Shown here: positions 1 to 64,000 of the stretch, piece after piece
How the letters are laid out: every line of letters begins with the position of its first letter
How positions within the stretch are numbered: position 1 is the stretch's first letter
Assembly (NCBI RefSeq): GCF_025371035.1
Contig: NZ_JANZXB010000012.1
Location: forward strand, 1-64,000
Reading direction: 5' to 3'
Source: Sphingomonas sp. LC-1
Lineage (GTDB): Bacteria > Pseudomonadota > Alphaproteobacteria > Sphingomonadales > Sphingomonadaceae
Length of the DNA stretch: 64,000 bases
Position numbers and translations under genes: made by a program
The notes under the pieces: model-generated
Database searches by the model: none
Told to the model about the DNA's origin: nothing
What the model saw: only the letters and a program-made list of their open reading frames with translations

Positions 1-18
1 GCACCAGAAACGGCGACA

Positions 19-73
19 CCGCCATATCCGGCCTCCGGTTCCGCTTCGCTCCACCTCCGTCCGGATATGGCGG
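19..73. repeat. 13-bp perfect inverted repeat, possible IS-end debris
   Basis: CCGCCATATCCGG at 19-31 is exactly inverted as CCGGATATGGCGG at 61-73, with a 29-nt C-rich spacer. It could form a hairpin or be part of the terminal region of a mobile element that extends left of the window. No transposase can be seen here, so the origin is undetermined. Confidence 0.5.
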
Positions 74-557
74 CGATGAGCTTAATGCACTAACAAACCA
101 ATCGGTCCACTCGGTGGGGGCAGATCATCGGGAGCTTGGCGGCACGGATCGCTGTTCCCGGTCGTATCGATACGGTCCCCTAGAGACTTCTTCGCTTATG
201 CTCCCCGCTCGCCGATAGACGTCGCTTTTCCTGCCCGATCGTCTACGCCAGGACTTTGATGGCGCGGCCCGCCGGTTGGGAACCGACCGGCTCATGGCGC
301 TGGCAGGGGGGGCACCTTCCCATGCTCTATGCACACGGCATTTCCTGCGCGCCGGGGAACCTTTTTGCGTTGTAAACGTGTCGCGCTGCCAGCAATTCGC
401 AACAAAATGCCTGAGAGGCGCGACCATTATCCGGTGGTCAAAGAACCTGTTCGTGACACGCCGCGCCAGAGCCCTGTTATAACAATAAAAACAGAAGCAG
501 CGGGACGACAGGTTAGGAGGACGGTCAGCACCGACATTTCTTGAAAAGGGGGCCATT
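74..557. other. non-coding stretch before the first TonB receptor
   Basis: No convincing gene is present; the short open frames on both strands have no recognisable content. A 10-bp palindrome TGTTATAACA lies at 475-484 in an A/T-richer patch about 75 bp upstream of the receptor start and could be a regulator site or part of its promoter. A purine-rich ribosome-binding site (AAAAGGGGG) sits just before the ATG at 558. Confidence 0.4.
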
Positions 558-2735
558 ATGACGTTTCGCACTTTTCTTTTGTTAGGCGCTATGGGCTATC
601 AATTCATGGCGGCTAACGCCGTGGCGCAGGATGCTCCAAAGTCTGAGGTGCAAGAAAGCGAGGCGTCGAGCGCGGAGCGCGTCAACGGCGAGATCGTCAT
701 CACTGGTCAGCGTCAGCAATATGTCTCCGACATTCCGGCTATCGAAGTTCCCCAAAGCGTTCAGGTTCTCACAGCTGAAACGCTGCGGGATGCGGGTATT
801 ACCCGTCTCGACAATGCTCTCGACTTCGCAAGCGGTATCGCTCGCCAGAACAATTTCGGTGGTATCTTCGACAGCTTTGCCTGCCGCGGCTTTGCGGGCG
901 ACGAGAACACGGCCAGCAACTATCTGGTCAACGGCTTCAACGCCGCGCGTGGCTATGGCGGTGCGCGCGATACGTCGAACGTCGAGCGGATCGACATTCT
1001 GAAAGGACCCAATTCGGCGCTGTTCGGTCGCGGCGAGCCGGGCTGCACGGTGAACATCGTCACCAAGAAGCCCCATTTCGAACTCGGGGGCAGCGGCACC
1101 CTGTCCTATGGCAGCTTCAACACATTGCGCAGCGAAGGCGATATCAATGTGCCGCTTACCGGTTCGCTGGCGCTGCGGGTGACCGGGGCGGCGGAAAAGG
1201 CGGACAGCTTCCGCGACACCATCCATACGCGGAAATGGACGGTCACGCCCTCTTTCCTGTGGAAGATGGCGCCGGACACCAGCCTGTCCTACGAACTCGA
1301 ATATATCCATCAGGAGGTTCCGTTCGATCGCGGTATCGTCGCGGTGAACGGCAAGCTCGATACCCTACCGATTTCCCGTTTTCTCGGCGAACCGGGCGAC
1401 GGGCCGATCAAGGTGGAGGCGCTGGGCCATCAGGTCCAGCTCCAGCACGACTTCAGCCAGGACTGGTCGGTGATCCTGGGGGCGGGCTATCGCGAGACTT
1501 CGCTGCTGGGCTATTCGACCGAGGCGGAACTGGCGGCGGGGCGGCAGAAGCTCTACACCGATGGCCGGACCCTTTCGCGCATCCGCCGCTATCGCGACTA
1601 CAGCACGATGGACCTGACCTTCCGCGGCGAAGTCAGCGGCAAGTTCGACACCTTCGGTCTTGGTCACCACCTGCTCATCGGGGCGGACTGGGACGATTAT
1701 GAAATGACCATCATCCAGGGGCGCTATCGCCCGCCGGCGGTCGCGTCACAGCGGACCGCGGCGATCGGCAATAGCGTCGATATCTTCGCGCCGGCCTATG
1801 GCAAGCTGCCGGCGACGCCGATTTTCCAGAATTATATCGAGCGCCAGTTTTCCTATGGCGTCTATTTTCAGGATCAGATTGACGTCAGCAGCCGCCTGAA
1901 GGTCCGCGTCGGCGGTCGTTACGACAATTTCGAGCAGGACATCCTCAACCGGTTCGCCCGTACGCGCACAGGGCAAGCCAGATCGACCTTCAATCCGCAG
2001 GCCGGTGTGTCCTTCCTGCTGTCCGACGCCGTGTCGCTCTATGCCAATTACGGCCGGGGCTTCCGGCCGAACACCGGCACGACGTTCGACAACCAGCCTT
2101 TCGTGCCGGAACGTACCCGATCCTATGAAGGGGGTGCCAAAATCTCGCTGTTCAACGAACGCGTCACCGGAACGCTCGCCTATTTCAACACCAGGAAGAC
2201 GAACGTGCTGACGGCCGATCCGGTCAATTCCGGCTTTTCGCTGGCGGTCGGCGAGGCGCAGAGTCAGGGCGCGGAATTCGAACTGTCGGGCAAGCTTCCC
2301 GCCGGGTTCCGGCTTCAGCTGAACTATTCCTATATCGATGCCCAGGTGGCGAAGGATGCGCTCGACCCGAACTTCGGTTTCGCGCTGCGCAAGGGCGATC
2401 CGTTGATCGGTATTCCGAAGAACAGCGCCAGTGCCCTCGTCTTCAAGGATTTCGATATCGGCGAGTCGGCCCTGACCTTGGGAGCCGGGGTAAATTACGT
2501 CGGTAAACGGCTGGGCGAGACGGGTTTCCGCTTCTCTGACGGATCGTTCTTCTACCTACCTGGCTATACGTTGACGCGCGCACTCGTGACGTTCTCGCCC
2601 AGCAAGTCGATCCGGATTTCGGGCGAAGTCACCAACCTGTTCGACACCAGCTATTACGCGAGCTCCTACTCGCGCCTGTGGGTGACGCCGGGAACGCCGC
2701 GACAGTTCATGGGCCGGATCGGATTCTCCTTCTAA
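558..2735 (+). CDS. TonB-dependent siderophore receptor
   Basis: Outer membrane receptor of 725 aa, the usual size for ferric-siderophore receptors. A signal peptide ends near residue 24 (AVAQ). A TonB-box-like segment EIVITGQR is at about 45-52, followed by the plug domain and then a C-terminal 22-strand barrel ending in the typical terminal Phe (GRIGFSF). The plug carries the siderophore-receptor signature ending in TVNIVTKKP. It contains only two cysteines, C109 and C163, both in the plug; C163 replaces the Gly of the usual EPGGTVN motif. The ATG at 558 has a good purine-rich ribosome-binding site. Transport of an iron-siderophore complex energised by TonB is inferred from the family; the ligand is unknown. 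No siderophore synthesis gene is adjacent. Confidence 0.9.
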   Translation: MTFRTFLLLGAMGYQFMAANAVAQDAPKSEVQESEASSAERVNGEIVITGQRQQYVSDIPAIEVPQSVQVLTAETLRDAGITRLDNALDFASGIARQNNFGGIFDSFACRGFAGDENTASNYLVNGFNAARGYGGARDTSNVERIDILKGPNSALFGRGEPGCTVNIVTKKPHFELGGSGTLSYGSFNTLRSEGDINVPLTGSLALRVTGAAEKADSFRDTIHTRKWTVTPSFLWKMAPDTSLSYELEYIHQEVPFDRGIVAVNGKLDTLPISRFLGEPGDGPIKVEALGHQVQLQHDFSQDWSVILGAGYRETSLLGYSTEAELAAGRQKLYTDGRTLSRIRRYRDYSTMDLTFRGEVSGKFDTFGLGHHLLIGADWDDYEMTIIQGRYRPPAVASQRTAAIGNSVDIFAPAYGKLPATPIFQNYIERQFSYGVYFQDQIDVSSRLKVRVGGRYDNFEQDILNRFARTRTGQARSTFNPQAGVSFLLSDAVSLYANYGRGFRPNTGTTFDNQPFVPERTRSYEGGAKISLFNERVTGTLAYFNTRKTNVLTADPVNSGFSLAVGEAQSQGAEFELSGKLPAGFRLQLNYSYIDAQVAKDALDPNFGFALRKGDPLIGIPKNSASALVFKDFDIGESALTLGAGVNYVGKRLGETGFRFSDGSFFYLPGYTLTRALVTFSPSKSIRISGEVTNLFDTSYYASSYSRLWVTPGTPRQFMGRIGFSF

Positions 2736-2862
2736 ACCAGGGGCCGCTTGCAACGATCGGCCGAACGAGGGGGTAGCGAGACGGAAATAGAGGCGATCAC
2801 GGTCGCGCTGCCCCGGCGCTGCTCCCTGGGAGACTACTGAATAGCGGGAACGCCGATGACGG

Positions 2863-2898
2863 GTTGAAGGCCGCGCGAATATTCGCGCGGCCTTCAAC
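2863..2898. repeat. 36-bp perfect palindrome
   Basis: Each 18-nt half (GTTGAAGGCCGCGCGAAT and its exact complement) reads identically on both strands, centred at 2880/2881. As RNA it would form a long G/C-rich stem closed by AAUAUU. There is no T-tract on either side, so a rho-independent terminator is only one possibility. It lies between the receptor gene and the IS debris and could also mark a mobile-element junction. Confidence 0.6.
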
Positions 2899-2989
2899 GT
2901 CCCGTGATGGTCCCCCAGCTTCTCATCCGGGTGCGATGCGAGCTTCCGGACTGCATCCGCCGGGCTTAACCCCGGCGGATGCAGCATAT

Positions 2990-3262
2990 TCGGCCGGCTC
3001 AGCCAGCCAAGTGTTGTGTGAGGAAGGCTCTCGTTATAATCCCGACGCCAGGCCTAGATCTTGGTTCTTGCGTCCGCCAGTGACAGGAACCAGTGGCTCT
3101 TCAGGCACTCGTTACGCAGGCGACCGTTGAACGACTCCACGAAGGCGTTGTCCGTTGGCTTGCCTGCCGGTTGAAGTCCAGCGTGACGCCATTCTCATAG
3201 GCCCAGCGGTCAAGCGCTTTCGAGATGAACTCCAGGCCATTGTCCACTCGGTTGGTCCTAGG
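2990..3262 (-). pseudogene. IS3-family transposase (OrfB) C-terminal remnant
   Basis: On the minus strand the translation shows the rve integrase C-terminal part of IS3-family OrfB: VDNGLEFISKALDRWAYENG, then after a frame change near 3162-3170 TDNAFVESFNGRLRNECL and SHWFLSLADARTKI, then after an in-frame TAG at 3054-3056 AWRRDYNESLPHTTLGWL. The DNG..EF and the E of FVESFNGRLR are the last two acidic positions of the DDE triad. The gene is therefore truncated at its 5' part, frameshifted and interrupted by a stop. Its 5' boundary is exactly where the IS481 element begins. The missing upstream half is not found on the far side of that element. Confidence 0.85.
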
Positions 3263-4272
3263 TGTTTGATCCCACGATTTGATGGTGTGATCCTTTCGCT
3301 GGAATGGAAGGAAGCCGCATGGGACAAGTTCGTCATGGGTGCGCCACGACCACGCACGCCGTCCGAGCAGCAATACAGCGCGCCAAGCTTCGCTCGCGAC
3401 GCTAAGCCGTGAGTTGGGGATCAACCCGAAGACGGTCGCGAAGTGGCGTAAGCGGGCGACCGTCGAGGACCTGAAGACCGGGCCGAAGGCCCCTCATTCG
3501 ACAACCTTGTCCGAGGCCGAAGAGGCGATGGTTGTGGCGTTTCGACGTCACACCCTGCTGCCGCTCGACGATTGCCTCTACGCTCTGCAACCATCGATCC
3601 CGCACATGACGCGCTCAGCGCTGCACCGATGCCTCCAGCGGCATGGTATCTCCCGCCTGCCGGACGTCGAAGGGGACAAGCCGAAGCGCCAGTGCTTCAA
3701 GCGTTATCCCATCGGCTTCTTCCACATCGATATTGCCGAGGTGCAGACCGCCGAAGGCAAGCTGTACCTGTTCGTTGGCATAGATCGCACGAGCAAATTC
3801 GCGGTCACCCAGTTGGTCGACAAGGCTGACAGGCGCACAGCGTGGGAGTTCCTCGAACACCTGCTGAAGGCCGTGCCTTATCGCATCCACACGATCCTAA
3901 CCGACAATGGCATCCAGTTCGCCCAGCAGCCGCGCAACCGCAACACCGCCTGGTCGCGTCAGATGCGCTTCGACATGATCTGCGAGGCAAACGATATCGA
4001 GCACCGGCTCACCAAACCGAACCATCCTTGGACCAACGGACAGGTCGAACGGATGAACCGCACCATCAAGGAGGCCTCCGTCAAGCGCTTCCACTACGAT
4101 ACCCACGAACAGCTTCGGACGCACCTCGCCGACTTCATGGCCGCCTACAACTTCGCCCGTCGGCTTAAGACGCTCAACGGGCTCACACCCTACGAATACA
4201 TCGCTAAGATCTGGACGTCAGAGCCAGACCGGTTCATCGTCAACCCGATCCACCAGATGCCGGGACTGAACA
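3263..4272 (+). mobile_element. IS481-family insertion sequence
   Basis: The element is about 1010 bp and begins TGTTTGATCCC (3263-3273), ending GGGACTGAACA (4262-4272), an imperfect inverted repeat with the TGTT...AACA ends usual in this family. The left flank is CCTAGG (3257-3262) and the right flank CCTAAA (4273-4278). CCTAGG fits the NCTAGN target described for IS481 of Bordetella pertussis, which is duplicated on insertion; four of six bases still match on the right, so the right copy has probably changed. The target was an IS3-family transposase gene. The single transposase gene inside carries a frameshift. Confidence 0.85.
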
Positions 4273-4277
4273 CCTAA
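3319..4277 (+). pseudogene. IS481-family transposase, frameshifted near its start
   Basis: The natural start appears to be ATG 3319 (MGQVRHGCATTTHAVRAAIQ, familiar for the family), but this frame stops at 3403-3405. The rest (QASLATLSRELGINPKTVAKW onward) continues in another frame; a one-base loss around 3382-3383 explains this. Downstream the protein is intact: helix-turn-helix (about 20-60), a linker, then the DDE integrase core with HIDIAEV, LTDNG and NGQVERMNR providing D, D and E. A shortened product from GTG 3339 would retain the core but lose the natural N-terminus. The stop codon TAA at 4275-4277 lies outside the element, in the right target flank. Confidence 0.85.
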
Positions 4278-4360
4278 ATACCGAAACGTCGGCGGTATGA
4301 TCGGGTTCAGCGGTGCAATGGGCCATTTGGGGATGCCAAACGTCACCGACCGCTTCCTCG

Positions 4361-5473
4361 TCAGAAGATCACCACGCTGCGGATGCTTTCGCCCTTGTGC
4401 ATCAGGTCGAAGCCCTTGTTGATCTCCTCCAGCGTCAGCCGGTGGGTGATCATCGGATCGATCTCGATCTTGCCGTTCATGTACCAGTCGACGATCTTGG
4501 GCGTGTCGGTCCGCCCGCGCGCGCCGCCGAACGCGGTGCCGCGCCAGTTGCGGCCCGTCACCAGCTGGAACGGCCGGGTGCTGATTTCCTTGCCCGCCTC
4601 GGCCACGCCGATGATGATCGACGTGCCCCAGCCGCGATGGCACGCCTCCAGGGCGGTGCGCATCACCTCGGTATTGCCGGTCGCGTCGAAGCTGTAATCC
4701 GCGCCGCCATCGGTCAGCTCCAGAATCTTCGCGATGGTCTCCTCGCGCGACAGGCCCTTGGAATTGAGGAAGTGGGTCATGCCGAAGCGGCGGCCCCATT
4801 CCTCGCGCGCCGGGTTCAGGTCGACGCCGATGATCCGGCCTGCGCCCGCCAGCTTGGCGCCCTGAATGACGTTCAGGCCGATGCCGCCCAGACCGAAGAC
4901 GACGATATTCTCGCCCGGCTGGACCTTGGCGGTGTTGACCACCGCGCCCACGCCCGTCGTCACGCCACACCCGATATAGCAGCTGGTATCGAACGGCGCG
5001 TCCTCGCGGATCTTGGCGACCGCGATTTCGGGCAGGACGGTGAAGTTCGAGAAGGTCGAGCAGCCCATATAATGGAAGATCGGCTGGCCCTTATAGCTGA
5101 ACCGGGTGGTGCCGTCGGGCATCAGCCCCTTGCCTTGCGTCGCGCGGATCGCGGTGCACAGGTTGGTCTTGCCCGACAGACACGACTTACACTGGCGGCA
5201 TTCCGGCGTGTAAAGCGGGATGACATGGTCGCCCGGCACGACGCTGGTCACGCCGGCACCCACCTCGCGCACGATGCCGCAGCCTTCATGGCCGAGCACG
5301 CTGGGGAAGATGCCTTCGCTGTCCAGACCGTCCAGCGTATAGGCGTCGGTGTGGCAGATGCCGGTCGCCATGATCTCGACCAGGACCTCGCCCGCCTTGG
5401 GGCCTTCCAGATCGAGTTCGACGATTTCGAGCGGCTTCTTCGCTTCGAAGGTGACGGCGGCGCGGGTCTTCAC
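4361..5473 (-). CDS. frmA: S-(hydroxymethyl)glutathione dehydrogenase / class III alcohol dehydrogenase
   Basis: Cytosolic zinc-dependent MDR enzyme that oxidises S-hydroxymethylglutathione (the formaldehyde-glutathione adduct) to S-formylglutathione with NAD+. Visible features: catalytic zinc Cys in [15 protein letters not shown], the four-cysteine structural zinc lobe ([17 protein letters not shown]), and the GLGGIGL nucleotide-binding motif. The GTG at 5473 ([15 protein letters not shown]) gives 370 aa, the family length, with GGAG about 10 nt upstream; a TTG at 5509 would add 12 residues. No S-formylglutathione hydrolase is next to it. It lies 78 bp from the TonB receptor stop on the same strand and 83 bp beyond the IS481 element. 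Confidence 0.95.
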
Positions 5474-5551
5474 GGTAACGGATACTCCAGTGGTCAAGAA
5501 GCAAGACAAGCGGGGGAGGGAAGGGATCGCGGCGCGATCCCTTCCCGGTCG

Positions 5552-8134
5552 TCAGAAGCGAACAGTGCCCTCCACGCCGAAGGTTCTGGGCAGGGCCCGG
5601 ACCAGATAGCCCGCGCCGGTGATCCCTTCATTGGGATAGCCGCCCGGAAAATAGAGCTTGTTGGACAGGTTCTTGCCCCACACCGAAAGGGTGTAGCGAT
5701 CCGTCACATAGCTGATCCGGCTGTTGAAGACCCAGTAATCGCCCTCACCATTCGTGTATGGGCCGGTGGCGAGGTTCTTCAGGACGCCACGACTGTAATC
5801 CTTGAAGGAGTCGTAGTAGAAGCGCCCCGAATAGGCGGTGTCGCCATGGACCTTGATCGTGCCGCCCCCGACTTCCGCCGCATTCCAGTCGAAGGCGAGA
5901 TTGATCGAGGATGTCGGTGCGTAGGGGAAGGGGTTGCCGCCCACACTGACGCTGCCCGCGCCAGACTGGACGCAGGAACCCTGTTGCGCCGGATATAGCC
6001 CGCTGAGGTTCAGGGCCGCGCAGGTCGCCTGATCGAAGTCCTTATATTTGCTGTCGAGCAGGCCGAGCGATGCACTCAGCGTCAGGCGGTCGGTCGCGGC
6101 GAATTCTACATCCAGTTCGAGGCCCTTCATCGTGCCGTCGAGCGTGATGATGTTCGCGGTCACGCTCTGGTCGACGACCTGGCTCTGCTGGTTCTTGTAA
6201 TCATAATAGAAGAAGCTGCCGTTGACCTGCAGCCGATTGCCGAGGAAGCGGGTCTTGAACCCCGCTTCATAGGCGTTCACCTCCTCCGGCTTGACGAAAT
6301 AGACCTGCGGCGAACTGATATAGGCCAGGCCGTTGAACGTCCCGGCGCGATAGCCGCGACTATAGCTGGCATAGAGCATGACGCCGTCCACCGGCTTCCA
6401 GTCCAGGATGGCGCGTCCCGAGATCCGGCTGGTCTTGCCGTCCTTGTTGACGCCGCCGGGCATGGTTCCCCCGGTGGCCGGGATCACCACGGCCCCGGCC
6501 TCATTATAGACCGGCGACAGGAAATAGGGCGCGCCATAGGCCGACACGGCAAGCATCCGAGCATTGCCCGCATCGTCGTAATAGGTGGTGATACCATCGC
6601 GATATCGGGTGGTGTCGGTGGTGTAGCGCAGGCCTGCGGTGAATTTCACTGCCGGGGTGATTTCATAGCTGCCTTCGCCATAGACCGCCCAGCTTTTACG
6701 TTCCTGCCGGAAATGCTGCTTGCCGAGAATGCCGGTCGGCACCGAACCGGCCGATAGCACCGTTCCATTGAAGCCCCCCGCCGGGTTGAACCATGTCGCG
6801 GGCAGGCCGAGGGCCGCACGCACGTCGCTCAGCAGGTTGAAGATGTCGATGGCGTTGTTCGACGTCACCGAATCCCAGCCATAATAGGCACCCGCGATCA
6901 TCTTGAGCGGGCCGTTGCTGTAATCGAGCCGCAGATCCTGGTTGAAGGCCTTGAAATCGGACCGATAGCCATTCGAACACAGGCGCAGCGGGCTGCTGTC
7001 GCAATCGGTCTGCGTCTGGAGATAGAGACCGGAGTCATAGCCGGTGATCGAGGTGAGGTTGAGCCTGCTGGTGAGGTCGGCCTTCACCGTCAACACGGCG
7101 CCTTCGGTGCGGGTGACGGCGCGGCCGATCGTATCCTGTTCTATCTCGGTATCCGACAGGCCCGCCCGGCTATAGCTGCTCGGCAGAAGACCGGCGCCCT
7201 TGGAGCCAAGCGCGCTAAATAGCGGCGAGAGAATGAAATTGGGATTTTCATAGTCGAACAAGCCCGGGTTGGACTTGTACGGACCAGCGCCGATCGAGGC
7301 CGCCGCGCCCCCGGTCGATTTGGAGGCATAGCCCTTCAGCGTGATGTCGATTGTGTTGACCGGCTTGAAGCGCATCGTGCCCCGAAACGCATAGCTCTCA
7401 TCGCCGCCCGGATCGCGGCCCGTTGCGAAATTGCGACCGGACGCGCCTCCCGCCGCCGTCGTGTTCAGACCGGCGGGCATCAGATTATGGATATAGGGAT
7501 CCATTTTGACATAGGTGCCCGCGATACGGATACCGAACCGGTCCTCGAAGGGTGTCAATTCGATCGCGCCTTCGAAATTCCTGCGGTTGTAATTGGCGTA
7601 GCCGGCCGTCAGATAGCCATTGTCGCCCTTCAGAGCGGGCTTGCGGGTGATGAAGTTGATCGCGCCGCCCGTCGTGTTGCGGCCATAGAGCGTGCCCTGG
7701 GGCCCGCGCACCACTTCGACTTGGTTCAGATCATAGAGCTGCTGGCCCTGGCTCGCGCGGAAGGTCTGATAGACCTCGTCGACATAGACGCCGACAGGCG
7801 ATGCCGCGCTTGCGCTGAGTTCGGTGCCGACACCGATACCCCGCAGGGTGAAGTTGGGCTGCTGCGGACCATAAGCCGACGACACCTGGAGATTGGGCAT
7901 CGAACCGTTTAGGTCCGACGTGTCGAACACGCCCTGATTGGCGAGTTCCGACGATGAAATGGCCGATACGGCAACGGGAACGTTTTGAAGGTTCTCCGCC
8001 CGCTTGGTGGCGGTCACGACGATCTCTTCCAGCCCCCCGGCCTGCGTCTGTGTCTTGCTCGCATCCTGCGCGAATGCCGGCATCGCGATGCATGTCGCGA
8101 TGGCGAGAATGCTGATGCCCCCGACCCTTTTCAT
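5552..8134 (-). CDS. TonB-dependent receptor (catabolic-type)
   Basis: Outer membrane receptor of 860 aa. Start ATG 8134 with GGAG 6 nt upstream and a clear signal peptide (MKRVGGISILAIATCIAMPAFAQ). TonB box EEIVVTATKR, plug with VGVYVDEVYQ and VEVVRGPQGTLYGRNTTGGA, then the barrel ending in GTVRF. The PQGTLYGRNTTGGAINF form is common in sphingomonad receptors that serve catabolic loci rather than siderophores (established knowledge); the substrate is unknown. It is downstream and on the same strand as the acyl-CoA ligase, cupin and ABM genes, with its own 190-bp leader that carries a candidate MocR site at 8250-8258. Confidence 0.92.
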   Translation of the reverse strand: MKRVGGISILAIATCIAMPAFAQDASKTQTQAGGLEEIVVTATKRAENLQNVPVAVSAISSSELANQGVFDTSDLNGSMPNLQVSSAYGPQQPNFTLRGIGVGTELSASAASPVGVYVDEVYQTFRASQGQQLYDLNQVEVVRGPQGTLYGRNTTGGAINFITRKPALKGDNGYLTAGYANYNRRNFEGAIELTPFEDRFGIRIAGTYVKMDPYIHNLMPAGLNTTAAGGASGRNFATGRDPGGDESYAFRGTMRFKPVNTIDITLKGYASKSTGGAAASIGAGPYKSNPGLFDYENPNFILSPLFSALGSKGAGLLPSSYSRAGLSDTEIEQDTIGRAVTRTEGAVLTVKADLTSRLNLTSITGYDSGLYLQTQTDCDSSPLRLCSNGYRSDFKAFNQDLRLDYSNGPLKMIAGAYYGWDSVTSNNAIDIFNLLSDVRAALGLPATWFNPAGGFNGTVLSAGSVPTGILGKQHFRQERKSWAVYGEGSYEITPAVKFTAGLRYTTDTTRYRDGITTYYDDAGNARMLAVSAYGAPYFLSPVYNEAGAVVIPATGGTMPGGVNKDGKTSRISGRAILDWKPVDGVMLYASYSRGYRAGTFNGLAYISSPQVYFVKPEEVNAYEAGFKTRFLGNRLQVNGSFFYYDYKNQQSQVVDQSVTANIITLDGTMKGLELDVEFAATDRLTLSASLGLLDSKYKDFDQATCAALNLSGLYPAQQGSCVQSGAGSVSVGGNPFPYAPTSSINLAFDWNAAEVGGGTIKVHGDTAYSGRFYYDSFKDYSRGVLKNLATGPYTNGEGDYWVFNSRISYVTDRYTLSVWGKNLSNKLYFPGGYPNEGITGAGYLVRALPRTFGVEGTVRF

Positions 8135-8249
8135 GTGAAGCTCCCTGATGAGGTCACTGCATCTGAGTGCATTGGTGACCCGTTGCGCCTGGGCATCAGC
8201 AGTTAGGGGTAACGGGGTGCGTGGATCCTGTTGCAAAAGCCCCGAACGC

Positions 8250-8271
8250 TGGTGCCAGGGATCAAGGTGCC
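8250..8271. promoter_or_regulatory. candidate MocR operator, site 1
   Basis: TGGTGCCAG at 8250-8258 is followed by a second GGTGCC at 8266-8271 (15-bp period), about 120 bp upstream of the TonB receptor start. The same 9-mer is found upstream of the MocR/ABM pair and, inverted, upstream of the aldehyde dehydrogenase. MocR proteins usually bind direct repeats, so this is a reasonable but untested site. Confidence 0.4.
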
Positions 8272-8324
8272 CGACATCTGCCCCTCTTCTTAGGACCTGT
8301 TTGCCGCTTTTTGATGGAGCCAGT

Positions 8325-9983
8325 TTAGCTCGGGGGCTGGTCCATGGCGCGTAACATGAAGCGTTGTACCTTGCCGCTGGGGGTTTTCGGCAGTTGCGGC
8401 AGGAACGCGATCAGCCGGGGATAGGCGTGGGCGGACAGTCGGGTTTTGACATGCGCTTTCAGGGCATCGGCCAGCGCTGGCGTTGGCGCAAATCCCGCGT
8501 TGAGGACGATGAACGCCTTGACCAGTTCGGTGCGTTCCGGGTCGGGCACGCCGATGACGGCTGCCTCCATCACGGCAGGATGTTCGATCAATGCACTTTC
8601 CACATCGAAGGGGCCGATGCGATAGCCCGATGAGGTGATCACATCGTCGGCGCGTGCGATGAAGCTGACGCTGCCGTCCGGCCCCAGTTCCACCATATCC
8701 CCCGTCCGGTAATAGCCGTCACGAATGGCGGGGGTGGGTTGGTGCCAATATCCGCCGAACCAGAAGAGCGGCGATCGGGTGATGTCGATGGCCAGTTCGC
8801 CCGGCTCGTTGACGCCCCGTTCGCGGCCGTCCTCCCCCAGCACGGCGACCCGGTAGCCGGGCATCGCGACACCGGCCGAACCGATGCGGACGGCGTGCGA
8901 TAGGCCATGATGGTTGTTCACCACCATGCCCATCTCCGTCTGGCCGTAATGATCGTGCACCGGCACGGCGAGTTGGGCGTCGAACCACCGGATGACCTCG
9001 GGGTTCAGCGGTTCGCCTGCACTACTGACGGCGCGCAGCATGCCCCTTGCTTTCGCGGCCGCAGCGCCGCCTTCCGCCATCAGCAGACGATACGCGGTGG
9101 GCGAGCCGGCAAGGTTGGTGACGCCGAGCCGGGCAACGAGATCGAAGGCGGTCTCGGCGGAAAAGACGCCGTCATATAAGATCGTCGCCCGCCCAAGCAG
9201 CAGCGGCCCGGTGATCCCGTAATACAGGCCATAGGCCCAGCCCGGGTCCGCGATATTCCAGAAATTATCCTCCGCTCGCAGATCTATCGCCCAGCGCATA
9301 TAGGCGCCGATCGCGATCAACGCCTTCAGCGGCACGCCCACGCCTTTGGGAAGGCCAGTGGACCCCGATGTCGACATCATGAGGAAGAGATCGTCGCCGG
9401 TGCGCATGACCGGCACGAAATCGGTCGACATCCCTGCCACCTCGGCCCGGAAATCGATGTCGCCAGCCATGAGCGGTTCTTCCGGCGTTCGGACGAGCGC
9501 GATCGGTGGACATTGTGCGATGTCCGTCAGCTTGGCACGATTGGCGCTGTCCGTCACGACCAGCGCGGCTTGGCTAAGGCCCAGCCGATGGGCGATCGCC
9601 TTGGGGCCGAAGGCGGTGAACAGGGGCTGATAGGTCGCCCCGATCCGCCAGACGCCCAGGATCGTCGCGACCAGCTCGATCCTTCGCGGCAACAGGCCTG
9701 CTACGACGTCGCCGGGCTGGACGCCGTGCGCCGCCAGCATATGCGCCACCTGCGCCGACAGGTCGCGCAACGCGGCGAAGCCATGGTCATGGCGTGTGCC
9801 ATCCGCCGCGATCGTGACAAGCGCCACATCGTCGCTATCGGCATAGCGGTCGCAACATTCGACACAGGCGTTGATACCGTCCGAAAGGCATCCCGAAAGC
9901 CGCGCTCGCTCGCGTTCGATGCAAAAATCCTCGACCGCCTTCCCGTAATCAGGGACGGCGGCCGATGCCGCTATGCCGGTCAT
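8325..9983 (-). CDS. AMP-forming acyl-CoA synthetase (medium-chain/ACSM-like)
   Basis: A 552-aa ANL-superfamily enzyme expected to activate a carboxylic acid to acyl-AMP and then the CoA thioester in the cytoplasm. Core motifs are complete: STSGSTGLPKG (ATP loop), DHYGQTEMG, YRTGDMVEL, GYRIGPFDVESAL (hinge region, typical of medium-chain acyl-CoA synthetases), and PKTPSGKVQR with the catalytic Lys. ATG 9983 is preceded by GGAGAGG 9 nt upstream; an upstream in-frame extension to about 10094 has no homology-like content. It sits between the bicupin gene and the TonB receptor on the same strand, suggesting activation of an imported acid. The substrate cannot be read from the sequence. Confidence 0.9.
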   Translation of the reverse strand: MTGIAASAAVPDYGKAVEDFCIERERARLSGCLSDGINACVECCDRYADSDDVALVTIAADGTRHDHGFAALRDLSAQVAHMLAAHGVQPGDVVAGLLPRRIELVATILGVWRIGATYQPLFTAFGPKAIAHRLGLSQAALVVTDSANRAKLTDIAQCPPIALVRTPEEPLMAGDIDFRAEVAGMSTDFVPVMRTGDDLFLMMSTSGSTGLPKGVGVPLKALIAIGAYMRWAIDLRAEDNFWNIADPGWAYGLYYGITGPLLLGRATILYDGVFSAETAFDLVARLGVTNLAGSPTAYRLLMAEGGAAAAKARGMLRAVSSAGEPLNPEVIRWFDAQLAVPVHDHYGQTEMGMVVNNHHGLSHAVRIGSAGVAMPGYRVAVLGEDGRERGVNEPGELAIDITRSPLFWFGGYWHQPTPAIRDGYYRTGDMVELGPDGSVSFIARADDVITSSGYRIGPFDVESALIEHPAVMEAAVIGVPDPERTELVKAFIVLNAGFAPTPALADALKAHVKTRLSAHAYPRLIAFLPQLPKTPSGKVQRFMLRAMDQPPS

Positions 9984-10140
9984 GCGTTCGATCCTCTCCA
10001 CGATCACGCCGCATTGATGCGGTCTATCGTACGGCCCACCTTTATCGTTGGGTCTCCGCTGCGCCCGGCGGGTGGAGGCGGCGGCTTGGATCAATGATGA
10101 TGATGCGTTCGCCCCTGCGGACGGATCAAATTGGACCGGA

Positions 10141-10167
10141 GTGGCGGCCCTTAGAGGATACCGCCAC
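10141..10167 (-). terminator. hairpin downstream of the cupin gene
   Basis: GTGGCGG (10141-10147) pairs with CCGCCAC (10161-10167) around a 13-nt loop, 20 bp beyond the cupin stop codon in the direction of transcription. There is no strong T-run after it, so termination may be weak or the hairpin may act as a stabiliser. Confidence 0.4.
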
Positions 10168-10187
10168 CCGTCGCTGCGAACTTGGCG

Positions 10188-11054
10188 TTATTTGGGCAGC
10201 ACGTCCCCCGTGATGACCCACAGCTTTTTTGAGAAGGGGCCCTTGGACGTCCATGTGATGTGCATGCCGGCAGACAGGCCGATCGTATCGCCAGCCTTGA
10301 AATTATGCACCTTGCCGGTGTCGGTCTCCACCACCTCGACCTCGCCTTCGAGAAGCAGGATCGTCTCGTCACCCAGCACGCCGGTATAGGGCGTCTTGAG
10401 CGCGCCCTTTTCGTCGACATCGCTTCCGGCGATGCCCTTGCCCGAACGCCACACGCCGCTCATCATCGTGCCCGTCGAACCGCCGGAGCGCAGGAAATAG
10501 AGTTCGCCCGCGACCAGGGGGCCTTCGGCGGGTTCGACGAAATGATATTCCAGCCAGTCGGCGGGATTGTCGCTGGTGTGCGCGATCAGCAGATCCTGCG
10601 GCGGGTTGCTCGTCGGTTCGCTGCCGTTCCAGATGCACCACCATTTCTTGAACGACGGCCCCTCGATCTCCCACTGCACCTCCAGCCCCTTGGGCGAGTT
10701 GATGATGGATCCGGGGCCGACCTTATAGCGCTTGCCGGTGGAAAGGACGGTGAGCACGGCGGTGCCGTCGATCACGCAAGCCACCTCGTCGCCGAGGGGC
10801 GAGGAATAGACAATGGTATGCGACCCGTCCGCCGTCGCGCCCGGCGCGGTGGGGCCGGTGCGCCAGAAGCCGGCCGAGAGCGATCCCGACATACCCTCGG
10901 GCCGGGTCACCACATATTCGCCGTGCACCTGTGCGCCGAAACGGGGCTCGACCCATTCGAACGGCAGCCATTTGTCATTGGGTTCGTTCTGCACGCCGCC
11001 ATGAACCGCGTAACGCGGCAATTCCTGCACCTGCGGCGCCAACTGCGTTGCCAT
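10188..11054 (-). CDS. bicupin protein (cupin_3/EutQ-like repeats)
   Basis: A 288-aa protein with two beta-barrel cupin halves (roughly residues 50-150 and 185-288). Each has the pattern of an acidic/glycine motif followed by a second barrel strand: GDEVACVIDGTAVLTV...VGPGSIINSPKGLEVQW and GDETILLLEGEVEVV...FKAGDTIGLSAGMHITW. This resembles the cupin_3 (DUF861) group, which often lacks the canonical His metal ligands; few are visible here. No signal peptide. ATG 11054 with GGGAG 7 nt upstream. It lies between the ABM-zinc ribbon gene and the acyl-CoA ligase, so a catabolic or sensory role in that pathway is inferred. The exact reaction is unknown. Confidence 0.75.
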   Translation of the reverse strand: MATQLAPQVQELPRYAVHGGVQNEPNDKWLPFEWVEPRFGAQVHGEYVVTRPEGMSGSLSAGFWRTGPTAPGATADGSHTIVYSSPLGDEVACVIDGTAVLTVLSTGKRYKVGPGSIINSPKGLEVQWEIEGPSFKKWWCIWNGSEPTSNPPQDLLIAHTSDNPADWLEYHFVEPAEGPLVAGELYFLRSGGSTGTMMSGVWRSGKGIAGSDVDEKGALKTPYTGVLGDETILLLEGEVEVVETDTGKVHNFKAGDTIGLSAGMHITWTSKGPFSKKLWVITGDVLPK

Positions 11055-11228
11055 GCCAAATCTCCCTTGAACGAGATTGAACCGTAACCGGCCGATCGCG
11101 AAACCGCTCGGTCCCCCCGAATGTCGGCCAGGCTTTACTATCAGAGCATCACGACCAACGGCCTAGCGCCATCCCTGGTCTTTTCGATGAGTCCAGATGA
11201 CGGGCGCTTCGCCGTCTTCTCCACCCGT

Positions 11229-11735
11229 TCATGCCTCCACGGACGGGGCCGACAGCGGGATGGTTTCCGTCAGTAGCGGCACGTCCTTGAATACCGCAAA
11301 GCTGCTGGGCGTGTTCGGCATGACGGGGAAGTTGAAATCGCACTGAGGACAGGGTTCGGCGAGGACCTTCTGCTCTTCCTGCAGCTCGAACGCCTTGTCC
11401 TCGACCAGACCGCAATTGGGGCATACGCGGAGAAGCCGCGTGTTGGTCAGTTCGAAATTAGTGATGATGTCTTCCATGATCGCACCACGCGCCGCCCATG
11501 CCTTGGCGTGCTTGTGGTAGGTCGCTTGGTGCCAGTCCTTGAGCGCCGCGCGGTTCACCCAGAAGCTGACTTCGTTGAACCAGGTCGGGTCTTCCGGATG
11601 GACCCACCACGTCAGATGGAGAAAGCCGGGCAGCTTCATCAGGTGATTGCGCGTATCGGCAAAAATAACCTTGAACTTCTCGTAACCGTCCGGGCTGGAA
11701 AAGCGCACGCGCTGCATACTGAGATAGATGGACAT
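11229..11735 (-). CDS. ABM-like dimeric alpha/beta protein with C-terminal zinc ribbon
   Basis: 168 aa. Residues 1-95 resemble the antibiotic-biosynthesis-monooxygenase (ferredoxin-like, dimeric alpha+beta barrel) fold: FSSPDGYEKFKVIFADTRNHLMKLPGF followed by FNEVSFWVNRAALKDWHQATYHK. Residues about 103-135 carry two Cys pairs, CPNC and CPQC, spaced about 25 residues apart, which look like a rubredoxin-type zinc ribbon. The pairing of the two parts in one short chain is unusual. Start ATG 11735 (MSIYLSMQRV). It is the first gene of the minus-strand set (ABM, cupin, ligase, receptor) and is divergent from the MocR regulator. Reaction unknown; a small oxygenase or an isomerase would both fit the fold. 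Confidence 0.7.
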   Translation of the reverse strand: MSIYLSMQRVRFSSPDGYEKFKVIFADTRNHLMKLPGFLHLTWWVHPEDPTWFNEVSFWVNRAALKDWHQATYHKHAKAWAARGAIMEDIITNFELTNTRLLRVCPNCGLVEDKAFELQEEQKVLAEPCPQCDFNFPVMPNTPSSFAVFKDVPLLTETIPLSAPSVEA

Positions 11736-11830
11736 GGGATTCTCCGCTCGATGAGTCCAGCCCGATAAGCTGTGCGCTCAGGATGAAGAGCGACGTGGTC
11801 AGCCGGTAGGGCCAGTATAGCGGAAGATGA

Positions 11831-11839
11831 TGGTGCCAG
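11831..11839. promoter_or_regulatory. candidate MocR operator, site 2
   Basis: TGGTGCCAG in the 179-bp divergent region between the ABM gene and the MocR regulator, the classical position for an autoregulated MocR site. The further segment ATTGGCGTGACCAG lies at about 11857-11870. Same 9-mer as at 8250 and 13419. Confidence 0.4.
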
Positions 11840-11914
11840 ACGTCGATGCCTCTATCATTGGCGTGACCAGGCGATAGGATCGGTCCAGATGGTGTAGCGA
11901 AGGCATGCCTGACG

Positions 11915-13408
11915 ATGACGATGAACCTGATCATTCGTATCGACCGCGAAGACGAACGATCGCTGCAGGTGCAGATATACGAGGCGGTGCGCAATCAGAT
12001 CCTGCAGGGCACATTGGTTGCCGGCAAGCGGCTACCCTCGACGCGCAGCATGTCGGACCAGCTGGGCATCGCCCGCAACACGGTGACGCTGGCCTATGAA
12101 CGCCTCGCCGCGGAGGACTATATCACCTCGCGGGCCAAGGCGGGCATCTTCGTCAACGACCGGCTGCCCGATGCGACCGTCCTGTTGCGCAATGGCCATT
12201 CCTCGGTTCAGCCCAGCCGCAAGCGGCTCCGGTTGGGCAAGAATCCCAGCTTTTCTGGGCGGGCACCCCGCTTGTGGCACGAAAGGCGATCGCGGCCGCA
12301 GTTCGATTTCTTCGTCGGACGCCCGCGCCCCGACAGCTTTCCGACCAGTTTCTGGCAACGCACGATCGCGCGGCATCTCGCTTATGCCCATGGCATCCAG
12401 ACCGAATATAGCGATCCGCGTGGAATAGCCGCGCTGCGCGAGGCGATCGCGGCGCATCTGGGCGAAACGCGCGGGATAGAAGCCACTGCCGATCAGATCA
12501 TGGTCACCTCCGGCATCCAGGGGGCGCTCAACCTTCTCGCCCGCATCTTCATCACCGATCGTGCGAAGGCGAGCGTGGCGGTCGAGAATCCCTGTTATCA
12601 GGGTGCGGCCTTTCTCTTCGGCAGCTATGGTGCCAGCATCCGGCCGATCGATGTCGACGAACAAGGTATCGTCGTGTCGCAACTCGAAAGCTTCATGGGC
12701 AATCTCGTCTATGTGACGCCGTCCCACCAGTTTCCGACCGGCTGCACGCTCAGCCTCGATCGCCGGCTGCACCTTCTCGACTGGGCTTATCAGACGGGCA
12801 GCTATGTCATAGAGGATGATTATGACAGCGACTTCCGCTATGACGGACCTCCGCTGACCGCGCTCGCCGGGTTGGATCGCCGGGGTCACGTCATCTATCT
12901 CGGCACCTTCTCCAAATCGATCGGCGCGGGGCTGAGAGTGGGTTACGCGGTCATGCCGCGTCATCTCCTCGATCAGGCGCGATTGGTGAAGTCGTTGACC
13001 GACCATGGCGCACCATGGCTGGAACAGGCGGTGATCGCGGATTTCCTGAAGGAAGGCGCGTTTCTCCGCCATCTGCGCCGCATCCGCCGGTCCTATATGG
13101 GCGCGCGCGACGAGGTGATCCGGTCGATCGAAGAGCATTTTCCCGGCGGCGTGCTGATGGGGCGCGAATGCGGCATGCATATGATGTGGACGCTACCGCC
13201 CGATCTGCCGTCCGCGAACGACATGCAGCGCATCGCGCTCAACTGCGGCGTCGGCCTGTATCCATTCGCGGGCGCGGCGACGCAGGAATATGGCAATCCC
13301 GGCCGTTTTCGCGAACGCTCGCTGGTGCTCGGTTATACCGGGCTGACGGAGGAGGCGATCCGCGAAGCCTTTAGCCGGGTCGCCACCGTGGTCGGTCAGC
13401 GCCGTTAG
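11915..13408 (+). CDS. MocR/PdxR-type transcription regulator (GntR HTH plus aminotransferase fold)
   Basis: 497 aa. A GntR-type winged helix (residues 13-75: LQVQIYEAVRNQIL..AGKRLPSTRSMSDQLGIARNTV) is fused to a fold-type I aminotransferase domain (about 125-495). The PLP-binding Lys is K334 in TFSKSIGAGLRVGY, with the DDYDSDFRY motif at 301-309. MocR proteins sense PLP or amino-group ligands and usually activate a neighbouring operon while repressing themselves (family knowledge). ATG 11915 follows GAAGG; a second ATG is two codons later. It is divergent from the ABM-cupin-ligase genes and 138 bp upstream of the aldehyde dehydrogenase, so it is the likely local regulator. Confidence 0.92.
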   Translation: MTMNLIIRIDREDERSLQVQIYEAVRNQILQGTLVAGKRLPSTRSMSDQLGIARNTVTLAYERLAAEDYITSRAKAGIFVNDRLPDATVLLRNGHSSVQPSRKRLRLGKNPSFSGRAPRLWHERRSRPQFDFFVGRPRPDSFPTSFWQRTIARHLAYAHGIQTEYSDPRGIAALREAIAAHLGETRGIEATADQIMVTSGIQGALNLLARIFITDRAKASVAVENPCYQGAAFLFGSYGASIRPIDVDEQGIVVSQLESFMGNLVYVTPSHQFPTGCTLSLDRRLHLLDWAYQTGSYVIEDDYDSDFRYDGPPLTALAGLDRRGHVIYLGTFSKSIGAGLRVGYAVMPRHLLDQARLVKSLTDHGAPWLEQAVIADFLKEGAFLRHLRRIRRSYMGARDEVIRSIEEHFPGGVLMGRECGMHMMWTLPPDLPSANDMQRIALNCGVGLYPFAGAATQEYGNPGRFRERSLVLGYTGLTEEAIREAFSRVATVVGQRR

Positions 13409-13418
13409 GCCGCTCGAA

Positions 13419-13427
13419 CTGGCACCA
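13419..13427. promoter_or_regulatory. candidate MocR operator, site 3
   Basis: CTGGCACCA, the exact reverse complement of TGGTGCCAG, lies 11 bp after the MocR stop codon and about 120 bp upstream of the aldehyde dehydrogenase start, at the same distance as site 1 from its receptor gene. Confidence 0.4.
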
Positions 13428-13546
13428 ACATTAAGGCCCGATTTGGCTCTAGGGCATGGGCCGAAAGCTTCTTAGCCTTCCTGAAAATCATCGACGTTCC
13501 TTTCGCCAGGTTGGCCGACGTCGACGACAATGCAGGAGGATGAAAT

Positions 13547-14953
13547 ATGCCTGGTTACCGGCTTCTGATCGATGGTCGATTGGTCGATGGCGCGGATAGG
13601 ATGGAGGTCATCAACCCCGCGACCGAGGAGGTACTGGCCTTATGCCCGCGCGCCTCGACAGGGCAGTTGGACGAAGCGGTCGGGGCGGCGAAGCGGGCCT
13701 TTCCGGCCTGGGCGAAGACCCCGATCGCGGAGCGACGTGCGCTGATCCTCGCTCTTGCCGACTGCATGGATGTTCACGCGGAGAGCCTTGCGCGTCTGCT
13801 GACCCAGGAACAGGGCAAGCCATTGAGCGAAGCGACGGCCGAGATCGCCTATAGCATCGCCTTCATCCGCCAGCTCGCGACCCATGACCTGCCGGTCGGG
13901 GTGCTGGAGGACAATGACAGCCGCCGGGTCGAACGGCATCGTCGCCCGCTGGGGGTGGTCGGCGCGATCATTCCCTGGAACTTCCCAGTGCTGATCGTCG
14001 CCTTCAAGCTGCCATTGGCGCTGCTGGCGGGCAATACGCTGGTCATCAAGCCGGCACCGACCACGCCCTTGTCGACGCTGCGCCTGGGCGAGATGATGGC
14101 CGGGATCTTCCCGCCGGGCGTGGTCAACGTCATCACCGACCAGAATGACCTGGGCACTCGTCTGACGACGCATCCCGATATCGCGAAGATCAGCTTCACC
14201 GGATCGACCGCAACCGGTCGCAAGGTGATGGAGAGCGCGGCCGCGTCGATCAAGCGCCTGACGCTGGAACTCGGCGGCAACGATGCGGCGATCGTCCTGC
14301 CCGATGCCGACCCGGTGAAGGCGGCGACGGGCATCTTCGGCGGCGCGTTCCTGAACGCCGGACAGGTCTGCATCGCGATCAAGCGCGTCTATGCCCATGC
14401 CGACATTTATGATGCGCTCTGCGCGGAACTGGCCAGACTCGCGGAAGAAGCCGTTGTCGATGACGGGCTGAAGCAGGGCGCACAGATCGGGCCGCTCCAG
14501 AACCGCGCGCAATATGATAAGGTGAAGGCGATCATCGAAGCGGCGCGATCCGACGGCACGATCATCGCCGGGGGCGAGGTGCTGGACCGGCCCGGCTATT
14601 TCATCCGGCCGACCATCGTGCGCGACATCAACGACGGAGCGCGGCTGGTGGACGAGGAACAGTTCGGCCCTGTGCTTCCCGTCATCCGCTATGACGATCC
14701 CGAAGAGGCGCTGGCACGCGCCAACGCGTCCGAGATGGGGCTGGGCGGCTCGATCTGGTCGTCGGACCGCGATGCGGCACATGATCTCGCCATGCGCATG
14801 GAGGCGGGCACGGTCTGGATCAACAAACATCTCGATTTCGGCCCGACCATTCCGTTCGGCGGCGCGAAACAATCGGGTCTGGGCGTCGAATTCGCGGAGG
14901 AGGGATTCCACGAGTTCACCCAGGTCCATGTCATCAACGAAGCGAAGGCCTGA
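13547..14953 (+). CDS. NAD(P)+-dependent aldehyde dehydrogenase
   Basis: 468 aa, ALDH superfamily; oxidises an aldehyde to the acid. Visible motifs: GAIIPWNFPV (residues 139-148), FTGSTATG (218-225), the general base E241 in LELGGNDAA, the nucleophile C275 in NAGQVCIA, and EQFGPVLPVI near the C-terminus. An excellent ribosome-binding site AGGAGG precedes ATG 13547. The second substrate-loop residues (CIAIKRVYAH) suggest the broad aldA/lactaldehyde-vanillin-succinate semialdehyde group, but substrate cannot be fixed. It lies behind the MocR gene and has the same 9-bp motif in its leader as the divergent genes, so it probably works in the same pathway as the acyl-CoA ligase. Confidence 0.92.
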   Translation: MPGYRLLIDGRLVDGADRMEVINPATEEVLALCPRASTGQLDEAVGAAKRAFPAWAKTPIAERRALILALADCMDVHAESLARLLTQEQGKPLSEATAEIAYSIAFIRQLATHDLPVGVLEDNDSRRVERHRRPLGVVGAIIPWNFPVLIVAFKLPLALLAGNTLVIKPAPTTPLSTLRLGEMMAGIFPPGVVNVITDQNDLGTRLTTHPDIAKISFTGSTATGRKVMESAAASIKRLTLELGGNDAAIVLPDADPVKAATGIFGGAFLNAGQVCIAIKRVYAHADIYDALCAELARLAEEAVVDDGLKQGAQIGPLQNRAQYDKVKAIIEAARSDGTIIAGGEVLDRPGYFIRPTIVRDINDGARLVDEEQFGPVLPVIRYDDPEEALARANASEMGLGGSIWSSDRDAAHDLAMRMEAGTVWINKHLDFGPTIPFGGAKQSGLGVEFAEEGFHEFTQVHVINEAKA

Positions 14954-15006
14954 TTGGCACCAAAGCCGACGTCCGAACGAGACATGTCGTAAGCCAGAAT
15001 GTGCGA

Positions 15007-15032
15007 CCGGCCGCGAACAGGATCGCGGCCGG
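15007..15032 (+). terminator. hairpin downstream of the aldehyde dehydrogenase
   Basis: CCGGCCGCGA (15007-15016) and TCGCGGCCGG (15023-15032) form a perfect 10-bp stem with loop ACAGGA, 53 bp after the stop codon. No T-run follows, so it is called from the stem and position only. The remaining 200 bp before rluE hold no recognised gene. Confidence 0.5.
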
Positions 15033-15232
15033 CAGCCGCAACCATAATCCCGACAAGTAGACGTCTTCCGAATGGGACGATCCGCATTCGGCAAGCAGGT
15101 GAGGGGGGAGGTCGCGGTCTTCCGTACAGGAGAGCACGACGGACTGCCTCTGGAAGGGTTGGGCAGGAGCACCCTGTCCGGCAACGATATGCGCTGGAAG
15201 ACAGAGCCGCAGCCGAACGCTATGAGCGCAGC

Positions 15233-15811
15233 ATGGCTCGGCTGCTCCTGTTCAACAAACCCTTTGGGGTCTTATCGCAATTCACGGACCGGGGATCGCC
15301 GACGGTTCGGTCGACATTGTCCGACTTCATTGCGGTAAAGGGCGTCTATCCCGCCGGAAGGCTAGACCGGGATAGCGAGGGCCTGCTGCTATTGTGCGAT
15401 GATGGGCGGCTGCAGGCGCGCATCGCCGATCCCCGCTTCAAGATGCCCAAGACCTATCTCGTACAGGTCGAAGGCGATCCACAGGAGCAGGAACTGGACC
15501 GCTTGCGGCGGGGGGTCTTGCTCAAGGATGGCATGACCTTGCCGGCCGATGTCGCGCGTATCGACGCGCCCGACCTATGGCTGCGCGATCCGCCGATACG
15601 CCAGCGCAGGTTCATTCCCGACAACTGGCTGAAAATCACCATATGCGAAGGCCGCAACCGGCAAGTGCGCCGCATGACGGCCGAGGTCGGCTTGCCCACG
15701 CTGAGGCTGGTCCGCTGGTCGATCGGCGACTGGTCCGTCGCCGGAATCGCGCCGGGCGAGTTCGAGGCCTCGCGTCCGGGCGAGCTTGCCAAAAGCACGC
15801 AGAACCGATGA
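15233..15811 (+). CDS. rluE: 23S rRNA pseudouridine synthase RluE
   Basis: 192-aa RsuA/RluE-type pseudouridine synthase without an N-terminal S4 domain, as is usual for RluE, which modifies U2457 (E. coli numbering) of 23S rRNA. The catalytic Asp is D45 in AGRLDRDSEGLLLL. The family motifs LLLFNKPFGVLSQFTD at the N-terminus and WLKITICEGRNRQVRRMTA near the C-terminus match E. coli RluE closely by eye. ATG 15233 (MARLLLFNKP) is chosen because the upstream in-frame sequence is Arg-rich and unlike the family; its ribosome-binding site is weak. Confidence 0.92.
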   Translation: MARLLLFNKPFGVLSQFTDRGSPTVRSTLSDFIAVKGVYPAGRLDRDSEGLLLLCDDGRLQARIADPRFKMPKTYLVQVEGDPQEQELDRLRRGVLLKDGMTLPADVARIDAPDLWLRDPPIRQRRFIPDNWLKITICEGRNRQVRRMTAEVGLPTLRLVRWSIGDWSVAGIAPGEFEASRPGELAKSTQNR

Positions 15812-16002
15812 CGCTGTTTGCCGGAGGAAAGGGAACCGGTTGCCGTCGACTGCGAAAGCTGATTTGAGGCTTTGCTCAAAGGAGCTTTGACGTCTCCCGC
15901 CCGGTTCATGCGCGCTTGCGATCAGTGGCGTCAGCCTCCTCGCGATCGGCTTGCTCGCCGGGTACTTCGTGTAAAGGCCAATCGGCAGGGTTTTGAATTT
16001 CA

Positions 16003-16833
16003 ATGAATTATCGTCACTCCTTCCATGCCGGCAATAGTGCCGATGTCGTCAAGCACAGCCTGTTGATCGCGCTTGTCCGGGCCTTGCAGCAGAAACAGGG
16101 GGCGTTGACCCTGATCGACACCCATGCCGGCTGCGGACTCTACGACCTTGGCGGTGAGCAGGCGCAACGCACCGGCGAGGCCGCACAGGGGGTTTTGCGG
16201 GCCTTTGCCGACCCGAACCCCTTGCTGGACGACTATCGTGCCGCCGTACGAGCGGTGAATGTCGGGGCGGACCCGCACCTCTACCCCGGCTCGCCGCGCT
16301 TCCTGACGCAGCTTTTGCGTCCGCAGGACGTGCTGATCCTCAACGAGAAACACCCCGAGGACGCGCAAGCCTTGCGTGGTGCCATGCGCGGTACGCCTGC
16401 TGCGGTGCATGAGCGCGACGCCTATGAGCTTTGGCTGGCGATGCTTCCGACCCGCACCGGTCGCGGCGTGGTGGTGGTCGATCCACCCTATGAGCAGACG
16501 GACGAACGCGCCCGCATCACAGCCACCCTCGCGGCCGCGCACCGCAAATGGGCGCATGGCGTGACGGTTATCTGGTATCCGCTGAAAGACCGTACGACGC
16601 ATCAGCAATGGAAGGGCAAGTTACGTCAGCTTGGCATTCCGAAATTCCTGTCGGTCGAGCATTGGTTGTACGATGCCGATCAGCCGGGCGTCTATAACGG
16701 CGCGGGCCTATTCATCGTCAATCCTCCCTATGCCTTTACGCAGGCGCTGCCGCCTCTTCTGGAGGCCCTCCGCGCCGCACTGGCGCCGGAAGGGCATCGG
16801 GGTGAAATCACGGCGGATTGGGTGAACGTTTGA
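16003..16833 (+). CDS. rlmJ: 23S rRNA (adenine(2030)-N6)-methyltransferase RlmJ
   Basis: 276-aa SAM-dependent N6-adenine methyltransferase acting on A2030 of 23S rRNA. It starts with the highly conserved MNYRHSFHAGNSADVVKH, has the SAM-binding stretch LIDTHAGCGLYDL (37-49) and the catalytic DPPY at 160-163, and the late motifs GIPKFLSVEHWLY and GLFIVNPPY. Length is normal for RlmJ (about 280). It forms a small rRNA-modification pair with rluE on the same strand, separated by 191 bp. Confidence 0.95.
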   Translation: MNYRHSFHAGNSADVVKHSLLIALVRALQQKQGALTLIDTHAGCGLYDLGGEQAQRTGEAAQGVLRAFADPNPLLDDYRAAVRAVNVGADPHLYPGSPRFLTQLLRPQDVLILNEKHPEDAQALRGAMRGTPAAVHERDAYELWLAMLPTRTGRGVVVVDPPYEQTDERARITATLAAAHRKWAHGVTVIWYPLKDRTTHQQWKGKLRQLGIPKFLSVEHWLYDADQPGVYNGAGLFIVNPPYAFTQALPPLLEALRAALAPEGHRGEITADWVNV

Positions 16834-17170
16834 GGATCGGCCAGGTCCGGGATCTCGTCAACGAAGCCCATGGGTAACGTCGCTCTGCTTCCCGGCGATC
16901 GTCGGGACGGCGGCGATGTCAACGACGGCACGAGAAAGACCGCAGCCGATGACGGCCTGTGGCATGGTAGGGCTCCTGTCCATGCCGTGCGGGCTCCGCA
17001 GTCCCAAGCAACTGTTCAAACGCGGAAGGGCCCCTTGCTCCCTATCGGGCTCCAGCCCCTGGGGAGGGTGGCCGATTGCCTCAGCAGGCGTGGCGTGTTT
17101 TTTTGAGGCGTTGTGAATGAGATAGCGTGTCGGACGAGCAACCGGGGCGGGGGGAAGCCGTTGTTTCGGG
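16834..17170. other. non-coding stretch between rlmJ and the histidine phosphatase gene
   Basis: No gene can be supported. A T7 run at about 17098-17104 sits between the arms GCCTCA and TGAGGC (6 bp, large loop), which does not make a convincing terminator. Promoter signals for the downstream gene are not obvious. Confidence 0.35.
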
Positions 17171-17971
17171 ATGATCGAAACCGCTCGCCAACCCGTCATC
17201 GATGATCGCCGTGACCCGCCGACCTGGCCGGAGCGGCTATGGATCGTGCGTCACGGCGAGAGTGCAGGCAATGTCGCGCGGGCGCGGGCGTTGTCGACAG
17301 GTGCCGGACGGATTATCGTGGAAGGCCGCGACATGGACGTTCCCCTGTCGCCGCTGGGTATCGAGCAGGCCCGCGCGCTGGGACACTGGTTCGCTCGGTC
17401 CGGCATGGCCCTTCCACAGACCATACTAGCCTCGCCCTATGCACGGGCCCGCGAAACGGCGACGCTGTTTCGCGAGGCATCGGGATGCGGCCGCGACCTG
17501 CCCATCTGTTTCGATGAGCGGCTGCGCGAGAAGGAATTCGGCATTCTCGATGGTCTGACCGCCGCTGGGATCGCTGAGGAGGAGCCGCAACAGGCGCGGC
17601 TGCGCGCGGAACTCGGCAAATTCTATCATCGCCCGCCGGGCGGAGAGAGCTGGTGCGATGTGATCCTGCGGCTGCGTTCGCTGATGGACACGGTCGCGCT
17701 CCACCATGGCGGGCGCCGGGTGATGATCGTCGCGCATCAGGTCGTAGTGCTGTGCCTGCGCTATATTCTGGAAGGTCTGAACGAGGAGGAGATCCTCGCC
17801 ATCGATCGCGCGGCTCCGATCGTCAATTGCGGCGTGACGGAATATGCGTTCGACCCCGGTGCCGGACCGGGCGGTGGCCTGCGCCTGTCGTCTTTCAACG
17901 CCACGGCTCCGCTGATCGAGGAGCGTGCCGCCGTCACCGCCGAACCGCGTTCTCAGGTGGCAAATCCATGA
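17171..17971 (+). CDS. histidine phosphatase family protein
   Basis: 266 aa, phosphoglycerate-mutase-like fold. The phospho-accepting His is in LWIVRHGES (H28). Supporting features are the Arg of SPYARARETA, the acid/base Glu region DERLREKEFGILDG, and the second catalytic His in VMIVAHQVVVLCL. The family hydrolyses diverse phosphomonoesters, so the substrate is unknown. Its stop codon overlaps the start of the following NAD(P)HX dehydratase by four bases (ATGA), which argues for translational coupling and a possible role with damaged nucleotide cofactors. Confidence 0.85.
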   Translation: MIETARQPVIDDRRDPPTWPERLWIVRHGESAGNVARARALSTGAGRIIVEGRDMDVPLSPLGIEQARALGHWFARSGMALPQTILASPYARARETATLFREASGCGRDLPICFDERLREKEFGILDGLTAAGIAEEEPQQARLRAELGKFYHRPPGGESWCDVILRLRSLMDTVALHHGGRRVMIVAHQVVVLCLRYILEGLNEEEILAIDRAAPIVNCGVTEYAFDPGAGPGGGLRLSSFNATAPLIEERAAVTAEPRSQVANP

Positions 17972-18837
17972 TTGAGATCGACGCGCGCTGGCGGGCCGAA
18001 CACCCGCTGCCCCTGCCGGAAGGAGAGGTCGACAAGAAAAGCCGTGGTCGGGTGCTCGTGATCGGCGGCTCCGCTCGCGCACCGGGCGTCGTGCGGCTGA
18101 CGGCGGAGGCCGCGATGCGGGCGGGGGCTGGCCGGGTACGCGTCGCTACGCGAGCGCGAGCGGCAATGCAGGTCGCCATGCTGATGCCCGAACTGGGCGT
18201 GGTCGAGTTGCCCGAGGCCGATGGCGAGATCGCCGTCACGGACCAAGCGGCGCTGGCAGAGCAAGCGGCCATACACGAGGCGGTGGTGATAGGGCCGGGA
18301 ATGGCCGCCGAGCAGCCGGCCGCGAAGGTGGTGGCGGCCCTCGACCCCCGCGGGTCGTCCGAAACCGCCCTGGTTCTCGACGCCGCTGCCGTGACCTGTC
18401 TGCGCCATGACCCGGTTCACGTGCACTCTTGGCGAGGCAGGCTGATCCTGACGCCACATCATGGCGAGATGGCCAAGCTGCTCGACCGAAGCGCCGATGC
18501 GGTGCGCGACGATCAGCCGGGCGCGGCGCGCGAGGCGGCGCGGCGCACGCAATCGGTGGTCGTCCTCAAGGGCGCGCAGACCTTCATCGCCCAGCCATCG
18601 GGGACGCTGCTACACTATCCCGGCGGCGGCTCCGGGCTGGCGACCGGCGGGTCGGGCGATGTGCTGTCGGGCGTGATCGCCGGGCTGCTTTCGCGCGGGG
18701 TAGCCCCCGTAGAGGCGGCGGCATGGGGCGTCTGGCTGCACGGGGAGGCCGGACGGCGGCTGGCCGTTTCGACCGGGCCGATCGGTTTTCTGGCGGGGGA
18801 GTTATTGGCGGTCCTGCCGGGCTTGCCGCCCCGCTAA
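17968..18837 (+). CDS. nnrD: ADP-dependent NAD(P)H-hydrate dehydratase
   Basis: 289 aa, ribokinase-like carbohydrate-kinase-type domain (YjeF C-terminal). It dehydrates S-NADHX/NADPHX back to NAD(P)H using ADP. Signatures: KKSRGRVLVIGGSARAPGV near the N-terminus, LILTPHHGEMAKLL in the middle, VVLKGAQTFIAQP, and ATGGSGDVLSGVIAGLL towards the C-terminus. The YjeF N-terminal epimerase domain, often fused to it, is absent here and is not encoded in the window. ATG 17968 overlaps the stop of the histidine phosphatase gene (ATGA). Confidence 0.92.
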   Translation: MIEIDARWRAEHPLPLPEGEVDKKSRGRVLVIGGSARAPGVVRLTAEAAMRAGAGRVRVATRARAAMQVAMLMPELGVVELPEADGEIAVTDQAALAEQAAIHEAVVIGPGMAAEQPAAKVVAALDPRGSSETALVLDAAAVTCLRHDPVHVHSWRGRLILTPHHGEMAKLLDRSADAVRDDQPGAAREAARRTQSVVVLKGAQTFIAQPSGTLLHYPGGGSGLATGGSGDVLSGVIAGLLSRGVAPVEAAAWGVWLHGEAGRRLAVSTGPIGFLAGELLAVLPGLPPR

Positions 18838-19105
18838 GCTATGCTCGGTCGGCTATGTCGGACCTCCACGCATTCACGGCATCGTGGCGGAGCAACAGCG
18901 CTAGACCCCCGCGACCGAAGGATTACGCAGCGAGCGATCCCCGAACGGGAATAGTCTCGAACAGTGTCGGGATGTCCCGGTCGAAACGAGGATAGATCGC
19001 CATTCAGGACGCCTCGGGTATCGGCTTCGGACAAAGCGGCGCCATCGGCGGATGACGGCACCGGGTGATGATGCCATTCCAGTCTGGAGATGGTCGCGGC
19101 CGTCT

Positions 19106-20104
19106 TCAGCCCGGCGGATCGATCATCACAAAGGCGGCACCCGCGATGTCGAGTGTCGTGGGACCGGGCAGGGGCACGCCGTCATCGCCGAGATCGAATA
19201 TGCTGACGCCGCCTCCTTCCTCATGCGCGACCACCAGCCTTTTTTCCAGCGGGAGTAGAAAGCGCGGCGAGCGTCCACCGCTCGGGATATGACCCAAAAG
19301 CCGCAACTTACCTCTATCGTCCAGCGCGAAGGTGGCGATGCTGTCATGCCCGCGATTGGTGACATACAGACGGTCGCCGGCAAGGGCGATGGCGCCGCCC
19401 AGATTGTCCGCGTCGGCATCGGGCGGGGCGGTCGGCAGGATCGCGGCCGCAGCCAGGCCCGCTCTCTCCGGTCGAAGCACCGTCAACGTCGCGGCGAGTT
19501 CGCTGACGAGATAGCCGATCTGTAATTGCGGGTGGAAAACAAGATGGCGCGGCCCCGACCCCGCCGGTGCCGCGTATAGCGGCTGGGGATCATCCCGGTG
19601 GGCGACGTTGCGGATGAGAATGCGATCGGCCCCCAGGTCGACACACAGAAGCGCGCCGGACTCCGTGAACCCGACCCAGTGCGCGTGCGGCCCCTGCTGC
19701 CGCTCGGGATCGGGGCCTTTGCCTTGATTGGCGAGAATGGTGCGCTCAGCAGGAAGGCCATCGTCGTCGAGATCGAACAGGGCGATCGTACCGCTTTTAT
19801 AATGGGCGACCGCCAGCCGCGTCTCGTCGGGCGACAGCGCCAGGTGACAGGGCGCGTCGCCGCCGGTTGCCACTTCGCAGATTCGCGCCCAGCCGCCTGC
19901 AACGCTGTAGACGCCCAACGTCCCGGCCTGCTCGTCGACGAGGTAGCGATGCCCCCATCGTGGAGAGGCAATTCCGAACGAGGCATTACGGATCGCCTGA
20001 TGAGGTTCACCGACCGTCCAGCGTCCCGCGTCCTCCATGACGGTCGCCAATCCGTCACCGCCCTTGGCGGCATAGGTTCCGACGACGAGGCGGGTCATCG
20101 CCAT
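19106..20104 (-). CDS. lactonase family beta-propeller protein (6-phosphogluconolactonase-like)
   Basis: 332 aa, seven-bladed propeller of the YbhE/PF10282 type. Repeated blade patterns are visible: CHLALSPDETRLAVAHYKSGTI, GPRHLVFHPQ..GYLVSELAATLTVL, and DRLYVTNRGHDSIATF. The GPHAHWVGF and RHLVFHP segments carry the conserved His/Arg residues of the family. There is no signal peptide (MAMTRLVVGTYAAKGGDGL), so it is probably cytoplasmic. It could hydrolyse 6-phosphogluconolactone or another sugar lactone. It is monocistronic, facing the nnrD gene across 268 bp in which no gene is seen. Confidence 0.82.
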   Translation of the reverse strand: MAMTRLVVGTYAAKGGDGLATVMEDAGRWTVGEPHQAIRNASFGIASPRWGHRYLVDEQAGTLGVYSVAGGWARICEVATGGDAPCHLALSPDETRLAVAHYKSGTIALFDLDDDGLPAERTILANQGKGPDPERQQGPHAHWVGFTESGALLCVDLGADRILIRNVAHRDDPQPLYAAPAGSGPRHLVFHPQLQIGYLVSELAATLTVLRPERAGLAAAAILPTAPPDADADNLGGAIALAGDRLYVTNRGHDSIATFALDDRGKLRLLGHIPSGGRSPRFLLPLEKRLVVAHEEGGGVSIFDLGDDGVPLPGPTTLDIAGAAFVMIDPPG

Positions 20105-20257
20105 GGCATCCGTAGAATATGCTGGTCATCCTGGGCGCATGGTTCCGATACGCGCGGCATGCCGATCATGGCCGCCGCATGGCCTCGTGCGCTGAACATG
20201 AGCCGATCCACGAAAACCTCCACATTGTGATGTAAGCGGCAATGCCAGACCCGAAGG

Positions 20258-20617
20258 TCAGTGCAGGATATGTTCGAGCGAATGCAGAAGTTGTCGTGAG
20301 ACGAACGGCTTGGCGCAGTTGACGACGTTCGGGTAACGGCTCTTGACCACGTCATCTTCATATCCGCTGGCGAAGATGAACGGGATATGCTGCGCGCTCA
20401 GCGCGTCGGCCACGGGAAAGGCCAATTGTCCACCGAGATTGACGTCCAGCACCACGGCGTCGATCCGGTCCTCTTGTTCGATGCGGGCCAGGGCGCATGC
20501 GACCGAGGCTTCGGGGCCTATGACGATGGCGCCGGCGTCCTCCAGTTCCAACTGAAGGTCGTGGGCCAGCATATATTCGTCCTCAACGATCAGAATCCGG
20601 CGATTGGTGAGGGGCAT
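20258..20617 (-). CDS. single-domain response regulator
   Basis: 119 aa, a receiver (CheY-like) domain only. Acidic pair E12/D13 in LIVEDEYM, phospho-acceptor D58 in AVVLDVNLGG, switch Ser in FASGYED, and K103 in NCAKPF. No output domain follows. It overlaps the end of the HWE kinase gene by 35 bp, so the kinase is the obvious partner. ATG 20617 is used; the in-frame upstream sequence belongs to the kinase coding region in another frame. Confidence 0.9.
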   Translation of the reverse strand: MPLTNRRILIVEDEYMLAHDLQLELEDAGAIVIGPEASVACALARIEQEDRIDAVVLDVNLGGQLAFPVADALSAQHIPFIFASGYEDDVVKSRYPNVVNCAKPFVSRQLLHSLEHILH

Positions 20618-22535
20618 CACGCGACTCCGCTTGGGTCCGGTTCGATACCGGAAGGGCAATAGAGCAGTGAATCCCATCTGCTGCCATAACGTAGGTCGCC
20701 TTCGCTTGTAATTGATAAGGCAGGGCTTTTTCGATCAACATTCGGCCCTGGCCGGTCCCGGTCGGCGCCTGGCCATCGGGGGGCATCGTCACGCCGCTTT
20801 CTCGCCAGTCGACGTGCAGCCAGGGTTGCCCACCCGAGCTTTCCTCCACCCACCATCGCACATGGAGCCGTGCGTCCGGCTGGCCGAGCGCGCCATATTT
20901 GACCGCGTTCGTGGTCAATTCGTGCAAGGCCATCGCGAAGGTCTGCACCGTGCTGGACCGCAAGGGTACGTCGTGCGGACCTTGCAGCGTGACCTGTCGA
21001 GGCGCGGCGTCGAGCGCGCCTATCGCATCGAACTCCGCCTGGATCAGGTCGCCGAAGGTCACCCGTTCGTCGTCCCGCAATTGGGACAACAGGCGTTGCA
21101 CTCTGGCCAGTGCGTCGATCCGGTTGCGAAACTTGATACGGAAATCCTCCAGATCGACGCTGGATCGGATCGTCGCATCGGCCGTCGAGCGCACCATGCC
21201 CATCAGATTGAAGGTGCGATGCTGCAACTCCTTGACCAGGATCTGCTGGCGCTCTTCCCATTCGCGACGGCCGGTGGTCTCCACGATCGCACCGACCATG
21301 CGAACGGGGCGGCCGGCGTCGTCGTAATAGAATCTGCCCCGGCCGGACAGCCAATGGATCGAGCGATCCGGGTGGACCACGCGGAACTCGTGCGCGAACT
21401 CCTCATGCCGTTCCATCGCTTGGTGAAGCACCGCCTCGGTTCGCGACCGATCGTCAGGATGGATGCGGGACGCCCAGGTCTCATAGCTGGGCGTCACCTC
21501 TCCGACATCATATCCCTCCATGCGGAAATGCTCGTCCGACCAATGGATTTCGCCGGTGACGACGTTCCAGTCCCATAGTCCCAGCTGCCCGACTTCGACC
21601 GCGCTGCGCAGTCGTTCCTCGCTTTCGCGCAAGGCCGTCTCGGCACGCTGGCGCTGCGTCACGTCCTGCCCGACCTTGACGAAACCCCGTGCCGTACCGC
21701 TCTCATCGAGCAGCGCCCATACCGCCCCTTCGATGAAGATCCGCCGTCCATCCTTGCGCAGATGCCGGCGTATGTTGGCGGCATAGCCGTCGCGCCGCGC
21801 CGTTTCGATCTCCCGCCGGTCCTGACCCGCTGCGCGATCCTCAGGCGTGAAGGTGATGCTCGCACGCTGCCCAATCGCTTCATCTGCGGTCCAGCCGAAT
21901 ACGGCTTGCGCGCCGGGAAACCAGTTGTCGATGCGATCTTCGGCATCCGTCGTGAAGATGGCATAGTCCCGTACGGTTTCGACGATACGGCGAAAGCGTT
22001 CCTCGCTGGCGCGCAATCGGTGCATCTTGCGAAGCCGGTCGATCACCGGTCCGAGGATCGACGCATAGGTTCGCAGGAATTGAATCTCGTCATCGCCGAA
22101 TGTCCGCGGCCTGGTCGCATCGACCTGCAGGACGCCATAAGGGTGGCCGCCAGGAACCAGGATGGGGACATTGACCAGCGCGATGACGCCTGCATCCTTC
22201 ATGAACGCCGGAATATGGAACCTGTTTTCCTTGTTGATATCCTGCGAAACCACGGGTTCCCGGGCTTCGATCGAATAGGTTTCGGACGACGGCTCCTTCA
22301 TCGACAGGCGCACGCGTCCGACGACATCGTCGGCCCAACCGACGCCGGCCCGAACGAGCAGTTCCTGCCGTTCATCCTGGATCTCGAGGACTTTCGCGCG
22401 ATCCGTCCCCAGCGCCTTGGCGACCAGACGGCAGGCCTCGGTCAGCACCGCGTCGAGATGCTCCGAGCGGATGGCGAACTCGCCGAAATCCGCAAGTACC
22501 TGCTGTCTTTTCATCATCTCATTGATTTGAGGCAT
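20583..22535 (-). CDS. GAF-PAS-PAS HWE-family sensor histidine kinase
   Basis: 650 aa, soluble (no membrane segment). Domains in order: GAF (about 15-165), PAS/PAC (175-295), PAS/PAC (305-425), HWE kinase (430-640). The phospho-acceptor is H439 in LVKELQHRTFN; the N-box is MALHELTTNAVKYGAL and the WRE (HWE-type) motif is in HVDWRESG. HWE kinases in alphaproteobacteria often sense light, redox or stress through PAS domains (family knowledge). The ATG at 22535 is chosen because GGAG lies 6 nt upstream; an ATG five codons earlier lacks this. It follows a broken fecR gene and overlaps a single-domain response regulator. Confidence 0.88.
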   Translation of the reverse strand: MPQINEMMKRQQVLADFGEFAIRSEHLDAVLTEACRLVAKALGTDRAKVLEIQDERQELLVRAGVGWADDVVGRVRLSMKEPSSETYSIEAREPVVSQDINKENRFHIPAFMKDAGVIALVNVPILVPGGHPYGVLQVDATRPRTFGDDEIQFLRTYASILGPVIDRLRKMHRLRASEERFRRIVETVRDYAIFTTDAEDRIDNWFPGAQAVFGWTADEAIGQRASITFTPEDRAAGQDRREIETARRDGYAANIRRHLRKDGRRIFIEGAVWALLDESGTARGFVKVGQDVTQRQRAETALRESEERLRSAVEVGQLGLWDWNVVTGEIHWSDEHFRMEGYDVGEVTPSYETWASRIHPDDRSRTEAVLHQAMERHEEFAHEFRVVHPDRSIHWLSGRGRFYYDDAGRPVRMVGAIVETTGRREWEERQQILVKELQHRTFNLMGMVRSTADATIRSSVDLEDFRIKFRNRIDALARVQRLLSQLRDDERVTFGDLIQAEFDAIGALDAAPRQVTLQGPHDVPLRSSTVQTFAMALHELTTNAVKYGALGQPDARLHVRWWVEESSGGQPWLHVDWRESGVTMPPDGQAPTGTGQGRMLIEKALPYQLQAKATYVMAADGIHCSIALPVSNRTQAESRDAPHQSPDSDR

Positions 22536-22639
22536 GAAAATCTCCGGCATATGGATCGCGGCTTCGGTTCTAGAAGAACCGGGAGGGGGCATCGTTCCAT
22601 CCGGATGATCCGTGCCACAGCGTTGCCGCTGCGGCGGTC

Positions 22640-23221
22640 CTTTCCCCGCGCCGCCCACCGCCCGAACCCGCGCTTCGCTCGCCGCGACCACGAAGGGGCG
22701 GGCATTATTGTATGTCACCTCAAAACCAGCCTGGCGTCGAAAGAGCTGTATCGAGCGGCGGTCTGGCGCCAGATCGTCGACGAAGGACGTATCGGTATTG
22801 AGGCGCACCAGGCTGCCATCGGCGAGCGTGACCGCGTGGCGTTCGTCTATGCCGGTCGTTTGGGGATTGTCCGCTTCACCAACCGCCAAGCGACAAGTCC
22901 AATCAACCCGGCCGCAATTCCGGTCAATGCCAGGGAGCGAGGGGCGATGGTCCCGGCATCTCGCCGCACAGCGACCAAGGATAACGGGACCACCCCCTTC
23001 TGCTCCAGCCGTTCGGGAGCGACATCGCCCAGCCGGGCGGCAAGCTCCCAGCCCGCCTCGACCTTGGCAAAGGCGCAACCATGCGCGGGGTCCTGTTCGA
23101 TCCAGTGATAGGCGGCGTCCCAGTCGGCCTTAGCGTCGCTGGCGCGCGCCGCCAGAAACAGCCGCGTGGCCTCCGCCTCGATCGCCTGTCGTCTGGCTGC
23201 GTTTGTGCAGGGACCATCCAA
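22640..23221 (-). pseudogene. FecR-like anti-sigma factor, frameshifted and truncated
   Basis: The first part (from about 23221) has the FecR N-terminal DUF4880 pattern EATRLFLAARASDAKADWDAAYHWIEQDPAH and a membrane helix LALTGIAAGLIGLVAW, but this frame stops at 22847. The FecR sensor domain continues in the next frame: GIDERHAVTLADGSLVRLNTDT and then QAGFEVTYNNARPFVV, so a one-base indel near 22870-22890 is implied. After RVRAVG the similarity ends where a FecR would continue for another 120 residues or so. The gene is therefore both frameshifted and cut short, and its promoter-side partner sigma gene is intact. Confidence 0.75.
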
Positions 23222-23756
23222 AGCCAGAACCCTCGTACTCGCCGATCGCCTGCATGATCTTCAGCGCGGCACGTGCAAGATGCTTGTCCACCGTAAAAAC
23301 GGACAGGCCCATCTCCTCTGCTATCGCACGTGTCGACCAATCGTGCACCCGACGCAGCACGAACGCGCGTCGGCATTGCGGGGGCAGCGTATCAAGGATC
23401 GCCTGGAGATGGCGCAATTCGTCTCGCGCCTCCAACCGGGCCAGTGCGCTGTCGTCGACGCCGATCAGGCTGAGATCGGTGATCACCTCGAACGACACGA
23501 TCTTGCTGCGCCGCGCGGCATCGATCATCAGGTTGCGGGCGATCTGGAACAGATAGGCGCGGCCGGATTGCACACGCTCCGTATCCCCGGCCGCATAGGC
23601 CCGGGCCATCGCCTCCGCCACGACGTCGTCGACATCAGCGCCATCGGGCAGCACCCGCCGCAGCCGCGCCCGCAGAGCCCCCTCATGCGGCAAGATGGCC
23701 ATCTTGTACCATTCCAGTCTGGCCCTGACCGATATGGTGTCCTTGACTGAATTCAC
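23130..23756 (-). CDS. FecI-like ECF sigma factor
   Basis: 208 aa. Region 2 is at about 25-90 (ALRARLRRVLPDGADVDDVVAEAMARAYAA..GRAYLFQIARNLMIDAARR) and region 4 at about 110-170 (LDTLPPQCRRAFVLRRVHDWSTRAIAEEMGLSVFTVDKHLARAAL). FecI-type sigmas direct transcription of TonB receptor genes on a signal passed from receptor to FecR. The last 35 or so residues are atypical and overlap the fecR reading frame. The GTG at 23756 is preceded by a G-rich site; ATG 23702 is an alternative. With FecR broken, its control is uncertain. Confidence 0.88.
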   Translation of the reverse strand: MNSVKDTISVRARLEWYKMAILPHEGALRARLRRVLPDGADVDDVVAEAMARAYAAGDTERVQSGRAYLFQIARNLMIDAARRSKIVSFEVITDLSLIGVDDSALARLEARDELRHLQAILDTLPPQCRRAFVLRRVHDWSTRAIAEEMGLSVFTVDKHLARAALKIMQAIGEYEGSGFGWSLHKRSQTTGDRGGGHAAVSGGARQRR

Positions 23757-23934
23757 CGGAACCCCCCGAGCGTAACGAAGGCGATCCTCTCCTACAGACT
23801 GATGCTTGGCCCGATACGAACAGCCTTTGTTTCGGCTGTCCAGCCATGATGAAATAAAAATGACGGGGGTGTTAGCAGATTATGTCCCGCCGACCGTCTT
23901 GCTTCATCAGAAAGGACTATCGGCGGCGCGGACG

Positions 23935-24111
23935 ATGACGGCATCGAGATTGCTATTGACGCTGCTCGCCGGGACCGCGGCGATGATCGCGGCGACTGGC
24001 GTCGCGGCTGGCGGCACATCGACCGTCATCGCGACGTCGAAGACGCTTCGTACGCTCTGGATCGACCGCGCCGGGGTGGAGCGTCACATCGAAGAAAGGA
24101 CGAATTTTTGA
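23935..24111 (+). CDS. possible small exported protein
   Basis: 58 aa, not recognised. The N-terminus looks like a signal peptide or membrane segment (MTASRLLLTLLAGTAAMIAATGVAAG), followed by a short basic/acidic tail (TLRTLWIDRAGVERHIEERTNF). Its stop overlaps the TTG start of the dipeptidase gene (TTGA), which would be natural for a coupled small gene. It could equally be a leader region that is open by chance. Confidence 0.3.
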   Translation: MTASRLLLTLLAGTAAMIAATGVAAGGTSTVIATSKTLRTLWIDRAGVERHIEERTNF

Positions 24112-25346
24112 TACGCAGGACCAAGCTTGCCCCGCTGGTGGCGTTTGCCATTGCCATGCCCGCAACCCCGGCACCCGCCCAGACCGCGCGGCAGGTGCAT
24201 GAAGCAGCGATCGTCCTCGACACCCATTTCGACACGCCCGCCAATCTCGGCCGCCCCGGCTGGAGCATCATGGACCGCCATAGCCGTGCGGACAGCGGCG
24301 ATCAGGTCGACTATCCGCGTATGGTCGAGGGCGGCATCGACGGCGGCTTCTTCGCGATCTTCACCGCTCAGGGGCCGCGCACGCCGCAGGCCGATCAGGA
24401 TGCGCGCGACGCCGCATTGATCCGCGCGGTGCAGATCCGCGAGATGGTGGCGCGCCACCCCGATGTCTTCGCCTTCGTGACCACCTCTGCCGAGGCCCGT
24501 GCCGCAGTCGCCGCCAAGAAGCGATTCGTGTTCATGAGTATGGAGAATGGCTATCCGTTCGAGGGCGATCTGTCGCTGATCCGCACGTTCCAGCGACTGG
24601 GCGTGACGATGATGAGCCCGGTCCATTTCAAGGACAATGACCTGGCCGACAGCGCCACCGACAAACCCGAATGGAATGGTCTGAGCCCCAAGGGCAAGGC
24701 ATTCGTGGCGGAGGCCAACCGCCTGGGCATTCTGATCGATTGCAGCCACGCCTCCGACGATGTTTTGCGCCAGACGATCGCACTGTCGAAAGCGCCGATC
24801 ATCCTGTCCCATTCGGGCGCGCGCGCGATCTTCGACCATCCGCGCAACGTGACCGACGCCGATCTTCGCGCGCTCGCGGCCAAGGGCGGCGTGGTGCAGA
24901 TCAATGCCTTTGACGGCTATATGATCGCACAGCCGAAAATCCCCGAGCGCGAGGCGGCGATTGCGGCGCTGATGGCGAAGCTTCCACCGCGCGCGGCGAT
25001 GACCGAAGCCGACCGCAAGGCGTTCCTGGCGCAGCGCAAGGCGATCGATACACGCTGGCCGGTGCCACGCGCGACCTTCGACGATGTGATGAAGCATCTG
25101 CTTCACGCGATTTCGGTCGCGGGCATCGACCATGTCGGGATCAGTGGCGACTTCGACGGCGGCGGCGGGGTGGAGGGGTTCGACGACATCACCGCCTTCC
25201 CCAAGATCAGCGCGGCACTGCTCGCTCGCGGGTTCAGCGCGGCGGATGTCGCGAAGGTATGGGGCGGCAATGCGTTGCGCGTGCTCGACGCGGCGCAGGC
25301 TGCCGCCGAGCCGGGGGTGCGCCCGGCCATTCCCGTCACATCATGA
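24108..25346 (+). CDS. membrane (renal) dipeptidase-like metallopeptidase, family M19
   Basis: 412 aa including a signal peptide (cleavage near PAPAQ, residue 25), so periplasmic or outer-membrane facing. Zinc ligands of M19 are in place: H40 and D42 (DTHFD), E146 (MSMENGYPF), H214 (DCSHASDD) and H235 (LSHSGARAI). Family members hydrolyse dipeptides, including those with a C-terminal D-residue. The start is the TTG at 24108, supported by AAGGA 7-8 nt upstream and by the signal peptide beginning directly there. It is followed 177 bp later by a TonB receptor on the same strand, which suggests peptide uptake and cleavage in one unit. Confidence 0.92.
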   Translation: MIRRTKLAPLVAFAIAMPATPAPAQTARQVHEAAIVLDTHFDTPANLGRPGWSIMDRHSRADSGDQVDYPRMVEGGIDGGFFAIFTAQGPRTPQADQDARDAALIRAVQIREMVARHPDVFAFVTTSAEARAAVAAKKRFVFMSMENGYPFEGDLSLIRTFQRLGVTMMSPVHFKDNDLADSATDKPEWNGLSPKGKAFVAEANRLGILIDCSHASDDVLRQTIALSKAPIILSHSGARAIFDHPRNVTDADLRALAAKGGVVQINAFDGYMIAQPKIPEREAAIAALMAKLPPRAAMTEADRKAFLAQRKAIDTRWPVPRATFDDVMKHLLHAISVAGIDHVGISGDFDGGGGVEGFDDITAFPKISAALLARGFSAADVAKVWGGNALRVLDAAQAAAEPGVRPAIPVTS

Positions 25347-25523
25347 TCGCGACGCAGATCGGGCCGTTGCGGGGAGGGCGTTCCGCTTGGCCATGAGCCT
25401 GATCACCATGTCGCGTCGTCAGTTACCGGCGGACCGGGAAGAGCCGGCCGCCCCATCGTCCCAGGGGGGGATGATCTGGAAGCCCAAGACCGTCGGTGCG
25501 CCGACCAGATCAGGAGATTGCGC

Positions 25524-27941
25524 GTGTTTCGTTTCCATGCCCAGCCCCCCGCCGCTACTGCGCTGGGCCTCGTCCTCGCCACTGCCTTTCTGCTGACCGG
25601 CCAGGCCGCCGCCGCGCAGGCGACATCCGCCGAAAACGCCGACACCGGAACACAGGCGAGCGAGGCGCGCGCCACCGACGGCCAGGATATCGTCGTCAGC
25701 GGCCGCCGCATCAGCCAGGCGAGCGAGGCGGTGGGCGAGGATCGGATCACCAGCACGGTTGCGGTGACGCGTGACGCGCTGCTGTCCGCCCCATCGGGCA
25801 TTTCCGGCCTCAAGATGCTGGAGTCCCTGCCGGGGTTCAACGTCCAGACCGACGGTGCGCTGGGCCTGTACGAGTTCGGCAACAGCGTACAGGCACGCGC
25901 CTTCAACCTCGACCAGATCGGCTTCGTCGTCGATGGCGTGCCGATGGGGCGCAGCGATGCCTTTGGCGGCAGCCCGGTCTTCCGCTACGTCGACAATGAA
26001 AATCTTGGCGTCGTCGAGGCGTCGCCAGGTGCGGGCGGCGTGACGATGCCGACCTATTCGTCGCTCGGCCCGGTGGTGTCCTATCGCTCGATCGAGCCGC
26101 AGGACCAGCTCGGAACCTTCGTTTCGCAAAGCTTTGGCGACTTCAACATGAAGCGTACCTTCGTCCGGGTCAGCACCGGCAAGATTGGACCGCTCAAGGC
26201 CTTTGTCAGCCGCACCAAGCTCAACACCGATCTGTGGCGCGGCGCAGGGTCGGTCGATCGCGAACATTGGGAGGCAATGGCGCATATCGACATCAGCGAC
26301 AGCAGCTGGGCGCGGTTCAAATTCGTGTCGAACGACTTTTTCGACTATGACTCGCCAACGCTGACCCGGGCGCAATATCAGAGTAGCGAACCCGATTTCG
26401 CCGGCCATGTCGGTCGCTATCGCGGCTATTACGGCGATCCGCTGCCCACCTATGCGCCCACGGTGGCAGGGGTGCCCTATTCCAATTCGAACTACACTTA
26501 TTATTACGGACAGGCGATCAACGTCCGAAAGGACAAGCTCTATGCCGGCACCGTCCATGTTGGGATCGCCGATGGCGTCCATGCCGAAACCACCATCTAT
26601 TACGAGGACAAGGATGGCTGGGGCAGCTCGCCGGACAGCTATGCCAACACGCTGACCTACTACAATCGCCAGCGTCTGGTGTCCGGGCTGACCCTGACCG
26701 CGCCGCGCGGCACGCAGTTCGGCGTATCGAGCCTGGGCGGTTATCGCCAGGGCATTCTGCAAAGCCTGCATGCCCAGCTCGGCATCCACGCGATCGACAT
26801 CGGCATCTGGGCGGAGGACGATCGCTATCGCCGCTACCAGCGTCGCCAGAACACGGTCGATGGATCGCCCGCCAGCGCGCCCAATTATGGCGAACTCGTC
26901 TATGGCCGCCGCGATTACCGCTCGAAGCGCGCGACGGTGCAGCTGTTCGCGCGCGATCGCATCGACCTGACACCGGCGTTCAGCGTCGATCTGGGCGTCA
27001 AGGCCCTCGATCTGGATTATCAGCAGCGCGGCTATCGCGATTATGCCGACTATGCGCGCACGGTGAACGGCGTGAACGTCGCAGGCTGGGGCCCGCAATA
27101 TAATCGCGCACATTACCGCGACTATTTCCTGCCGACCGTGGGTGTCCTCTATCGCTTCGCCGATCCCCGGACGCAGTTCTTCGCCTCCTATGCGGAGAAT
27201 ATGGCGCTGCCCAAGGGGATGGATGACATCTACTCGGTGGCCTATAACAGTTCGCCCGCCGTCGTGGCCGCACCGGCACCCGAGCGCTCGCAGAATTTCG
27301 AGGTGGGTCTGCGCACCACCCGGCCAGAGTTCTTCGCGTCGCTGACCGGCTATTACACGAAGTTCGACAATCGCATCCAGTCGATCGCCTCGATCCTTCC
27401 TGGGACCACCAACGTCACCGAAACCTTCTACCAGAATGTCGGCGGGGTGAAGGCTTATGGCGCGGAGCTGCTTGCCAATTACAAGCCCGCATTCCTGCAG
27501 GGGGCGGCCTATTTCAACGCCAACGTCACCTATAACCACGCGCAGTTCCAGGATGATATCGTCGCGGCAGCGCGGACCTATCTGATCGCGGGCAAATATC
27601 TGCCCGACAGTGCGAAATGGATCGTGTCGGGGGGCGTCACGGTCGAGCCGGCGCCATGGCTCGTCGCCAACATCACCGGCAAATATACCAGCCGCCGGCA
27701 GTCGACGTTCGAAAACACGCCGGGGTCGTCGCTGCCCGGCTTCACCGTGTTCTCCGCCTATGCGGATATCGGAGACGGCTTCTCGATCGGGCCGGTGCGT
27801 AACGCGCGTATCCGCGTCAATGTCGACAATCTGTTCGACAAGGACGTGCTGTCGTACATCTCGTCGGCGCTGACCGGTGACGGACTGTTCCGTCCGCTGA
27901 GCCCGCGCACGGTGCAGTTGACGCTTTCCGTCGATATCTAA
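25524..27941 (+). CDS. TonB-dependent receptor
   Basis: 805 aa from GTG 25524, which has AGGAG at the right distance (7 nt); a TTG two codons upstream would be too close to it. Signal peptide up to about QAAAAQ, a TonB box near GQDIVVSGRR, the plug (LESLPGFNVQTDGALGLYEF..VDGVPMG..VEASPGAGGV) and the barrel ending in VQLTLSVDI. The plug lacks the standard VRGPQGTLYG, having VVEASPGAGGVTMPTYSSLG instead, as seen in a subgroup of receptors. The preceding gene is an exported dipeptidase and the facing gene a Tat-leader aminotransferase, so peptides or amino-acid derivatives are possible ligands (inference). Confidence 0.92.
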   Translation: MFRFHAQPPAATALGLVLATAFLLTGQAAAAQATSAENADTGTQASEARATDGQDIVVSGRRISQASEAVGEDRITSTVAVTRDALLSAPSGISGLKMLESLPGFNVQTDGALGLYEFGNSVQARAFNLDQIGFVVDGVPMGRSDAFGGSPVFRYVDNENLGVVEASPGAGGVTMPTYSSLGPVVSYRSIEPQDQLGTFVSQSFGDFNMKRTFVRVSTGKIGPLKAFVSRTKLNTDLWRGAGSVDREHWEAMAHIDISDSSWARFKFVSNDFFDYDSPTLTRAQYQSSEPDFAGHVGRYRGYYGDPLPTYAPTVAGVPYSNSNYTYYYGQAINVRKDKLYAGTVHVGIADGVHAETTIYYEDKDGWGSSPDSYANTLTYYNRQRLVSGLTLTAPRGTQFGVSSLGGYRQGILQSLHAQLGIHAIDIGIWAEDDRYRRYQRRQNTVDGSPASAPNYGELVYGRRDYRSKRATVQLFARDRIDLTPAFSVDLGVKALDLDYQQRGYRDYADYARTVNGVNVAGWGPQYNRAHYRDYFLPTVGVLYRFADPRTQFFASYAENMALPKGMDDIYSVAYNSSPAVVAAPAPERSQNFEVGLRTTRPEFFASLTGYYTKFDNRIQSIASILPGTTNVTETFYQNVGGVKAYGAELLANYKPAFLQGAAYFNANVTYNHAQFQDDIVAAARTYLIAGKYLPDSAKWIVSGGVTVEPAPWLVANITGKYTSRRQSTFENTPGSSLPGFTVFSAYADIGDGFSIGPVRNARIRVNVDNLFDKDVLSYISSALTGDGLFRPLSPRTVQLTLSVDI

Positions 27942-27962
27942 GCGGACGGTTCCCGTCCGACG

Positions 27963-27992
27963 GGCGGCCCCTCCTTGCCGGGAGGGGCCGCC
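27963..27992. terminator. bidirectional hairpin between convergent genes
   Basis: GGCGGCCCCTCC (27963-27974) and GGAGGGGCCGCC (27981-27992) form a perfect 12-bp G/C stem with a 6-nt loop in the 61-bp gap between the receptor and aminotransferase stops. There is no long T-run, but the position between convergent genes supports a terminator in both directions. Confidence 0.7.
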
Positions 27993-28002
27993 ACCCATGC
28001 CA

Positions 28003-29199
28003 TTACGCCAGAAGGATTTTGTCGAGCGCCAGGCAGAAGTTGCGCATGTCGGTCATCGAGCCGACCGTGATGCGGCTGACCGTAGGCCAGATCGGCCAGG
28101 ACCGTCCGATCTCGACCGACTGCGCGCGAAAGGCGGTCTGCATGTCCTTGGCAGGCTTCGTCTTCCAGTCGATCATGAACATGTTGCTGTCAGTGCGCTT
28201 GAACGTCACGCCGCGCTTGGTGAGATGGGCGAGCGTCATCGCGCGAGCCTCTTCCATCGTCTTGCGACGCGCGACGATCAGATCGGTCGCCTTCAGGCTG
28301 GCCGTTCCGCAGGCGACGGTGCTGACGGTGATCGCACCCGACTGCATGCCGCCGTCATAGCGCATCATCTTGGCGATGTTGGCCGGGTTGGTCATGATGA
28401 AGCCCAGCCGCAGCCCGGCCATCCCGAACAGCTTCGAAAAGGTCCGCAGGACGATCACGTCGGGATATTTCGTCGCTAAGTACGACGCGACCGGCACACC
28501 CGCAAAATGGGTATAGGCCTCGTCGACCAGCACCATCGTGTCGGCGGGCTTGTTGGCGATCAGCCATTCAATGTCCGCCAGCGGCGTCACGGTGCCGGTG
28601 GGATTGTTGGGCGAGCAGATATAGATCAGGCCGGGATTGGGATCGGCGGCCAGCATCGCCTTCACGTCATGCGTCAGATCGGGCTTGAGAGGCACTGTCT
28701 TGACCGGCGCGCCCAGCCAGGCGGCGGTCCGCCCCGCCAGCTCGAAGGTGGGATCGGCCGTCACCAGCGCGCGCGTCGGGGAGCAGAAGGTGACGACCGC
28801 GCGCGACAAGGGGTCGCTGGACCCGGGCCAGGGTGCGACATGATCTTCCGGCACATTTTCGACCGCCGCGATGGTGCGGACGAAGCTGGGGCGGATCACA
28901 TTGGGTTCGTACCGATTGCCCAGCGCGATCGTGGCGGCGGCAGCCTTCTGGCCCGGCGGCAGAGGACCGGTCCAGCATTCGTTCGCGCCGATACGCGTCT
29001 TGGCGGTGGATGCGGGATCGGGCACCCCGCCCGAGGCCCAGGCCGGGCGCCCCAGCGTCGCCGACGCCATCGCTCCGACGCCGAATATCGTACCGATCCG
29101 CGCCAGATCGCGACGGCCATAGCCACGCGTCAGCAGATCGTCGCGCGCATCGTCATTCAACATCGCACGAACGGGGATCTCGGTCGAAAGGTCGGTCAT
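28003..29199 (-). CDS. PLP-dependent aminotransferase (HisC-like) with Tat leader
   Basis: 398 aa, fold-type I aminotransferase most like histidinol-phosphate aminotransferases: CSPNNPTGT (195-203), the Asp of LVDEAYTHF, and Schiff-base K256 in RTFSKLFGMAGLRLGF. The N-terminus carries a twin-arginine-type leader: GYGRRDLARIGTIFGVGAMASATLG (R29/R30, then a hydrophobic stretch), ending near AWASG. Such enzymes are normally cytosolic, so export of a folded PLP enzyme to the periplasm is inferred. It converges with a dipeptidase/TonB receptor pair. A true histidine biosynthesis role is unlikely in view of the leader and neighbours. Confidence 0.85.
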   Translation of the reverse strand: MTDLSTEIPVRAMLNDDARDDLLTRGYGRRDLARIGTIFGVGAMASATLGRPAWASGGVPDPASTAKTRIGANECWTGPLPPGQKAAAATIALGNRYEPNVIRPSFVRTIAAVENVPEDHVAPWPGSSDPLSRAVVTFCSPTRALVTADPTFELAGRTAAWLGAPVKTVPLKPDLTHDVKAMLAADPNPGLIYICSPNNPTGTVTPLADIEWLIANKPADTMVLVDEAYTHFAGVPVASYLATKYPDVIVLRTFSKLFGMAGLRLGFIMTNPANIAKMMRYDGGMQSGAITVSTVACGTASLKATDLIVARRKTMEEARAMTLAHLTKRGVTFKRTDSNMFMIDWKTKPAKDMQTAFRAQSVEIGRSWPIWPTVSRITVGSMTDMRNFCLALDKILLA

Positions 29200-29715
29200 G
29201 GCATTCTCCAGTCTGACAGGCGGTTCGGCGCGGCGAGGCGCCCAGCCAATTCAGGCCTATGGTCCGGCGATCGCTGGCTCTATCCAGCCCGACGATCCTG
29301 ACGGCCATTCACCCCCTCCCAAACCATGGGTCGGCATCATCACCGGCATCCTGCCGGTCCGACGCGGATCCCGAAAATGTCGGCGATCAGCTGGGGCAGG
29401 GGCCCTTATTTGGAGCGATGCGCCGGGATGGGACCATCGGGGATGCAGCCATAGGGTCGCGCGCGTCCTTTCCTTCGTACATGCGGCCATTTGCCCATGC
29501 AGCCGAGATACGGCCAAGGCCGTTTATCCCTTATACGAAGCGCGACAGGAAATCCGCCATGGGGAAGGCGCCAATATTCGGTGTTCGAGGACATGCCTCG
29601 CATCGGCCCGGCCGGATCGGTATTCGAGTTGTCCAACTGGGTCGATTGCCGATCGGCAATATGCGGTATCGTAGGGCGGAGTGGGGCGGCAGGCGAGCCG
29701 CCGCCCCAACATAGC
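29200..29715. other. intergenic region without recognised genes
   Basis: About 515 bp. Short open frames occur on both strands but none has recognisable content or a good ribosome-binding site. An inverted repeat ACCGGCA-TCC-TGCCGGT is at 29342-29358. The first part must contain the promoter of the aminotransferase gene. Nothing else was seen. Confidence 0.4.
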
Positions 29716-30096
29716 TTATTTCTTGCTGCGCGCGCGCTTGGGGGCGGCGGCGGCTTCGACGTCTTCCTCTTCGTCGGCCTGTTCCTCGCCCGCTTCGGTC
29801 AGCGCCTGACCCAAGGCCCTGAGCTTGTCCTGCGACTTGTCCGCCTTATCGGCGATCCTGGTCGTGGCAGCGCCGAGGCGGTGCAGCAGGTCGTGGATGC
29901 GGTCGGCGTCCGGCTCGTCCTTTTCGAGCTGCTTGCGAAGGGAGGCGAGGTCGCGGAGAATGCCTTTGGCGCCCGGCGTATCGACTTCGGCCAGGGCGGC
30001 CTCCCAATCTTCCACCATGGTCGCGCCCTTGCTGCCCTTGGTGCTTTCGAGGCCACGGTTGATCGCGTTCATCGTTCCGGCGAATTTCACAGCCAT
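29716..30096 (-). CDS. small conserved-looking charged protein, function unknown
   Basis: 126 aa. It is strongly charged and helical: the middle (EDWEAALAEVD..GILRDLASLRKQLEKDEPDADRIHDLLHRLGAATTRIADKADKSQDKLRALGQAL) reads as an amphipathic or coiled-coil helix bundle. It ends in an acidic stretch (GEEQADEEEDVEAA) followed by a basic tail (PKRARSKK). No enzymatic motif or membrane segment. ATG 30096 has AAGGA 6-7 nt upstream (an adjacent in-frame GTG is one codon earlier). The acidic-then-basic tail would suit binding to nucleic acid or protein partners, but this is speculation. Confidence 0.7.
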   Translation of the reverse strand: MAVKFAGTMNAINRGLESTKGSKGATMVEDWEAALAEVDTPGAKGILRDLASLRKQLEKDEPDADRIHDLLHRLGAATTRIADKADKSQDKLRALGQALTEAGEEQADEEEDVEAAAAPKRARSKK

Positions 30097-30182
30097 CACA
30101 GGATCCTTTCCAACCGGCCTATGCCGGCGCTCGTCAACGACGCATTCCGGAAAAAGACCCCGCCGGGTTCGCCGATATTTGG

Positions 30183-30773
30183 CTATTTCGCCCCTTCGAT
30201 CAGACAGTTGATCAGCATATCGCTGGCCGGTTTCACCGTTTCCTGGTGGAGCGTTCTGGCGCAGACCGAGCCCAGCGAGATGACCATGAAGGCCTGAGCC
30301 AGGGTGCGATGCTTGTCTTCCACCGATTCGCTGCCCATCAGGCCCGCAAAGGCACGGCTGATATTCTCGACCGCCTGGTGACGAACGTCCAGGAAGATGG
30401 CCCTGTTCCGGTCGTTGCGGGCCGCTTCCGCCGCAATTTCCAGGAACAGCCGGTCTCCGGATTCATCCTTGCGGGACGGCGTTCCGGCCAGCCAGGCGAT
30501 GATCCCGGCACGATCCTTGTTGGCCAATGCCGTATTGAGGGTATTCTGGTCCGCGATACGTTCGCAGTCTGCGGCCACGATCGCGGCGATGATGTCCTCT
30601 TTCGAGGGGAAGTCGCGATAGAGCTGCTGAACGGCGACGCCGGATTCCTTGGCGATCGCCGCGATTCCCGTGGCGTGAAAGCCATTCTCCACGAACAGGC
30701 GCCGAGCCACCTCCTTGATATTGTGTCGGCGCATCTCGGCGCGCGTGGGGGGCGGGCACTTGATATTCAACAA
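30183..30773 (-). CDS. TetR/AcrR family repressor, likely of the adjacent RND pump
   Basis: 196 aa. The N-terminal helix-turn-helix is clear (RRHNIKEVARRLFVENGFHATGIAAIAKESGVAVQQLYRDFPSKEDIIAAIV), followed by a helical ligand-binding domain with MVISLGSVCARTLHQ near the end. The start is uncertain: TTG codons at 30773 and 30770 follow AGAGG, while ATG 30734 begins directly at the HTH. It is divergent from the RND adaptor gene, the usual arrangement for a repressor of an efflux operon (AcrR, TtgR), with a palindrome in the shared promoter region. Confidence 0.85.
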   Translation of the reverse strand: MLNIKCPPPTRAEMRRHNIKEVARRLFVENGFHATGIAAIAKESGVAVQQLYRDFPSKEDIIAAIVAADCERIADQNTLNTALANKDRAGIIAWLAGTPSRKDESGDRLFLEIAAEAARNDRNRAIFLDVRHQAVENISRAFAGLMGSESVEDKHRTLAQAFMVISLGSVCARTLHQETVKPASDMLINCLIEGAK

Positions 30774-30795
30774 GTTCGGACCTCTCTTAAGGATG

Positions 30796-30831
30796 TTGAC
30801 GCACTCGAAAGGCGGGTCTAACGACGTCGTT
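30796..30831 (+). promoter_or_regulatory. candidate RND promoter with overlapping TetR operator
   Basis: TTGACG (30796-30801), 17 bp, then TAACGA (30819-30824) form a weak promoter-like pair facing the RND operon. A perfect 12-bp palindrome AACGACGTCGTT (30820-30831) overlaps the -10 position, where a TetR dimer would block transcription. Both are inferred from sequence only. Confidence 0.4.
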
Positions 30832-30874
30832 TGTGAGTGATCGCTCTCATACAATTTTTCAAGCGGGAAATGAT

Positions 30875-32071
30875 ATGTCCTCCAATCGGCTGATGGGTCG
30901 TGTGTTGGCATCTGGCGCCTTGCTCGCACTGGCCGCTTGCGGTGCCGGTGGCAAGCAGGAGCAGCAGCAGGCGGCGCAGGGGCCGGCACCGGTGGGTTAT
31001 GTGGTGGCAAGCGAGCAGCCGGTCACCCTCACCACCGAATTGCCCGGCAGAACGACCGCGTTCGAAACCTCCGACGTCCGCCCGCAGGTCAATGGCCTGA
31101 TCACCCAGAGGCTGTTCGTCGAGGGTGATATGGTTCGTCAGGGACAGCCGCTATATCGTATCGACCCGGCCCCCTATCAGGCCCAGGCGGCCAGCGCCCG
31201 TGCGGCGCTGACCCGTGCGCGGGCGAGCATCGCGTCGAGCGCCGCACTGGCGCGCCGCTATGGCGAACTGGTCAAGATCAACGCGATCGCCCGGCAGGAG
31301 TTCGAGAATGCGCAGACCAGCGCGGCCCAGGCCCGGGCCGATGTCGCCGCGCAGCAAGCCGCGCTGCGCACGGCGGAAATTGATCTGGCACGCACCACGA
31401 TCCGGGCGCCGATCACCGGGCGGATCGGCCGGTCGGTGTTCACGACCGGCGCGCTGGTGTCCGCGTCGCAGACCGACGCGCTCGCCACCATCCAGCGGCT
31501 CGACCCCATCTATGTCGACATTCAGGAGCCCAGTGCGGAACTGCTGAAGCTGCGGCGGCAGATCATGAGCGGCCAGTTGACGCGTGACGGCAATGCCCGC
31601 GTCAAGCTGACGCTGGAGGATGGCAGCGAATATGGCCCGCAGGGCACGTTGCGCTTCGCCGACGTCACCGTCGACCCGACGACCGGATCGCAGGTGATCC
31701 GCGCACTGTTCCCCAATCCCAACGGCCTGTTGTTGCCCGGCATGTTCGTGCGCGCCTCGCTGGTCGAGGGCACGCAGTCCAAGGCCTTCCTGGTTCCGCA
31801 GCGTGCCGTCAGCCGCGACGAAAAGGGGCAGGCGACCGTGATGGTGATCGGCGCGGGCAACAAGGTCGAGGTGCGTACACTCCAGACCGGCCGCTCGATC
31901 GGCGACAACTGGCTGGTCAACAGCGGGCTGAAGGCCGGGGACAAGATCATCGTCGAAGGCGGCATGCTGCTGCGGCCGGGCATGCCCGTCCAGGGCAAGC
32001 CATGGAACCCCAATGCCAAGCCCGCCGGCGCGCCGCCGCAAGCAGGCCAGGCCCAGGAACAGGCGAAGTAA
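30875..32071 (+). CDS. RND efflux periplasmic adaptor (MexA/AcrA type)
   Basis: 398 aa lipoprotein. The leader ends in the lipobox LAAC (Cys 22 or so), which would anchor it to the inner membrane. Family features: TTELPGRTTAFETSDVRPQVNGLI, the alpha-hairpin (about 95-165), the lipoyl half IRAPITGRIGRS, and the beta-barrel/MP domains to the end (GDKIIVEGGMLLRPGMPV). It bridges the RND pump and the outer membrane channel. ATG 30875 follows GGGAA. The next gene starts 6 bp after its stop, in a standard adaptor-pump-channel operon. Confidence 0.93.
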   Translation: MSSNRLMGRVLASGALLALAACGAGGKQEQQQAAQGPAPVGYVVASEQPVTLTTELPGRTTAFETSDVRPQVNGLITQRLFVEGDMVRQGQPLYRIDPAPYQAQAASARAALTRARASIASSAALARRYGELVKINAIARQEFENAQTSAAQARADVAAQQAALRTAEIDLARTTIRAPITGRIGRSVFTTGALVSASQTDALATIQRLDPIYVDIQEPSAELLKLRRQIMSGQLTRDGNARVKLTLEDGSEYGPQGTLRFADVTVDPTTGSQVIRALFPNPNGLLLPGMFVRASLVEGTQSKAFLVPQRAVSRDEKGQATVMVIGAGNKVEVRTLQTGRSIGDNWLVNSGLKAGDKIIVEGGMLLRPGMPVQGKPWNPNAKPAGAPPQAGQAQEQAK

Positions 32072-32077
32072 ACGGCC

Positions 32078-35000
32078 ATGGCACGCTATTTCATCGATCG
32101 CCCGATCTTCGCCTATGTGCTGGCGGTGATGGTCGTCATCGCCGGCCTGCTGTCGCTCCGCACGCTGCCCATCTCCCAGTTCCCGGCGATCGCGCCGCCT
32201 GCGGTGTCGATCACGGCCAATTATCCGGGTGCCGACGCCCAGACGCTGGAGAACACAACCACCCAGATCATTGAGCAGCAGATGAAGGGGATCGACCACC
32301 TTCGCTACTTCTCGTCCTCGTCGTCCTCGGCGGGCAGCGTGACGATCACGCTGACCTTCGAGCAGGGGACCGATCCCGACATCGCGCAGGTGCAAGTTCA
32401 GAACAAGCTGCAGGCCGCGACCCCGCTTCTGCCGCAAGAGGTCCAGCGGCAAGGCATCATCGTCGCCAAGGCGACGCAGAATTTCCTGCTGTTCGTCAGC
32501 CTCTATTCGGAAAACGGCAAGCATAGCGCGGACGACCTGTCCGATATCGTCGCCTCGCGGATCGCCGATCCGCTGTCGCGCGTCACGGGTGTCGGCGATA
32601 CGCTGATCCTGGGATCGCAATATGCGATGCGCATCTGGGTCGATCCGATCAAGCTCAGCAATTATGCGCTGACCATGGCGGACGTGACCAACGCGGTCAC
32701 GGCGCAGAACGCGCAGGTTTCGGCGGGCCAGATCGGCGCGCAGCCCGCGCCCAAGGAACAGATGCTCAACGCGACCGTGTCGGTCTCGTCGCGACTGACC
32801 ACCCCTGAGCAGTTCGCGCAGATCCGCCTGAAGAGCAATACCGACGGTTCCATCGTCCGGCTGGGCGACGTCGCGCGTGTCGAGATCGGCGCGGAAAACT
32901 ACGCCTTTTCGTCGCAGTGGAACGGCAAGCCCGCCTCCGGCATCGGCATCAAGTTGGCGCCTGGCGCCAATGCGCTCGACACCGTCGCCGCGGTCAAGAC
33001 GCGGGTAAACGAACTGGCCAAGCAGTTCCCGCCGGACGTCAAGGTCATCTACCCCTATGACACGTCGCCCTTCGTGCGGCTGTCGATCGAGCAGGTGATC
33101 GAGACGCTGGTCGAGGCGGTCGTGCTCGTCTTCCTCGTGATGTTCCTCTTCCTTCAGAATTTCCGGGCGACGTTGATCCCGACGATCGCGGTGCCGGTGG
33201 TGCTGACGGGGACGTTCGCGGTCCTCGCGGCGTTCGGCTATTCGATCAACACGCTGACTTTGTTCGGTATGGTGCTGGCGATCGGCTTGCTGGTCGATGA
33301 CGCGATCGTCGTCGTCGAGAATGTCGAGCGCCTGATCACCACCGAGCATCTGTCGCCCAAGGAGGCGGCGCGAAAGTCGATGGACGAGATCACCGGCGCG
33401 CTGATCGGCATTGCGGCGGTGTTGTCCGCCGTGTTCCTGCCGATGGCGTTCTTCGGCGGATCGACGGGCGTGATCTATCGCCAGTTCTCTATCACGATCG
33501 TGTCGGCGATGGTCCTGTCGGTCGCGGTCGCGCTGATCCTGACGCCCGCGCTCTGCGCCACCATCCTGAAGCCGCACGACCCCAATAAGGGCGAGGGCAA
33601 CGGACCGCTTGCGCGCTTCTTCCGCTGGTTCAACGACCGGTTCGATCGTGGTCGCGACCGCTATGAAAAGGGTGCCCGCTCGACCGCGCGGCGCTGGGGG
33701 CGTTCGCTGATCGCCTATGCGCTGATCCTCGCGGGCATGACTTTCCTGTTCATGCGGTTGCCGAGCGGCTTCCTCCCCGACGAGGATCAGGGCGTGATGA
33801 TCGCGCTGGTCCAGGGACCTCCGGGGGCGACCAGCGCGCGGACTCAGAAGGGCCTCGACCTCGTTCGCGACCATTTCCTGAGCGATGCGGGCAGCGCCAT
33901 TCGTGGCGTCTACACGATCAACGGGTTCAGCTTTGCGGGACAGGGCCAGAATAGCGGCATCGCCTTCATCCCGATGAAGGAATGGAAGGACCGCCCCGGC
34001 GCCGAGAACAAGGCGCAGGCCATCATCGGCCGTGCGATGGGGGCCTTCTCGCGCTATAGCGACGGCCTGATCTTCGCAGTCATCCCGCCTGCGGTCCAGG
34101 AACTGGGCAACGCCACCGGCTTCGACATGCAGTTGGTGGATGAAGGCGGCATCGGGCACGAAAGGCTGCTGGCGGCGCGCAACCAGTTGCTGGGCATGGC
34201 GTCGCAGAACAAGTCGCTGGTCGGCGTGCGGCCCAACGCGCTCGACGATGCGCCACAGCTGAAGGTCAATGTCGACCAGGACAAGGCGCGGGCGCTGGGT
34301 CTCGACCTGTCGACCGTCAACAGCACGATCGCGACCGCTTGGGGTGGTTCCTATGTGAACGACTTCATCGATCGCGGCCGCGTCAAGCGCGTCTATATCC
34401 AGGCCGATGCCGCCTATCGCATGGCGCCCGAGGATATTGGCGACCTGTATGTGCGGGGTGCCACGGGCACGATGGCGCCGTTCACGGCCTTCTCTACCCT
34501 TGCGTGGCATCAGGGGCCGATGCAGCTCACGCGCTATAACGGTCAGCCCTCGATGGAAATCCTGGGCCAAGCCGCGCCGGGTGTGTCTTCGGGTGCCGCG
34601 ATCAAGGCGATGGAGGAGATGCAGGCCAAGCTGCCGCCGGGCACCCGGCTCGACTGGACGGGCCTCAGCTATGAGGAACAGCTGTCCGGTGGTCAGGCCC
34701 CGGCGCTCTACGGACTGTCGCTGCTGATCGTCTTCCTGTGCCTTGCCGCCCTCTATGAAAGCTGGTCGGTGCCGATCTCGGTCATGCTGGTCGTGCCGCT
34801 CGGCGTGGTCGGTGCGCTGCTGGCCGCGATGCTCACCGGCCTGAACAACGACATCTATCTTCAGGTCGGCCTGATCACCACGATCGGCGTATCGGCGAAG
34901 AACGCGATCCTGATCGTGGAGTTCGCCGAGGAGAAGATGCGGGAAGGGCTGAACGCGTTCGACGCGGCGATCGAAGCCGCCAAGCTGCGCCTGCGTCCGA

Positions 35001-35281
35001 TCCTGATGACCAGCCTGGCCTTCGTTTTCGGCGTGTTCCCGCTGGCGATCGCCAATGGGGCGGGGGCGGGCGGTCAGAACGCTATCGGCCGCGCCGTGGT
35101 GGGCGGGATGCTGTCCGCGACGATCCTCGCCATCTTCTTCGTGCCGATGTTCTTCGTCGTCGTGATGCGGCTGTTCGATCGCAACAAGGGCGAAAAGCCG
35201 CAGGGTGACGCACGACACGACGACGCTGGCCAGCCCAATGATGGCGGGCAGGGTTCGCCCTCCGCGCCGCAGGGAGTTTGA
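32078..35281 (+). CDS. RND multidrug efflux permease (HAE1, AcrB/MexB type)
   Basis: 1067 aa, the length of AcrB-type pumps. It starts [18 protein letters not shown], has TM helix 4 with the proton-relay pair in [16 protein letters not shown], and the usual twelve membrane helices with two large periplasmic loops. The C-terminus is a longer hydrophilic tail ([22 protein letters not shown]). It exports hydrophobic or amphiphilic compounds using the proton gradient. It follows the adaptor by 6 bp and precedes the channel gene by 3 bp. The antisense strand of this gene is open over a very long distance because of G+C bias and is not a gene. Confidence 0.96.
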
Positions 35282-35284
35282 TCC

Positions 35285-36793
35285 ATGATCCATTCCAAGT
35301 TTGCGATCGTCCTGCTGGCGGCCACGACGCTGGCCGGGTGCAATTTCGCCCCCAAATATGTCCGGCCCGTGGGGGCCGTCCCGGCCACGCTGCCGCAGGA
35401 CGGCATCTACCCGGCGGCGGCGTCCGACGCGCCCGATGTCACCAAGATCGGATGGCAGGAATTCTTCACCGACGATCGCCTGCGCCGCACCATCGCGCTG
35501 GGGCTGGAGAATAATCGCGACCTGCGGATCGCGGCGGCCAATGTGTTGCAGGCGAGGGCGCAGTATCGCATCCAGCGCGCCGATCTGGTTCCCTCGACGA
35601 CCCTTTCAGGTTCGGGCACCTATACCAACAATATCCAGGGTGCCACGGGTGCGCTTGGCGGGGCGGCCGGTGGTGGCGCCGGGACGGGCTCGGGAACCGG
35701 TGCGGGTGCCGGGGCAGGTGCCGGTGGCACCGGGCTCGGGGTCGGGGTGGGATCCTCTTCGCGCAATCTCGAATTCTATTCGGTCAATGCCGGTTTCTCG
35801 GCCTTCGAACTCGATCTGTTCGGTCGGGTCCGCAATCTGAACCGAGCCGCGCTGGAGCAGTATTTCGCGACCGAGGAAGCCCAGCGTTCGACGCGCATCA
35901 GCCTGATTGCCGAGATCGCGACGGCCTGGCTGACCTATGCGTCGGATCAGGACCAGTTGCGGATCTCGCAGGAGTCGCTGAAGTCGTTCGAGCAGTCCCT
36001 GGAACTGACGCGCGCGCAATTTCGCATCGGCGTCGCCTCGGAACTGGAGGCGCGACAGGCCGAGACGACCTATCAGGGCGCGCGCAACGACATCGCTGTG
36101 CTGAAGACACGGGTGGCGCAGGACAAGAACGCGCTCGACCTGCTGGTCGGCGCACCCGTGGTCAACGACCTGCTGCCGCAGGGGCTGGGCGATGCGAACG
36201 CGGCGTTGCAGGTGCTGCCCACCGGCCTGTCGTCGGACATATTGCTGCGTCGCCCCGACGTATTGCAGGCCGAGCATCAGCTGATCGCGCAGAACGCCAA
36301 TATCGGCGCGGCGCGGGCGGCGATGTTCCCGCGCATCTCGTTGACCGCGACGCTGGGGACGATCAGCACCGCGCTCAGCGGTCTCTTCGCGGGGGGCAGC
36401 TTCACCTATACCGGCGCGCCGTCGGTGTCGCTGCCGCTGTTCGATGGGGGGCGGCTTCGCGGCAATCTGGACGTCGCGCGGGCGCAGCAACAGGCCGCCG
36501 TCTCGACCTATGAGCGCACCGTTCAGACGGCGTTCCGCGAGGTGGCGGATGCCCTGGCGCAGCGTGGCACTATCGACGAGCAGATCGCCGCGCAGACCGC
36601 TCGCGTCGAGGCGGCCAACGTCGCGCTGAAAATCTCGGATGCGCGCTACAGGACGGGTGTCGAGTCCTTCCTGACGACGCTCGATTCCCAGCGGACCGCC
36701 TATTCCGCGCAGCAGTTGCTGGTCACGACGCGCCTGAACCGCGCGAGCAACATGGTGGAGCTGTATCGTTCGCTGGGTGGTGGGCTGAACTGA
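35285..36793 (+). CDS. outer membrane efflux channel, NodT/OprM type, with glycine-rich insert
   Basis: 502-aa lipoprotein (lipobox LAGC, Cys 19). Two outer membrane factor repeats: first around 60-250 (FFTDDRLRRTIALGLENNRDLRIAAANVLQAR..), second around 270-490 (..LLRRPDVLQAEHQLIAQNANIGAARAAMFPRISL). In the first repeat, residues about 119-159 are an almost pure Gly/Ala/Thr/Ser/Val run (GAGTGSGTGAGAGAGAGGTG), placed where the first beta-hairpin loop faces the cell exterior in OprM-like proteins. Homologues usually have a short polar loop there. It is the third gene of the RND operon. Confidence 0.93.
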   Translation: MIHSKFAIVLLAATTLAGCNFAPKYVRPVGAVPATLPQDGIYPAAASDAPDVTKIGWQEFFTDDRLRRTIALGLENNRDLRIAAANVLQARAQYRIQRADLVPSTTLSGSGTYTNNIQGATGALGGAAGGGAGTGSGTGAGAGAGAGGTGLGVGVGSSSRNLEFYSVNAGFSAFELDLFGRVRNLNRAALEQYFATEEAQRSTRISLIAEIATAWLTYASDQDQLRISQESLKSFEQSLELTRAQFRIGVASELEARQAETTYQGARNDIAVLKTRVAQDKNALDLLVGAPVVNDLLPQGLGDANAALQVLPTGLSSDILLRRPDVLQAEHQLIAQNANIGAARAAMFPRISLTATLGTISTALSGLFAGGSFTYTGAPSVSLPLFDGGRLRGNLDVARAQQQAAVSTYERTVQTAFREVADALAQRGTIDEQIAAQTARVEAANVALKISDARYRTGVESFLTTLDSQRTAYSAQQLLVTTRLNRASNMVELYRSLGGGLN

Positions 36794-36800
36794 TCGCGTT

Positions 36801-36836
36801 GGGCATTGGACACGATCGCGGTCGTGTCCAATGCCC
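36801..36836 (+). terminator. 15-bp stem-loop after the RND operon
   Basis: GGGCATTGGACACGA (36801-36815) and TCGTGTCCAATGCCC (36822-36836) are exact inverse complements separated by TCGCGG, beginning 7 bp after the channel stop codon. There is no T-run, but length and position fit a terminator; because it precedes a tetR gene, an operator role is an alternative. Confidence 0.65.
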
Positions 36837-36895
36837 ACTCGGCCCCGATCATCATCGCCGCTTCGCGACGAGCAATTCACAATCGGAACGTGACG

Positions 36896-37489
36896 ATGAC
36901 CCACTCGCGCGGTCGCCCCAGTCTTGAGCGTGCAGCGGAGATCGGCCATCTGGTTGTCGAAGCGGCGATATTGGCCTTTGTCGAACAAGGGCTGGACATT
37001 TCCATCGACCAGATCGCGCAGTCCGTCGGGGTGAGCAAGCAGGCGATCTACCGCCGCTGGCCGAGCAAGATCGCTCTGCTGATGGACGTGATGGACCGGG
37101 TGATGGCGCAGGTCTATGCGAACCTCAGCGCCGATCTGCCCGAAGGCGCGCTGGCGGCGCTGAAGGAAGTCTCCTGGCGCATGTGCAGGCCCGATGGCGG
37201 CGTGCGCGAGCGGAGCATCATGATCCTGATGGCGGAGGCGTTGAACGACGCGCCGATGCACCAATGGCTGGGGACGTGGCGCCGGAAGAATTTCGACTTC
37301 CACCTGCGATATGTTTCCGCCGTCCACAAAGCCGATCAAGACGAAAATAGGGTGAGGATCATCGCAAGGGTTATCCTCGACATGGTCGAGGGGGTGAGCA
37401 GGGAAACCTATTGGGATGGCCTGTCCGACGCCGAATGCGCGTCGCTGTTCGACCGGAAATGGGATGAAGTGTCCAAACTGCTAGGGTGA
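36896..37489 (+). CDS. TetR family transcription regulator
   Basis: 197 aa. HTH: EAAILAFVEQGLDISIDQIAQSVGVSKQAIYRRWPSKIALLMDVMD (about 17-62), then a helical C-terminal domain of the TetR_C type. ATG 36896 (MTHSRGRPSL, the usual GRP pattern before TetR HTHs) with GGAAC about 7 nt upstream; upstream in-frame codons run through the hairpin and are unlikely to be translated. The 3' end overlaps the end of the convergent FUSC gene by 82 bp. Its target could be either neighbouring efflux operon. Confidence 0.85.
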   Translation: MTHSRGRPSLERAAEIGHLVVEAAILAFVEQGLDISIDQIAQSVGVSKQAIYRRWPSKIALLMDVMDRVMAQVYANLSADLPEGALAALKEVSWRMCRPDGGVRERSIMILMAEALNDAPMHQWLGTWRRKNFDFHLRYVSAVHKADQDENRVRIIARVILDMVEGVSRETYWDGLSDAECASLFDRKWDEVSKLLG

Positions 37490-39420
37490 GGGGCGAAGAT
37501 CGAAATCCGCGGAGCGAAACCGGTCATCAGCGTGCAATGGACCGTCGCCGGTCCGCCGGTCGAGCTACCGCTCCCGTGCCGTTGCCAGTGCCCGGTGCCG
37601 CAGGATCGCGGCCTCGCCCGCAGTACGGCGCACGTGGCGATCGCCGCGCGATCCTGTGGCGAGGCGTGGCGACGATGGAAGACCGCCTTGGGATCATGCA
37701 GCGCGATCTCGGCGGCGACGCTGGCGAGGCCAGCGGACCGGCGCGCCTGCTCCACCTCCTCGGGCGGTCTGTCGTCACGCACCGCCTGCGCATAGCGCTG
37801 GTTCGCGTCGATCCCCGCCCGGATCAATGCCCCCAGGCTCGGGCCACGTTCGGGCCATAGCCATAGCGCGGCGAGCAGTGCCGCGATGCTGCCGACCACA
37901 TTGTCCAGCATCCGTGCGGAGGCGCTCCCCGCGCCGGGGTGCAGCGTGTCGGTGACGATCACGAACAACATGGTCAGGAAGATGACGAAGACCGTGTAGT
38001 TGACCGCGCGCAGCGGAATGGCGACCGCCGCCAGCCCTATGGCGATCGCGATCAGCAGCGGCGGTGCGGCCACGAACTGGAGAAGCAGGACCGAAATTCC
38101 CCCGCCCAGCAGGCTGCCCACGATCCGCTCCACGGCGCGCGTCCATGTGATCCTCGCCTCGCCGCGCAGCACCACGACGACGGCCATCGCCGCCCAATAG
38201 GGATAGCCGAGATGGAAGCTGATCGTCGCGCAATAGACCATGATCAGACCCACCGCCTGCCGCCCCGCCTGACGGATCACGCCCGCCCATTCCTGACGGG
38301 CGGGGGCAGGGGCGGGCGGCTCGGTCGGTTCGCTGGGGGGCGCCCCCGCCCGCAACATCGCGGTCAAGCATCCGATCGCGACGGGATCGCACAGCCGATC
38401 GCGGGCGCGTTCCAGCCGCGCTTCGAGCCTTTCGGATAAGGGCTCGGCGGTCCCGCCACGCAGGATGTCGGCCCGCCATGCCAGCAGGATCGCACGTGCG
38501 CCGCGCGCGACGATCGCCAACTCGACCTTGGGTAACGTCCGGTCGATCGCCGCCTGGTCCAGCGCGATCAGCGCACCGAACATCGCCTCCACCCGGTTGA
38601 GATCGCTCCGCCGCGTCGCGGTTCGCGAGCATGCCGGCTTAGCCGAATCCTCGGCATAGCGGGCCATCAGGCCGCGCAATCTCTCGATGCCGATCCTCAC
38701 CGACCGGCGATGCGCCCCATGCCGGCCCGGATCGGCGTCACCCAGCCCATCGATCATGTCGACCAGCCGGAGGATCACCGCGCCCGTCAAGCGCCGTACC
38801 GGGTGCGCCGGATCGAACCGCCAGACGAGATTGATGAGCAGATAGGTCCAGCCCGCCCCGGCAAGGAAGGCCGCCGCCTGAAGCATGGCGTGATCGATCG
38901 GCTTGGGATAGCCGACCGCGACCACCGCCACTACGGCGAGCAGCGTGCTGACCCCATCGCCCCAGGCGATCCGCGATCCGCCGAGCGTCGCCAGGAATAC
39001 CATGGCGGGGCCGACCAGCATGGCTGCGCCCGGATTGGGGCCGAAATCGAGCATCGCATAAAGATGCGTGACCCATGACCCGGCCAGCGCCATCGCGCCG
39101 CCGCAGATCACGAACAGCCCCAACAGCCGTCGTCGAAGCCGGTCGGGGCCGGGTATGTCGCACAGGCAGGTCCAGAAGGCCGCGAACACCGCCCAGCCCC
39201 ATTCGGGGCGACCGATCGCAACCGCCACCAACAAGGGCAGGCCGATCGCCAGCGCGGCACGCAGCCCTTCGGACAGGTCATAATATTCCGGCGCCAGGTC
39301 GATCGACCGTAGCTCCAGTCGGCGTGCGGCCGATCGCACGAACCGCCATCCTTGTTGAGCCCTTCGCGGCTGCCCGGCAGCGGGAGAGCGCTTTGTCACC
39401 ACGTCCCTCAAGCCGATCAT
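37408..39420 (-). CDS. FUSC family inner membrane protein (fusaric acid resistance-like)
   Basis: 670 aa with two membrane halves: helices in about 50-200 (GLRAALAIGLPLLVAVAIGRPEWGWAVFAAFWTCL..) and again in about 385-530 (AVGLIMVYCATISFHLGYPYWAAMAVVVVLRGEARITWTRAVERIVGSLLGGGISVLLL), separated by a cytoplasmic helical domain. The duplicated pattern and W-A-M/A-F-W motifs are typical of FUSC/YccS proteins linked to aromatic acid efflux. ATG 39420 gives MIGLRDVV. The last 70 or so residues are unlike the family, which may reflect an ancient 3' frameshift. It follows the second efflux operon by 113 bp on the same strand. Confidence 0.85.
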   Translation of the reverse strand: MIGLRDVVTKRSPAAGQPRRAQQGWRFVRSAARRLELRSIDLAPEYYDLSEGLRAALAIGLPLLVAVAIGRPEWGWAVFAAFWTCLCDIPGPDRLRRRLLGLFVICGGAMALAGSWVTHLYAMLDFGPNPGAAMLVGPAMVFLATLGGSRIAWGDGVSTLLAVVAVVAVGYPKPIDHAMLQAAAFLAGAGWTYLLINLVWRFDPAHPVRRLTGAVILRLVDMIDGLGDADPGRHGAHRRSVRIGIERLRGLMARYAEDSAKPACSRTATRRSDLNRVEAMFGALIALDQAAIDRTLPKVELAIVARGARAILLAWRADILRGGTAEPLSERLEARLERARDRLCDPVAIGCLTAMLRAGAPPSEPTEPPAPAPARQEWAGVIRQAGRQAVGLIMVYCATISFHLGYPYWAAMAVVVVLRGEARITWTRAVERIVGSLLGGGISVLLLQFVAAPPLLIAIAIGLAAVAIPLRAVNYTVFVIFLTMLFVIVTDTLHPGAGSASARMLDNVVGSIAALLAALWLWPERGPSLGALIRAGIDANQRYAQAVRDDRPPEEVEQARRSAGLASVAAEIALHDPKAVFHRRHASPQDRAAIATCAVLRARPRSCGTGHWQRHGSGSSTGGPATVHCTLMTGFAPRISIFAPHPSSLDTSSHFRSNSDAHSASDRPSQ

Positions 39421-39532
39421 GTCACCACGCCCCGCGTCCCCCGCAAGTCCGGCGTCTCCGGATGAAATCGATACGGGCTCTAACAGGACATTCGGGCAAA
39501 TCCCATGCGGGGATGGCGCACATGACGTTATG

Positions 39533-40966
39533 CTATCGGCCCGCTGGCACGCTTCCTCCCCCCAGGGCACGCGCCAGGGCGACGCTGGCCGTCAGCCTTT
39601 GTGTCTCCAGTGACAGGGCGCTTTGCTGATCACGTAGCAGGCCTTCCTGCGCGGTCGCGACATCCAGATAGGTGGCTGCACCCTTGACATAGCGGTCGAG
39701 CGCGATCCGGCTGGTGCTGCTCGCTGAGGTTATGGCCTCGGCCTGCGCGGCCTGCGCCTCATCCAGATGACGAAGCGCCGCGAGCGCGTCCTCCACGTCC
39801 TGGAACGCCCCCAGCGCATGGCTGCGATAATCGGCGATGGCCATGTTCCAGTCGGCCCGCGCGGCGGCGACATCGGCGCGGCGCTTGCCTCCATCGAACA
39901 GGTTCAGGATGGCTCCTGGCCCGATCGCCCAGAAGACGTTCGGCGCGGCGATCAGCCCGGCCAGCGCCGTACTCTGGAATCCGCCGGTGCCGCCCAGCGT
40001 AATCCGGGGGAAGAAAGCCGCCTTCGCCACGCCGATCCGCGCATTGGCCGCCGCCATTCGCCGCTCCGCCGCCGCCACATCGGGGCGTCGGGCAAGGAGC
40101 GTCGACGGCAAACCGACCGGTATCATGGGCATGGCCAGCGGCGCGTCGCGGCGCGGGATCGCGAAGGTGGAAGCGGGCTGTCCGACCAGGCTGGCGATCG
40201 CATGTTCGGTGATCGCGCGCGCGGCTTCCACCTGGGCATATTGGGCGCGTGCCTCGCCCAGCAGCGCGCCCGCTCGGCCGACATCCATCCCGGTCGCGAT
40301 GCCGCCGCGAAACCGGTTGCGGGTCAGCGCATCGGCCCTGGCAAAGGCGTCGATCGTCTGGGCTAGCAGGGCGAGTTGCCGATCCTGCCCTCGCAACTGC
40401 ACGAAGTCCGCCGCGAGTTGCCCCTGAAGCGCCAGCTTGACCGCGGCCAAGTCGTCGCGGCTCGCCTCGGCAAGAGCGTGGCCCGATGCCACCGAATTGC
40501 GCACGCGACCCCATAGGTCCGCCTCATAGGACAGGTCGCCACCCAGCGTCGCGGCGGTATAATAGTCCGGCTGCGAATCGCCACGGAGGGGCCGTTCGTC
40601 TGACTGCCGGTTGCGGAGCAGGCCGGGGGTCAGTTCGGCATGGGGAAACAGGTCCGACCTCGCCCCAGCCAGGGTCGCGCGGGCGAGGTCATAGCGGGCC
40701 AATGCCCCCGCCAGCGTGGGATTGTCGCGGTCGATCCGCGCCTCAAGCCGGTCGAGCGACGGATCGCCGAAGCCCGCCCGCCAATTCGCTGACGCGGCCG
40801 GGGGCAAGGCATCGATCGGTTTCCAGAGCGGGTCGTCCGCCCCCGGCATTTCCTTGAACGCGGCAGGTGCGGGCAGGACCGGCGGGCGATAGGCGGGGGC
40901 CATCGAACATCCGCCAAGGATCGCCAGCGACGCCCCCGCCATCCAGCGTAGCAGCCGCTTAGCCAT
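39533..40966 (-). CDS. outer membrane efflux channel, NodT family
   Basis: 477-aa lipoprotein with lipobox LGGC (Cys 20). Family motifs: YRPPVLPAPAAFKE near the start, GGDLSYEADLWGRVRNSVASG, LLARRPDVAAAERRMAAANARIGVAKAAFFPRITL, and FDGGKRRADVAAARADWNMA. It forms the trimeric tunnel for the second RND pump. The ATG at 40966 overlaps the adaptor stop by 8 bp (ATGGCTAA), so the genes are translationally coupled in the order permease, adaptor, channel. Confidence 0.93.
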   Translation of the reverse strand: MAKRLLRWMAGASLAILGGCSMAPAYRPPVLPAPAAFKEMPGADDPLWKPIDALPPAASANWRAGFGDPSLDRLEARIDRDNPTLAGALARYDLARATLAGARSDLFPHAELTPGLLRNRQSDERPLRGDSQPDYYTAATLGGDLSYEADLWGRVRNSVASGHALAEASRDDLAAVKLALQGQLAADFVQLRGQDRQLALLAQTIDAFARADALTRNRFRGGIATGMDVGRAGALLGEARAQYAQVEAARAITEHAIASLVGQPASTFAIPRRDAPLAMPMIPVGLPSTLLARRPDVAAAERRMAAANARIGVAKAAFFPRITLGGTGGFQSTALAGLIAAPNVFWAIGPGAILNLFDGGKRRADVAAARADWNMAIADYRSHALGAFQDVEDALAALRHLDEAQAAQAEAITSASSTSRIALDRYVKGAATYLDVATAQEGLLRDQQSALSLETQRLTASVALARALGGGSVPAGR

Positions 40967-42134
40967 GATGGTTCGCCGCCACGCGCACCAGTTCGCCCTG
41001 CGCCAGGGAGTCCGGCGGATTGTCGACGATCCGCGCGCCGGGGGCGACCCCTGACAGGATCTGGACCGTGGGACCGTCGTCCTGCCCGATCTGGACCTTC
41101 CGCATCGCGATTCGGCCGTGTGAATCGACGGTGGCGATCCGGGCGCCGCCAGCACCGAACAGGATCGCGCTCGACGGTACCTGCGCCGCGCCGGCCCGTC
41201 CGGGCATATCGAAACGCGCCTGCGCATAGCCGCCGGGTTTCAGCGCGCCGTCGGGATTGTCGCACAGCAACTGGACACGGAAGGCGCCGGACGCCGGATC
41301 GATCGCGCTCGACAGGCCTGCGACCGTCGCGGTGAATGTCCGCCCCGGAAAGGCGGGGACGGTCAACGTGGCGGTCATGCCCGGTTTGATCGCGGCCGAC
41401 AGCGACTGGGGTACGCTGACATAAACCCGGATGCGATGGGTATCGGCGACGGCAAACATCGGCGCCTGCGCGACCGCGCCGGGACCGACCAGGTCGCCCA
41501 CCTCGGCGTTGCGGGCGGTCACTACTCCGGCAAAGGGCGCGCGGATGACGGCATAGCGCTTCATCGCCTCCAGTCGCGACAACGCGGCCCGTGCTTCGGC
41601 GACTTGCGCGGTCTTGACCGCCAGGTCGCCATTCTTCTCATCGACCTCCTGCTTGGATACCGAGGAACTCGTGAGCAGGTCGCTCCAGCGCGCCGCCGTG
41701 CTTCGCGCCAGCTTCTCATGGGCGAGTGCGCTGGCGAGCGAGGCGCGAGCCTGGCCGATCTGCTCGTCCAGTTCGGGCGTATCGATCACCCCCAGCGCCT
41801 GGCCCGCCGCGACCCGCGCGCCGATATCCTGCGACCAGCTGCGGACATAGCCGCTGATCCGTGGGAACAGCCGGGCGGCCTCCCAAGCCTCCAGCGTGGC
41901 GGGCAGGTCGAGCATGTTGCTCTCCGCGCTGCCCCTGACGTCGATCAGGTGGACGGTCGGGATGGCATTGGTCTTGGACCAGCTAGCGGCCGACGCGACG
42001 TCATGGCTTCTTGCGATCGTTCCCGCCCCCACGACGCCGATCGCAACGACGGCGGCGACGATTCCGGCGAGCTTCAGGCCCTTGGGTGCGGGGGTGTCGG
42101 CCGACACAGCGGGGGCCGGGGCGGCTTCATGCAT
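40959..42134 (-). CDS. RND efflux periplasmic adaptor
   Basis: 391 aa, anchored by one N-terminal membrane helix (LKLAGIVAAVVAIGVVGAGTI, about 19-39) rather than by a lipid. The lipoyl segments are LPATLEAWEAARLFPRISGYV and IRAPFAGVVTARNAEVGDLV, flanking a helical hairpin (about 110-180). The beta-barrel domain follows with PGMTATLTVPAFPG. The ATG at 42134 overlaps the permease stop by 8 bp (ATGCATGA). Confidence 0.92.
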   Translation of the reverse strand: MHEAAPAPAVSADTPAPKGLKLAGIVAAVVAIGVVGAGTIARSHDVASAASWSKTNAIPTVHLIDVRGSAESNMLDLPATLEAWEAARLFPRISGYVRSWSQDIGARVAAGQALGVIDTPELDEQIGQARASLASALAHEKLARSTAARWSDLLTSSSVSKQEVDEKNGDLAVKTAQVAEARAALSRLEAMKRYAVIRAPFAGVVTARNAEVGDLVGPGAVAQAPMFAVADTHRIRVYVSVPQSLSAAIKPGMTATLTVPAFPGRTFTATVAGLSSAIDPASGAFRVQLLCDNPDGALKPGGYAQARFDMPGRAGAAQVPSSAILFGAGGARIATVDSHGRIAMRKVQIGQDDGPTVQILSGVAPGARIVDNPPDSLAQGELVRVAANHHG

Positions 42135-45100
42135 GGATGGCTTCTCCGATGGGCATAACGGGGGAGGGAGTGGTCGCCTTCTGACGGCGGTGCGCGATGG
42201 CGAAGACGACGGGGACGAAGACGAGCGTGGCGAGCGTCGCGCAGAGCAGTCCGCCGATGACGGCGCGGCCCAGTGGTGCATTCTGCTCGCCGCCTTCGCC
42301 CAGGCCCAGCGCCATCGGCGCCATGCCGATCATCATCGACAGCGCGGTCATCAGCACCGGGCGGAACCGGGTGGCGCCTGCCTCCATCGCCGCCTGGATG
42401 GCATTGCCGCAAGCCGCCAGCCGTTCGCGCGCGAAGCTGACCACCAGCACGCTGTTGGCGGTAGCGACCCCCATGCACATGATCGCGCCGGTAAGTGCGG
42501 GAACGCTGAGCGGCGTATGCGTGGCGAACAGCATCCACACGATCCCCGCCAGTGCGGCCGGGAGTGCCGAAACGATCACCAGCGGATCGACCCAGCTCTG
42601 GAAGTTCACGACGATCAGCAGGTAGATCAGGATGATCGCTCCGGCCAGGCCCAAGATGAGACCGGAGAAGGCGGCGTTCATCGTTTCGACCTGTCCACGC
42701 ATCGTCACCGTCGCACCCTTGGGCAACTGGCCCTTGGTCTCGGCCAGAACCTTGTCGATGGCGGTGGCGACGGCACCCAGGTCTCGGCCCTGCGGTGTGG
42801 CATAGACGTCGAACACCGGCTGCACGGCATAGTGGGAGACGAGCGCCGGACTGGGCTCGCGGTGGAGCGTGCCGAGCGCACGCAACGTCTGCAGGCTGCC
42901 GGGCGTGCTGCCCGAGATGGGAAGATTGTCGAGTTGTTCGATGGTGCCGGCGCGATATTGCGGGGTCTGGACGACGATGGGGTAGGACACGCCGTTCTTG
43001 GGGTTCAGCCAGAAGGTCGGCGCGATCTGCGAACTGCCCGCCAGGTTGACGGTCAGGCTGCGCGTCACGTCATTCTCGGTGACCCCCAGGCGGTTGGCCT
43101 GTGCGCGGTCCACATCGACCGCATATTCCGGATAGTTGGACGCCTGTTGCAGGCGGACATCGGCCAGCCCGGGAATATGCGACAGCTTTGCTACCAGCAT
43201 CCGCGCATAGGCCTCCCCACCCTTCGTATCCGGTCCGGCGACCTGGACGTCGATCGGCGCGGGCGAACCGAAGTTCAGGATCTGGCTGACGATGTCGGCG
43301 GGCAGGAAGGAGAAGGTCGAACCCGGAAAATCGCGCGGAAGCTGCTCGCGCAACGCCTTTACGAAGCCGGCCGTGGGTCCATGGCGTTCCTTCAGCGTGA
43401 CCAAGATGTCGCCGTCTTGCGGACCGACGCCACCGGTGTTCGAATAGGCGCGATTGATGCCGCTGACCGGCAGGCCGATATTGTCCACGATCGTATCGAG
43501 CTGATCGGCAGGGATGACCTGGCGGATGCGGTTCTCGATATGGTCGAACAGCGCCGCGGTTTCCTCGATCCGGGTGCCGACCGGCGCGCGGACGTGTAGG
43601 CTGACCTGCCCTGCATCGACCGCCGGGAAGAAATTGCGCCCCAGCATCGGCACCAACGCGAAGGACGTCACCACGCCGACCAGGAAGACGATGACGAAAG
43701 GCCGCCGCCGGGCGAGCGCGAAGGCGAGCATCCGGGTATAATAATCGCGTACCGCTTCGAACCGGCGCTCAAAGTCATGCTGAAACCGGCGCAGCGGATT
43801 GCGGCTTTCCGGTCGTCCCGCCTGCGCGTCATGCGCGACCATCATCTCGGCGGTGTGCGGCCCGGCATGGTCGCGCAGCAGGTAGTTGCCCATGGTCGGC
43901 ACCAGCGTGCGCGACAGGATGAACGAGGCGATCATCGCGAACACCACCGCCATCGCCATCGGCGCGAACAGGAAACCCGCGATGCCCGGCAGGAAGAACA
44001 TCGGCACGAACGCGATGCAGATGCAGAGCAGCGAGACGAAGGCGGGACCGACGATCTGCTTCGCCCCGTCCAGGATCGCGACACGAACCGTCTTGCCCTG
44101 TTCCAGATGCCAGTTGATATTCTCGATGGTGACGGTCGCGTCGTCGACCAGGATGCCGACCGCCAGCGCCAGGCCGCCCAGCGTCATGATGTTGAGCGTC
44201 TGCCCGGCCAGTGCCAGCCCCGCAATCGCGGCCAGGATCGCCAGCGGGATGGACGCCGCGATGATGACCGTGGAGCGCCAGGATCCCAGGAAAAGGAGGA
44301 TCATCAGGCTGGTCAGCGCGGCGGCGATCACGCCCTCGCGCATCACGCCCGACACCGCCGCCTTGACGAACACCGACTGGTCGGACAGCAGCTTGACGTC
44401 CAGCCCCGCGGGTAGGGTCGCCTCCAGTTGTGGCATCAAGGCTTTGACCTGATCGACGATGGCGATGGTGGAGGCCGATCCGCTCTTCAGGACGGTCATC
44501 AGAACCGACCGCGCGCCATCGACCCGCACCTCGTTGCGCTGCGGCGGCGAACCGTCGCGGACATGCGCCACGTCGCGCATCAGCACGGTAGTGCCGTCGA
44601 TCGTCCTGATCGGCAGGGCATTGAGATCATCGATGACGCCGGGGCTGTTGTTCAGCCGGATGTTATATTCATAGGCACCGATCTTGGCCGTGCCCGAGGG
44701 GATGATCTGGTTCTGCTGCGCCAGTGCATTGGCCACGTCGGTGGCCGACAGGCGATGGGCCTGAAGCGCGGCGGGATCGAGGTCGATCTGCACCTGCCGC
44801 TCCTTGCCGCCATAGGGCGAGGGGATCGCCGCCCCCTGGACGGAGGCCAAAGCCGGTCGGATCATGTTCTGGCCGAGGTCGTAGATTTTCTGTTCGGAAA
44901 GCCCCTTTCCCGACAGCGCGAGTTGCAGGATCGGCACCGTCGAGGCGTTGTAGTTCAGGATCAGCGGCGGGGTTATGCCTGGCGGCATCTGCTTGAGCAC
45001 CGTCTGCGACGCGGCAGTCACCTGCGCGGTGGCCGTGCGAATGTCGACGCCGGGGCGGAAGAATATCTTCACGATGCCGACGCCCTGAAGCGACTGGCTC

Positions 45101-45348
45101 TCGATATGGTCGATGTCGCTGACCGTCGCCGACAGCGAACGCTCGTAATAATAGACGACGCGGCCCGACATGTCGTTCGCGGGCAGGCCCTTATAGGTCC
45201 ATACCGCCGCGATCACGGGAATGCGGATGTCAGGGAAGATGTCGGTCGGCGTCTCGACCGCCGCGATCCCGCCGCCCAGCACGATCAGGATCGCGAGCAC
45301 GACGAAGGTATAGGGTTTGCTGAGGGCGAGCTTGACGAGCTGGAGCAT
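42127..45348 (-). CDS. RND efflux permease of the second pump
   Basis: About 1073 aa. It starts MLQLVKLALSKPYTFVVLAILIVLGG; in-frame ATG 45354 and GTG 45369 are alternatives and no start has a convincing ribosome-binding site. Relay motif GILVDDATVTIENINWHLEQG in TM4; other signatures are IESQSLQGVGIVKIFF and FVPMFFLPGIAGFLFAPMAMAVVFA. It belongs to a branch somewhat distant from AcrB, in which the operon begins with the permease. With an adjacent two-component system, regulation is probably by that pair rather than by TetR. Substrate unknown; metals or organic compounds both fit such an arrangement. Confidence 0.93.
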   Translation of the reverse strand: MLQLVKLALSKPYTFVVLAILIVLGGGIAAVETPTDIFPDIRIPVIAAVWTYKGLPANDMSGRVVYYYERSLSATVSDIDHIESQSLQGVGIVKIFFRPGVDIRTATAQVTAASQTVLKQMPPGITPPLILNYNASTVPILQLALSGKGLSEQKIYDLGQNMIRPALASVQGAAIPSPYGGKERQVQIDLDPAALQAHRLSATDVANALAQQNQIIPSGTAKIGAYEYNIRLNNSPGVIDDLNALPIRTIDGTTVLMRDVAHVRDGSPPQRNEVRVDGARSVLMTVLKSGSASTIAIVDQVKALMPQLEATLPAGLDVKLLSDQSVFVKAAVSGVMREGVIAAALTSLMILLFLGSWRSTVIIAASIPLAILAAIAGLALAGQTLNIMTLGGLALAVGILVDDATVTIENINWHLEQGKTVRVAILDGAKQIVGPAFVSLLCICIAFVPMFFLPGIAGFLFAPMAMAVVFAMIASFILSRTLVPTMGNYLLRDHAGPHTAEMMVAHDAQAGRPESRNPLRRFQHDFERRFEAVRDYYTRMLAFALARRRPFVIVFLVGVVTSFALVPMLGRNFFPAVDAGQVSLHVRAPVGTRIEETAALFDHIENRIRQVIPADQLDTIVDNIGLPVSGINRAYSNTGGVGPQDGDILVTLKERHGPTAGFVKALREQLPRDFPGSTFSFLPADIVSQILNFGSPAPIDVQVAGPDTKGGEAYARMLVAKLSHIPGLADVRLQQASNYPEYAVDVDRAQANRLGVTENDVTRSLTVNLAGSSQIAPTFWLNPKNGVSYPIVVQTPQYRAGTIEQLDNLPISGSTPGSLQTLRALGTLHREPSPALVSHYAVQPVFDVYATPQGRDLGAVATAIDKVLAETKGQLPKGATVTMRGQVETMNAAFSGLILGLAGAIILIYLLIVVNFQSWVDPLVIVSALPAALAGIVWMLFATHTPLSVPALTGAIMCMGVATANSVLVVSFARERLAACGNAIQAAMEAGATRFRPVLMTALSMMIGMAPMALGLGEGGEQNAPLGRAVIGGLLCATLATLVFVPVVFAIAHRRQKATTPSPVMPIGEAIHA

Positions 45349-45462
45349 GGGCATCCCGGTGTCGGACACAAACAGGGTGTCGGCGACGGCGCGGGGATCG
45401 GGGGGTGGGGAACCGCGGCCGCGTCGCCGACGGGGCCTCTTCGCGCCAATCGACGGCGCAGG

Positions 45463-45481
45463 CGACTTAAATGAATTTCAC
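45463..45481 (-). promoter_or_regulatory. 19-bp box upstream of the second RND operon
   Basis: On the minus strand this reads GTGAAATTCATTTAAGTCG, an A/T-rich island in G/C-rich DNA, about 115 bp upstream of the permease start and overlapping the end of the sensor kinase gene. An identical 19-mer is at 47543-47561 in the leader of the small secreted protein gene, in the same orientation relative to the downstream gene. It is a candidate binding site of the OmpR-type regulator encoded between the two copies. Confidence 0.55.
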
Positions 45482-46794
45482 GCCGCTGCCGGGATCAAAA
45501 TTTGCGCGCACAGGCCTGGCCCGGCATCCGACAGGTGAAGGCGAAAGCCGTGGAGGTGAAGGATTGCGACGACGACGCTGAGGCCAAGGCCGCTGCCCGG
45601 CGTGTCCTGGGCTTGGGCACCCCGATGGAAGCGGCGCAGCACCGCACCGCGCTCCTCAGGTGGGATGCCGGGGCCGTCATCGCGGACTTCGATACCGTTT
45701 CCGGCTTCGCCCGCGATCATCGCGATGCTCACCCGTCCGCCCGGCCTGCCGAATTTGATGGCATTGTCGATCAGATTGCTGAGCGCCTCGAACAGCAGCT
45801 TGTCGTCGCCCTCGACCGACAATGGTCTGGTCGCGACCGACAGCAGGACGTCGCGGTCCTCGGCCAGCGGTTCGTACAACTCGGCAACCCGCGCGACGAG
45901 CTCGGCGAGGTCGAGCTTACGGAACCCGGCTCGCCGTCGCCCGGCTTCCAGCTCGGAAATACGCAACAGCGCCGTGAACCGCTCCAGTACCAGGTCGAGA
46001 TCGGCCGTGGCCTGCCGGATCCCCATCGTCACCTTCGCGGTGTCGTCCGGCTCATGGCCCAATGCGTTCAGCGTCGCGCGGACGCGGGTGAGGGGGGTGC
46101 GCAGGTCATGCGCGACGGCATCGGTCACCCCCTTCACCTGCGCGACGACACGGCCGACCTCTTCGACGGTCGTGTTCACCGTCGCGGCGAACTGGTCCAG
46201 TTCGTCATGTCGGCCCGCGATCGGCATCCGGATCGAAAGGTCGCCTGCCGCAATTTCCCGACTGGCCCGTTGCAGCGCGCGGACGCGGCGGAGCGGCGCC
46301 CGGCTGAACCCGATCGCCGCCGCCGCGACGCACAACAGGGTCAACAGGCCGCTGACCAGCAGCGTGTCCAGAACGGTCCGGCGCAGGTCGAGGAGCAGGC
46401 TGATGTCGCGCCCGACCAGCAGCGTCTCGCCCTCGTGGGTCCGCAGCGCGACGAGGCGAAAGGGTCCTCGCGCACCGCCTTCCACATCGATCGGGTGGCC
46501 GGGGGACAGGGGGCGTAAGAGACGGACATTGCCGACGACCGGCGTACCGTCGCTCGCGATCAACGCCAGATAGTTGAACCCTGCGCGATTGCGCTGCAAC
46601 TCGGAACGAATGCGGTCGGGCAATTGCTCCGCAGGAACCTGCGACAGGGGCTGGGCGACCGCATGCAGGATGCGGTCGCTTCGTTCGGTGAGGTCGCGCG
46701 CGGTCGCCATATAGACCACGCCCAGCATTACGATCAGACCGATGACGAACACCGCCCCCAGCATGGCCGAAAGGCGGAACGTGCTGATCCGCAC
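45478..46794 (-). CDS. sensor histidine kinase
   Basis: 438 aa. TM1 (about 8-30), a periplasmic sensor of about 110 residues, TM2 (about 140-163), then HAMP (APLRRVRALQRASREIAAGDLSIRM), HisKA with the phospho-His in DAVAHDLRTPLTRVRATL, and HATPase_c with N-box NLIDNAIKFG, G1 VRDDGPGIP and G2 GSGLGLSVV. The GTG start at 46794 lies 22 bp after the response regulator stop. The pair sits just upstream of the second RND operon, a layout typical of pumps induced by their substrate through a two-component system. Confidence 0.92.
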   Translation of the reverse strand: MRISTFRLSAMLGAVFVIGLIVMLGVVYMATARDLTERSDRILHAVAQPLSQVPAEQLPDRIRSELQRNRAGFNYLALIASDGTPVVGNVRLLRPLSPGHPIDVEGGARGPFRLVALRTHEGETLLVGRDISLLLDLRRTVLDTLLVSGLLTLLCVAAAAIGFSRAPLRRVRALQRASREIAAGDLSIRMPIAGRHDELDQFAATVNTTVEEVGRVVAQVKGVTDAVAHDLRTPLTRVRATLNALGHEPDDTAKVTMGIRQATADLDLVLERFTALLRISELEAGRRRAGFRKLDLAELVARVAELYEPLAEDRDVLLSVATRPLSVEGDDKLLFEALSNLIDNAIKFGRPGGRVSIAMIAGEAGNGIEVRDDGPGIPPEERGAVLRRFHRGAQAQDTPGSGLGLSVVVAILHLHGFRLHLSDAGPGLCAQILIPAAA

Positions 46795-46816
46795 GATCTC
46801 CCGCCAGCGCAGCGGT

Positions 46817-47491
46817 TCATCCCCCGTCGAAGAGATAACCCTCTCCCTTGACCGTCTGGATGGCGCTGGGGTGGCCCGGCCGGTCGATCTTCTTGCGAAG
46901 CCGGGCGATATGGACGCTGATCAGATTGGCGCCCGGATCGAAATAATAGCCCCAGACCCGCTCGAAGATGATGCGCCGGGTCATCACCTCTCCTCGGTTA
47001 CGCATCAGGAATTCGAGCAGGCGGAATTCCATGTGGAGCAAACGGGTCGGTAGGCCGTCCACCCTTACCGTGCGGCGGACCAGATCGCATTCGATCCCGC
47101 TGCCACGCAGCACCACCGCCTCCGCCTGCTCGCGCCGCCGAAGCAGTACCTCGACGCGCATGGCCATCTCGGCAAAGTCGAACGGCTTGGTCAGATAATC
47201 GTCGCCGCCCGCACGCAGGCCCGCGATCCGCTCATCGACGTCGCTCAACGCGCTCAGCATCAGGACGGGGAGCGCGATATGCCGCTCCCGCAGCCCGGCG
47301 ACCAGCGCCAGCCCGTCGAGTCCGGGCAGCATCCGGTCGAGCGTGATCGCATCGAACGCTTCGCGGGTGGCCAGGTCCAGGCCGGTATCGCCATCGGCGG
47401 CACGGCTTACGGCGTGTCCGTGGCGTTCCAGTTCGGCGATGATCGCCATGGCGGTGGCGTCGTCGTCTTCGATGACCAGGATGGCAGCCAT
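46817..47491 (-). CDS. OmpR-family response regulator
   Basis: 224 aa. Receiver domain with acidic pocket EDDD, phospho-acceptor Asp in AITLDRMLPG and Lys in DDYLTKPFDF; then a winged-helix DNA-binding domain (LLHMEFRLLEFLMRNRGEVMTRRIIFERVW..NLISVHIARLRKKID..IQTVKGEGYLF). ATG 47491 (MAAILVIEDDD) is chosen by fit to the family; ATG 47512 is possible. It is the first gene of the RR-HK pair, divergent from a small exported protein gene whose leader contains one copy of the 19-bp box. Confidence 0.92.
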   Translation of the reverse strand: MAAILVIEDDDATAMAIIAELERHGHAVSRAADGDTGLDLATREAFDAITLDRMLPGLDGLALVAGLRERHIALPVLMLSALSDVDERIAGLRAGGDDYLTKPFDFAEMAMRVEVLLRRREQAEAVVLRGSGIECDLVRRTVRVDGLPTRLLHMEFRLLEFLMRNRGEVMTRRIIFERVWGYYFDPGANLISVHIARLRKKIDRPGHPSAIQTVKGEGYLFDGG

Positions 47492-47542
47492 GTCGTCGGC
47501 ATAGCCGGACATGCGGTACGACGCCAAGGCTCGCGACCTCAG

Positions 47543-47561
47543 GTGAAATTCATTTAAGTCG
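47543..47561 (+). promoter_or_regulatory. 19-bp box upstream of the small secreted protein
   Basis: GTGAAATTCATTTAAGTCG, identical to the box at 45463-45481 (inverted there). It lies in the 131-bp divergent region between the response regulator and the small secreted protein gene and could serve both. The TGAAATTCA part is nearly symmetrical. Confidence 0.55.
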
Positions 47562-47622
47562 GCGGAATCGTCCGTGCGAGCGAAACAGTGCGAAGCTCAA
47601 ACCGATGCTGAAAGGAGTTGCC

Positions 47623-47898
47623 ATGCGTGGCCTATGCGGGTGGCTAATTGCGATCTCGACCGGCCTCGGCGCGACTCCGGCGTTCGCATTGCAGAATCAG
47701 GGCGACATGTCCGACGATTGTTTTGCGATCGCGGCGCCGATGGCCGATGCGACGCCGTGCTTTCAGACGGGGCCTCGCAAATCGCATCGTCACGTTCGCC
47801 CTAATCCAAATCAGAGCGGCACAAGCGCCGGCACGCCGACCGTGCACGCCGGTAGCGCAATCCGCGAGGCAAAGGCTCATTCGTCCGGCCGATCCTGA
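47623..47898 (+). CDS. small secreted protein of unknown function
   Basis: 91 aa. ATG 47623 is supported by a perfect GAAAGGAG ribosome-binding site 6 nt upstream. The N-terminus is a convincing signal peptide (MRGLCGWLIAISTGLGATPAFA), leaving a mature part of about 69 residues with two Cys (DDCFAIAAPMADATPCF) and a His/Arg/Pro-rich tail (KSHRHVRPNPNQ). No known domain. Its leader shares an exact 19-bp box with the second RND operon, so it may be a periplasmic accessory or sensor partner of that pump; a metal-binding role is possible but unproven. Confidence 0.65.
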   Translation: MRGLCGWLIAISTGLGATPAFALQNQGDMSDDCFAIAAPMADATPCFQTGPRKSHRHVRPNPNQSGTSAGTPTVHAGSAIREAKAHSSGRS

Positions 47899-47965
47899 CG
47901 GGCTGGCCGGGCAATGCGTGGCGGAGCCGCACCTTTCGTGCCTCGGATCGGATCACGCGGCGCGT

Positions 47966-48838
47966 CTAGGCGATTGCTTCCGGCATGAAACCGGCTAGCC
48001 GGAGCGCGCCGTCGAGTGCATCGCCGAGAGGAACGCTGAGCCGCTCGACCGTGCGGGCGCGAAGCCATGGGCTGATGCGTGGCGCCAATCCGCCGACCAG
48101 TACGCATCGCGTCACGCCGCGCTCGAAGATCGTTTCGACGAAGCGCTCGATATGGCTGGCCGCTTCCTCGACGATCAACCGGGCGATCGGGTCGTTGGCC
48201 TCGGCATAGTCCATGACGAGCGGCGCGAAGCTGCCATAATCGCGCGGGGTCGCCCGATCCATCCAGGCGATCGCCTTGGCGGTGTCATGGTCGAAGCGTT
48301 CGGTGACCGCCGCGCTGAGCGGCGTCTTGTGGGTACGACCGTCGAGCGCGCGCAAGGCATGGCGCATCGCACTCAACCCCAGCGCCGCGGCACTTCCTTC
48401 GTCTGAGATCGGGAAGCCGTAGCCGCCGATGGTGAAATCCTGCCCGTCGATGCGCAGCTTGGCCGCGCTGCCCGTGCCGATGATCAGGATCGCGCCGTCC
48501 TGCCCCGCATGGGCACCCAGATTGGCGATCTGCGCATCGGTCGCGAACGCGACGGCCGCAAAGCCGAAGTCCAGTTCGGCCAGCGCCTCGCGGATGCCGA
48601 GCCGGCTGATCCCGGCAATGCCCATGCCCGCGCGGATGGTGCGGCGCTGCGTATCGGACAATCCGGCTTCGGACACCGCCTGGTCCGCCGTCTCCGTCAG
48701 CGTGCGGTAGAGCGGTTCGATCCCGATGCGGGCATTGGCAGGTCCTGAAAGACCATGCCCGATCACCGAACCCCGTTCGTCCACCAGCCGGGCCCGGCAG
48801 TGACTGCCGCCCGCATCGATCCCAAGATAATAGGTCAT
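47966..48838 (-). CDS. N-acetylglucosamine/glucosamine kinase, BadF/BadG type
   Basis: 290 aa, ASKHA fold. Phosphate-1 motif YYLGIDAGGSHCRARLVDE, adenosine and phosphate-2 parts ILIIGTGSAAKL and GGYGFPISDEGSAAALGL (the conserved DEGS found in GlcNAc kinases), and CVLVGGLAPRISPWL near the end. It would phosphorylate the free amino sugar released by the upstream GH84 enzyme to the 6-phosphate. ATG 48838 overlaps the D-lactate dehydrogenase stop by 4 bp. Glucosamine rather than GlcNAc as substrate cannot be excluded. Confidence 0.85.
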   Translation of the reverse strand: MTYYLGIDAGGSHCRARLVDERGSVIGHGLSGPANARIGIEPLYRTLTETADQAVSEAGLSDTQRRTIRAGMGIAGISRLGIREALAELDFGFAAVAFATDAQIANLGAHAGQDGAILIIGTGSAAKLRIDGQDFTIGGYGFPISDEGSAAALGLSAMRHALRALDGRTHKTPLSAAVTERFDHDTAKAIAWMDRATPRDYGSFAPLVMDYAEANDPIARLIVEEAASHIERFVETIFERGVTRCVLVGGLAPRISPWLRARTVERLSVPLGDALDGALRLAGFMPEAIA

Positions 48839-50547
48839 TGATGGTCTCCCTGGTCGGTGATGCCCCAGTTTCGGGCGCGAGGGGTCTGGCCGATGCCCGG
48901 ATTGAGCTGATTTCGCGGATCGATGCGGCGATAGAAATCCGCCAGTTGGGGCGGCGCGACATAGAGGTGGCCGACATTATGCTCGGCCGGATATTGGGCA
49001 CCGCGCGCGTCGAGCAGGGCCCAGAGCGCGTGTTCGAACGCGATGGGATCGTTGCCCTTTCGGATGATATAATCCTGATGGAAGACGTGGCAGAAGAAAT
49101 GGCCATAATAGAGCGTGTGGATCACCTGGTCGCCGAGCGCCGACGGCAACGCCTCGACCCAGGTTTCCGCATTGCGGGGAAGGGCGATGTCAAGCGCGAC
49201 GATGTCGGCAACCGCCTCTGTATGGACCGCCCGGTATCGCACCGCCGCGCCCGCCACCACGAAGCGATGGAGAAAGGCCTTGGCGCCGTCTTCCTTACCG
49301 CACGCCAGATGGTCGCCCTCATCATCGCCCGGAAACAGCCGAGCCAGCAAGGCGCGGGTCTCCGCGATCTGATCCCCCGAGACCTTCAGGATCAGGTGAT
49401 GCACGAAGCGGTCGCGGTAGCGCCGCATCCAGCCGGGCAGGTGATCGGGCATGAACCGCCCCGACCATTGCATCAAACGATCGCTCAAGCCCCGCGATAT
49501 GCGATCGGCGAACGCGTCGAACCGGGCCTTGGCCGCGAAGAGCGCCGGGAGCCGATCGGTGCCGAGCCGCTCAATCGCGAAGAACATGTCGCGCCCATAG
49601 CGATCCGCGATGTCGAAGGCGGTACGGTGAATATATTCGGCCGCGATCGGCAACCGGTCGAAATCGCGCAATATCGTTCTACGTAACTCGGCGAGCCGGT
49701 CGGGCGCATTGGTGCCGATATAGAAGGTGGCGCTATCCTCCTCCCGCACGAAGGTGTCGAGGCGTACCGCAAAGACGATCAGCTTTCCGGCGCTTCCCGA
49801 CGCCTCGAACAGGCAGCGGGGATCGGCGTTGAAGCGGGCGGGTATGTCGCTGTCGATCGCCCGGACATGCTCGGCATAGCTGTGGTCATGGGCCAAGCGA
49901 TCGGCGGCGGGGTCAATATCCGCCTCGGCGAAGTCCCCGGTATCGAGACGCGACAGAATCGTCTCGGGACCGTCGCCAAGTGCGATGCCCAAATGATTGA
50001 CCAGGGTCAGGCCGCCATCGGGCCCGACGGCGGCGAATAGCGCGAGTTGGGTATAGGCGGGGCCGCGCCGGATCAGCGATCCGCCCGAATTGTTGCACAC
50101 ACCGCCCACGACCGACGCGCCGAAACAGGACGATCCGATCACCGAATGCGGTTCGCGCCCATAGGGGCGCAGAGCCTTTTCAAGCTCATACAAGGTCGCG
50201 CCCGGCAGGCACACCACCTGCTCGCCATTTCGGATCACCCGCAGGTGCGACAGGCGGGTGGTACTGATGATAACGACGCCGCCGGGATAATCATCGCCAT
50301 CGGGTGTCGAGCCGCCGGTGAGCCCGGTGTTCGATGCCTGCATGATGATCGAGACATTGGCGGCGACGCAGGCCCTGACGACATGCCACAGTTCGACCAG
50401 ACTGCCCGGCTGCACCACCGCGATCGCCGGTCCGTTGCCGGTGCGATACCCCTTGCGGAACCGCGCCGTCGCGCGCGGCGTGGTAAGGAGGTGACGGCGG
50501 CCCACCGTGGCGCGGAGCGTTGCCAGCAGCGTCGCGGTGTCGGTCAT
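48835..50547 (-). CDS. dld: quinone-dependent D-lactate dehydrogenase
   Basis: 570 aa, matching E. coli Dld (571). It oxidises D-lactate to pyruvate with FAD and passes electrons to quinone at the inner membrane face. The N-terminal FAD domain contains IIMQASNTGLTGGSTPDG and GSSCFGASVVGGVCNNSGGSLIRRGPAYTQ. The C-terminal membrane-binding and cap parts include HTLYYGHFFCHVFHQDYIIRKG and AEHNVGHLYVAP. It lies between the GH84 gene (16 bp) and the sugar kinase gene (4-bp overlap). The MurQ reaction encoded 8 kb away releases D-lactate, which gives this enzyme an evident job here. Confidence 0.95.
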   Translation of the reverse strand: MTDTATLLATLRATVGRRHLLTTPRATARFRKGYRTGNGPAIAVVQPGSLVELWHVVRACVAANVSIIMQASNTGLTGGSTPDGDDYPGGVVIISTTRLSHLRVIRNGEQVVCLPGATLYELEKALRPYGREPHSVIGSSCFGASVVGGVCNNSGGSLIRRGPAYTQLALFAAVGPDGGLTLVNHLGIALGDGPETILSRLDTGDFAEADIDPAADRLAHDHSYAEHVRAIDSDIPARFNADPRCLFEASGSAGKLIVFAVRLDTFVREEDSATFYIGTNAPDRLAELRRTILRDFDRLPIAAEYIHRTAFDIADRYGRDMFFAIERLGTDRLPALFAAKARFDAFADRISRGLSDRLMQWSGRFMPDHLPGWMRRYRDRFVHHLILKVSGDQIAETRALLARLFPGDDEGDHLACGKEDGAKAFLHRFVVAGAAVRYRAVHTEAVADIVALDIALPRNAETWVEALPSALGDQVIHTLYYGHFFCHVFHQDYIIRKGNDPIAFEHALWALLDARGAQYPAEHNVGHLYVAPPQLADFYRRIDPRNQLNPGIGQTPRARNWGITDQGDHQ

Positions 50548-50563
50548 GGCCTTGGGGGCGGGG

Positions 50564-51667
50564 TCATTGGGTCTGAACCTCCTCGTCGGTCATCAGGTCC
50601 TTGCCGTCCAGCCAGACGATGATCTCGCGCGCCGCGGGGTGATCGATCGCGCTGTAGCGGGCACGGAGCCGATCCCCTCGCGGGCCGAGCCGATCATGGC
50701 CGACATCCTGCAACGCGGCGATATCCTGGCGCAGCATCCGGGCGAAGTCGTCGCCGAGAAGCCGCTCCGCCGCCTCGGCGAAAGCCGCGCCATAGCTATA
50801 ATCGTCGCCCCGGTCATATAGCATGGGCAGCGTCAGGGCGGGGATGCAGGTCAGATGCGCCTGGATCGCGGGATTGATGGCATGGCCGGTTACTCGTCCG
50901 GCGAGCCGCGCCGATCGCCCGGTGAGCCCGCGCAGATGCAGGAAGCGCGACATGCGGGCGCCGTCATTGACCGGATAATTGTCCCACAGGCAGACCGGCC
51001 GCCCCAGTTCCGCAGCCACCCGGTCGAGATGGGTGCCGCCGATCTCGGGCGAGCAAACCTCTTCGCCGGTCCAATAGACCTGCACCGCCGGGTCGAGCCC
51101 GCGCCCCAGATCGGCGAGATAATCGCACGGGCGTTCGCCGAAGACGAGGTCGAGCACCGGATCGTCGGAATAATAGGTCGGGCAGGTGAAGACGCGCGAC
51201 GCACGGGTCAGGCCGGCGCAGAAATTGACCACCTCCGCCTGGTTCCGCGCGAGGTCCGGCATGTCGCCGCGCAGGTCGTCGAACAGCACGGCGAGGTCGT
51301 CGATCCCGATCGCATCCAGATCGGCCAGCCTCCGCCTGAGATCGGCGCGGGCCTGATCGTCGAACGGGTGGGTCGATCCGACCGGCGTGATCGCGATTCC
51401 GAAACGCAGGCCCGCCGCGCGGCATTCGTCGGACAGGCGGGCCAGCATCCCGGTCTGTTCCCGGTCATGGCCGGTGCGCCAGTCGCGCCGCAGCGCCCGA
51501 TCTGCCTTGGGCCCATAATGATAAAAGGCGTAACCGGCCTGCCCGAGCGTCCTGACGACATGATCGCGTTCGTCCGGCGTCCAGATGCGACCGAACCGCC
51601 CCTCGATCAGGCCCAGGTCGGGGCATGGCGGGGCTGCTGCCGGAGACATGTCGATATGCGAAGTCAT
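50564..51667 (-). CDS. GH84-family beta-N-acetylglucosaminidase
   Basis: 367 aa. The N-terminal part matches the GH84 catalytic barrel: GLIEGRFGRIWTPDERDHVV..AFYHYGPKADRALRRDWR, with the double-Asp catalytic site in LAVLFDDLRGD (D130/D131), the pair used in substrate-assisted catalysis. No signal peptide is seen, so it is probably cytoplasmic, and the accessory domains of secreted GH84 enzymes are missing. It heads an operon with dld and a GlcNAc-type kinase. In this setting it could release GlcNAc from GlcNAc-anhydroMurNAc, the task of NagZ (GH3) elsewhere. ATG 51667 is used; ATG 51649 is possible. Confidence 0.85.
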   Translation of the reverse strand: MTSHIDMSPAAAPPCPDLGLIEGRFGRIWTPDERDHVVRTLGQAGYAFYHYGPKADRALRRDWRTGHDREQTGMLARLSDECRAAGLRFGIAITPVGSTHPFDDQARADLRRRLADLDAIGIDDLAVLFDDLRGDMPDLARNQAEVVNFCAGLTRASRVFTCPTYYSDDPVLDLVFGERPCDYLADLGRGLDPAVQVYWTGEEVCSPEIGGTHLDRVAAELGRPVCLWDNYPVNDGARMSRFLHLRGLTGRSARLAGRVTGHAINPAIQAHLTCIPALTLPMLYDRGDDYSYGAAFAEAAERLLGDDFARMLRQDIAALQDVGHDRLGPRGDRLRARYSAIDHPAAREIIVWLDGKDLMTDEEVQTQ

Positions 51668-51679
51668 GACGTAGTTTAG

Positions 51680-51719
51680 ATACCAGTTCGCCACTCTTCG
51701 CAAGTGGCATCCTATTGGT
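51680..51719. promoter_or_regulatory. candidate operator in the GH84/PP2C divergent promoter
   Basis: The 115-bp region between the two start codons has ATACCA (51680-51685), an inverted repeat GCCACT-CTTCGCA-AGTGGC (51690-51708) and ATTGGT (51714-51719). The ATACCA/TGGTAT-like half-sites resemble the direct repeats before the TonB receptor at 53735-53755. The GntR regulator at 59162 is a possible ligand. Confidence 0.35.
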
Positions 51720-51782
51720 TTGCATGAGCAGAGCAAAGTTGATAGCCTCCCATCGCATTCGAAATCGGATGGGGAGCATTTC

Positions 51783-52640
51783 ATGCTGAGGATCGACGTC
51801 GCGCTGTCCGATGGGCCGGGTCATGTGAATGAGGATGCGATCGGCCATTATGGCAATGCCGCCTGGGTGATCGATGGCGCAACCGGCGTCGGTCCGTCCG
51901 TGCTCGACGCGCCGAGCGATGCGGCATGGCTCGCGCAGACAGCGAACCGGCTGATCGCGGATGCCTTGGCCGAAGACCCGGCACGTCCCACCGTCGAAAT
52001 CCTTCGCACGGTCATGACGCGTTGTGCCGAGGCGTTGGGGCCGGTGCGATTGCGGACCGGGATCGACGCATGCGATCTCCCCTCGGCGGCCTTTGCCATG
52101 CTCCGCATCATCGGCGACATGGTCGAGATCACTTGCCTGGCCGATTGTCGTGTCGCGGCAGTCGATGACGCGGGTGCCGCCCGATTATTCGGTGCGTCGG
52201 ATCTGGATGCCATCGAGGCGCGGACGTTGGCTGCGGTCAAGGCGATCCATGACGAGGATTCGACGATCGACCCCGATGTCCTGAAGGCGCGGCTGATACC
52301 GGGATTGCGTGCCAATCGCTGCCTCAAGAATCGCGAGGGCGGCTATTGGGTGCTCGGTACCGAGCCTGCCGCTGCGGATCATGTGTGGCAGGCAACGCAT
52401 CCCCTGCAGCCCGGTCAGCGCTTCGCGATCGCCAGCGACGGGTTCCTGCGGCTCGTTGAATTGTTCGGCACTGCGACGCCCGCCGATCTTCTGGCGATCG
52501 CGATGCCGGAAGAGGGGCGCGCATGGCTGGCGCGATTGCGTGACATCGAGCGCGAGCCGGATTCGCTCCATCGTTACACCCGCGTGAAGCGGCACGACGA
52601 TGCCAGCCTGATCGTCTGCGCCTGGGACGCGTCGAACTGA
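51783..52640 (+). CDS. PP2C-like protein phosphatase
   Basis: 285 aa. PPM/PP2C metal-site motifs are present: NEDA (16-19), VIDGATG (D31/G32), AIASDGFLRL and the late RHDDASLIVC. This is close to a minimal PP2C; there is no membrane helix or sensor domain. It normally dephosphorylates Ser/Thr in proteins with Mn/Mg. ATG 51783 has GGGGAG 7 nt upstream. Its stop shares a base with the anmK start (TGATG), so the two are co-translated. Why a PP2C should be coupled to an amino-sugar kinase is unclear; removal of a phosphate from a sugar or a regulator are options. Confidence 0.75.
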   Translation: MLRIDVALSDGPGHVNEDAIGHYGNAAWVIDGATGVGPSVLDAPSDAAWLAQTANRLIADALAEDPARPTVEILRTVMTRCAEALGPVRLRTGIDACDLPSAAFAMLRIIGDMVEITCLADCRVAAVDDAGAARLFGASDLDAIEARTLAAVKAIHDEDSTIDPDVLKARLIPGLRANRCLKNREGGYWVLGTEPAAADHVWQATHPLQPGQRFAIASDGFLRLVELFGTATPADLLAIAMPEEGRAWLARLRDIEREPDSLHRYTRVKRHDDASLIVCAWDASN

Positions 52641-53737
52641 TGCTGGTGATGGGCTATATGAGCGGAACGTCGCTCGACGGCGTCGATGTCGCGTTGATCG
52701 AGACCGATGGCGAGCGGGTCGGGGGATTCGGCCCTGCCGCGATGATCCCGTTTGCGGCCGCCGATCGCGCCGTGGTCGAGCGTGCGACGCAGGATGCGCT
52801 GGCGTGGAACGGCCATGGGGTTGCACCACCTTCCTTCGAAGACGCGGCCGCCGTGATCCACCGGTCGCATGTCGCGGCGGGTGAGCGGGTTATCAAAGAG
52901 GCCGGGCGTCGCCCCGACCTGATCGGCTTTCACGGCCAGACGGTGCTTCATCGCCCTGAGCGTCGGCTTTCGGTCCAGATCGGCGATCCGCAGCGGCTGG
53001 CCGATGCCTTGAATGTGCCGGTCGTCGCGCAGATGCGGCAGGACGATCTGCAGGCTGGCGGGCAGGGGGCTCCGCTGGTGCCGGCCTATCACGCCGCGCT
53101 GGCCGAGCATCTTGGGCTGGAGAGGCCTGTCGCATTCCTCAATATCGGCGGCGTCGCGAACCTGACCTGGATCGGTTCGGACGGAACGCTGATCGCGTTC
53201 GATACGGGTCCCGGCAATGGATTGATCGACCAGGTCGTCCAAGCGCGCGGAGCGGGTCGCTATGACGATGGTGGTCGGTTCGCCGCTGCGGGCGCCGTCG
53301 ATACGCGTGTGCTGGCCGAGCTGCTGGCCCATGACTATTTTTGTGGGACGGGGGCGAAGTCGCTCGATCGCTACGATTTCCCGTTGGACTGGGCGGATGC
53401 CTGCTCGCTTGAAGACGCCTCGGCGACGCTGACCGCTTTCACGGCGGAAGCGGTGGCGTTGGCGGCGCGCAGTTTGCCGGCATCGCCCGAGCTTTGGGTC
53501 ATATGCGGCGGTGGCGGACATAATCCGGTTTTGATGGCGGCGTTGCGCGATCGGTTGGGACCGTGCCGGACGGCGGACGAAATCGGCCTGCGTAGCGACT
53601 TCGTCGAGGCCGAGGCAATGGCATTCTTGGCGGCGCGGAGCGCACTTGGCCTGCCGCTGACCTTCCCCGGCACGACGGGAGTTGCCGAACCGCTGACGGG
53701 CGGCTGGACATGGCAACCGACGACAATCAAACACTAA
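52640..53737 (+). CDS. anmK: anhydro-N-acetylmuramic acid kinase
   Basis: 365 aa. It converts 1,6-anhydroMurNAc plus ATP and water to MurNAc-6-phosphate in the cytoplasm. Signatures: GYMSGTSLDGVDVAL at the N-terminus, IGFHGQTVLHRP, VAFLNIGGVANLTWI, AFDTGPGNGLIDQ and ICGGGGHNPVLM. The length is typical for AnmK (about 370). Its product is the substrate of MurQ, encoded 4.5 kb downstream on the same strand. It follows the PP2C gene with TGATG overlap. Confidence 0.96.
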   Translation: MLVMGYMSGTSLDGVDVALIETDGERVGGFGPAAMIPFAAADRAVVERATQDALAWNGHGVAPPSFEDAAAVIHRSHVAAGERVIKEAGRRPDLIGFHGQTVLHRPERRLSVQIGDPQRLADALNVPVVAQMRQDDLQAGGQGAPLVPAYHAALAEHLGLERPVAFLNIGGVANLTWIGSDGTLIAFDTGPGNGLIDQVVQARGAGRYDDGGRFAAAGAVDTRVLAELLAHDYFCGTGAKSLDRYDFPLDWADACSLEDASATLTAFTAEAVALAARSLPASPELWVICGGGGHNPVLMAALRDRLGPCRTADEIGLRSDFVEAEAMAFLAARSALGLPLTFPGTTGVAEPLTGGWTWQPTTIKH

Positions 53738-53755
53738 TACCAATATATAATACCA
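53735..53755. promoter_or_regulatory. direct repeat TAATACCA before the TonB receptor
   Basis: TAATACCA at 53735-53742 (overlapping the anmK stop) and again at 53748-53755, separated by ATATA, period 13. It is A/T-rich in a G/C-rich region and lies about 115 bp upstream of the receptor ATG. A GntR or other regulator site is plausible. Confidence 0.45.
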
Positions 53756-53869
53756 CATCTTTACAAGTTCGAGACAGGTATGCATAGTTCGGCTTGTTCC
53801 CGTGCCCCGTCGAGTCCCGTGCTGGCGTGTCGACGGGACCGGATTCGGGCTTATGGGAGGGACTCCATC

Positions 53870-56605
53870 ATGGTGACGTCGTACCGACATACCGCAGCCG
53901 CAGCAGCCTTGGCCGTTGCCCTTGTGCAGATGCCGAGCATCGCGCTCGCCCAGACCAGTCCGGTGACGGAGGCGCAGGGGGAACCCGCGGCGGGCGGCGA
54001 CATCGTGGTGACCGGCACGCGCATCCCGATTCCCGGTCTTACCTCCAGCAGCCCGGTCGCCTCGACCAGCGAAGAGCAGATCAAGCTGCAATCCGCACTG
54101 ACCATCGAGGATTTCTCGACCAAGATTCCGCAACTGTCGGGCGGCGTCCGCCAGGGCTCGCAGGGTAGCGACGCGTTCGGCGCGCAGGTTCTGGAGCTGC
54201 GCAACTTCGGCCAGAGCCGGTCGCTGGTTCTGATCGACGGCACCCGCGCGGCGCCGTTCAGCTTCCGCAACTCGGTCGATGTCAACGCGATCCCCGCCTC
54301 GCTTATCAGGCGCGTCGATGTGCTGACCGGCGGCGCGGCCGCCGTTTACGGTGCGGACGCGGTCGCGGGCGTCGTGAACTTCATCCTCAATGACGAGTAT
54401 AAGGGCATTCGCGGCACCGCGACCAGCCGACTGTCGGTCAGGGGTGGCGCGCAATATGGCGGTTCGCTGATGCTGGGCACCGGCATCGGTGATCGTGGCA
54501 ACCTCGTGATCGCGGCGGACTATACCCAGCGTGACGGCGTTCGGGCGGGACAGCGCGACTGGGCCGCAACCCCCAATCAGACCATTCCCAGCATCGGCGG
54601 CGTCTTCACCGATGTCGCCAGCGGTCGGCGCTTCGGCTTTACCGACGACGGCGCCTTTACGACCACGCCCTCGGCCACCTCGAACCTCTCGGCCAGCTAT
54701 CCGCTGATCTCTCCGCTCAAGAGGATCAACGTGGCGGCGCTCTACAAATATGAAATTACGCCGCAGGTCGAAATCTATGGCCGCGCGATGTACACCAACG
54801 CCCGGACCGAGGAGACCGGCACGCCGGGCGCGGCCCCGGCCTCGGTCAACCGCACGGTGGCGATCAGCGCGACCAATCCGTTCCTGACCGACGCGATCCG
54901 CAACCAGCTGACATTCGTGAACGGCTCGGCACAGGTGAATGTGTCGCGCTCGCTCGCCGAGCTGGGGCTGATCACCTATGCGACCGAGCGGAACACGTTG
55001 CAGTTCCAGTCCGGCCTGCGCGGCCCGTTGACCGATGCGGTGCGGTGGAACGTCTATGCGCAATATGGTCGCTCGACCGAATCCTCGTTGATCTCGGGCG
55101 ATGGCGTGGTCAACAACGCGGCTGGCGCGAACAATTTCGCGTCGATCGTCAACACCGTGAACATCTTCGGCCCACGGCAACCGAGGCTTGCCGCCGCGCT
55201 GGGCAGCACGATCGACGGCTTCAATCGCAAGCGTGACCAGTTCGTAACCGCCGCGACGATCAGCGGCAGCCTGGCCGACCTGTTCTCCCTGCCGGCGGGC
55301 CCGATCGGCTTTGCGGCGGGCGTCGAATATCGCCGGGAGACTGCGAGCATCAACCAGGACAGCGCGCTGCTGACCGGCAACACCTACCGCCAAGGCGTGC
55401 AGGGCGCATATAAGGGGGCGTTCGACGTCGCCGAGCTTTATGGCGAAGTGCTCGTCCCGCTGATCCACGACACGCCGTTGATCCGCAAGCTGGACATTGG
55501 CGGTGCGTATCGCCTGTCGGACTACAACCTGTTCGGCACGCACGGCACCTGGAAGGTCGAAGGCAATTGGGAGGTCGATCGCAACCTGCGGCTGCGCGGT
55601 ACCTATCAGCGTGTGCTGCGGACCCCCAATTTCGGCGAGTTCGCCGCCTCCACCTCATCCCTGCCGCTCAGCAATCTCGTCACCGTCGATCGGCTGAAGC
55701 CTCGCTATGGGGGCGATCCGTGCGTGCTGGGCACCGGCAACGCGGCGCAGTGTGCGCGCCTGGGCGCACCGGCCGTCGGCTCGGCCAATTCCAACGCCGC
55801 GAGCTACCTGACCGGCAATTATTATTATGGCGGCAATCCCGACATCAAGCCGGAGACAGGCTATACGACGACGGCGGGCGCGGTGTTTACCCCGACCTTC
55901 CTGCCCGGCCTGAACGTGACGTTCGACTATTATAATCTCGACCTGCGCGGGGCCGTCGGCGTGATCCAGCCGATCGCGGCGATCACGAGCTGCTACATCA
56001 CCAATCCGACGGCGGGCAATCCGCTGTGCGCACTCGTCACCCGCAACGCGAATGGCAGCTTCGCCGACGCGTTCGTCAACAACCAGAATCTGGGCCGCCT
56101 GCTGCAGCGCGGCTTCGACATTTCGGCGGCCTATACGCTGCGCGCGGACTGGTTGCCGGGCAGGGGCCTGCGCGCCAGCTATCAGGGCAATATCGTCACC
56201 TCCTATCTGATCCAGGCGAACCCGACCGTGTCCGCGGTGCAGTGCAAGGGCACGTTCGGCGCGACCTGCTCCAGCGACGGCACGACGCTGGTACAGCCCG
56301 CCTATCGGCATACCGCCGGGATCGGCTGGCTGCTCGACAAGGGGGTGATCCAGTTCGACTGGCAGCGCATCGGCAAGGTCCGATCGAGCACGGTCGGATC
56401 GACGGAGACGATCAAGGCACAGGACACCTTCGACCTGTCGGCATCCTATGATTTCACCGACACCGTCACGATGAGCGCGGGCGTCTACAATCTGCTCGAC
56501 CGCAACCCGCCGCGCGTATCGACGGGGGGCGTGTTCAACACCTTCCCCGACACCTACGACATCCTGGGACGGACGATCGGCTTCTCCCTGACCGCGCATC
56601 TCTGA
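53870..56605 (+). CDS. TonB-dependent receptor of the amino-sugar locus
   Basis: 911 aa. Signal peptide to about residue 28 (MPSIALAQ), TonB box GGDIVVTGTR, plug with FGAQVLELRNFGQSRSLVLIDGTR and VDVLTGGAAAVYGADAVAGVVNFIL, then the barrel ending in IGFSLTAHL. The GGAAAVYGADAVAGVVNF form is common in receptors for sugars and oligosaccharides in sphingomonads and Caulobacter (family knowledge). ATG 53870 has GGGAGG 9 nt upstream. It sits between anmK and the SSS symporter/murQ genes, so muropeptide sugars or chitin-type oligosaccharides are the likely ligands (inference). Confidence 0.93.
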   Translation: MVTSYRHTAAAAALAVALVQMPSIALAQTSPVTEAQGEPAAGGDIVVTGTRIPIPGLTSSSPVASTSEEQIKLQSALTIEDFSTKIPQLSGGVRQGSQGSDAFGAQVLELRNFGQSRSLVLIDGTRAAPFSFRNSVDVNAIPASLIRRVDVLTGGAAAVYGADAVAGVVNFILNDEYKGIRGTATSRLSVRGGAQYGGSLMLGTGIGDRGNLVIAADYTQRDGVRAGQRDWAATPNQTIPSIGGVFTDVASGRRFGFTDDGAFTTTPSATSNLSASYPLISPLKRINVAALYKYEITPQVEIYGRAMYTNARTEETGTPGAAPASVNRTVAISATNPFLTDAIRNQLTFVNGSAQVNVSRSLAELGLITYATERNTLQFQSGLRGPLTDAVRWNVYAQYGRSTESSLISGDGVVNNAAGANNFASIVNTVNIFGPRQPRLAAALGSTIDGFNRKRDQFVTAATISGSLADLFSLPAGPIGFAAGVEYRRETASINQDSALLTGNTYRQGVQGAYKGAFDVAELYGEVLVPLIHDTPLIRKLDIGGAYRLSDYNLFGTHGTWKVEGNWEVDRNLRLRGTYQRVLRTPNFGEFAASTSSLPLSNLVTVDRLKPRYGGDPCVLGTGNAAQCARLGAPAVGSANSNAASYLTGNYYYGGNPDIKPETGYTTTAGAVFTPTFLPGLNVTFDYYNLDLRGAVGVIQPIAAITSCYITNPTAGNPLCALVTRNANGSFADAFVNNQNLGRLLQRGFDISAAYTLRADWLPGRGLRASYQGNIVTSYLIQANPTVSAVQCKGTFGATCSSDGTTLVQPAYRHTAGIGWLLDKGVIQFDWQRIGKVRSSTVGSTETIKAQDTFDLSASYDFTDTVTMSAGVYNLLDRNPPRVSTGGVFNTFPDTYDILGRTIGFSLTAHL

Positions 56606-56623
56606 TCACTCAGCTTAGCCATA

Positions 56624-56662
56624 GCGCCCGGCCCGATCCGAGGGGCGGGCGCGATCGTTTTT
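56624..56662 (+). terminator. rho-independent terminator after the TonB receptor
   Basis: GCGCCCGGCCC (56624-56634) pairs with GGGGCGGGCGC (56642-56652), 10 of 11 pairs, loop GATCCGA, followed by a T5 run at 56658-56662. It lies 19 bp after the receptor stop, so the symporter-murQ-gntR genes need their own promoter or readthrough. Confidence 0.75.
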
Positions 56663-56704
56663 CGCCCGTGGACGTCCGGTCCGAAGCAATCGGAGCATGT
56701 TTCG

Positions 56705-58261
56705 ATGATGTTGCCCTTCTCTCTGGCCGACTGGCTCGTCATCGCGGCCTATCTGCTGCTGCTGGTCGCGGGCGGATGGATATTCACGCCCCGCAAGACC
56801 GAGTCGGCGCGGGAGTATTTTCTGGCGGGGGGCAATGTTCCCGTTTGGCTCGCCGCGCTTTCGGTCCTGTCCGCAACCCAGTCGGCGGCGACCTTCCTTG
56901 GCGGGCCGGACTATGGCTATCGTGGCGACCTGACCTATCTCAGCGGCAATATCGGCGGGCTGATCGGTGCGGTCTTCGTCGCCCATGTCCTGATCCCGCG
57001 CTTCTATGCGATCCGTGCCACCACTGCCTATGAGTTGCTGACGCTGCGTTTCAGCGAGCGGGCCACGCGCTGGGCGGGGGGCATGTTCCTGGTGGGCCGC
57101 GTCTTTGCCGGTGGTGCACGGGTCTATCTCGCCGCGATCGCGCTTGCGATGGTCGTGACGGGCAGCGTCGGTGCGCAGGGGATCATGATCGCGGCTGCGG
57201 CACTGGTCGTCGCCAGCGTGGCGTTCACGTTTGTGGGCGGCCTGAAATCGGTTCTGTGGAACGACCTGATCCAGTTCATCGTCTATATCGGGTCGGCGGT
57301 GGCGGTGCTGGTGTTCCTGCGCCTGTCGATCCCGGCCTCCAACGCCCAGATCCTGGACGCGCTGGCCCATACGCCGGAGGGTGTCGACAAGCTGCGCCTG
57401 TTCGACTTTTCGCTCGATCTGTCGCGACCCTTTTCGATGCTGGCGATCGTGACAGGCCTCGCGCTGCTCTACATCGCGAATGCGGGCATGGATCAGGACA
57501 CCACGCAGCGCCTGTTGTCGTGCAAGGACGCGAAGACGGGCGCGCGTAGCCTTTACCTTTCCGTCCTGGCGACGGTGCCGACGGTGGGCATGTTCATCGT
57601 GATCGGTCTGCTGCTCTACATTTTCTACGACCGACCAGACCTGATGGGCGGGTCCGGAGCCGTCGCGGCCAGCCAATTCGGTGGCGAGAAGATCAGCATT
57701 TTCATGCATTATATCCTCACCCAATTGCCGGGCGGCCTGCGAGGCCTGGTGACGATCGGCATTTGCGCGGCGGCGGTGGCGACGACCAATTCGGCCCTCA
57801 ACGCGATGTCGTCCGTCCTGGTGCAGGATTTCTACCGTCCCTGGCGTGATCGGCGTGGGCCGGTCGACGAGCATCATTTCGTCCAGGCGGGGCGCGCGGG
57901 CATGGGCGTTATCGGCTTTGCGATGTTCGTGATGGCCGTCGCGTCCTTCTATTGGCAGCGTTACAGCTCGATGGGTCTGCTGGAGTTCGCGCTTCAGGTC
58001 ATGGTGTTCAGCTATGCCGGCCTGCTGGGTGTCTATTTCACCGCGCTGTTCACCACACGAGGGACGACCGGATCGGCGATCGCCGCGCTGCTGATCGGCT
58101 TTGTCACGATTGTGTTGCTGCAACCTGCCATTGCCAGGGCGATCGGTCTGCCCCTGGCCCTTAACGGGTTGTCCTTCCCGTTTCAGCTTTGTCTGGGCAC
58201 GGCCGTCGCGTTTCTGGTCTGCGCCGCACCCGCTGGCACCGCTCCGCACCGAGGTCGTTGA
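56705..58261 (+). CDS. sodium:solute symporter (SSS family)
   Basis: 518 aa with about 13-14 membrane helices. The N-terminus WLVIAAYLLLLVAGGWIFTPRKTESAREYFLAGGNVPVWLAALSVLSATQSAATFLG shows the SSS pattern of TM1 and the unwound TM1/TM2 segment; VLWNDLIQFIVYIGSAVAVL and NAGMDQDTTQRLLSCKDAKTGARS are typical central motifs. It would import a sugar or amino sugar with Na+ across the inner membrane. It is followed by murQ after 1 bp, so (anhydro)MurNAc or a related disaccharide is the inferred cargo, in the place of AmpG or a PTS. GGAG precedes the ATG by 8-9 nt. Confidence 0.92.
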   Translation: MMLPFSLADWLVIAAYLLLLVAGGWIFTPRKTESAREYFLAGGNVPVWLAALSVLSATQSAATFLGGPDYGYRGDLTYLSGNIGGLIGAVFVAHVLIPRFYAIRATTAYELLTLRFSERATRWAGGMFLVGRVFAGGARVYLAAIALAMVVTGSVGAQGIMIAAAALVVASVAFTFVGGLKSVLWNDLIQFIVYIGSAVAVLVFLRLSIPASNAQILDALAHTPEGVDKLRLFDFSLDLSRPFSMLAIVTGLALLYIANAGMDQDTTQRLLSCKDAKTGARSLYLSVLATVPTVGMFIVIGLLLYIFYDRPDLMGGSGAVAASQFGGEKISIFMHYILTQLPGGLRGLVTIGICAAAVATTNSALNAMSSVLVQDFYRPWRDRRGPVDEHHFVQAGRAGMGVIGFAMFVMAVASFYWQRYSSMGLLEFALQVMVFSYAGLLGVYFTALFTTRGTTGSAIAALLIGFVTIVLLQPAIARAIGLPLALNGLSFPFQLCLGTAVAFLVCAAPAGTAPHRGR

Positions 58262-58262
58262 T

Positions 58263-59159
58263 ATGATGAACACCGAAGCGCTCGATCCCCGTTTCCTCGA
58301 TCTCGATCTCTGGCCGACCCAGTTCGCCGTCGAGGCGATGTTGGAGGGGCAGATGGCGGCCATCGCGGCCCTTCAGTCCCAGGTCGCCGCCATCGCGCAC
58401 GCTGCCGAAGCCGCCGCCGCGCGATTGGGGCAGGACGGGCGGCTGGTCTTCGTGGGCGCAGGCACATCGGGGCGCCTCGCGGTCCAGGACGGGACCGAGC
58501 TTCACCCCACCTTCGGCTGGCCGATGGAGCGCATGATCTTTCTGATGGCGGGCGGCATGGGCGCACTGACCGAAGCGCGCGAAGGGGCGGAGGACGATGT
58601 CGACGCCGCGCGCAGGGACATCGACGCCTGCGGCATCACGCCGTCCGATGTCGTGATCGGCGTCGCCGCCAGCGGGCGGACGCCCTACACGGTCGCGGTG
58701 ATCGAGCGAGCACGTGCGGTCGGTGCGCTGACGATCGGCATCACCAACAATCCGGGAATGCCGCTGACCGAGCGCGCCGAGCATGTCGTGGTCGCCGATA
58801 CCGGCAGCGAGGTTCTGGCGGGCTCGACCCGGATGAAGGCCGGAACGGCGCAAAAGGCGGTGCTGAACCTGTTGTCGACTGCGGTGATGCTCCGGCTCGG
58901 TCTCGTCTATCGCGGGCGGATGGTGGCCATGCGCGTCTCCAATGCGAAGCTCTTGCAACGCGGTCGGCGCATGGTTCAGGATATTGCCGGAGTGGATGCC
59001 GAGGTGGCGACACGCGCGCTCGAACGGGCGGACAACGACATTCGACTGGGCATCATCGTCGCCAAGGGACTCCCCGTCGAGGAGGCTGCGGCGCTGCTCG
59101 ACCGCCATCGCGGCAGCCTGCGCGGTGTCATGCGGGCGCTCGGCGAACGGGAGGCGTAA
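58263..59159 (+). CDS. murQ: N-acetylmuramic acid 6-phosphate etherase
   Basis: 298 aa, SIS-domain lyase. It cleaves the lactyl ether of MurNAc-6-P to give GlcNAc-6-P and D-lactate. Signatures: NTEALDPRFLDLDLWPT at the N-terminus, LVFVGAGTSGRLAVQDGTELHPTFGW (with the catalytic Glu region), IGITNNPGMPL and VLAGSTRMKAGTAQKAVLNLLSTAVM. ATG 58263 has GAGG 8 nt upstream; the sequence further upstream in the same frame overlaps the symporter gene and is not MurQ-like. Gaps to its neighbours are 1 and 2 bp, so the symporter, murQ and the regulator form one operon. Confidence 0.96.
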   Translation: MMNTEALDPRFLDLDLWPTQFAVEAMLEGQMAAIAALQSQVAAIAHAAEAAAARLGQDGRLVFVGAGTSGRLAVQDGTELHPTFGWPMERMIFLMAGGMGALTEAREGAEDDVDAARRDIDACGITPSDVVIGVAASGRTPYTVAVIERARAVGALTIGITNNPGMPLTERAEHVVVADTGSEVLAGSTRMKAGTAQKAVLNLLSTAVMLRLGLVYRGRMVAMRVSNAKLLQRGRRMVQDIAGVDAEVATRALERADNDIRLGIIVAKGLPVEEAAALLDRHRGSLRGVMRALGEREA

Positions 59160-59161
59160 CG

Positions 59162-59890
59162 GTGCGCGATATAGCCTGGACGCGAAGCGACGAAGCGACG
59201 CCGCTATACATGCAACTGGCCCAAAGCCTGCGCGAGCACATCAATGGCGGCGGCATCGATCCCGGCAGCGCTCTGCCCTCGGAACGCGAACTCAGTGAAA
59301 TGGCGGGCCTGTCGCGGGTGACGGTCCGCAAGGGCCTCAAGCAGTTGATCGACGAAGGGGTGCTCATCAGCAAACATGGCTCGGGCACCTTCGTCGCGCG
59401 GCAGATCGAAACGGCGGGGGCGAAGCTCACCAGTTTCAGCGACGACACCCGGTCGCGCGGACAGGATCCGGGCGTCGTTTGGATATACAAATCCTATGCG
59501 TTGCCGACCGAGGAGGAAGCCGCCGCGCTGGAAGTGGCGCCCGATGTCCGCGTCGCGCGGCTTGGGCGTGTCCGTCTGGCGGGCAACGAGCCGCTGGCGA
59601 TCGAACATGCGGTGATCCCGGCCATTTTCATGCCCGATCTCGATGCGCTGGGCGACTCGCTCTATCAGGCGCTGGACGTGCATGGTTTCCGACCGACATC
59701 GGGGACGCAGCGTATCCGCGCCTCGCTCGCGACCGAGACGGAAGCCGGAATCCTGAGCGTGCGACAGAATTCCGAGGTGTTGCGGATCGAACGTTGCACG
59801 CGGATCCCCGACGGCCGCGTCGTCGAATTCACCCGTTCGGTCTATCGCGGCGATCGCTATGAGTTCGTGACGGATCTGAACGTCGTGTGA
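59162..59890 (+). CDS. GntR/HutC family regulator with UTRA domain
   Basis: 242 aa. Winged helix at about 10-75 (PLYMQLAQSLREHINGGGIDPGSALPSERELSEMAGLSRVTVRKGLKQLIDEGVLISKHGSGTFVA), then a UTRA ligand-binding domain (about 95-240). This architecture is that of NagR/MngR-type repressors that bind sugar phosphates. The GTG start is preceded by GGGAGG. As the last gene of the symporter-murQ operon it is the best candidate to control the whole amino-sugar locus, possibly in response to GlcNAc-6-P or MurNAc-6-P. Confidence 0.9.
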   Translation: MRDIAWTRSDEATPLYMQLAQSLREHINGGGIDPGSALPSERELSEMAGLSRVTVRKGLKQLIDEGVLISKHGSGTFVARQIETAGAKLTSFSDDTRSRGQDPGVVWIYKSYALPTEEEAAALEVAPDVRVARLGRVRLAGNEPLAIEHAVIPAIFMPDLDALGDSLYQALDVHGFRPTSGTQRIRASLATETEAGILSVRQNSEVLRIERCTRIPDGRVVEFTRSVYRGDRYEFVTDLNVV

Positions 59891-60006
59891 TCCCGCGCCT
59901 GCGCCGATCCGTTGGACGGCCCGGCGAGCGGGGCCATCATGGAACGGTTTGCGCGCCGCAACGCTTTTGTGTCGCGGCGCTGATGCTGCGCATGGGAAGG
60001 CTTGGC

Positions 60007-60252
60007 ATGGCGGACGACAAGGTTGCGACCCTCTACCGGATGGTGCTTCCCGAGCATACATGCCCCTTCGGTGTCCGGGCGAAGGCGATGCTGGAGGCAG
60101 CGGGCTTTGAGGTGGAGGATCATATCCTCTCGACCCGCGAAGAGGTGGAGGCTTTCAAGGACGAGCAGGGCGTCGCCACCACGCCGCAGGTCTTCATCGG
60201 GAGCGAACGCATCGGCGGGAGCGATGCGCTGGAGGCCTATCTGGCCGGATGA
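60007..60252 (+). CDS. glutaredoxin
   Basis: 81 aa, thioredoxin fold. The redox motif is CPFG (in PEHTCPFGVRAKAMLEAAGF), with the cis-Pro loop VATTPQVFIG and the GSH-binding GGSDAL. CPFG differs from the common CPYC and has one cysteine only, so a monothiol or a GSH-transfer role is likely. ATG 60007 has AAGG 6 nt upstream. It follows gntR on the same strand after 116 bp and converges with the NRPS-like gene, with 14 bp between stops. Confidence 0.88.
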   Translation: MADDKVATLYRMVLPEHTCPFGVRAKAMLEAAGFEVEDHILSTREEVEAFKDEQGVATTPQVFIGSERIGGSDALEAYLAG

Positions 60253-60266
60253 TCGCGGCGGCCCGA

Positions 60267-62750
60267 TCACGCTGGCTGTGCCGCCAGGACGGACGCCGGC
60301 AAATGGCCCCGCCCTGCGGCAAGTGGCGGTTGAACGGACGAGAGCGCGGCATCTAGGGCGGCGGCGAGCGCCAGCGCGGCATTGCCCCGCACCATGGTTT
60401 CATGGTCTCCGGCGATTTCCCGAACCGTGATCCGGCCTTTCAGAACCGCGTTCCAGCCCGAGTCGCCATGCCGTGTCGTCGGCTGCATCAGCAGGACGTT
60501 TCCGCAATAGGGGGCGGCGACATAGGAGCGCGTCGCCTGCTCGACCCGCTGGCTGAAGCTGGCATCATCGGGCCGGATGCCGACCCGCCGTCGCAGCAGT
60601 TCGGCCATCCGCCGTCTCATCCCGCCCGCCCCAGGCCGATCCGCATCCAGCAGGGCGAGCAGGCCGACCTCGTGGCCCGCTTCCGTCAATTGCCGTGCCA
60701 GTTCATAGGCGACGATTCCCCAGCGGCACCACCCGCCCAGATAATAAGGGCCGTTCGGTTGCGCTGCCAGCAGATGACGCCGCAGCCGGGCCGCCACCGC
60801 TAAGATCGATAGCGGTCCGCCGCCCAAGGCATCTTCGTCAACGGGATCGATGTTGAGCGCGAAGACGGGCTGGTCGGCGGACAGGCCCCGCAGCATCGTC
60901 CGCATCAATGGTCCGGTGTCGAGCCAAAAGAGTGGCGGTCGATGGCCGTCAGGGTTGAGCAGCATCGCAGCCCCGTCCATCGGCTGGTTCCCCGCTGCGA
61001 TGCGTGCCGCCATCGCCGACAGGGTGGAATGGCGCATCAACTCGATCAGCGGCAAGCGCACGCCAAAGACCGTCTCGATCCGGCGGCTGAGCCGCACCGT
61101 CATCAGCGAATAGCCGCCCAGATCGAAGAAATCATCGTCATCGGCGACGCGCGCCAGGCCCAGCAGGTCGCACCAGATCGCGCTTAATCGTCGATCGATG
61201 GCGTCGACGGCCTCGACCGGCACCGATGCCGGTGCATCGGTGGAAGGATCGGGCAGGGCGGCGCGATCGATCTTTCCATTGGGGGTCAGTGGCATCATGG
61301 CCAGGAAGACGATCCGATCCGGGATCATATAGCCCGGCAGATGGCTCGCGAGGAAGGACTTGATCTCGCGGGCATGAAGCCCTTGTCGGCGCGGCACGAC
61401 ATAGCCGACCAGAAGCGGCTCGCCCGAGGCGTCGGTCCATAATCGCACCGCCCCCCATGCCGCGTCGGGATGGAGGGCCAGTGCCGCCTCGACATCGCCC
61501 AGTTCGATCCGGAAGCCGCGCACCTTTACCTGATCGTCGATCCGCCCCAGGCAATAGAGTGCGCCGCGCTCGTCGAAGCGCCCGAGATCGCCGGTGCGAT
61601 AGACCCGCGTCCCGTCCGCCATCTGGACGAAACGCTCGGCGGTCAGGTCGGGGCGGTTGCGATAGCCGCGTGCGACGCCGGTCCCGCCGATCACGATCTC
61701 GCCCACTGTGCCGGTGGGGACGGGGTTCAACGCCGCATCGGTGACCTGCACGGCGATGCCCGCCATCGGCCAGCCGATAGGTATGGCGTCATGGCTGGGC
61801 GTCACGTGGCATGCGGTCGACCAGACGGTCGTCTCGGTCGGTCCATAGATGTTCCAGAGTTCGTCGCATCGGTGCAGGAGTCGGTCGGCCATTGGCCGCG
61901 TCAGCACCTCGCCACCCGCCAATATCCGCAATCCCGGCTGGCCGCTCCAGCCATATTCCAGCAGGGATCGCCAGGTAGACGGGGTTGCTTGGACCAGATC
62001 GGGGCGATAGGCATCGAAAGCCGCCGCGAGCCGCGCGGGGTCGGCCGCTTCCTCCAACTCGATCAGCGCCAGAGACCCGCCGACGAAGAAGGGCAGGAAC
62101 AGGTCCGGCACCGAAAGATCGAAGCTGAGCCGGGTGATCCCCATGATCCGTTCGCCGGTGCGAAACCCCGGGATGGCCGCCATCGTCTTCAGAAGGGCCA
62201 CCAGCGAGCCATGCTCGATCTCCACGCCTTTGGGGCGACCGGTCGAACCGGAGGTGAAGATGACATAGGCCAGCGTGTCGGGCGTGACCGGCGGCGTAGG
62301 GAGGCAGAGCACGGGATCACGGTCATCCTCGGCGATCATCATCGGCACGCCCAGATCGCCCAGCATCGCGGCATAGCGTTGATTGGCGACGATCAGCGCC
62401 GGGCGGGCATCCTCGACGATATGGGCGAGCCGGGTCGGGGGTGTCGTGGCGTCGATCGGAAGATAGGCCGCCCCGACCTTGAGCACGGCAAGCAGCCAGG
62501 CGGGCAGATCGACGTCGCGCGACAGACAAAGGCCGATCAGGGGATGGTCCTCGGTCAGGGCATGAGCCAGCCGGGCTGCCAGTCGCTCGACCCGTTCCGC
62601 GAGTTCGCGATAGCTATATCGTCTTCCTTGCGCCTCGACAGCGGTTGCATCGGGTTGGCACCGGGCATGATGCTGGAATGTTTCGGGAAGCGAGCGCCAT
62701 GCCCGCGACGCGACATGCGTGACCGTCTCTTGCTGACGCAGCACCTTCAT
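60267..62750 (-). CDS. NRPS-like protein: adenylation, carrier and thioesterase domains
   Basis: 827 aa, no condensation domain. Adenylation domain about 20-510: A3 YVIFTSGSTGRPKGV, A5 NIYGPTETTVW, A7 YRTGDLGRF, A8 GRIDDQVKVRGFRIELGDVE, A10 PLTPNGKIDR. An Asp in SFDLSVPD at the usual position 235 implies an alpha-amino acid substrate. Carrier domain about 525-600 with the phosphopantetheine Ser in FFDLGGYSL. Thioesterase about 615-810, with GGWCRWG where GxSxG is expected (Cys nucleophile) and the His in AGDHETM. Such A-T-TE proteins activate one amino acid and release or transfer it. It is divergent from a glycosyltransferase gene, so decoration of a glycan or lipid is possible. Confidence 0.9.
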   Translation of the reverse strand: MKVLRQQETVTHVASRAWRSLPETFQHHARCQPDATAVEAQGRRYSYRELAERVERLAARLAHALTEDHPLIGLCLSRDVDLPAWLLAVLKVGAAYLPIDATTPPTRLAHIVEDARPALIVANQRYAAMLGDLGVPMMIAEDDRDPVLCLPTPPVTPDTLAYVIFTSGSTGRPKGVEIEHGSLVALLKTMAAIPGFRTGERIMGITRLSFDLSVPDLFLPFFVGGSLALIELEEAADPARLAAAFDAYRPDLVQATPSTWRSLLEYGWSGQPGLRILAGGEVLTRPMADRLLHRCDELWNIYGPTETTVWSTACHVTPSHDAIPIGWPMAGIAVQVTDAALNPVPTGTVGEIVIGGTGVARGYRNRPDLTAERFVQMADGTRVYRTGDLGRFDERGALYCLGRIDDQVKVRGFRIELGDVEAALALHPDAAWGAVRLWTDASGEPLLVGYVVPRRQGLHAREIKSFLASHLPGYMIPDRIVFLAMMPLTPNGKIDRAALPDPSTDAPASVPVEAVDAIDRRLSAIWCDLLGLARVADDDDFFDLGGYSLMTVRLSRRIETVFGVRLPLIELMRHSTLSAMAARIAAGNQPMDGAAMLLNPDGHRPPLFWLDTGPLMRTMLRGLSADQPVFALNIDPVDEDALGGGPLSILAVAARLRRHLLAAQPNGPYYLGGWCRWGIVAYELARQLTEAGHEVGLLALLDADRPGAGGMRRRMAELLRRRVGIRPDDASFSQRVEQATRSYVAAPYCGNVLLMQPTTRHGDSGWNAVLKGRITVREIAGDHETMVRGNAALALAAALDAALSSVQPPLAAGRGHLPASVLAAQPA

Positions 62751-62867
62751 CCCCTTCCTGTTCCCTCGATCCGGTTCTGACCGGTGAGTATTTCATCGAA
62801 GGAAGCGCCGGTCCGCGATATGTCGAATGATGCATTGCGGGGGGAACATGGCGGCTAGGCGGGAACC

Positions 62868-64000
62868 ATGGTGTTTCCCTCCCTTTCCCGCGATGCGCTA
62901 CCCCGCGAAGAGGCAGGGGCCGAGCGGCCGAAACTCTTCCTCAACGGCAAATTCTATTCCGGCGGGACGAACGGCGTTCACCGGGTGGCCGACCGGCTGC
63001 TGCGCGAACTCGATGCGCTGGCGATCGCGGGGGCGGCTCCGGCGCGATGGGACATGCGGCTGCTTCTGCCGCAGGGGGCCAATTGGGCCCCGAGCTTCGC
63101 CGCGATCACCCCGATGCCCCAGCGGCGCGGCCATAGCCAATATTGGGAGCAGGCGATCCTGCCTTTCACGGCGCGTGGCGGTGTGCTGGCCAGCTTCGCC
63201 AACCTCGCGCCAGGATGGCACCCGCGTAAGGTGACGATGGTGCATGACGCGCAATTCCTTCTGTCTCCCGAAAGCTATGCGCGCAGATTGCGTTGGGGAT
63301 ATCGGCTGCTCGTGCCACGGGGTGCGCGGTCGAGCCGGGTCGTGCTGACCGTATCCGACTATGCGCGCGACAGCTTGGCGACGTTCGGCATCGCCCCTGC
63401 CGCGCGCACCCAGGTGGTTCATAACGGGGCGGACCATATTCTGGACGTTCCGGCCGATCAGTCGGTGCTGGTCGAACATGATCTGGTGCCCGGCGCTTAT
63501 GCCGTGATGTTCGGATCTGCCTCTGCCTATAAGAATGTCCGCATCGTCTTTGCCGCCTTTGACGATCCGCGACTGGCCGCAATGCCGCTGGTCGTGATCG
63601 GTCCTTCACGCCGGACGCTGGAGGCCGCCGGATTGCGGCCGCCAGCGGGCGCGGTGTTCGTCGGCGGGGTCGACGATGCCGGTCTGCGCGGCCTGTACGA
63701 AGGCGCGCATTGCCTGCTCTATCCCTCCCGCACCGAAGGTTTCGGCCTGCCCCCGGTCGAGGCGATGCTGTGTGGCTGTCCGGTCGTCGCGGCCCCGGCG
63801 GGGGCCATTCCCGAGGTGTGTCGCAACGCCGTGATCTATGCCGGAATGGACGATGTCGGCGAATGGGTCGGCGGCGTCCTGGCCCTGCGGGAGCCGGACC
63901 GGCGTGCCGCCAGGATTGCCGCCGGCCGGGAACGTGGTGGGCAGTTCACCTGGGCGGCGGCGGGCATCAGGCTGGCGGAGATATTGAACAGGGTCCTGAC
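62868..64000 (+). CDS. glycosyltransferase family 4 (GT-B fold), 3' end beyond the window
   Basis: 377 codons are present from ATG 62868 (MVFPSLSRDALPREEAG) and the frame stays open to the window edge. The N-terminal Rossmann part has LFLNGKFYSGGTNGVHRVADRLL (the glycine-rich loop of GT4 enzymes) and VTMVHDAQF. The C-terminal donor-binding part has MFGSASAYKNVRIVFAAF and the nucleotide-sugar signature YPSRTEGFGLPPVEAMLCGCPVVA (EX7E). It transfers a sugar from an NDP-sugar in polysaccharide or glycolipid synthesis. Its start lies 117 bp from that of the divergent NRPS-like gene, which suggests a shared promoter region. Confidence 0.88.
   Translation, partial: MVFPSLSRDALPREEAGAERPKLFLNGKFYSGGTNGVHRVADRLLRELDALAIAGAAPARWDMRLLLPQGANWAPSFAAITPMPQRRGHSQYWEQAILPFTARGGVLASFANLAPGWHPRKVTMVHDAQFLLSPESYARRLRWGYRLLVPRGARSSRVVLTVSDYARDSLATFGIAPAARTQVVHNGADHILDVPADQSVLVEHDLVPGAYAVMFGSASAYKNVRIVFAAFDDPRLAAMPLVVIGPSRRTLEAAGLRPPAGAVFVGGVDDAGLRGLYEGAHCLLYPSRTEGFGLPPVEAMLCGCPVVAAPAGAIPEVCRNAVIYAGMDDVGEWVGGVLALREPDRRAARIAAGRERGGQFTWAAAGIRLAEILNRVL

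Follow-up and report, generated by a model that had tools for sequence, protein, structure and literature searches.

A candidate peptidoglycan-amino-sugar utilisation locus in Sphingomonas sp. LC-1

In soil and water, pieces of peptidoglycan are likely to serve as a nutrient; to our knowledge, few routes have been described that let free-living Gram-negative bacteria feed on them. The closest known system is the murT-murK-murQ operon (with ampG) of Tannerella forsythia, in which, as the available part of the report describes, a transporter of the sodium symporter superfamily is encoded in one operon with murK and murQ (PMC5790795), and the sugar handled is external MurNAc (PMC5790795, PMC7670621). 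In E. coli, according to the accessible portion of the account, AnmK and MurQ together turn anhydroMurNAc into GlcNAc-6-P and D-lactate (PMC5371407). The available sections on Caulobacter crescentus describe GntR-linked TonB-receptor clusters with NagA/NagB and a recycling route of AmpG, NagZ, AnmK, MupP, AmgK and MurU; in those sections the organism is without MurQ, and its clusters use a PTS, not an SSS transporter (PMC13046382). Proteobacterial NagQ regulons, in the parts of the two reports at hand, combine a GntR/HutC regulator with tandem TGGTATT sites and nagA/nagB targets (PMC4494728, PMC5343134).

We analysed a window of 64,000 nucleotides, the whole stretch of DNA considered here, which holds a nine-gene locus at positions 47966..59890. 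Like the T. forsythia operon, this locus brings together a sodium-symporter-family transporter, a sugar kinase and MurQ, to which it adds a TonB receptor, a GH84 enzyme, AnmK, the D-lactate dehydrogenase Dld, a PP2C-fold protein and a GntR regulator; AmgK/MurU-like genes are also present in the genome. The likeness of the window symporter to MurT is one of family and of adjacency to murQ. The AnmK-MurQ pair known from E. coli is found here with adjoining TonB receptor and SSS genes, a GH84 and a dedicated Dld, and genes like those of the C. crescentus recycling route occur in the genome. In contrast to the described NagQ regulons, sites of the window type precede operons with murQ, anmK, GH84, SSS and Dld. 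The set of receptor, sodium symporter, GH84, kinase, AnmK, MurQ and Dld is best read as a peptidoglycan-amino-sugar utilisation locus, a reading to which we give a probability of about 0.77.

Gene content of the locus

All nine genes named in the earlier note were recovered at their positions from open frames and Pfam/NCBIfam profile searches, and the recurrence of the set in relatives exceeds chance. On the minus strand lie a BadF/BadG-type kinase for GlcNAc and possibly also MurNAc (47966..48838; PF01869, 105 bits against a cut-off of 31.5; NagK_SO3507, 234 bits, below its cut-off of 370), Dld with its membrane-binding domain (48835..50547; PRK11183, 860 bits against 391; PF09330 also matched) and a single-domain GH84 beta-N-acetylglucosaminidase (50564..51649, with a start at 51649 or 51667). 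The solved relatives of the kinase are 1zc6, a probable NagK, and 8zo3, a MurNAc/GlcNAc kinase; the best match is the former, not a MurNAc kinase, a point in which the locus may differ from the T. forsythia operon. On the plus strand follow the PP2C/PPM-fold protein (51783..52640), the genome's second copy of the anhydro-N-acetylmuramic acid kinase AnmK (52640..53737; NF007141, 468 bits against 352), a TonB-dependent outer-membrane receptor (about 53870..56605; PF00593, PF07715), whose N-terminus resembles a signal peptide in a hydropathy scan when it starts at ATG 53870, the sodium:solute symporter (56705..58261), the MurNAc-6-phosphate etherase MurQ (58263..59159; NF003915, 340 bits against 168; TIGR00274, 255 bits, below 302) and a GntR/UTRA regulator (59162..59890; PF00392, PF07702), whose best NCBIfam match, HutC at 110 bits, is below cut-off. 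Dld, AnmK and MurQ thus each exceed curated cut-offs, MurQ through NF003915.

The GH84 protein matches the NAGidase domain PF07555 with 167 bits (cut-off 25) and its best solved relative over 281 residues with 118 bits. Its LFDD motif, invariant in alignment A1, aligns with the LFDD of OgOGA (2xsa), and we take the Asp pair to be the catalytic residues. A plain hydropathy scan found no strongly hydrophobic stretch at the N-terminus, and the enzyme is probably cytosolic; it is a candidate for working beside or in place of NagZ. Enzymes of this kind are better known in other roles. With the O-GlcNAcases OgOGA, NagJ and BT_4395 it has the domain family and the motif in common, and it differs from them in its length of about 360 residues, its lack of an evident signal peptide and its linkage to murQ. 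It groups with other murQ-linked GH84s, and this largely murQ-linked group of apparently signal-less enzymes looks unusual. The neighbours of 64 unlinked GH84 genes held no cluster common to most groups, and no peptidoglycan gene was recognised by eye, without a family scan, in the larger of their neighbour clusters. Several of these larger clusters consist mostly of Marinobacter loci.

The symporter (PF00474, 87 bits) is closest in sequence, among solved proteins, to the sialic acid symporter SiaT (5nv9, E 2.6e-31). The equivalents of the SiaT carboxylate contacts Ser60 and Thr63 are invariant in all 19 rows of our alignment; no Arg of the symporter aligns with Arg135, which forms the carboxylate salt bridge in SiaT, and invariant Args stand three positions before and four after that column. 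The gene adjoins murQ, an arrangement kept in relatives.

Conservation of the two blocks and their operator-like repeats

The earlier note had proposed conserved co-occurrence of the GH84 and murQ blocks as its check, and sphingomonad relatives indeed hold both side by side, in many cases with nagA/nagB between them. In a MurQ-based search, which involved no selection for GH84, one locus (L041) had all nine window genes, two (L042, L043) had eight and one (L040) six; in all four, the blocks flank nagA and nagB. A GH84-based scan of named genomes, with genes counted within the stretch around GH84, kept 80 loci; murQ was found in 12, and four (L056, L058, L059, L064) carried all nine genes together with nagB and nagA. 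Every one of the 12 kept loci with the symporter also held murQ, and 11 held the receptor. The other locus genes were absent around 67 of the 80, and a further one (L065) had the kinase only, so GH84 alone is no marker of the pathway; only for 34 of these 68 loci does the sequence extend about 10 kb to each side. Conversely, L042, L152 and L153 contain much of the gene set without GH84, and five loci (L057, L060, L061, L063, L067) have MurQ and the symporter with no AnmK in the stretch examined.

Either Dld or a GlcD-type dehydrogenase accompanies many of the GH84 loci with symporter and murQ. In L044 and L077 the Dld slot is taken by a GlcD-type FAD enzyme, whose best match, TIGR00387, falls below cut-off, and their AnmKs are 55% and 53% identical to the housekeeping copy and 41% and 43% to the window's locus copy. 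That the same slots can apparently be filled by another dehydrogenase and a housekeeping-like AnmK supports a utilisation locus. Of the 119 family members sampled, 14 had a MurQ scoring above 230 bits, a patchy presence. Among the named loci compared, the closest is that of Sphingomonas sp. GM_Shp_1 (SSS 91%); two loci (L147, L148) were left out of the comparison.

Both blocks appear to share an operator-like repeat of the NagQ kind, the published NagQ operator being a TGGTATT direct repeat in the part of the report available (PMC4494728). In the divergent GH84/PP2C promoter region, the direct repeat AGTGGCATCCTATTGGTTTGCA (51703..51724) has 10 of 14 matches to TGGTATT-N4-TGGTATT and ranks first in the 64-kb window on both strands when scored with matrices derived solely from the other loci. 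The minus strand upstream of the receptor gene carries two perfect half-sites (53736..53755, 14 of 14) with a spacing of 6, not 4; this is the window's only pair with at least 12 of 14 matches at spacings of 3, 4, 5 or 6, and no spacing-4 pair in the window reaches 11. The relatives hold 31 spacing-4 pairs with at least 11 of 14 matches in 18 loci, many at the two shared promoters, with none in L060, L066 or L067; repeats of this type also precede the kinase in L043 and an anmK-kinase pair in L077. The regulator at 59162..59890 is probably NagQ-like. What we take to be the DasR/YvoA-type palindrome, TGGTNTANACCA, also served as a query in the operator scan. At up to two mismatches it gave 17 matches in the window against 6.5 expected, two of them within locus genes (52120 and 54786) and none at the two locus promoters, and it was therefore dropped for the direct repeat. 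A plain palindrome scan of the promoters found nothing in common.

Utilisation, recycling and other readings

The gene set fits catabolism of peptidoglycan sugars by AnmK or the kinase, MurQ and Dld, with nagA/nagB in many relatives' clusters, after uptake by receptor and symporter; we infer substrates, transport and induction from this gene set. The TonB receptor and the symporter are candidate uptake proteins for cell-wall sugars, acting by outer-membrane capture and sodium-driven transport, an unusual route; they would import external GlcNAc-(anhydro)MurNAc or (anhydro)MurNAc, and a cytoplasmic GH84 would split off GlcNAc. The BadF-type kinase would yield GlcNAc-6-P and perhaps also MurNAc-6-P, AnmK would convert anhydroMurNAc to MurNAc-6-P, MurQ would cleave this to GlcNAc-6-P and D-lactate, and Dld would pass the electrons of D-lactate to quinone. 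NagA and NagB-II could complete the route to fructose-6-P, and the NagQ-like regulator may control both blocks. The earlier note's utilisation reading stands in these respects: the blocks are conserved together, they appear to have the operator-like repeat in common and the gene logic suits catabolism. Taken alone, the locus falls short of the complete-looking set that the note described, because nagA/nagB lie on another contig of this genome.

The same genome encodes AmpG, another AnmK (on contig C1, 46% identical to the locus AnmK), a NagZ-like GH3, AmgK- and MurU-like genes and a MupP candidate, a phosphoglycolate-phosphatase-like gene beside glmU (174 bits, cut-off 180); the locus numbers of mupP and glmU follow directly on one another in C. 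crescentus, as given in the accessible part of the report (PMC13046382). The locus adds to this separate recycling set, and given these genes the idea that import proceeds instead of AmpG applies at most to the locus and not to the genome. Own-wall recycling is already served by AmpG, the other AnmK and the AmgK/MurU-like genes, which speaks against the locus being mainly a means of recovering the cell's own leaked turnover products rather than the walls of others. Such recovery would suit the substrate of AnmK, anhydro sugars being the usual Gram-negative self-turnover products in the available parts of the literature (PMC7670621, PMC5371407), and recycling genes are at hand as partners; however, MurQ with Dld makes a burning route, the scattered occurrence (14 of 119) is in keeping with an accessory nutrient locus, and the TonB receptor suggests capture from outside. 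We consider recovery of own turnover products unlikely as the main role.

Less probable still is a chitin or GlcNAc-oligomer locus with acquired murQ and anmK, in which GH84 would cut chito-oligomers and the kinase and NagAB would finish the work. GH84, the GlcNAc-type kinase, nagA, nagB and the NagQ-type regulator are all GlcNAc genes, but the substrates of MurQ and AnmK are MurNAc-6-P and anhydroMurNAc, murQ and the receptor go with the symporter at 12 and 11 of the 12 symporter-holding GH84 loci, and a Dld or GlcD-type dehydrogenase accompanies many of these loci. A variant of the utilisation reading, not exclusive of it, is a serious possibility that we put a little short of even: the symporter would import nothing but free MurNAc or anhydroMurNAc, with GH84 acting on another substrate, for example disaccharide imported by AmpG. 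T. forsythia, in the available accounts, pairs the sodium-symporter-family MurNAc transporter MurT with AmpG for disaccharides (PMC5790795, PMC7670621), AmpG is present in the window genome, and L042 and L153 hold the symporter without GH84. The short loci L057, L061 and L063 have GH84 adjoining receptor and symporter, without AnmK, an argument against this variant of small weight because GH84 was the query that found them.

The PP2C-fold protein beside murQ

MurQ and AmgK-MurU-like genes in one genome depart from the either/or pattern, which the available part of the source reports mainly for beta- and gammaproteobacteria (PMC5371407). A protein that might act at such a fork is the product of 51783..52640. 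At E<=0.001 it matched no Pfam or NCBIfam family, and at E<=1 PP2C_2 was matched in five of six sequences (the window protein and five orthologues). Its structural model (pLDDT 85) predicts a PP2C fold, with PstP and other PP2Cs as best PDB matches (1txo PstP: Foldseek E 8.4e-11, prob 1.00, TM 0.54 and 0.63). The motifs N-x-D, DG, SDG and DD are invariant in seven sequences and presumably correspond to the PP2C metal ligands, a putative match; the Arg that usually binds phosphate, which we place ahead of the first motif, seems to be absent. A role as a stand-in for MupP was weakened by the phosphoglycolate-phosphatase-like gene beside glmU.

Speculatively, and we think improbably, the protein could be a control point at the fork between MurQ and AmgK/MurU, acting on MurNAc-6-P or reversing phosphorylation of a pathway protein, with the murQ-linked GH84 as a second, non-GH3 muropeptide disaccharidase; sphingomonads would then run peptidoglycan sugars to two competing fates, burning (MurQ) and wall-rebuilding (AmgK/MurU), in one cell. 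An order-wide search gave 12 weaker matches under 80 bits, and murQ was absent around eight of them in the stretches read, the remaining four (G159, G307, G344, G408) lying outside this check. Close forms of the protein were all found beside murQ, a tie that makes it look unusual.

Composition and co-occurrence of the locus

The nine genes that the earlier note placed at 47966..59890, and assigned to the use of MurNAc and anhydroMurNAc, are borne out in position and implied orientation by open frames and by Pfam and NCBIfam matches. One block, on the minus strand, encodes a BadF-type kinase, Dld and a GH84 enzyme; the other, on the plus strand, encodes a PP2C-like protein, AnmK, a TonB receptor, an SSS symporter, MurQ and a GntR/UTRA regulator. 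In place of the longest frames, likely starts are 51649 (or 51667) for GH84, 51783 for the PP2C-like protein, 53870 for the receptor and 58263 for MurQ. Dld, AnmK and MurQ (NF003915) pass curated NCBIfam cut-offs; the kinase is NagK-like, yet falls under the cut-off of the NagK model, and for the PP2C-like protein neither Pfam nor NCBIfam gave a family match at E≤0.001.

The co-occurrence of the two blocks in related sphingomonads, anticipated in the same note, was found on checking: all nine genes recur in neighbourhoods recovered with murQ (L041) and with GH84 (L056, L058, L059, L064) as probe. In the family sample of 119 genomes, MurQ scores above 230 bits in 14 and GH84 reaches at least 47% identity in 12; the two occur together in five, within a span of at most 11 kb in all five (Fisher one-sided p 0.005 over the 119 genomes, uncorrected for relatedness). 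Among the 13 murQ regions compared besides the window, L042 lacks GH84 and L043 lacks Dld, with eight genes each, while L040 has six, without anmK and the symporter and with a receptor match of only 27%; in each of L040 to L043 the two blocks flank nagA and nagB. L044 carries five of the genes together with NagX, a GlcD-type enzyme, nagB and nagA. Its NagX-like membrane protein (L044:10725-11837) follows gntR, the SSS match being absent there, and scores 130 bits, under the cut-off, against the NCBIfam transmembrane glucosamine N-acetyltransferase model.

The remaining eight of the 13 regions are without most of the set. The kinase is present in six (L045, L048-L052), nagA and nagB in four (L045, L048, L049, L052) and AmpG-like genes in four (L045, L048, L050, L052), and L048 has a GntR similar to that of the window; L046 and L047 have neither the kinase nor the nag genes. 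AmpG-like genes also occur in murQ regions L060 and L152, and L060 is the only one of these six with an SSS gene too. The AmpG assignment is above cut-off in L048, reaches 321 of 350 bits in L050, and rests on 25-29% identity in L045, L052, L060 and L152.

When named genomes were scanned for GH84, the best 80 of at least 582 confirmed stretches were retained, and murQ is present in 12 of these 80. Besides the complete loci, L062 has eight genes (the PP2C gene is missing, and no such frame was found), as does L066, whose stretch ends within murQ, so that gntR would lie beyond; L060 and L077 have seven, L057, L061 and L063 five, and L067 four. nagB and nagA are present in six of the 12 (L056, L058, L059, L062, L064, L077) and absent from the stretch of L066, whose symporter is the nearest to the window's. 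Labelled genera are Novosphingobium, Sphingomonas, Aurantiacibacter and Sphingopyxis. The locus genes are absent from 67 of the other 68 stretches, L065 having the kinase only; 34 of the 68 extend about 10 kb on both sides, and in this half the absence is firm. In a tree built from 85 GH84 rows, the 17 rows linked to murQ require four changes; shuffling gave 15.9 on average, and no shuffle out of 500 gave as few as four. The linked rows are not a strict clade, since 15 of them share the largest starred set displayed with one unlinked row, and relatedness contributes to the clustering.

In L066 the GH84-kinase pair lies near a peptidase S13 (D-Ala-D-Ala carboxypeptidase), LysR, an SDF symporter, DUF1611 and penicillin amidase, which suggests a cluster for peptidoglycan-peptide use. 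Frames resembling this neighbourhood occur in L065 and L067, the family scan having covered two frames of L067. L065 is labelled Arthrobacter sp. TPD3018; its GH84 and kinase are 64-68% identical to the window's and its frames are like Sphingomonas loci, and the label may be wrong.

TGGTATT-like repeats at two promoters

TGGTATT-like direct repeats occur at the divergent GH84/PP2C promoter and before the TonB receptor. Direct TGGTATT repeats are the reported binding sites of NagQ, a regulator of the GntR/HutC type that acts on GlcNAc genes (PMC4494728). At a spacing of 4 and at least 11/14 matches, we found 31 repeats in 18 loci (each 13 to 21 kb long), some of them outside the two promoters, and none in L060, L066, L067 or the window; the chance level, which applies to the base composition of the window, averages about 0.37 per 64 kb in 30 copies of it randomised with a first-order Markov model. 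The divergent site at 51703-51724 nevertheless ranks first in the window on both strands with matrices built without the window, at 22.8 against 8.9 for the runner-up (divergent-site matrix) and 12.8 against 10.2 (receptor-site matrix). At the receptor site (53736-53755) two perfect half-sites are separated by a spacing of 6; with the relatives' matrices this site comes only third, through an overlapping stretch. Cross-ranking of the two site sets places 10/10 and 7/7 in the top three, which is not independent evidence, because the training sites were chosen by the repeat itself. Similarity is in any case to be expected among orthologous promoters.

Exchangeable and accessory parts

In L044 and L077 a GlcD-type FAD enzyme, inferred to act on D-lactate, occupies the Dld slot (TIGR00387, 331 and 304 bits, both under the cut-off of 567.9); since Dld also has the FAD_binding_4 domain, the two are different subfamilies and not unrelated. 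The AnmKs of these loci share 55% and 53% identity with the housekeeping AnmK, against 41% and 43% with the window's copy. That different parts occupy the same slots argues for selection on the removal of D-lactate and the phosphorylation of anhydroMurNAc.

Close forms of the PP2C-fold protein (>100 bits) occur in eight of 396 order-level genomes, with murQ at most 10 kb away in all eight. L150 and L058, whose contigs are of equal length, probably represent a single record, and L151 is similar to L064. The carriers include L153, a rearranged locus from another family, and L152, with its AmpG-like gene; in the family sample, G112 and G046 contribute two further close forms. Its structure model (pLDDT 85) matches PP2C phosphatases. 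The protein is absent from L062, L044, L077 and the short loci, and is therefore not essential to the pathway.

By sequence, the nearest solved relative of the SSS protein is SiaT, in which Ser60 and Thr63 contact the carboxylate and Arg135 forms a salt bridge (PMC5931594). The residues aligned to Thr58, Ser60 and Thr63 are Thr, Ser and Thr, and no Arg aligns with Arg135. Among 19 symporter rows, which include L058/L150 (probably one record) and the near copies L064/L151, the Ser60 and Thr63 equivalents are kept in 19 and Thr58 in 18, a conservation that other SSS members may share. The kinase could act on GlcNAc, MurNAc or both; determinants of MurK are described in PMC10465942.

Separate recycling genes and surroundings

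Contig C1 of the window's genome encodes a second AnmK, and the genome also has an AmpG above cut-off and a NagZ-like GH3 at 200.6 bits, just short of the cut-off of 207. Two genes whose best NCBIfam matches are AmgK and MurU, both under cut-off, adjoin addB. Divergent from glmU lies a gene that resembles phosphoglycolate phosphatase (174 bits, cut-off 180), a MupP candidate because MupP and GlmU of C. crescentus have consecutive locus numbers, CCNA_02390 and CCNA_02389 (PMC13046382). As these genes are found elsewhere, the recycling genes are separate from the locus. nagB and nagA also lie outside it, beside a GntR gene. A second, distant GH84 is a long frame at 128848-129765 of contig C34, with 32% identity.

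Among the top-ranking, mostly open-access papers, none was found that treats this locus in sphingomonads or a part for GH84 in the degradation of muropeptides. MurNAc use by mat bacteria has been predicted from MurQ and GlcNAc genes (PMC5507952), and the nearest described system found is murT-murK-murQ of T. forsythia (PMC5790795, PMC7670621).

Adjoining the locus on the other strand, 60267-62750 encodes an NRPS-like protein that has a single adenylation domain, a single carrier domain and a single thioesterase domain. Opposite anmK and the receptor, an antisense open frame of 989 aa at 52574-55543 is probably a by-product of base composition and is not counted as a gene.
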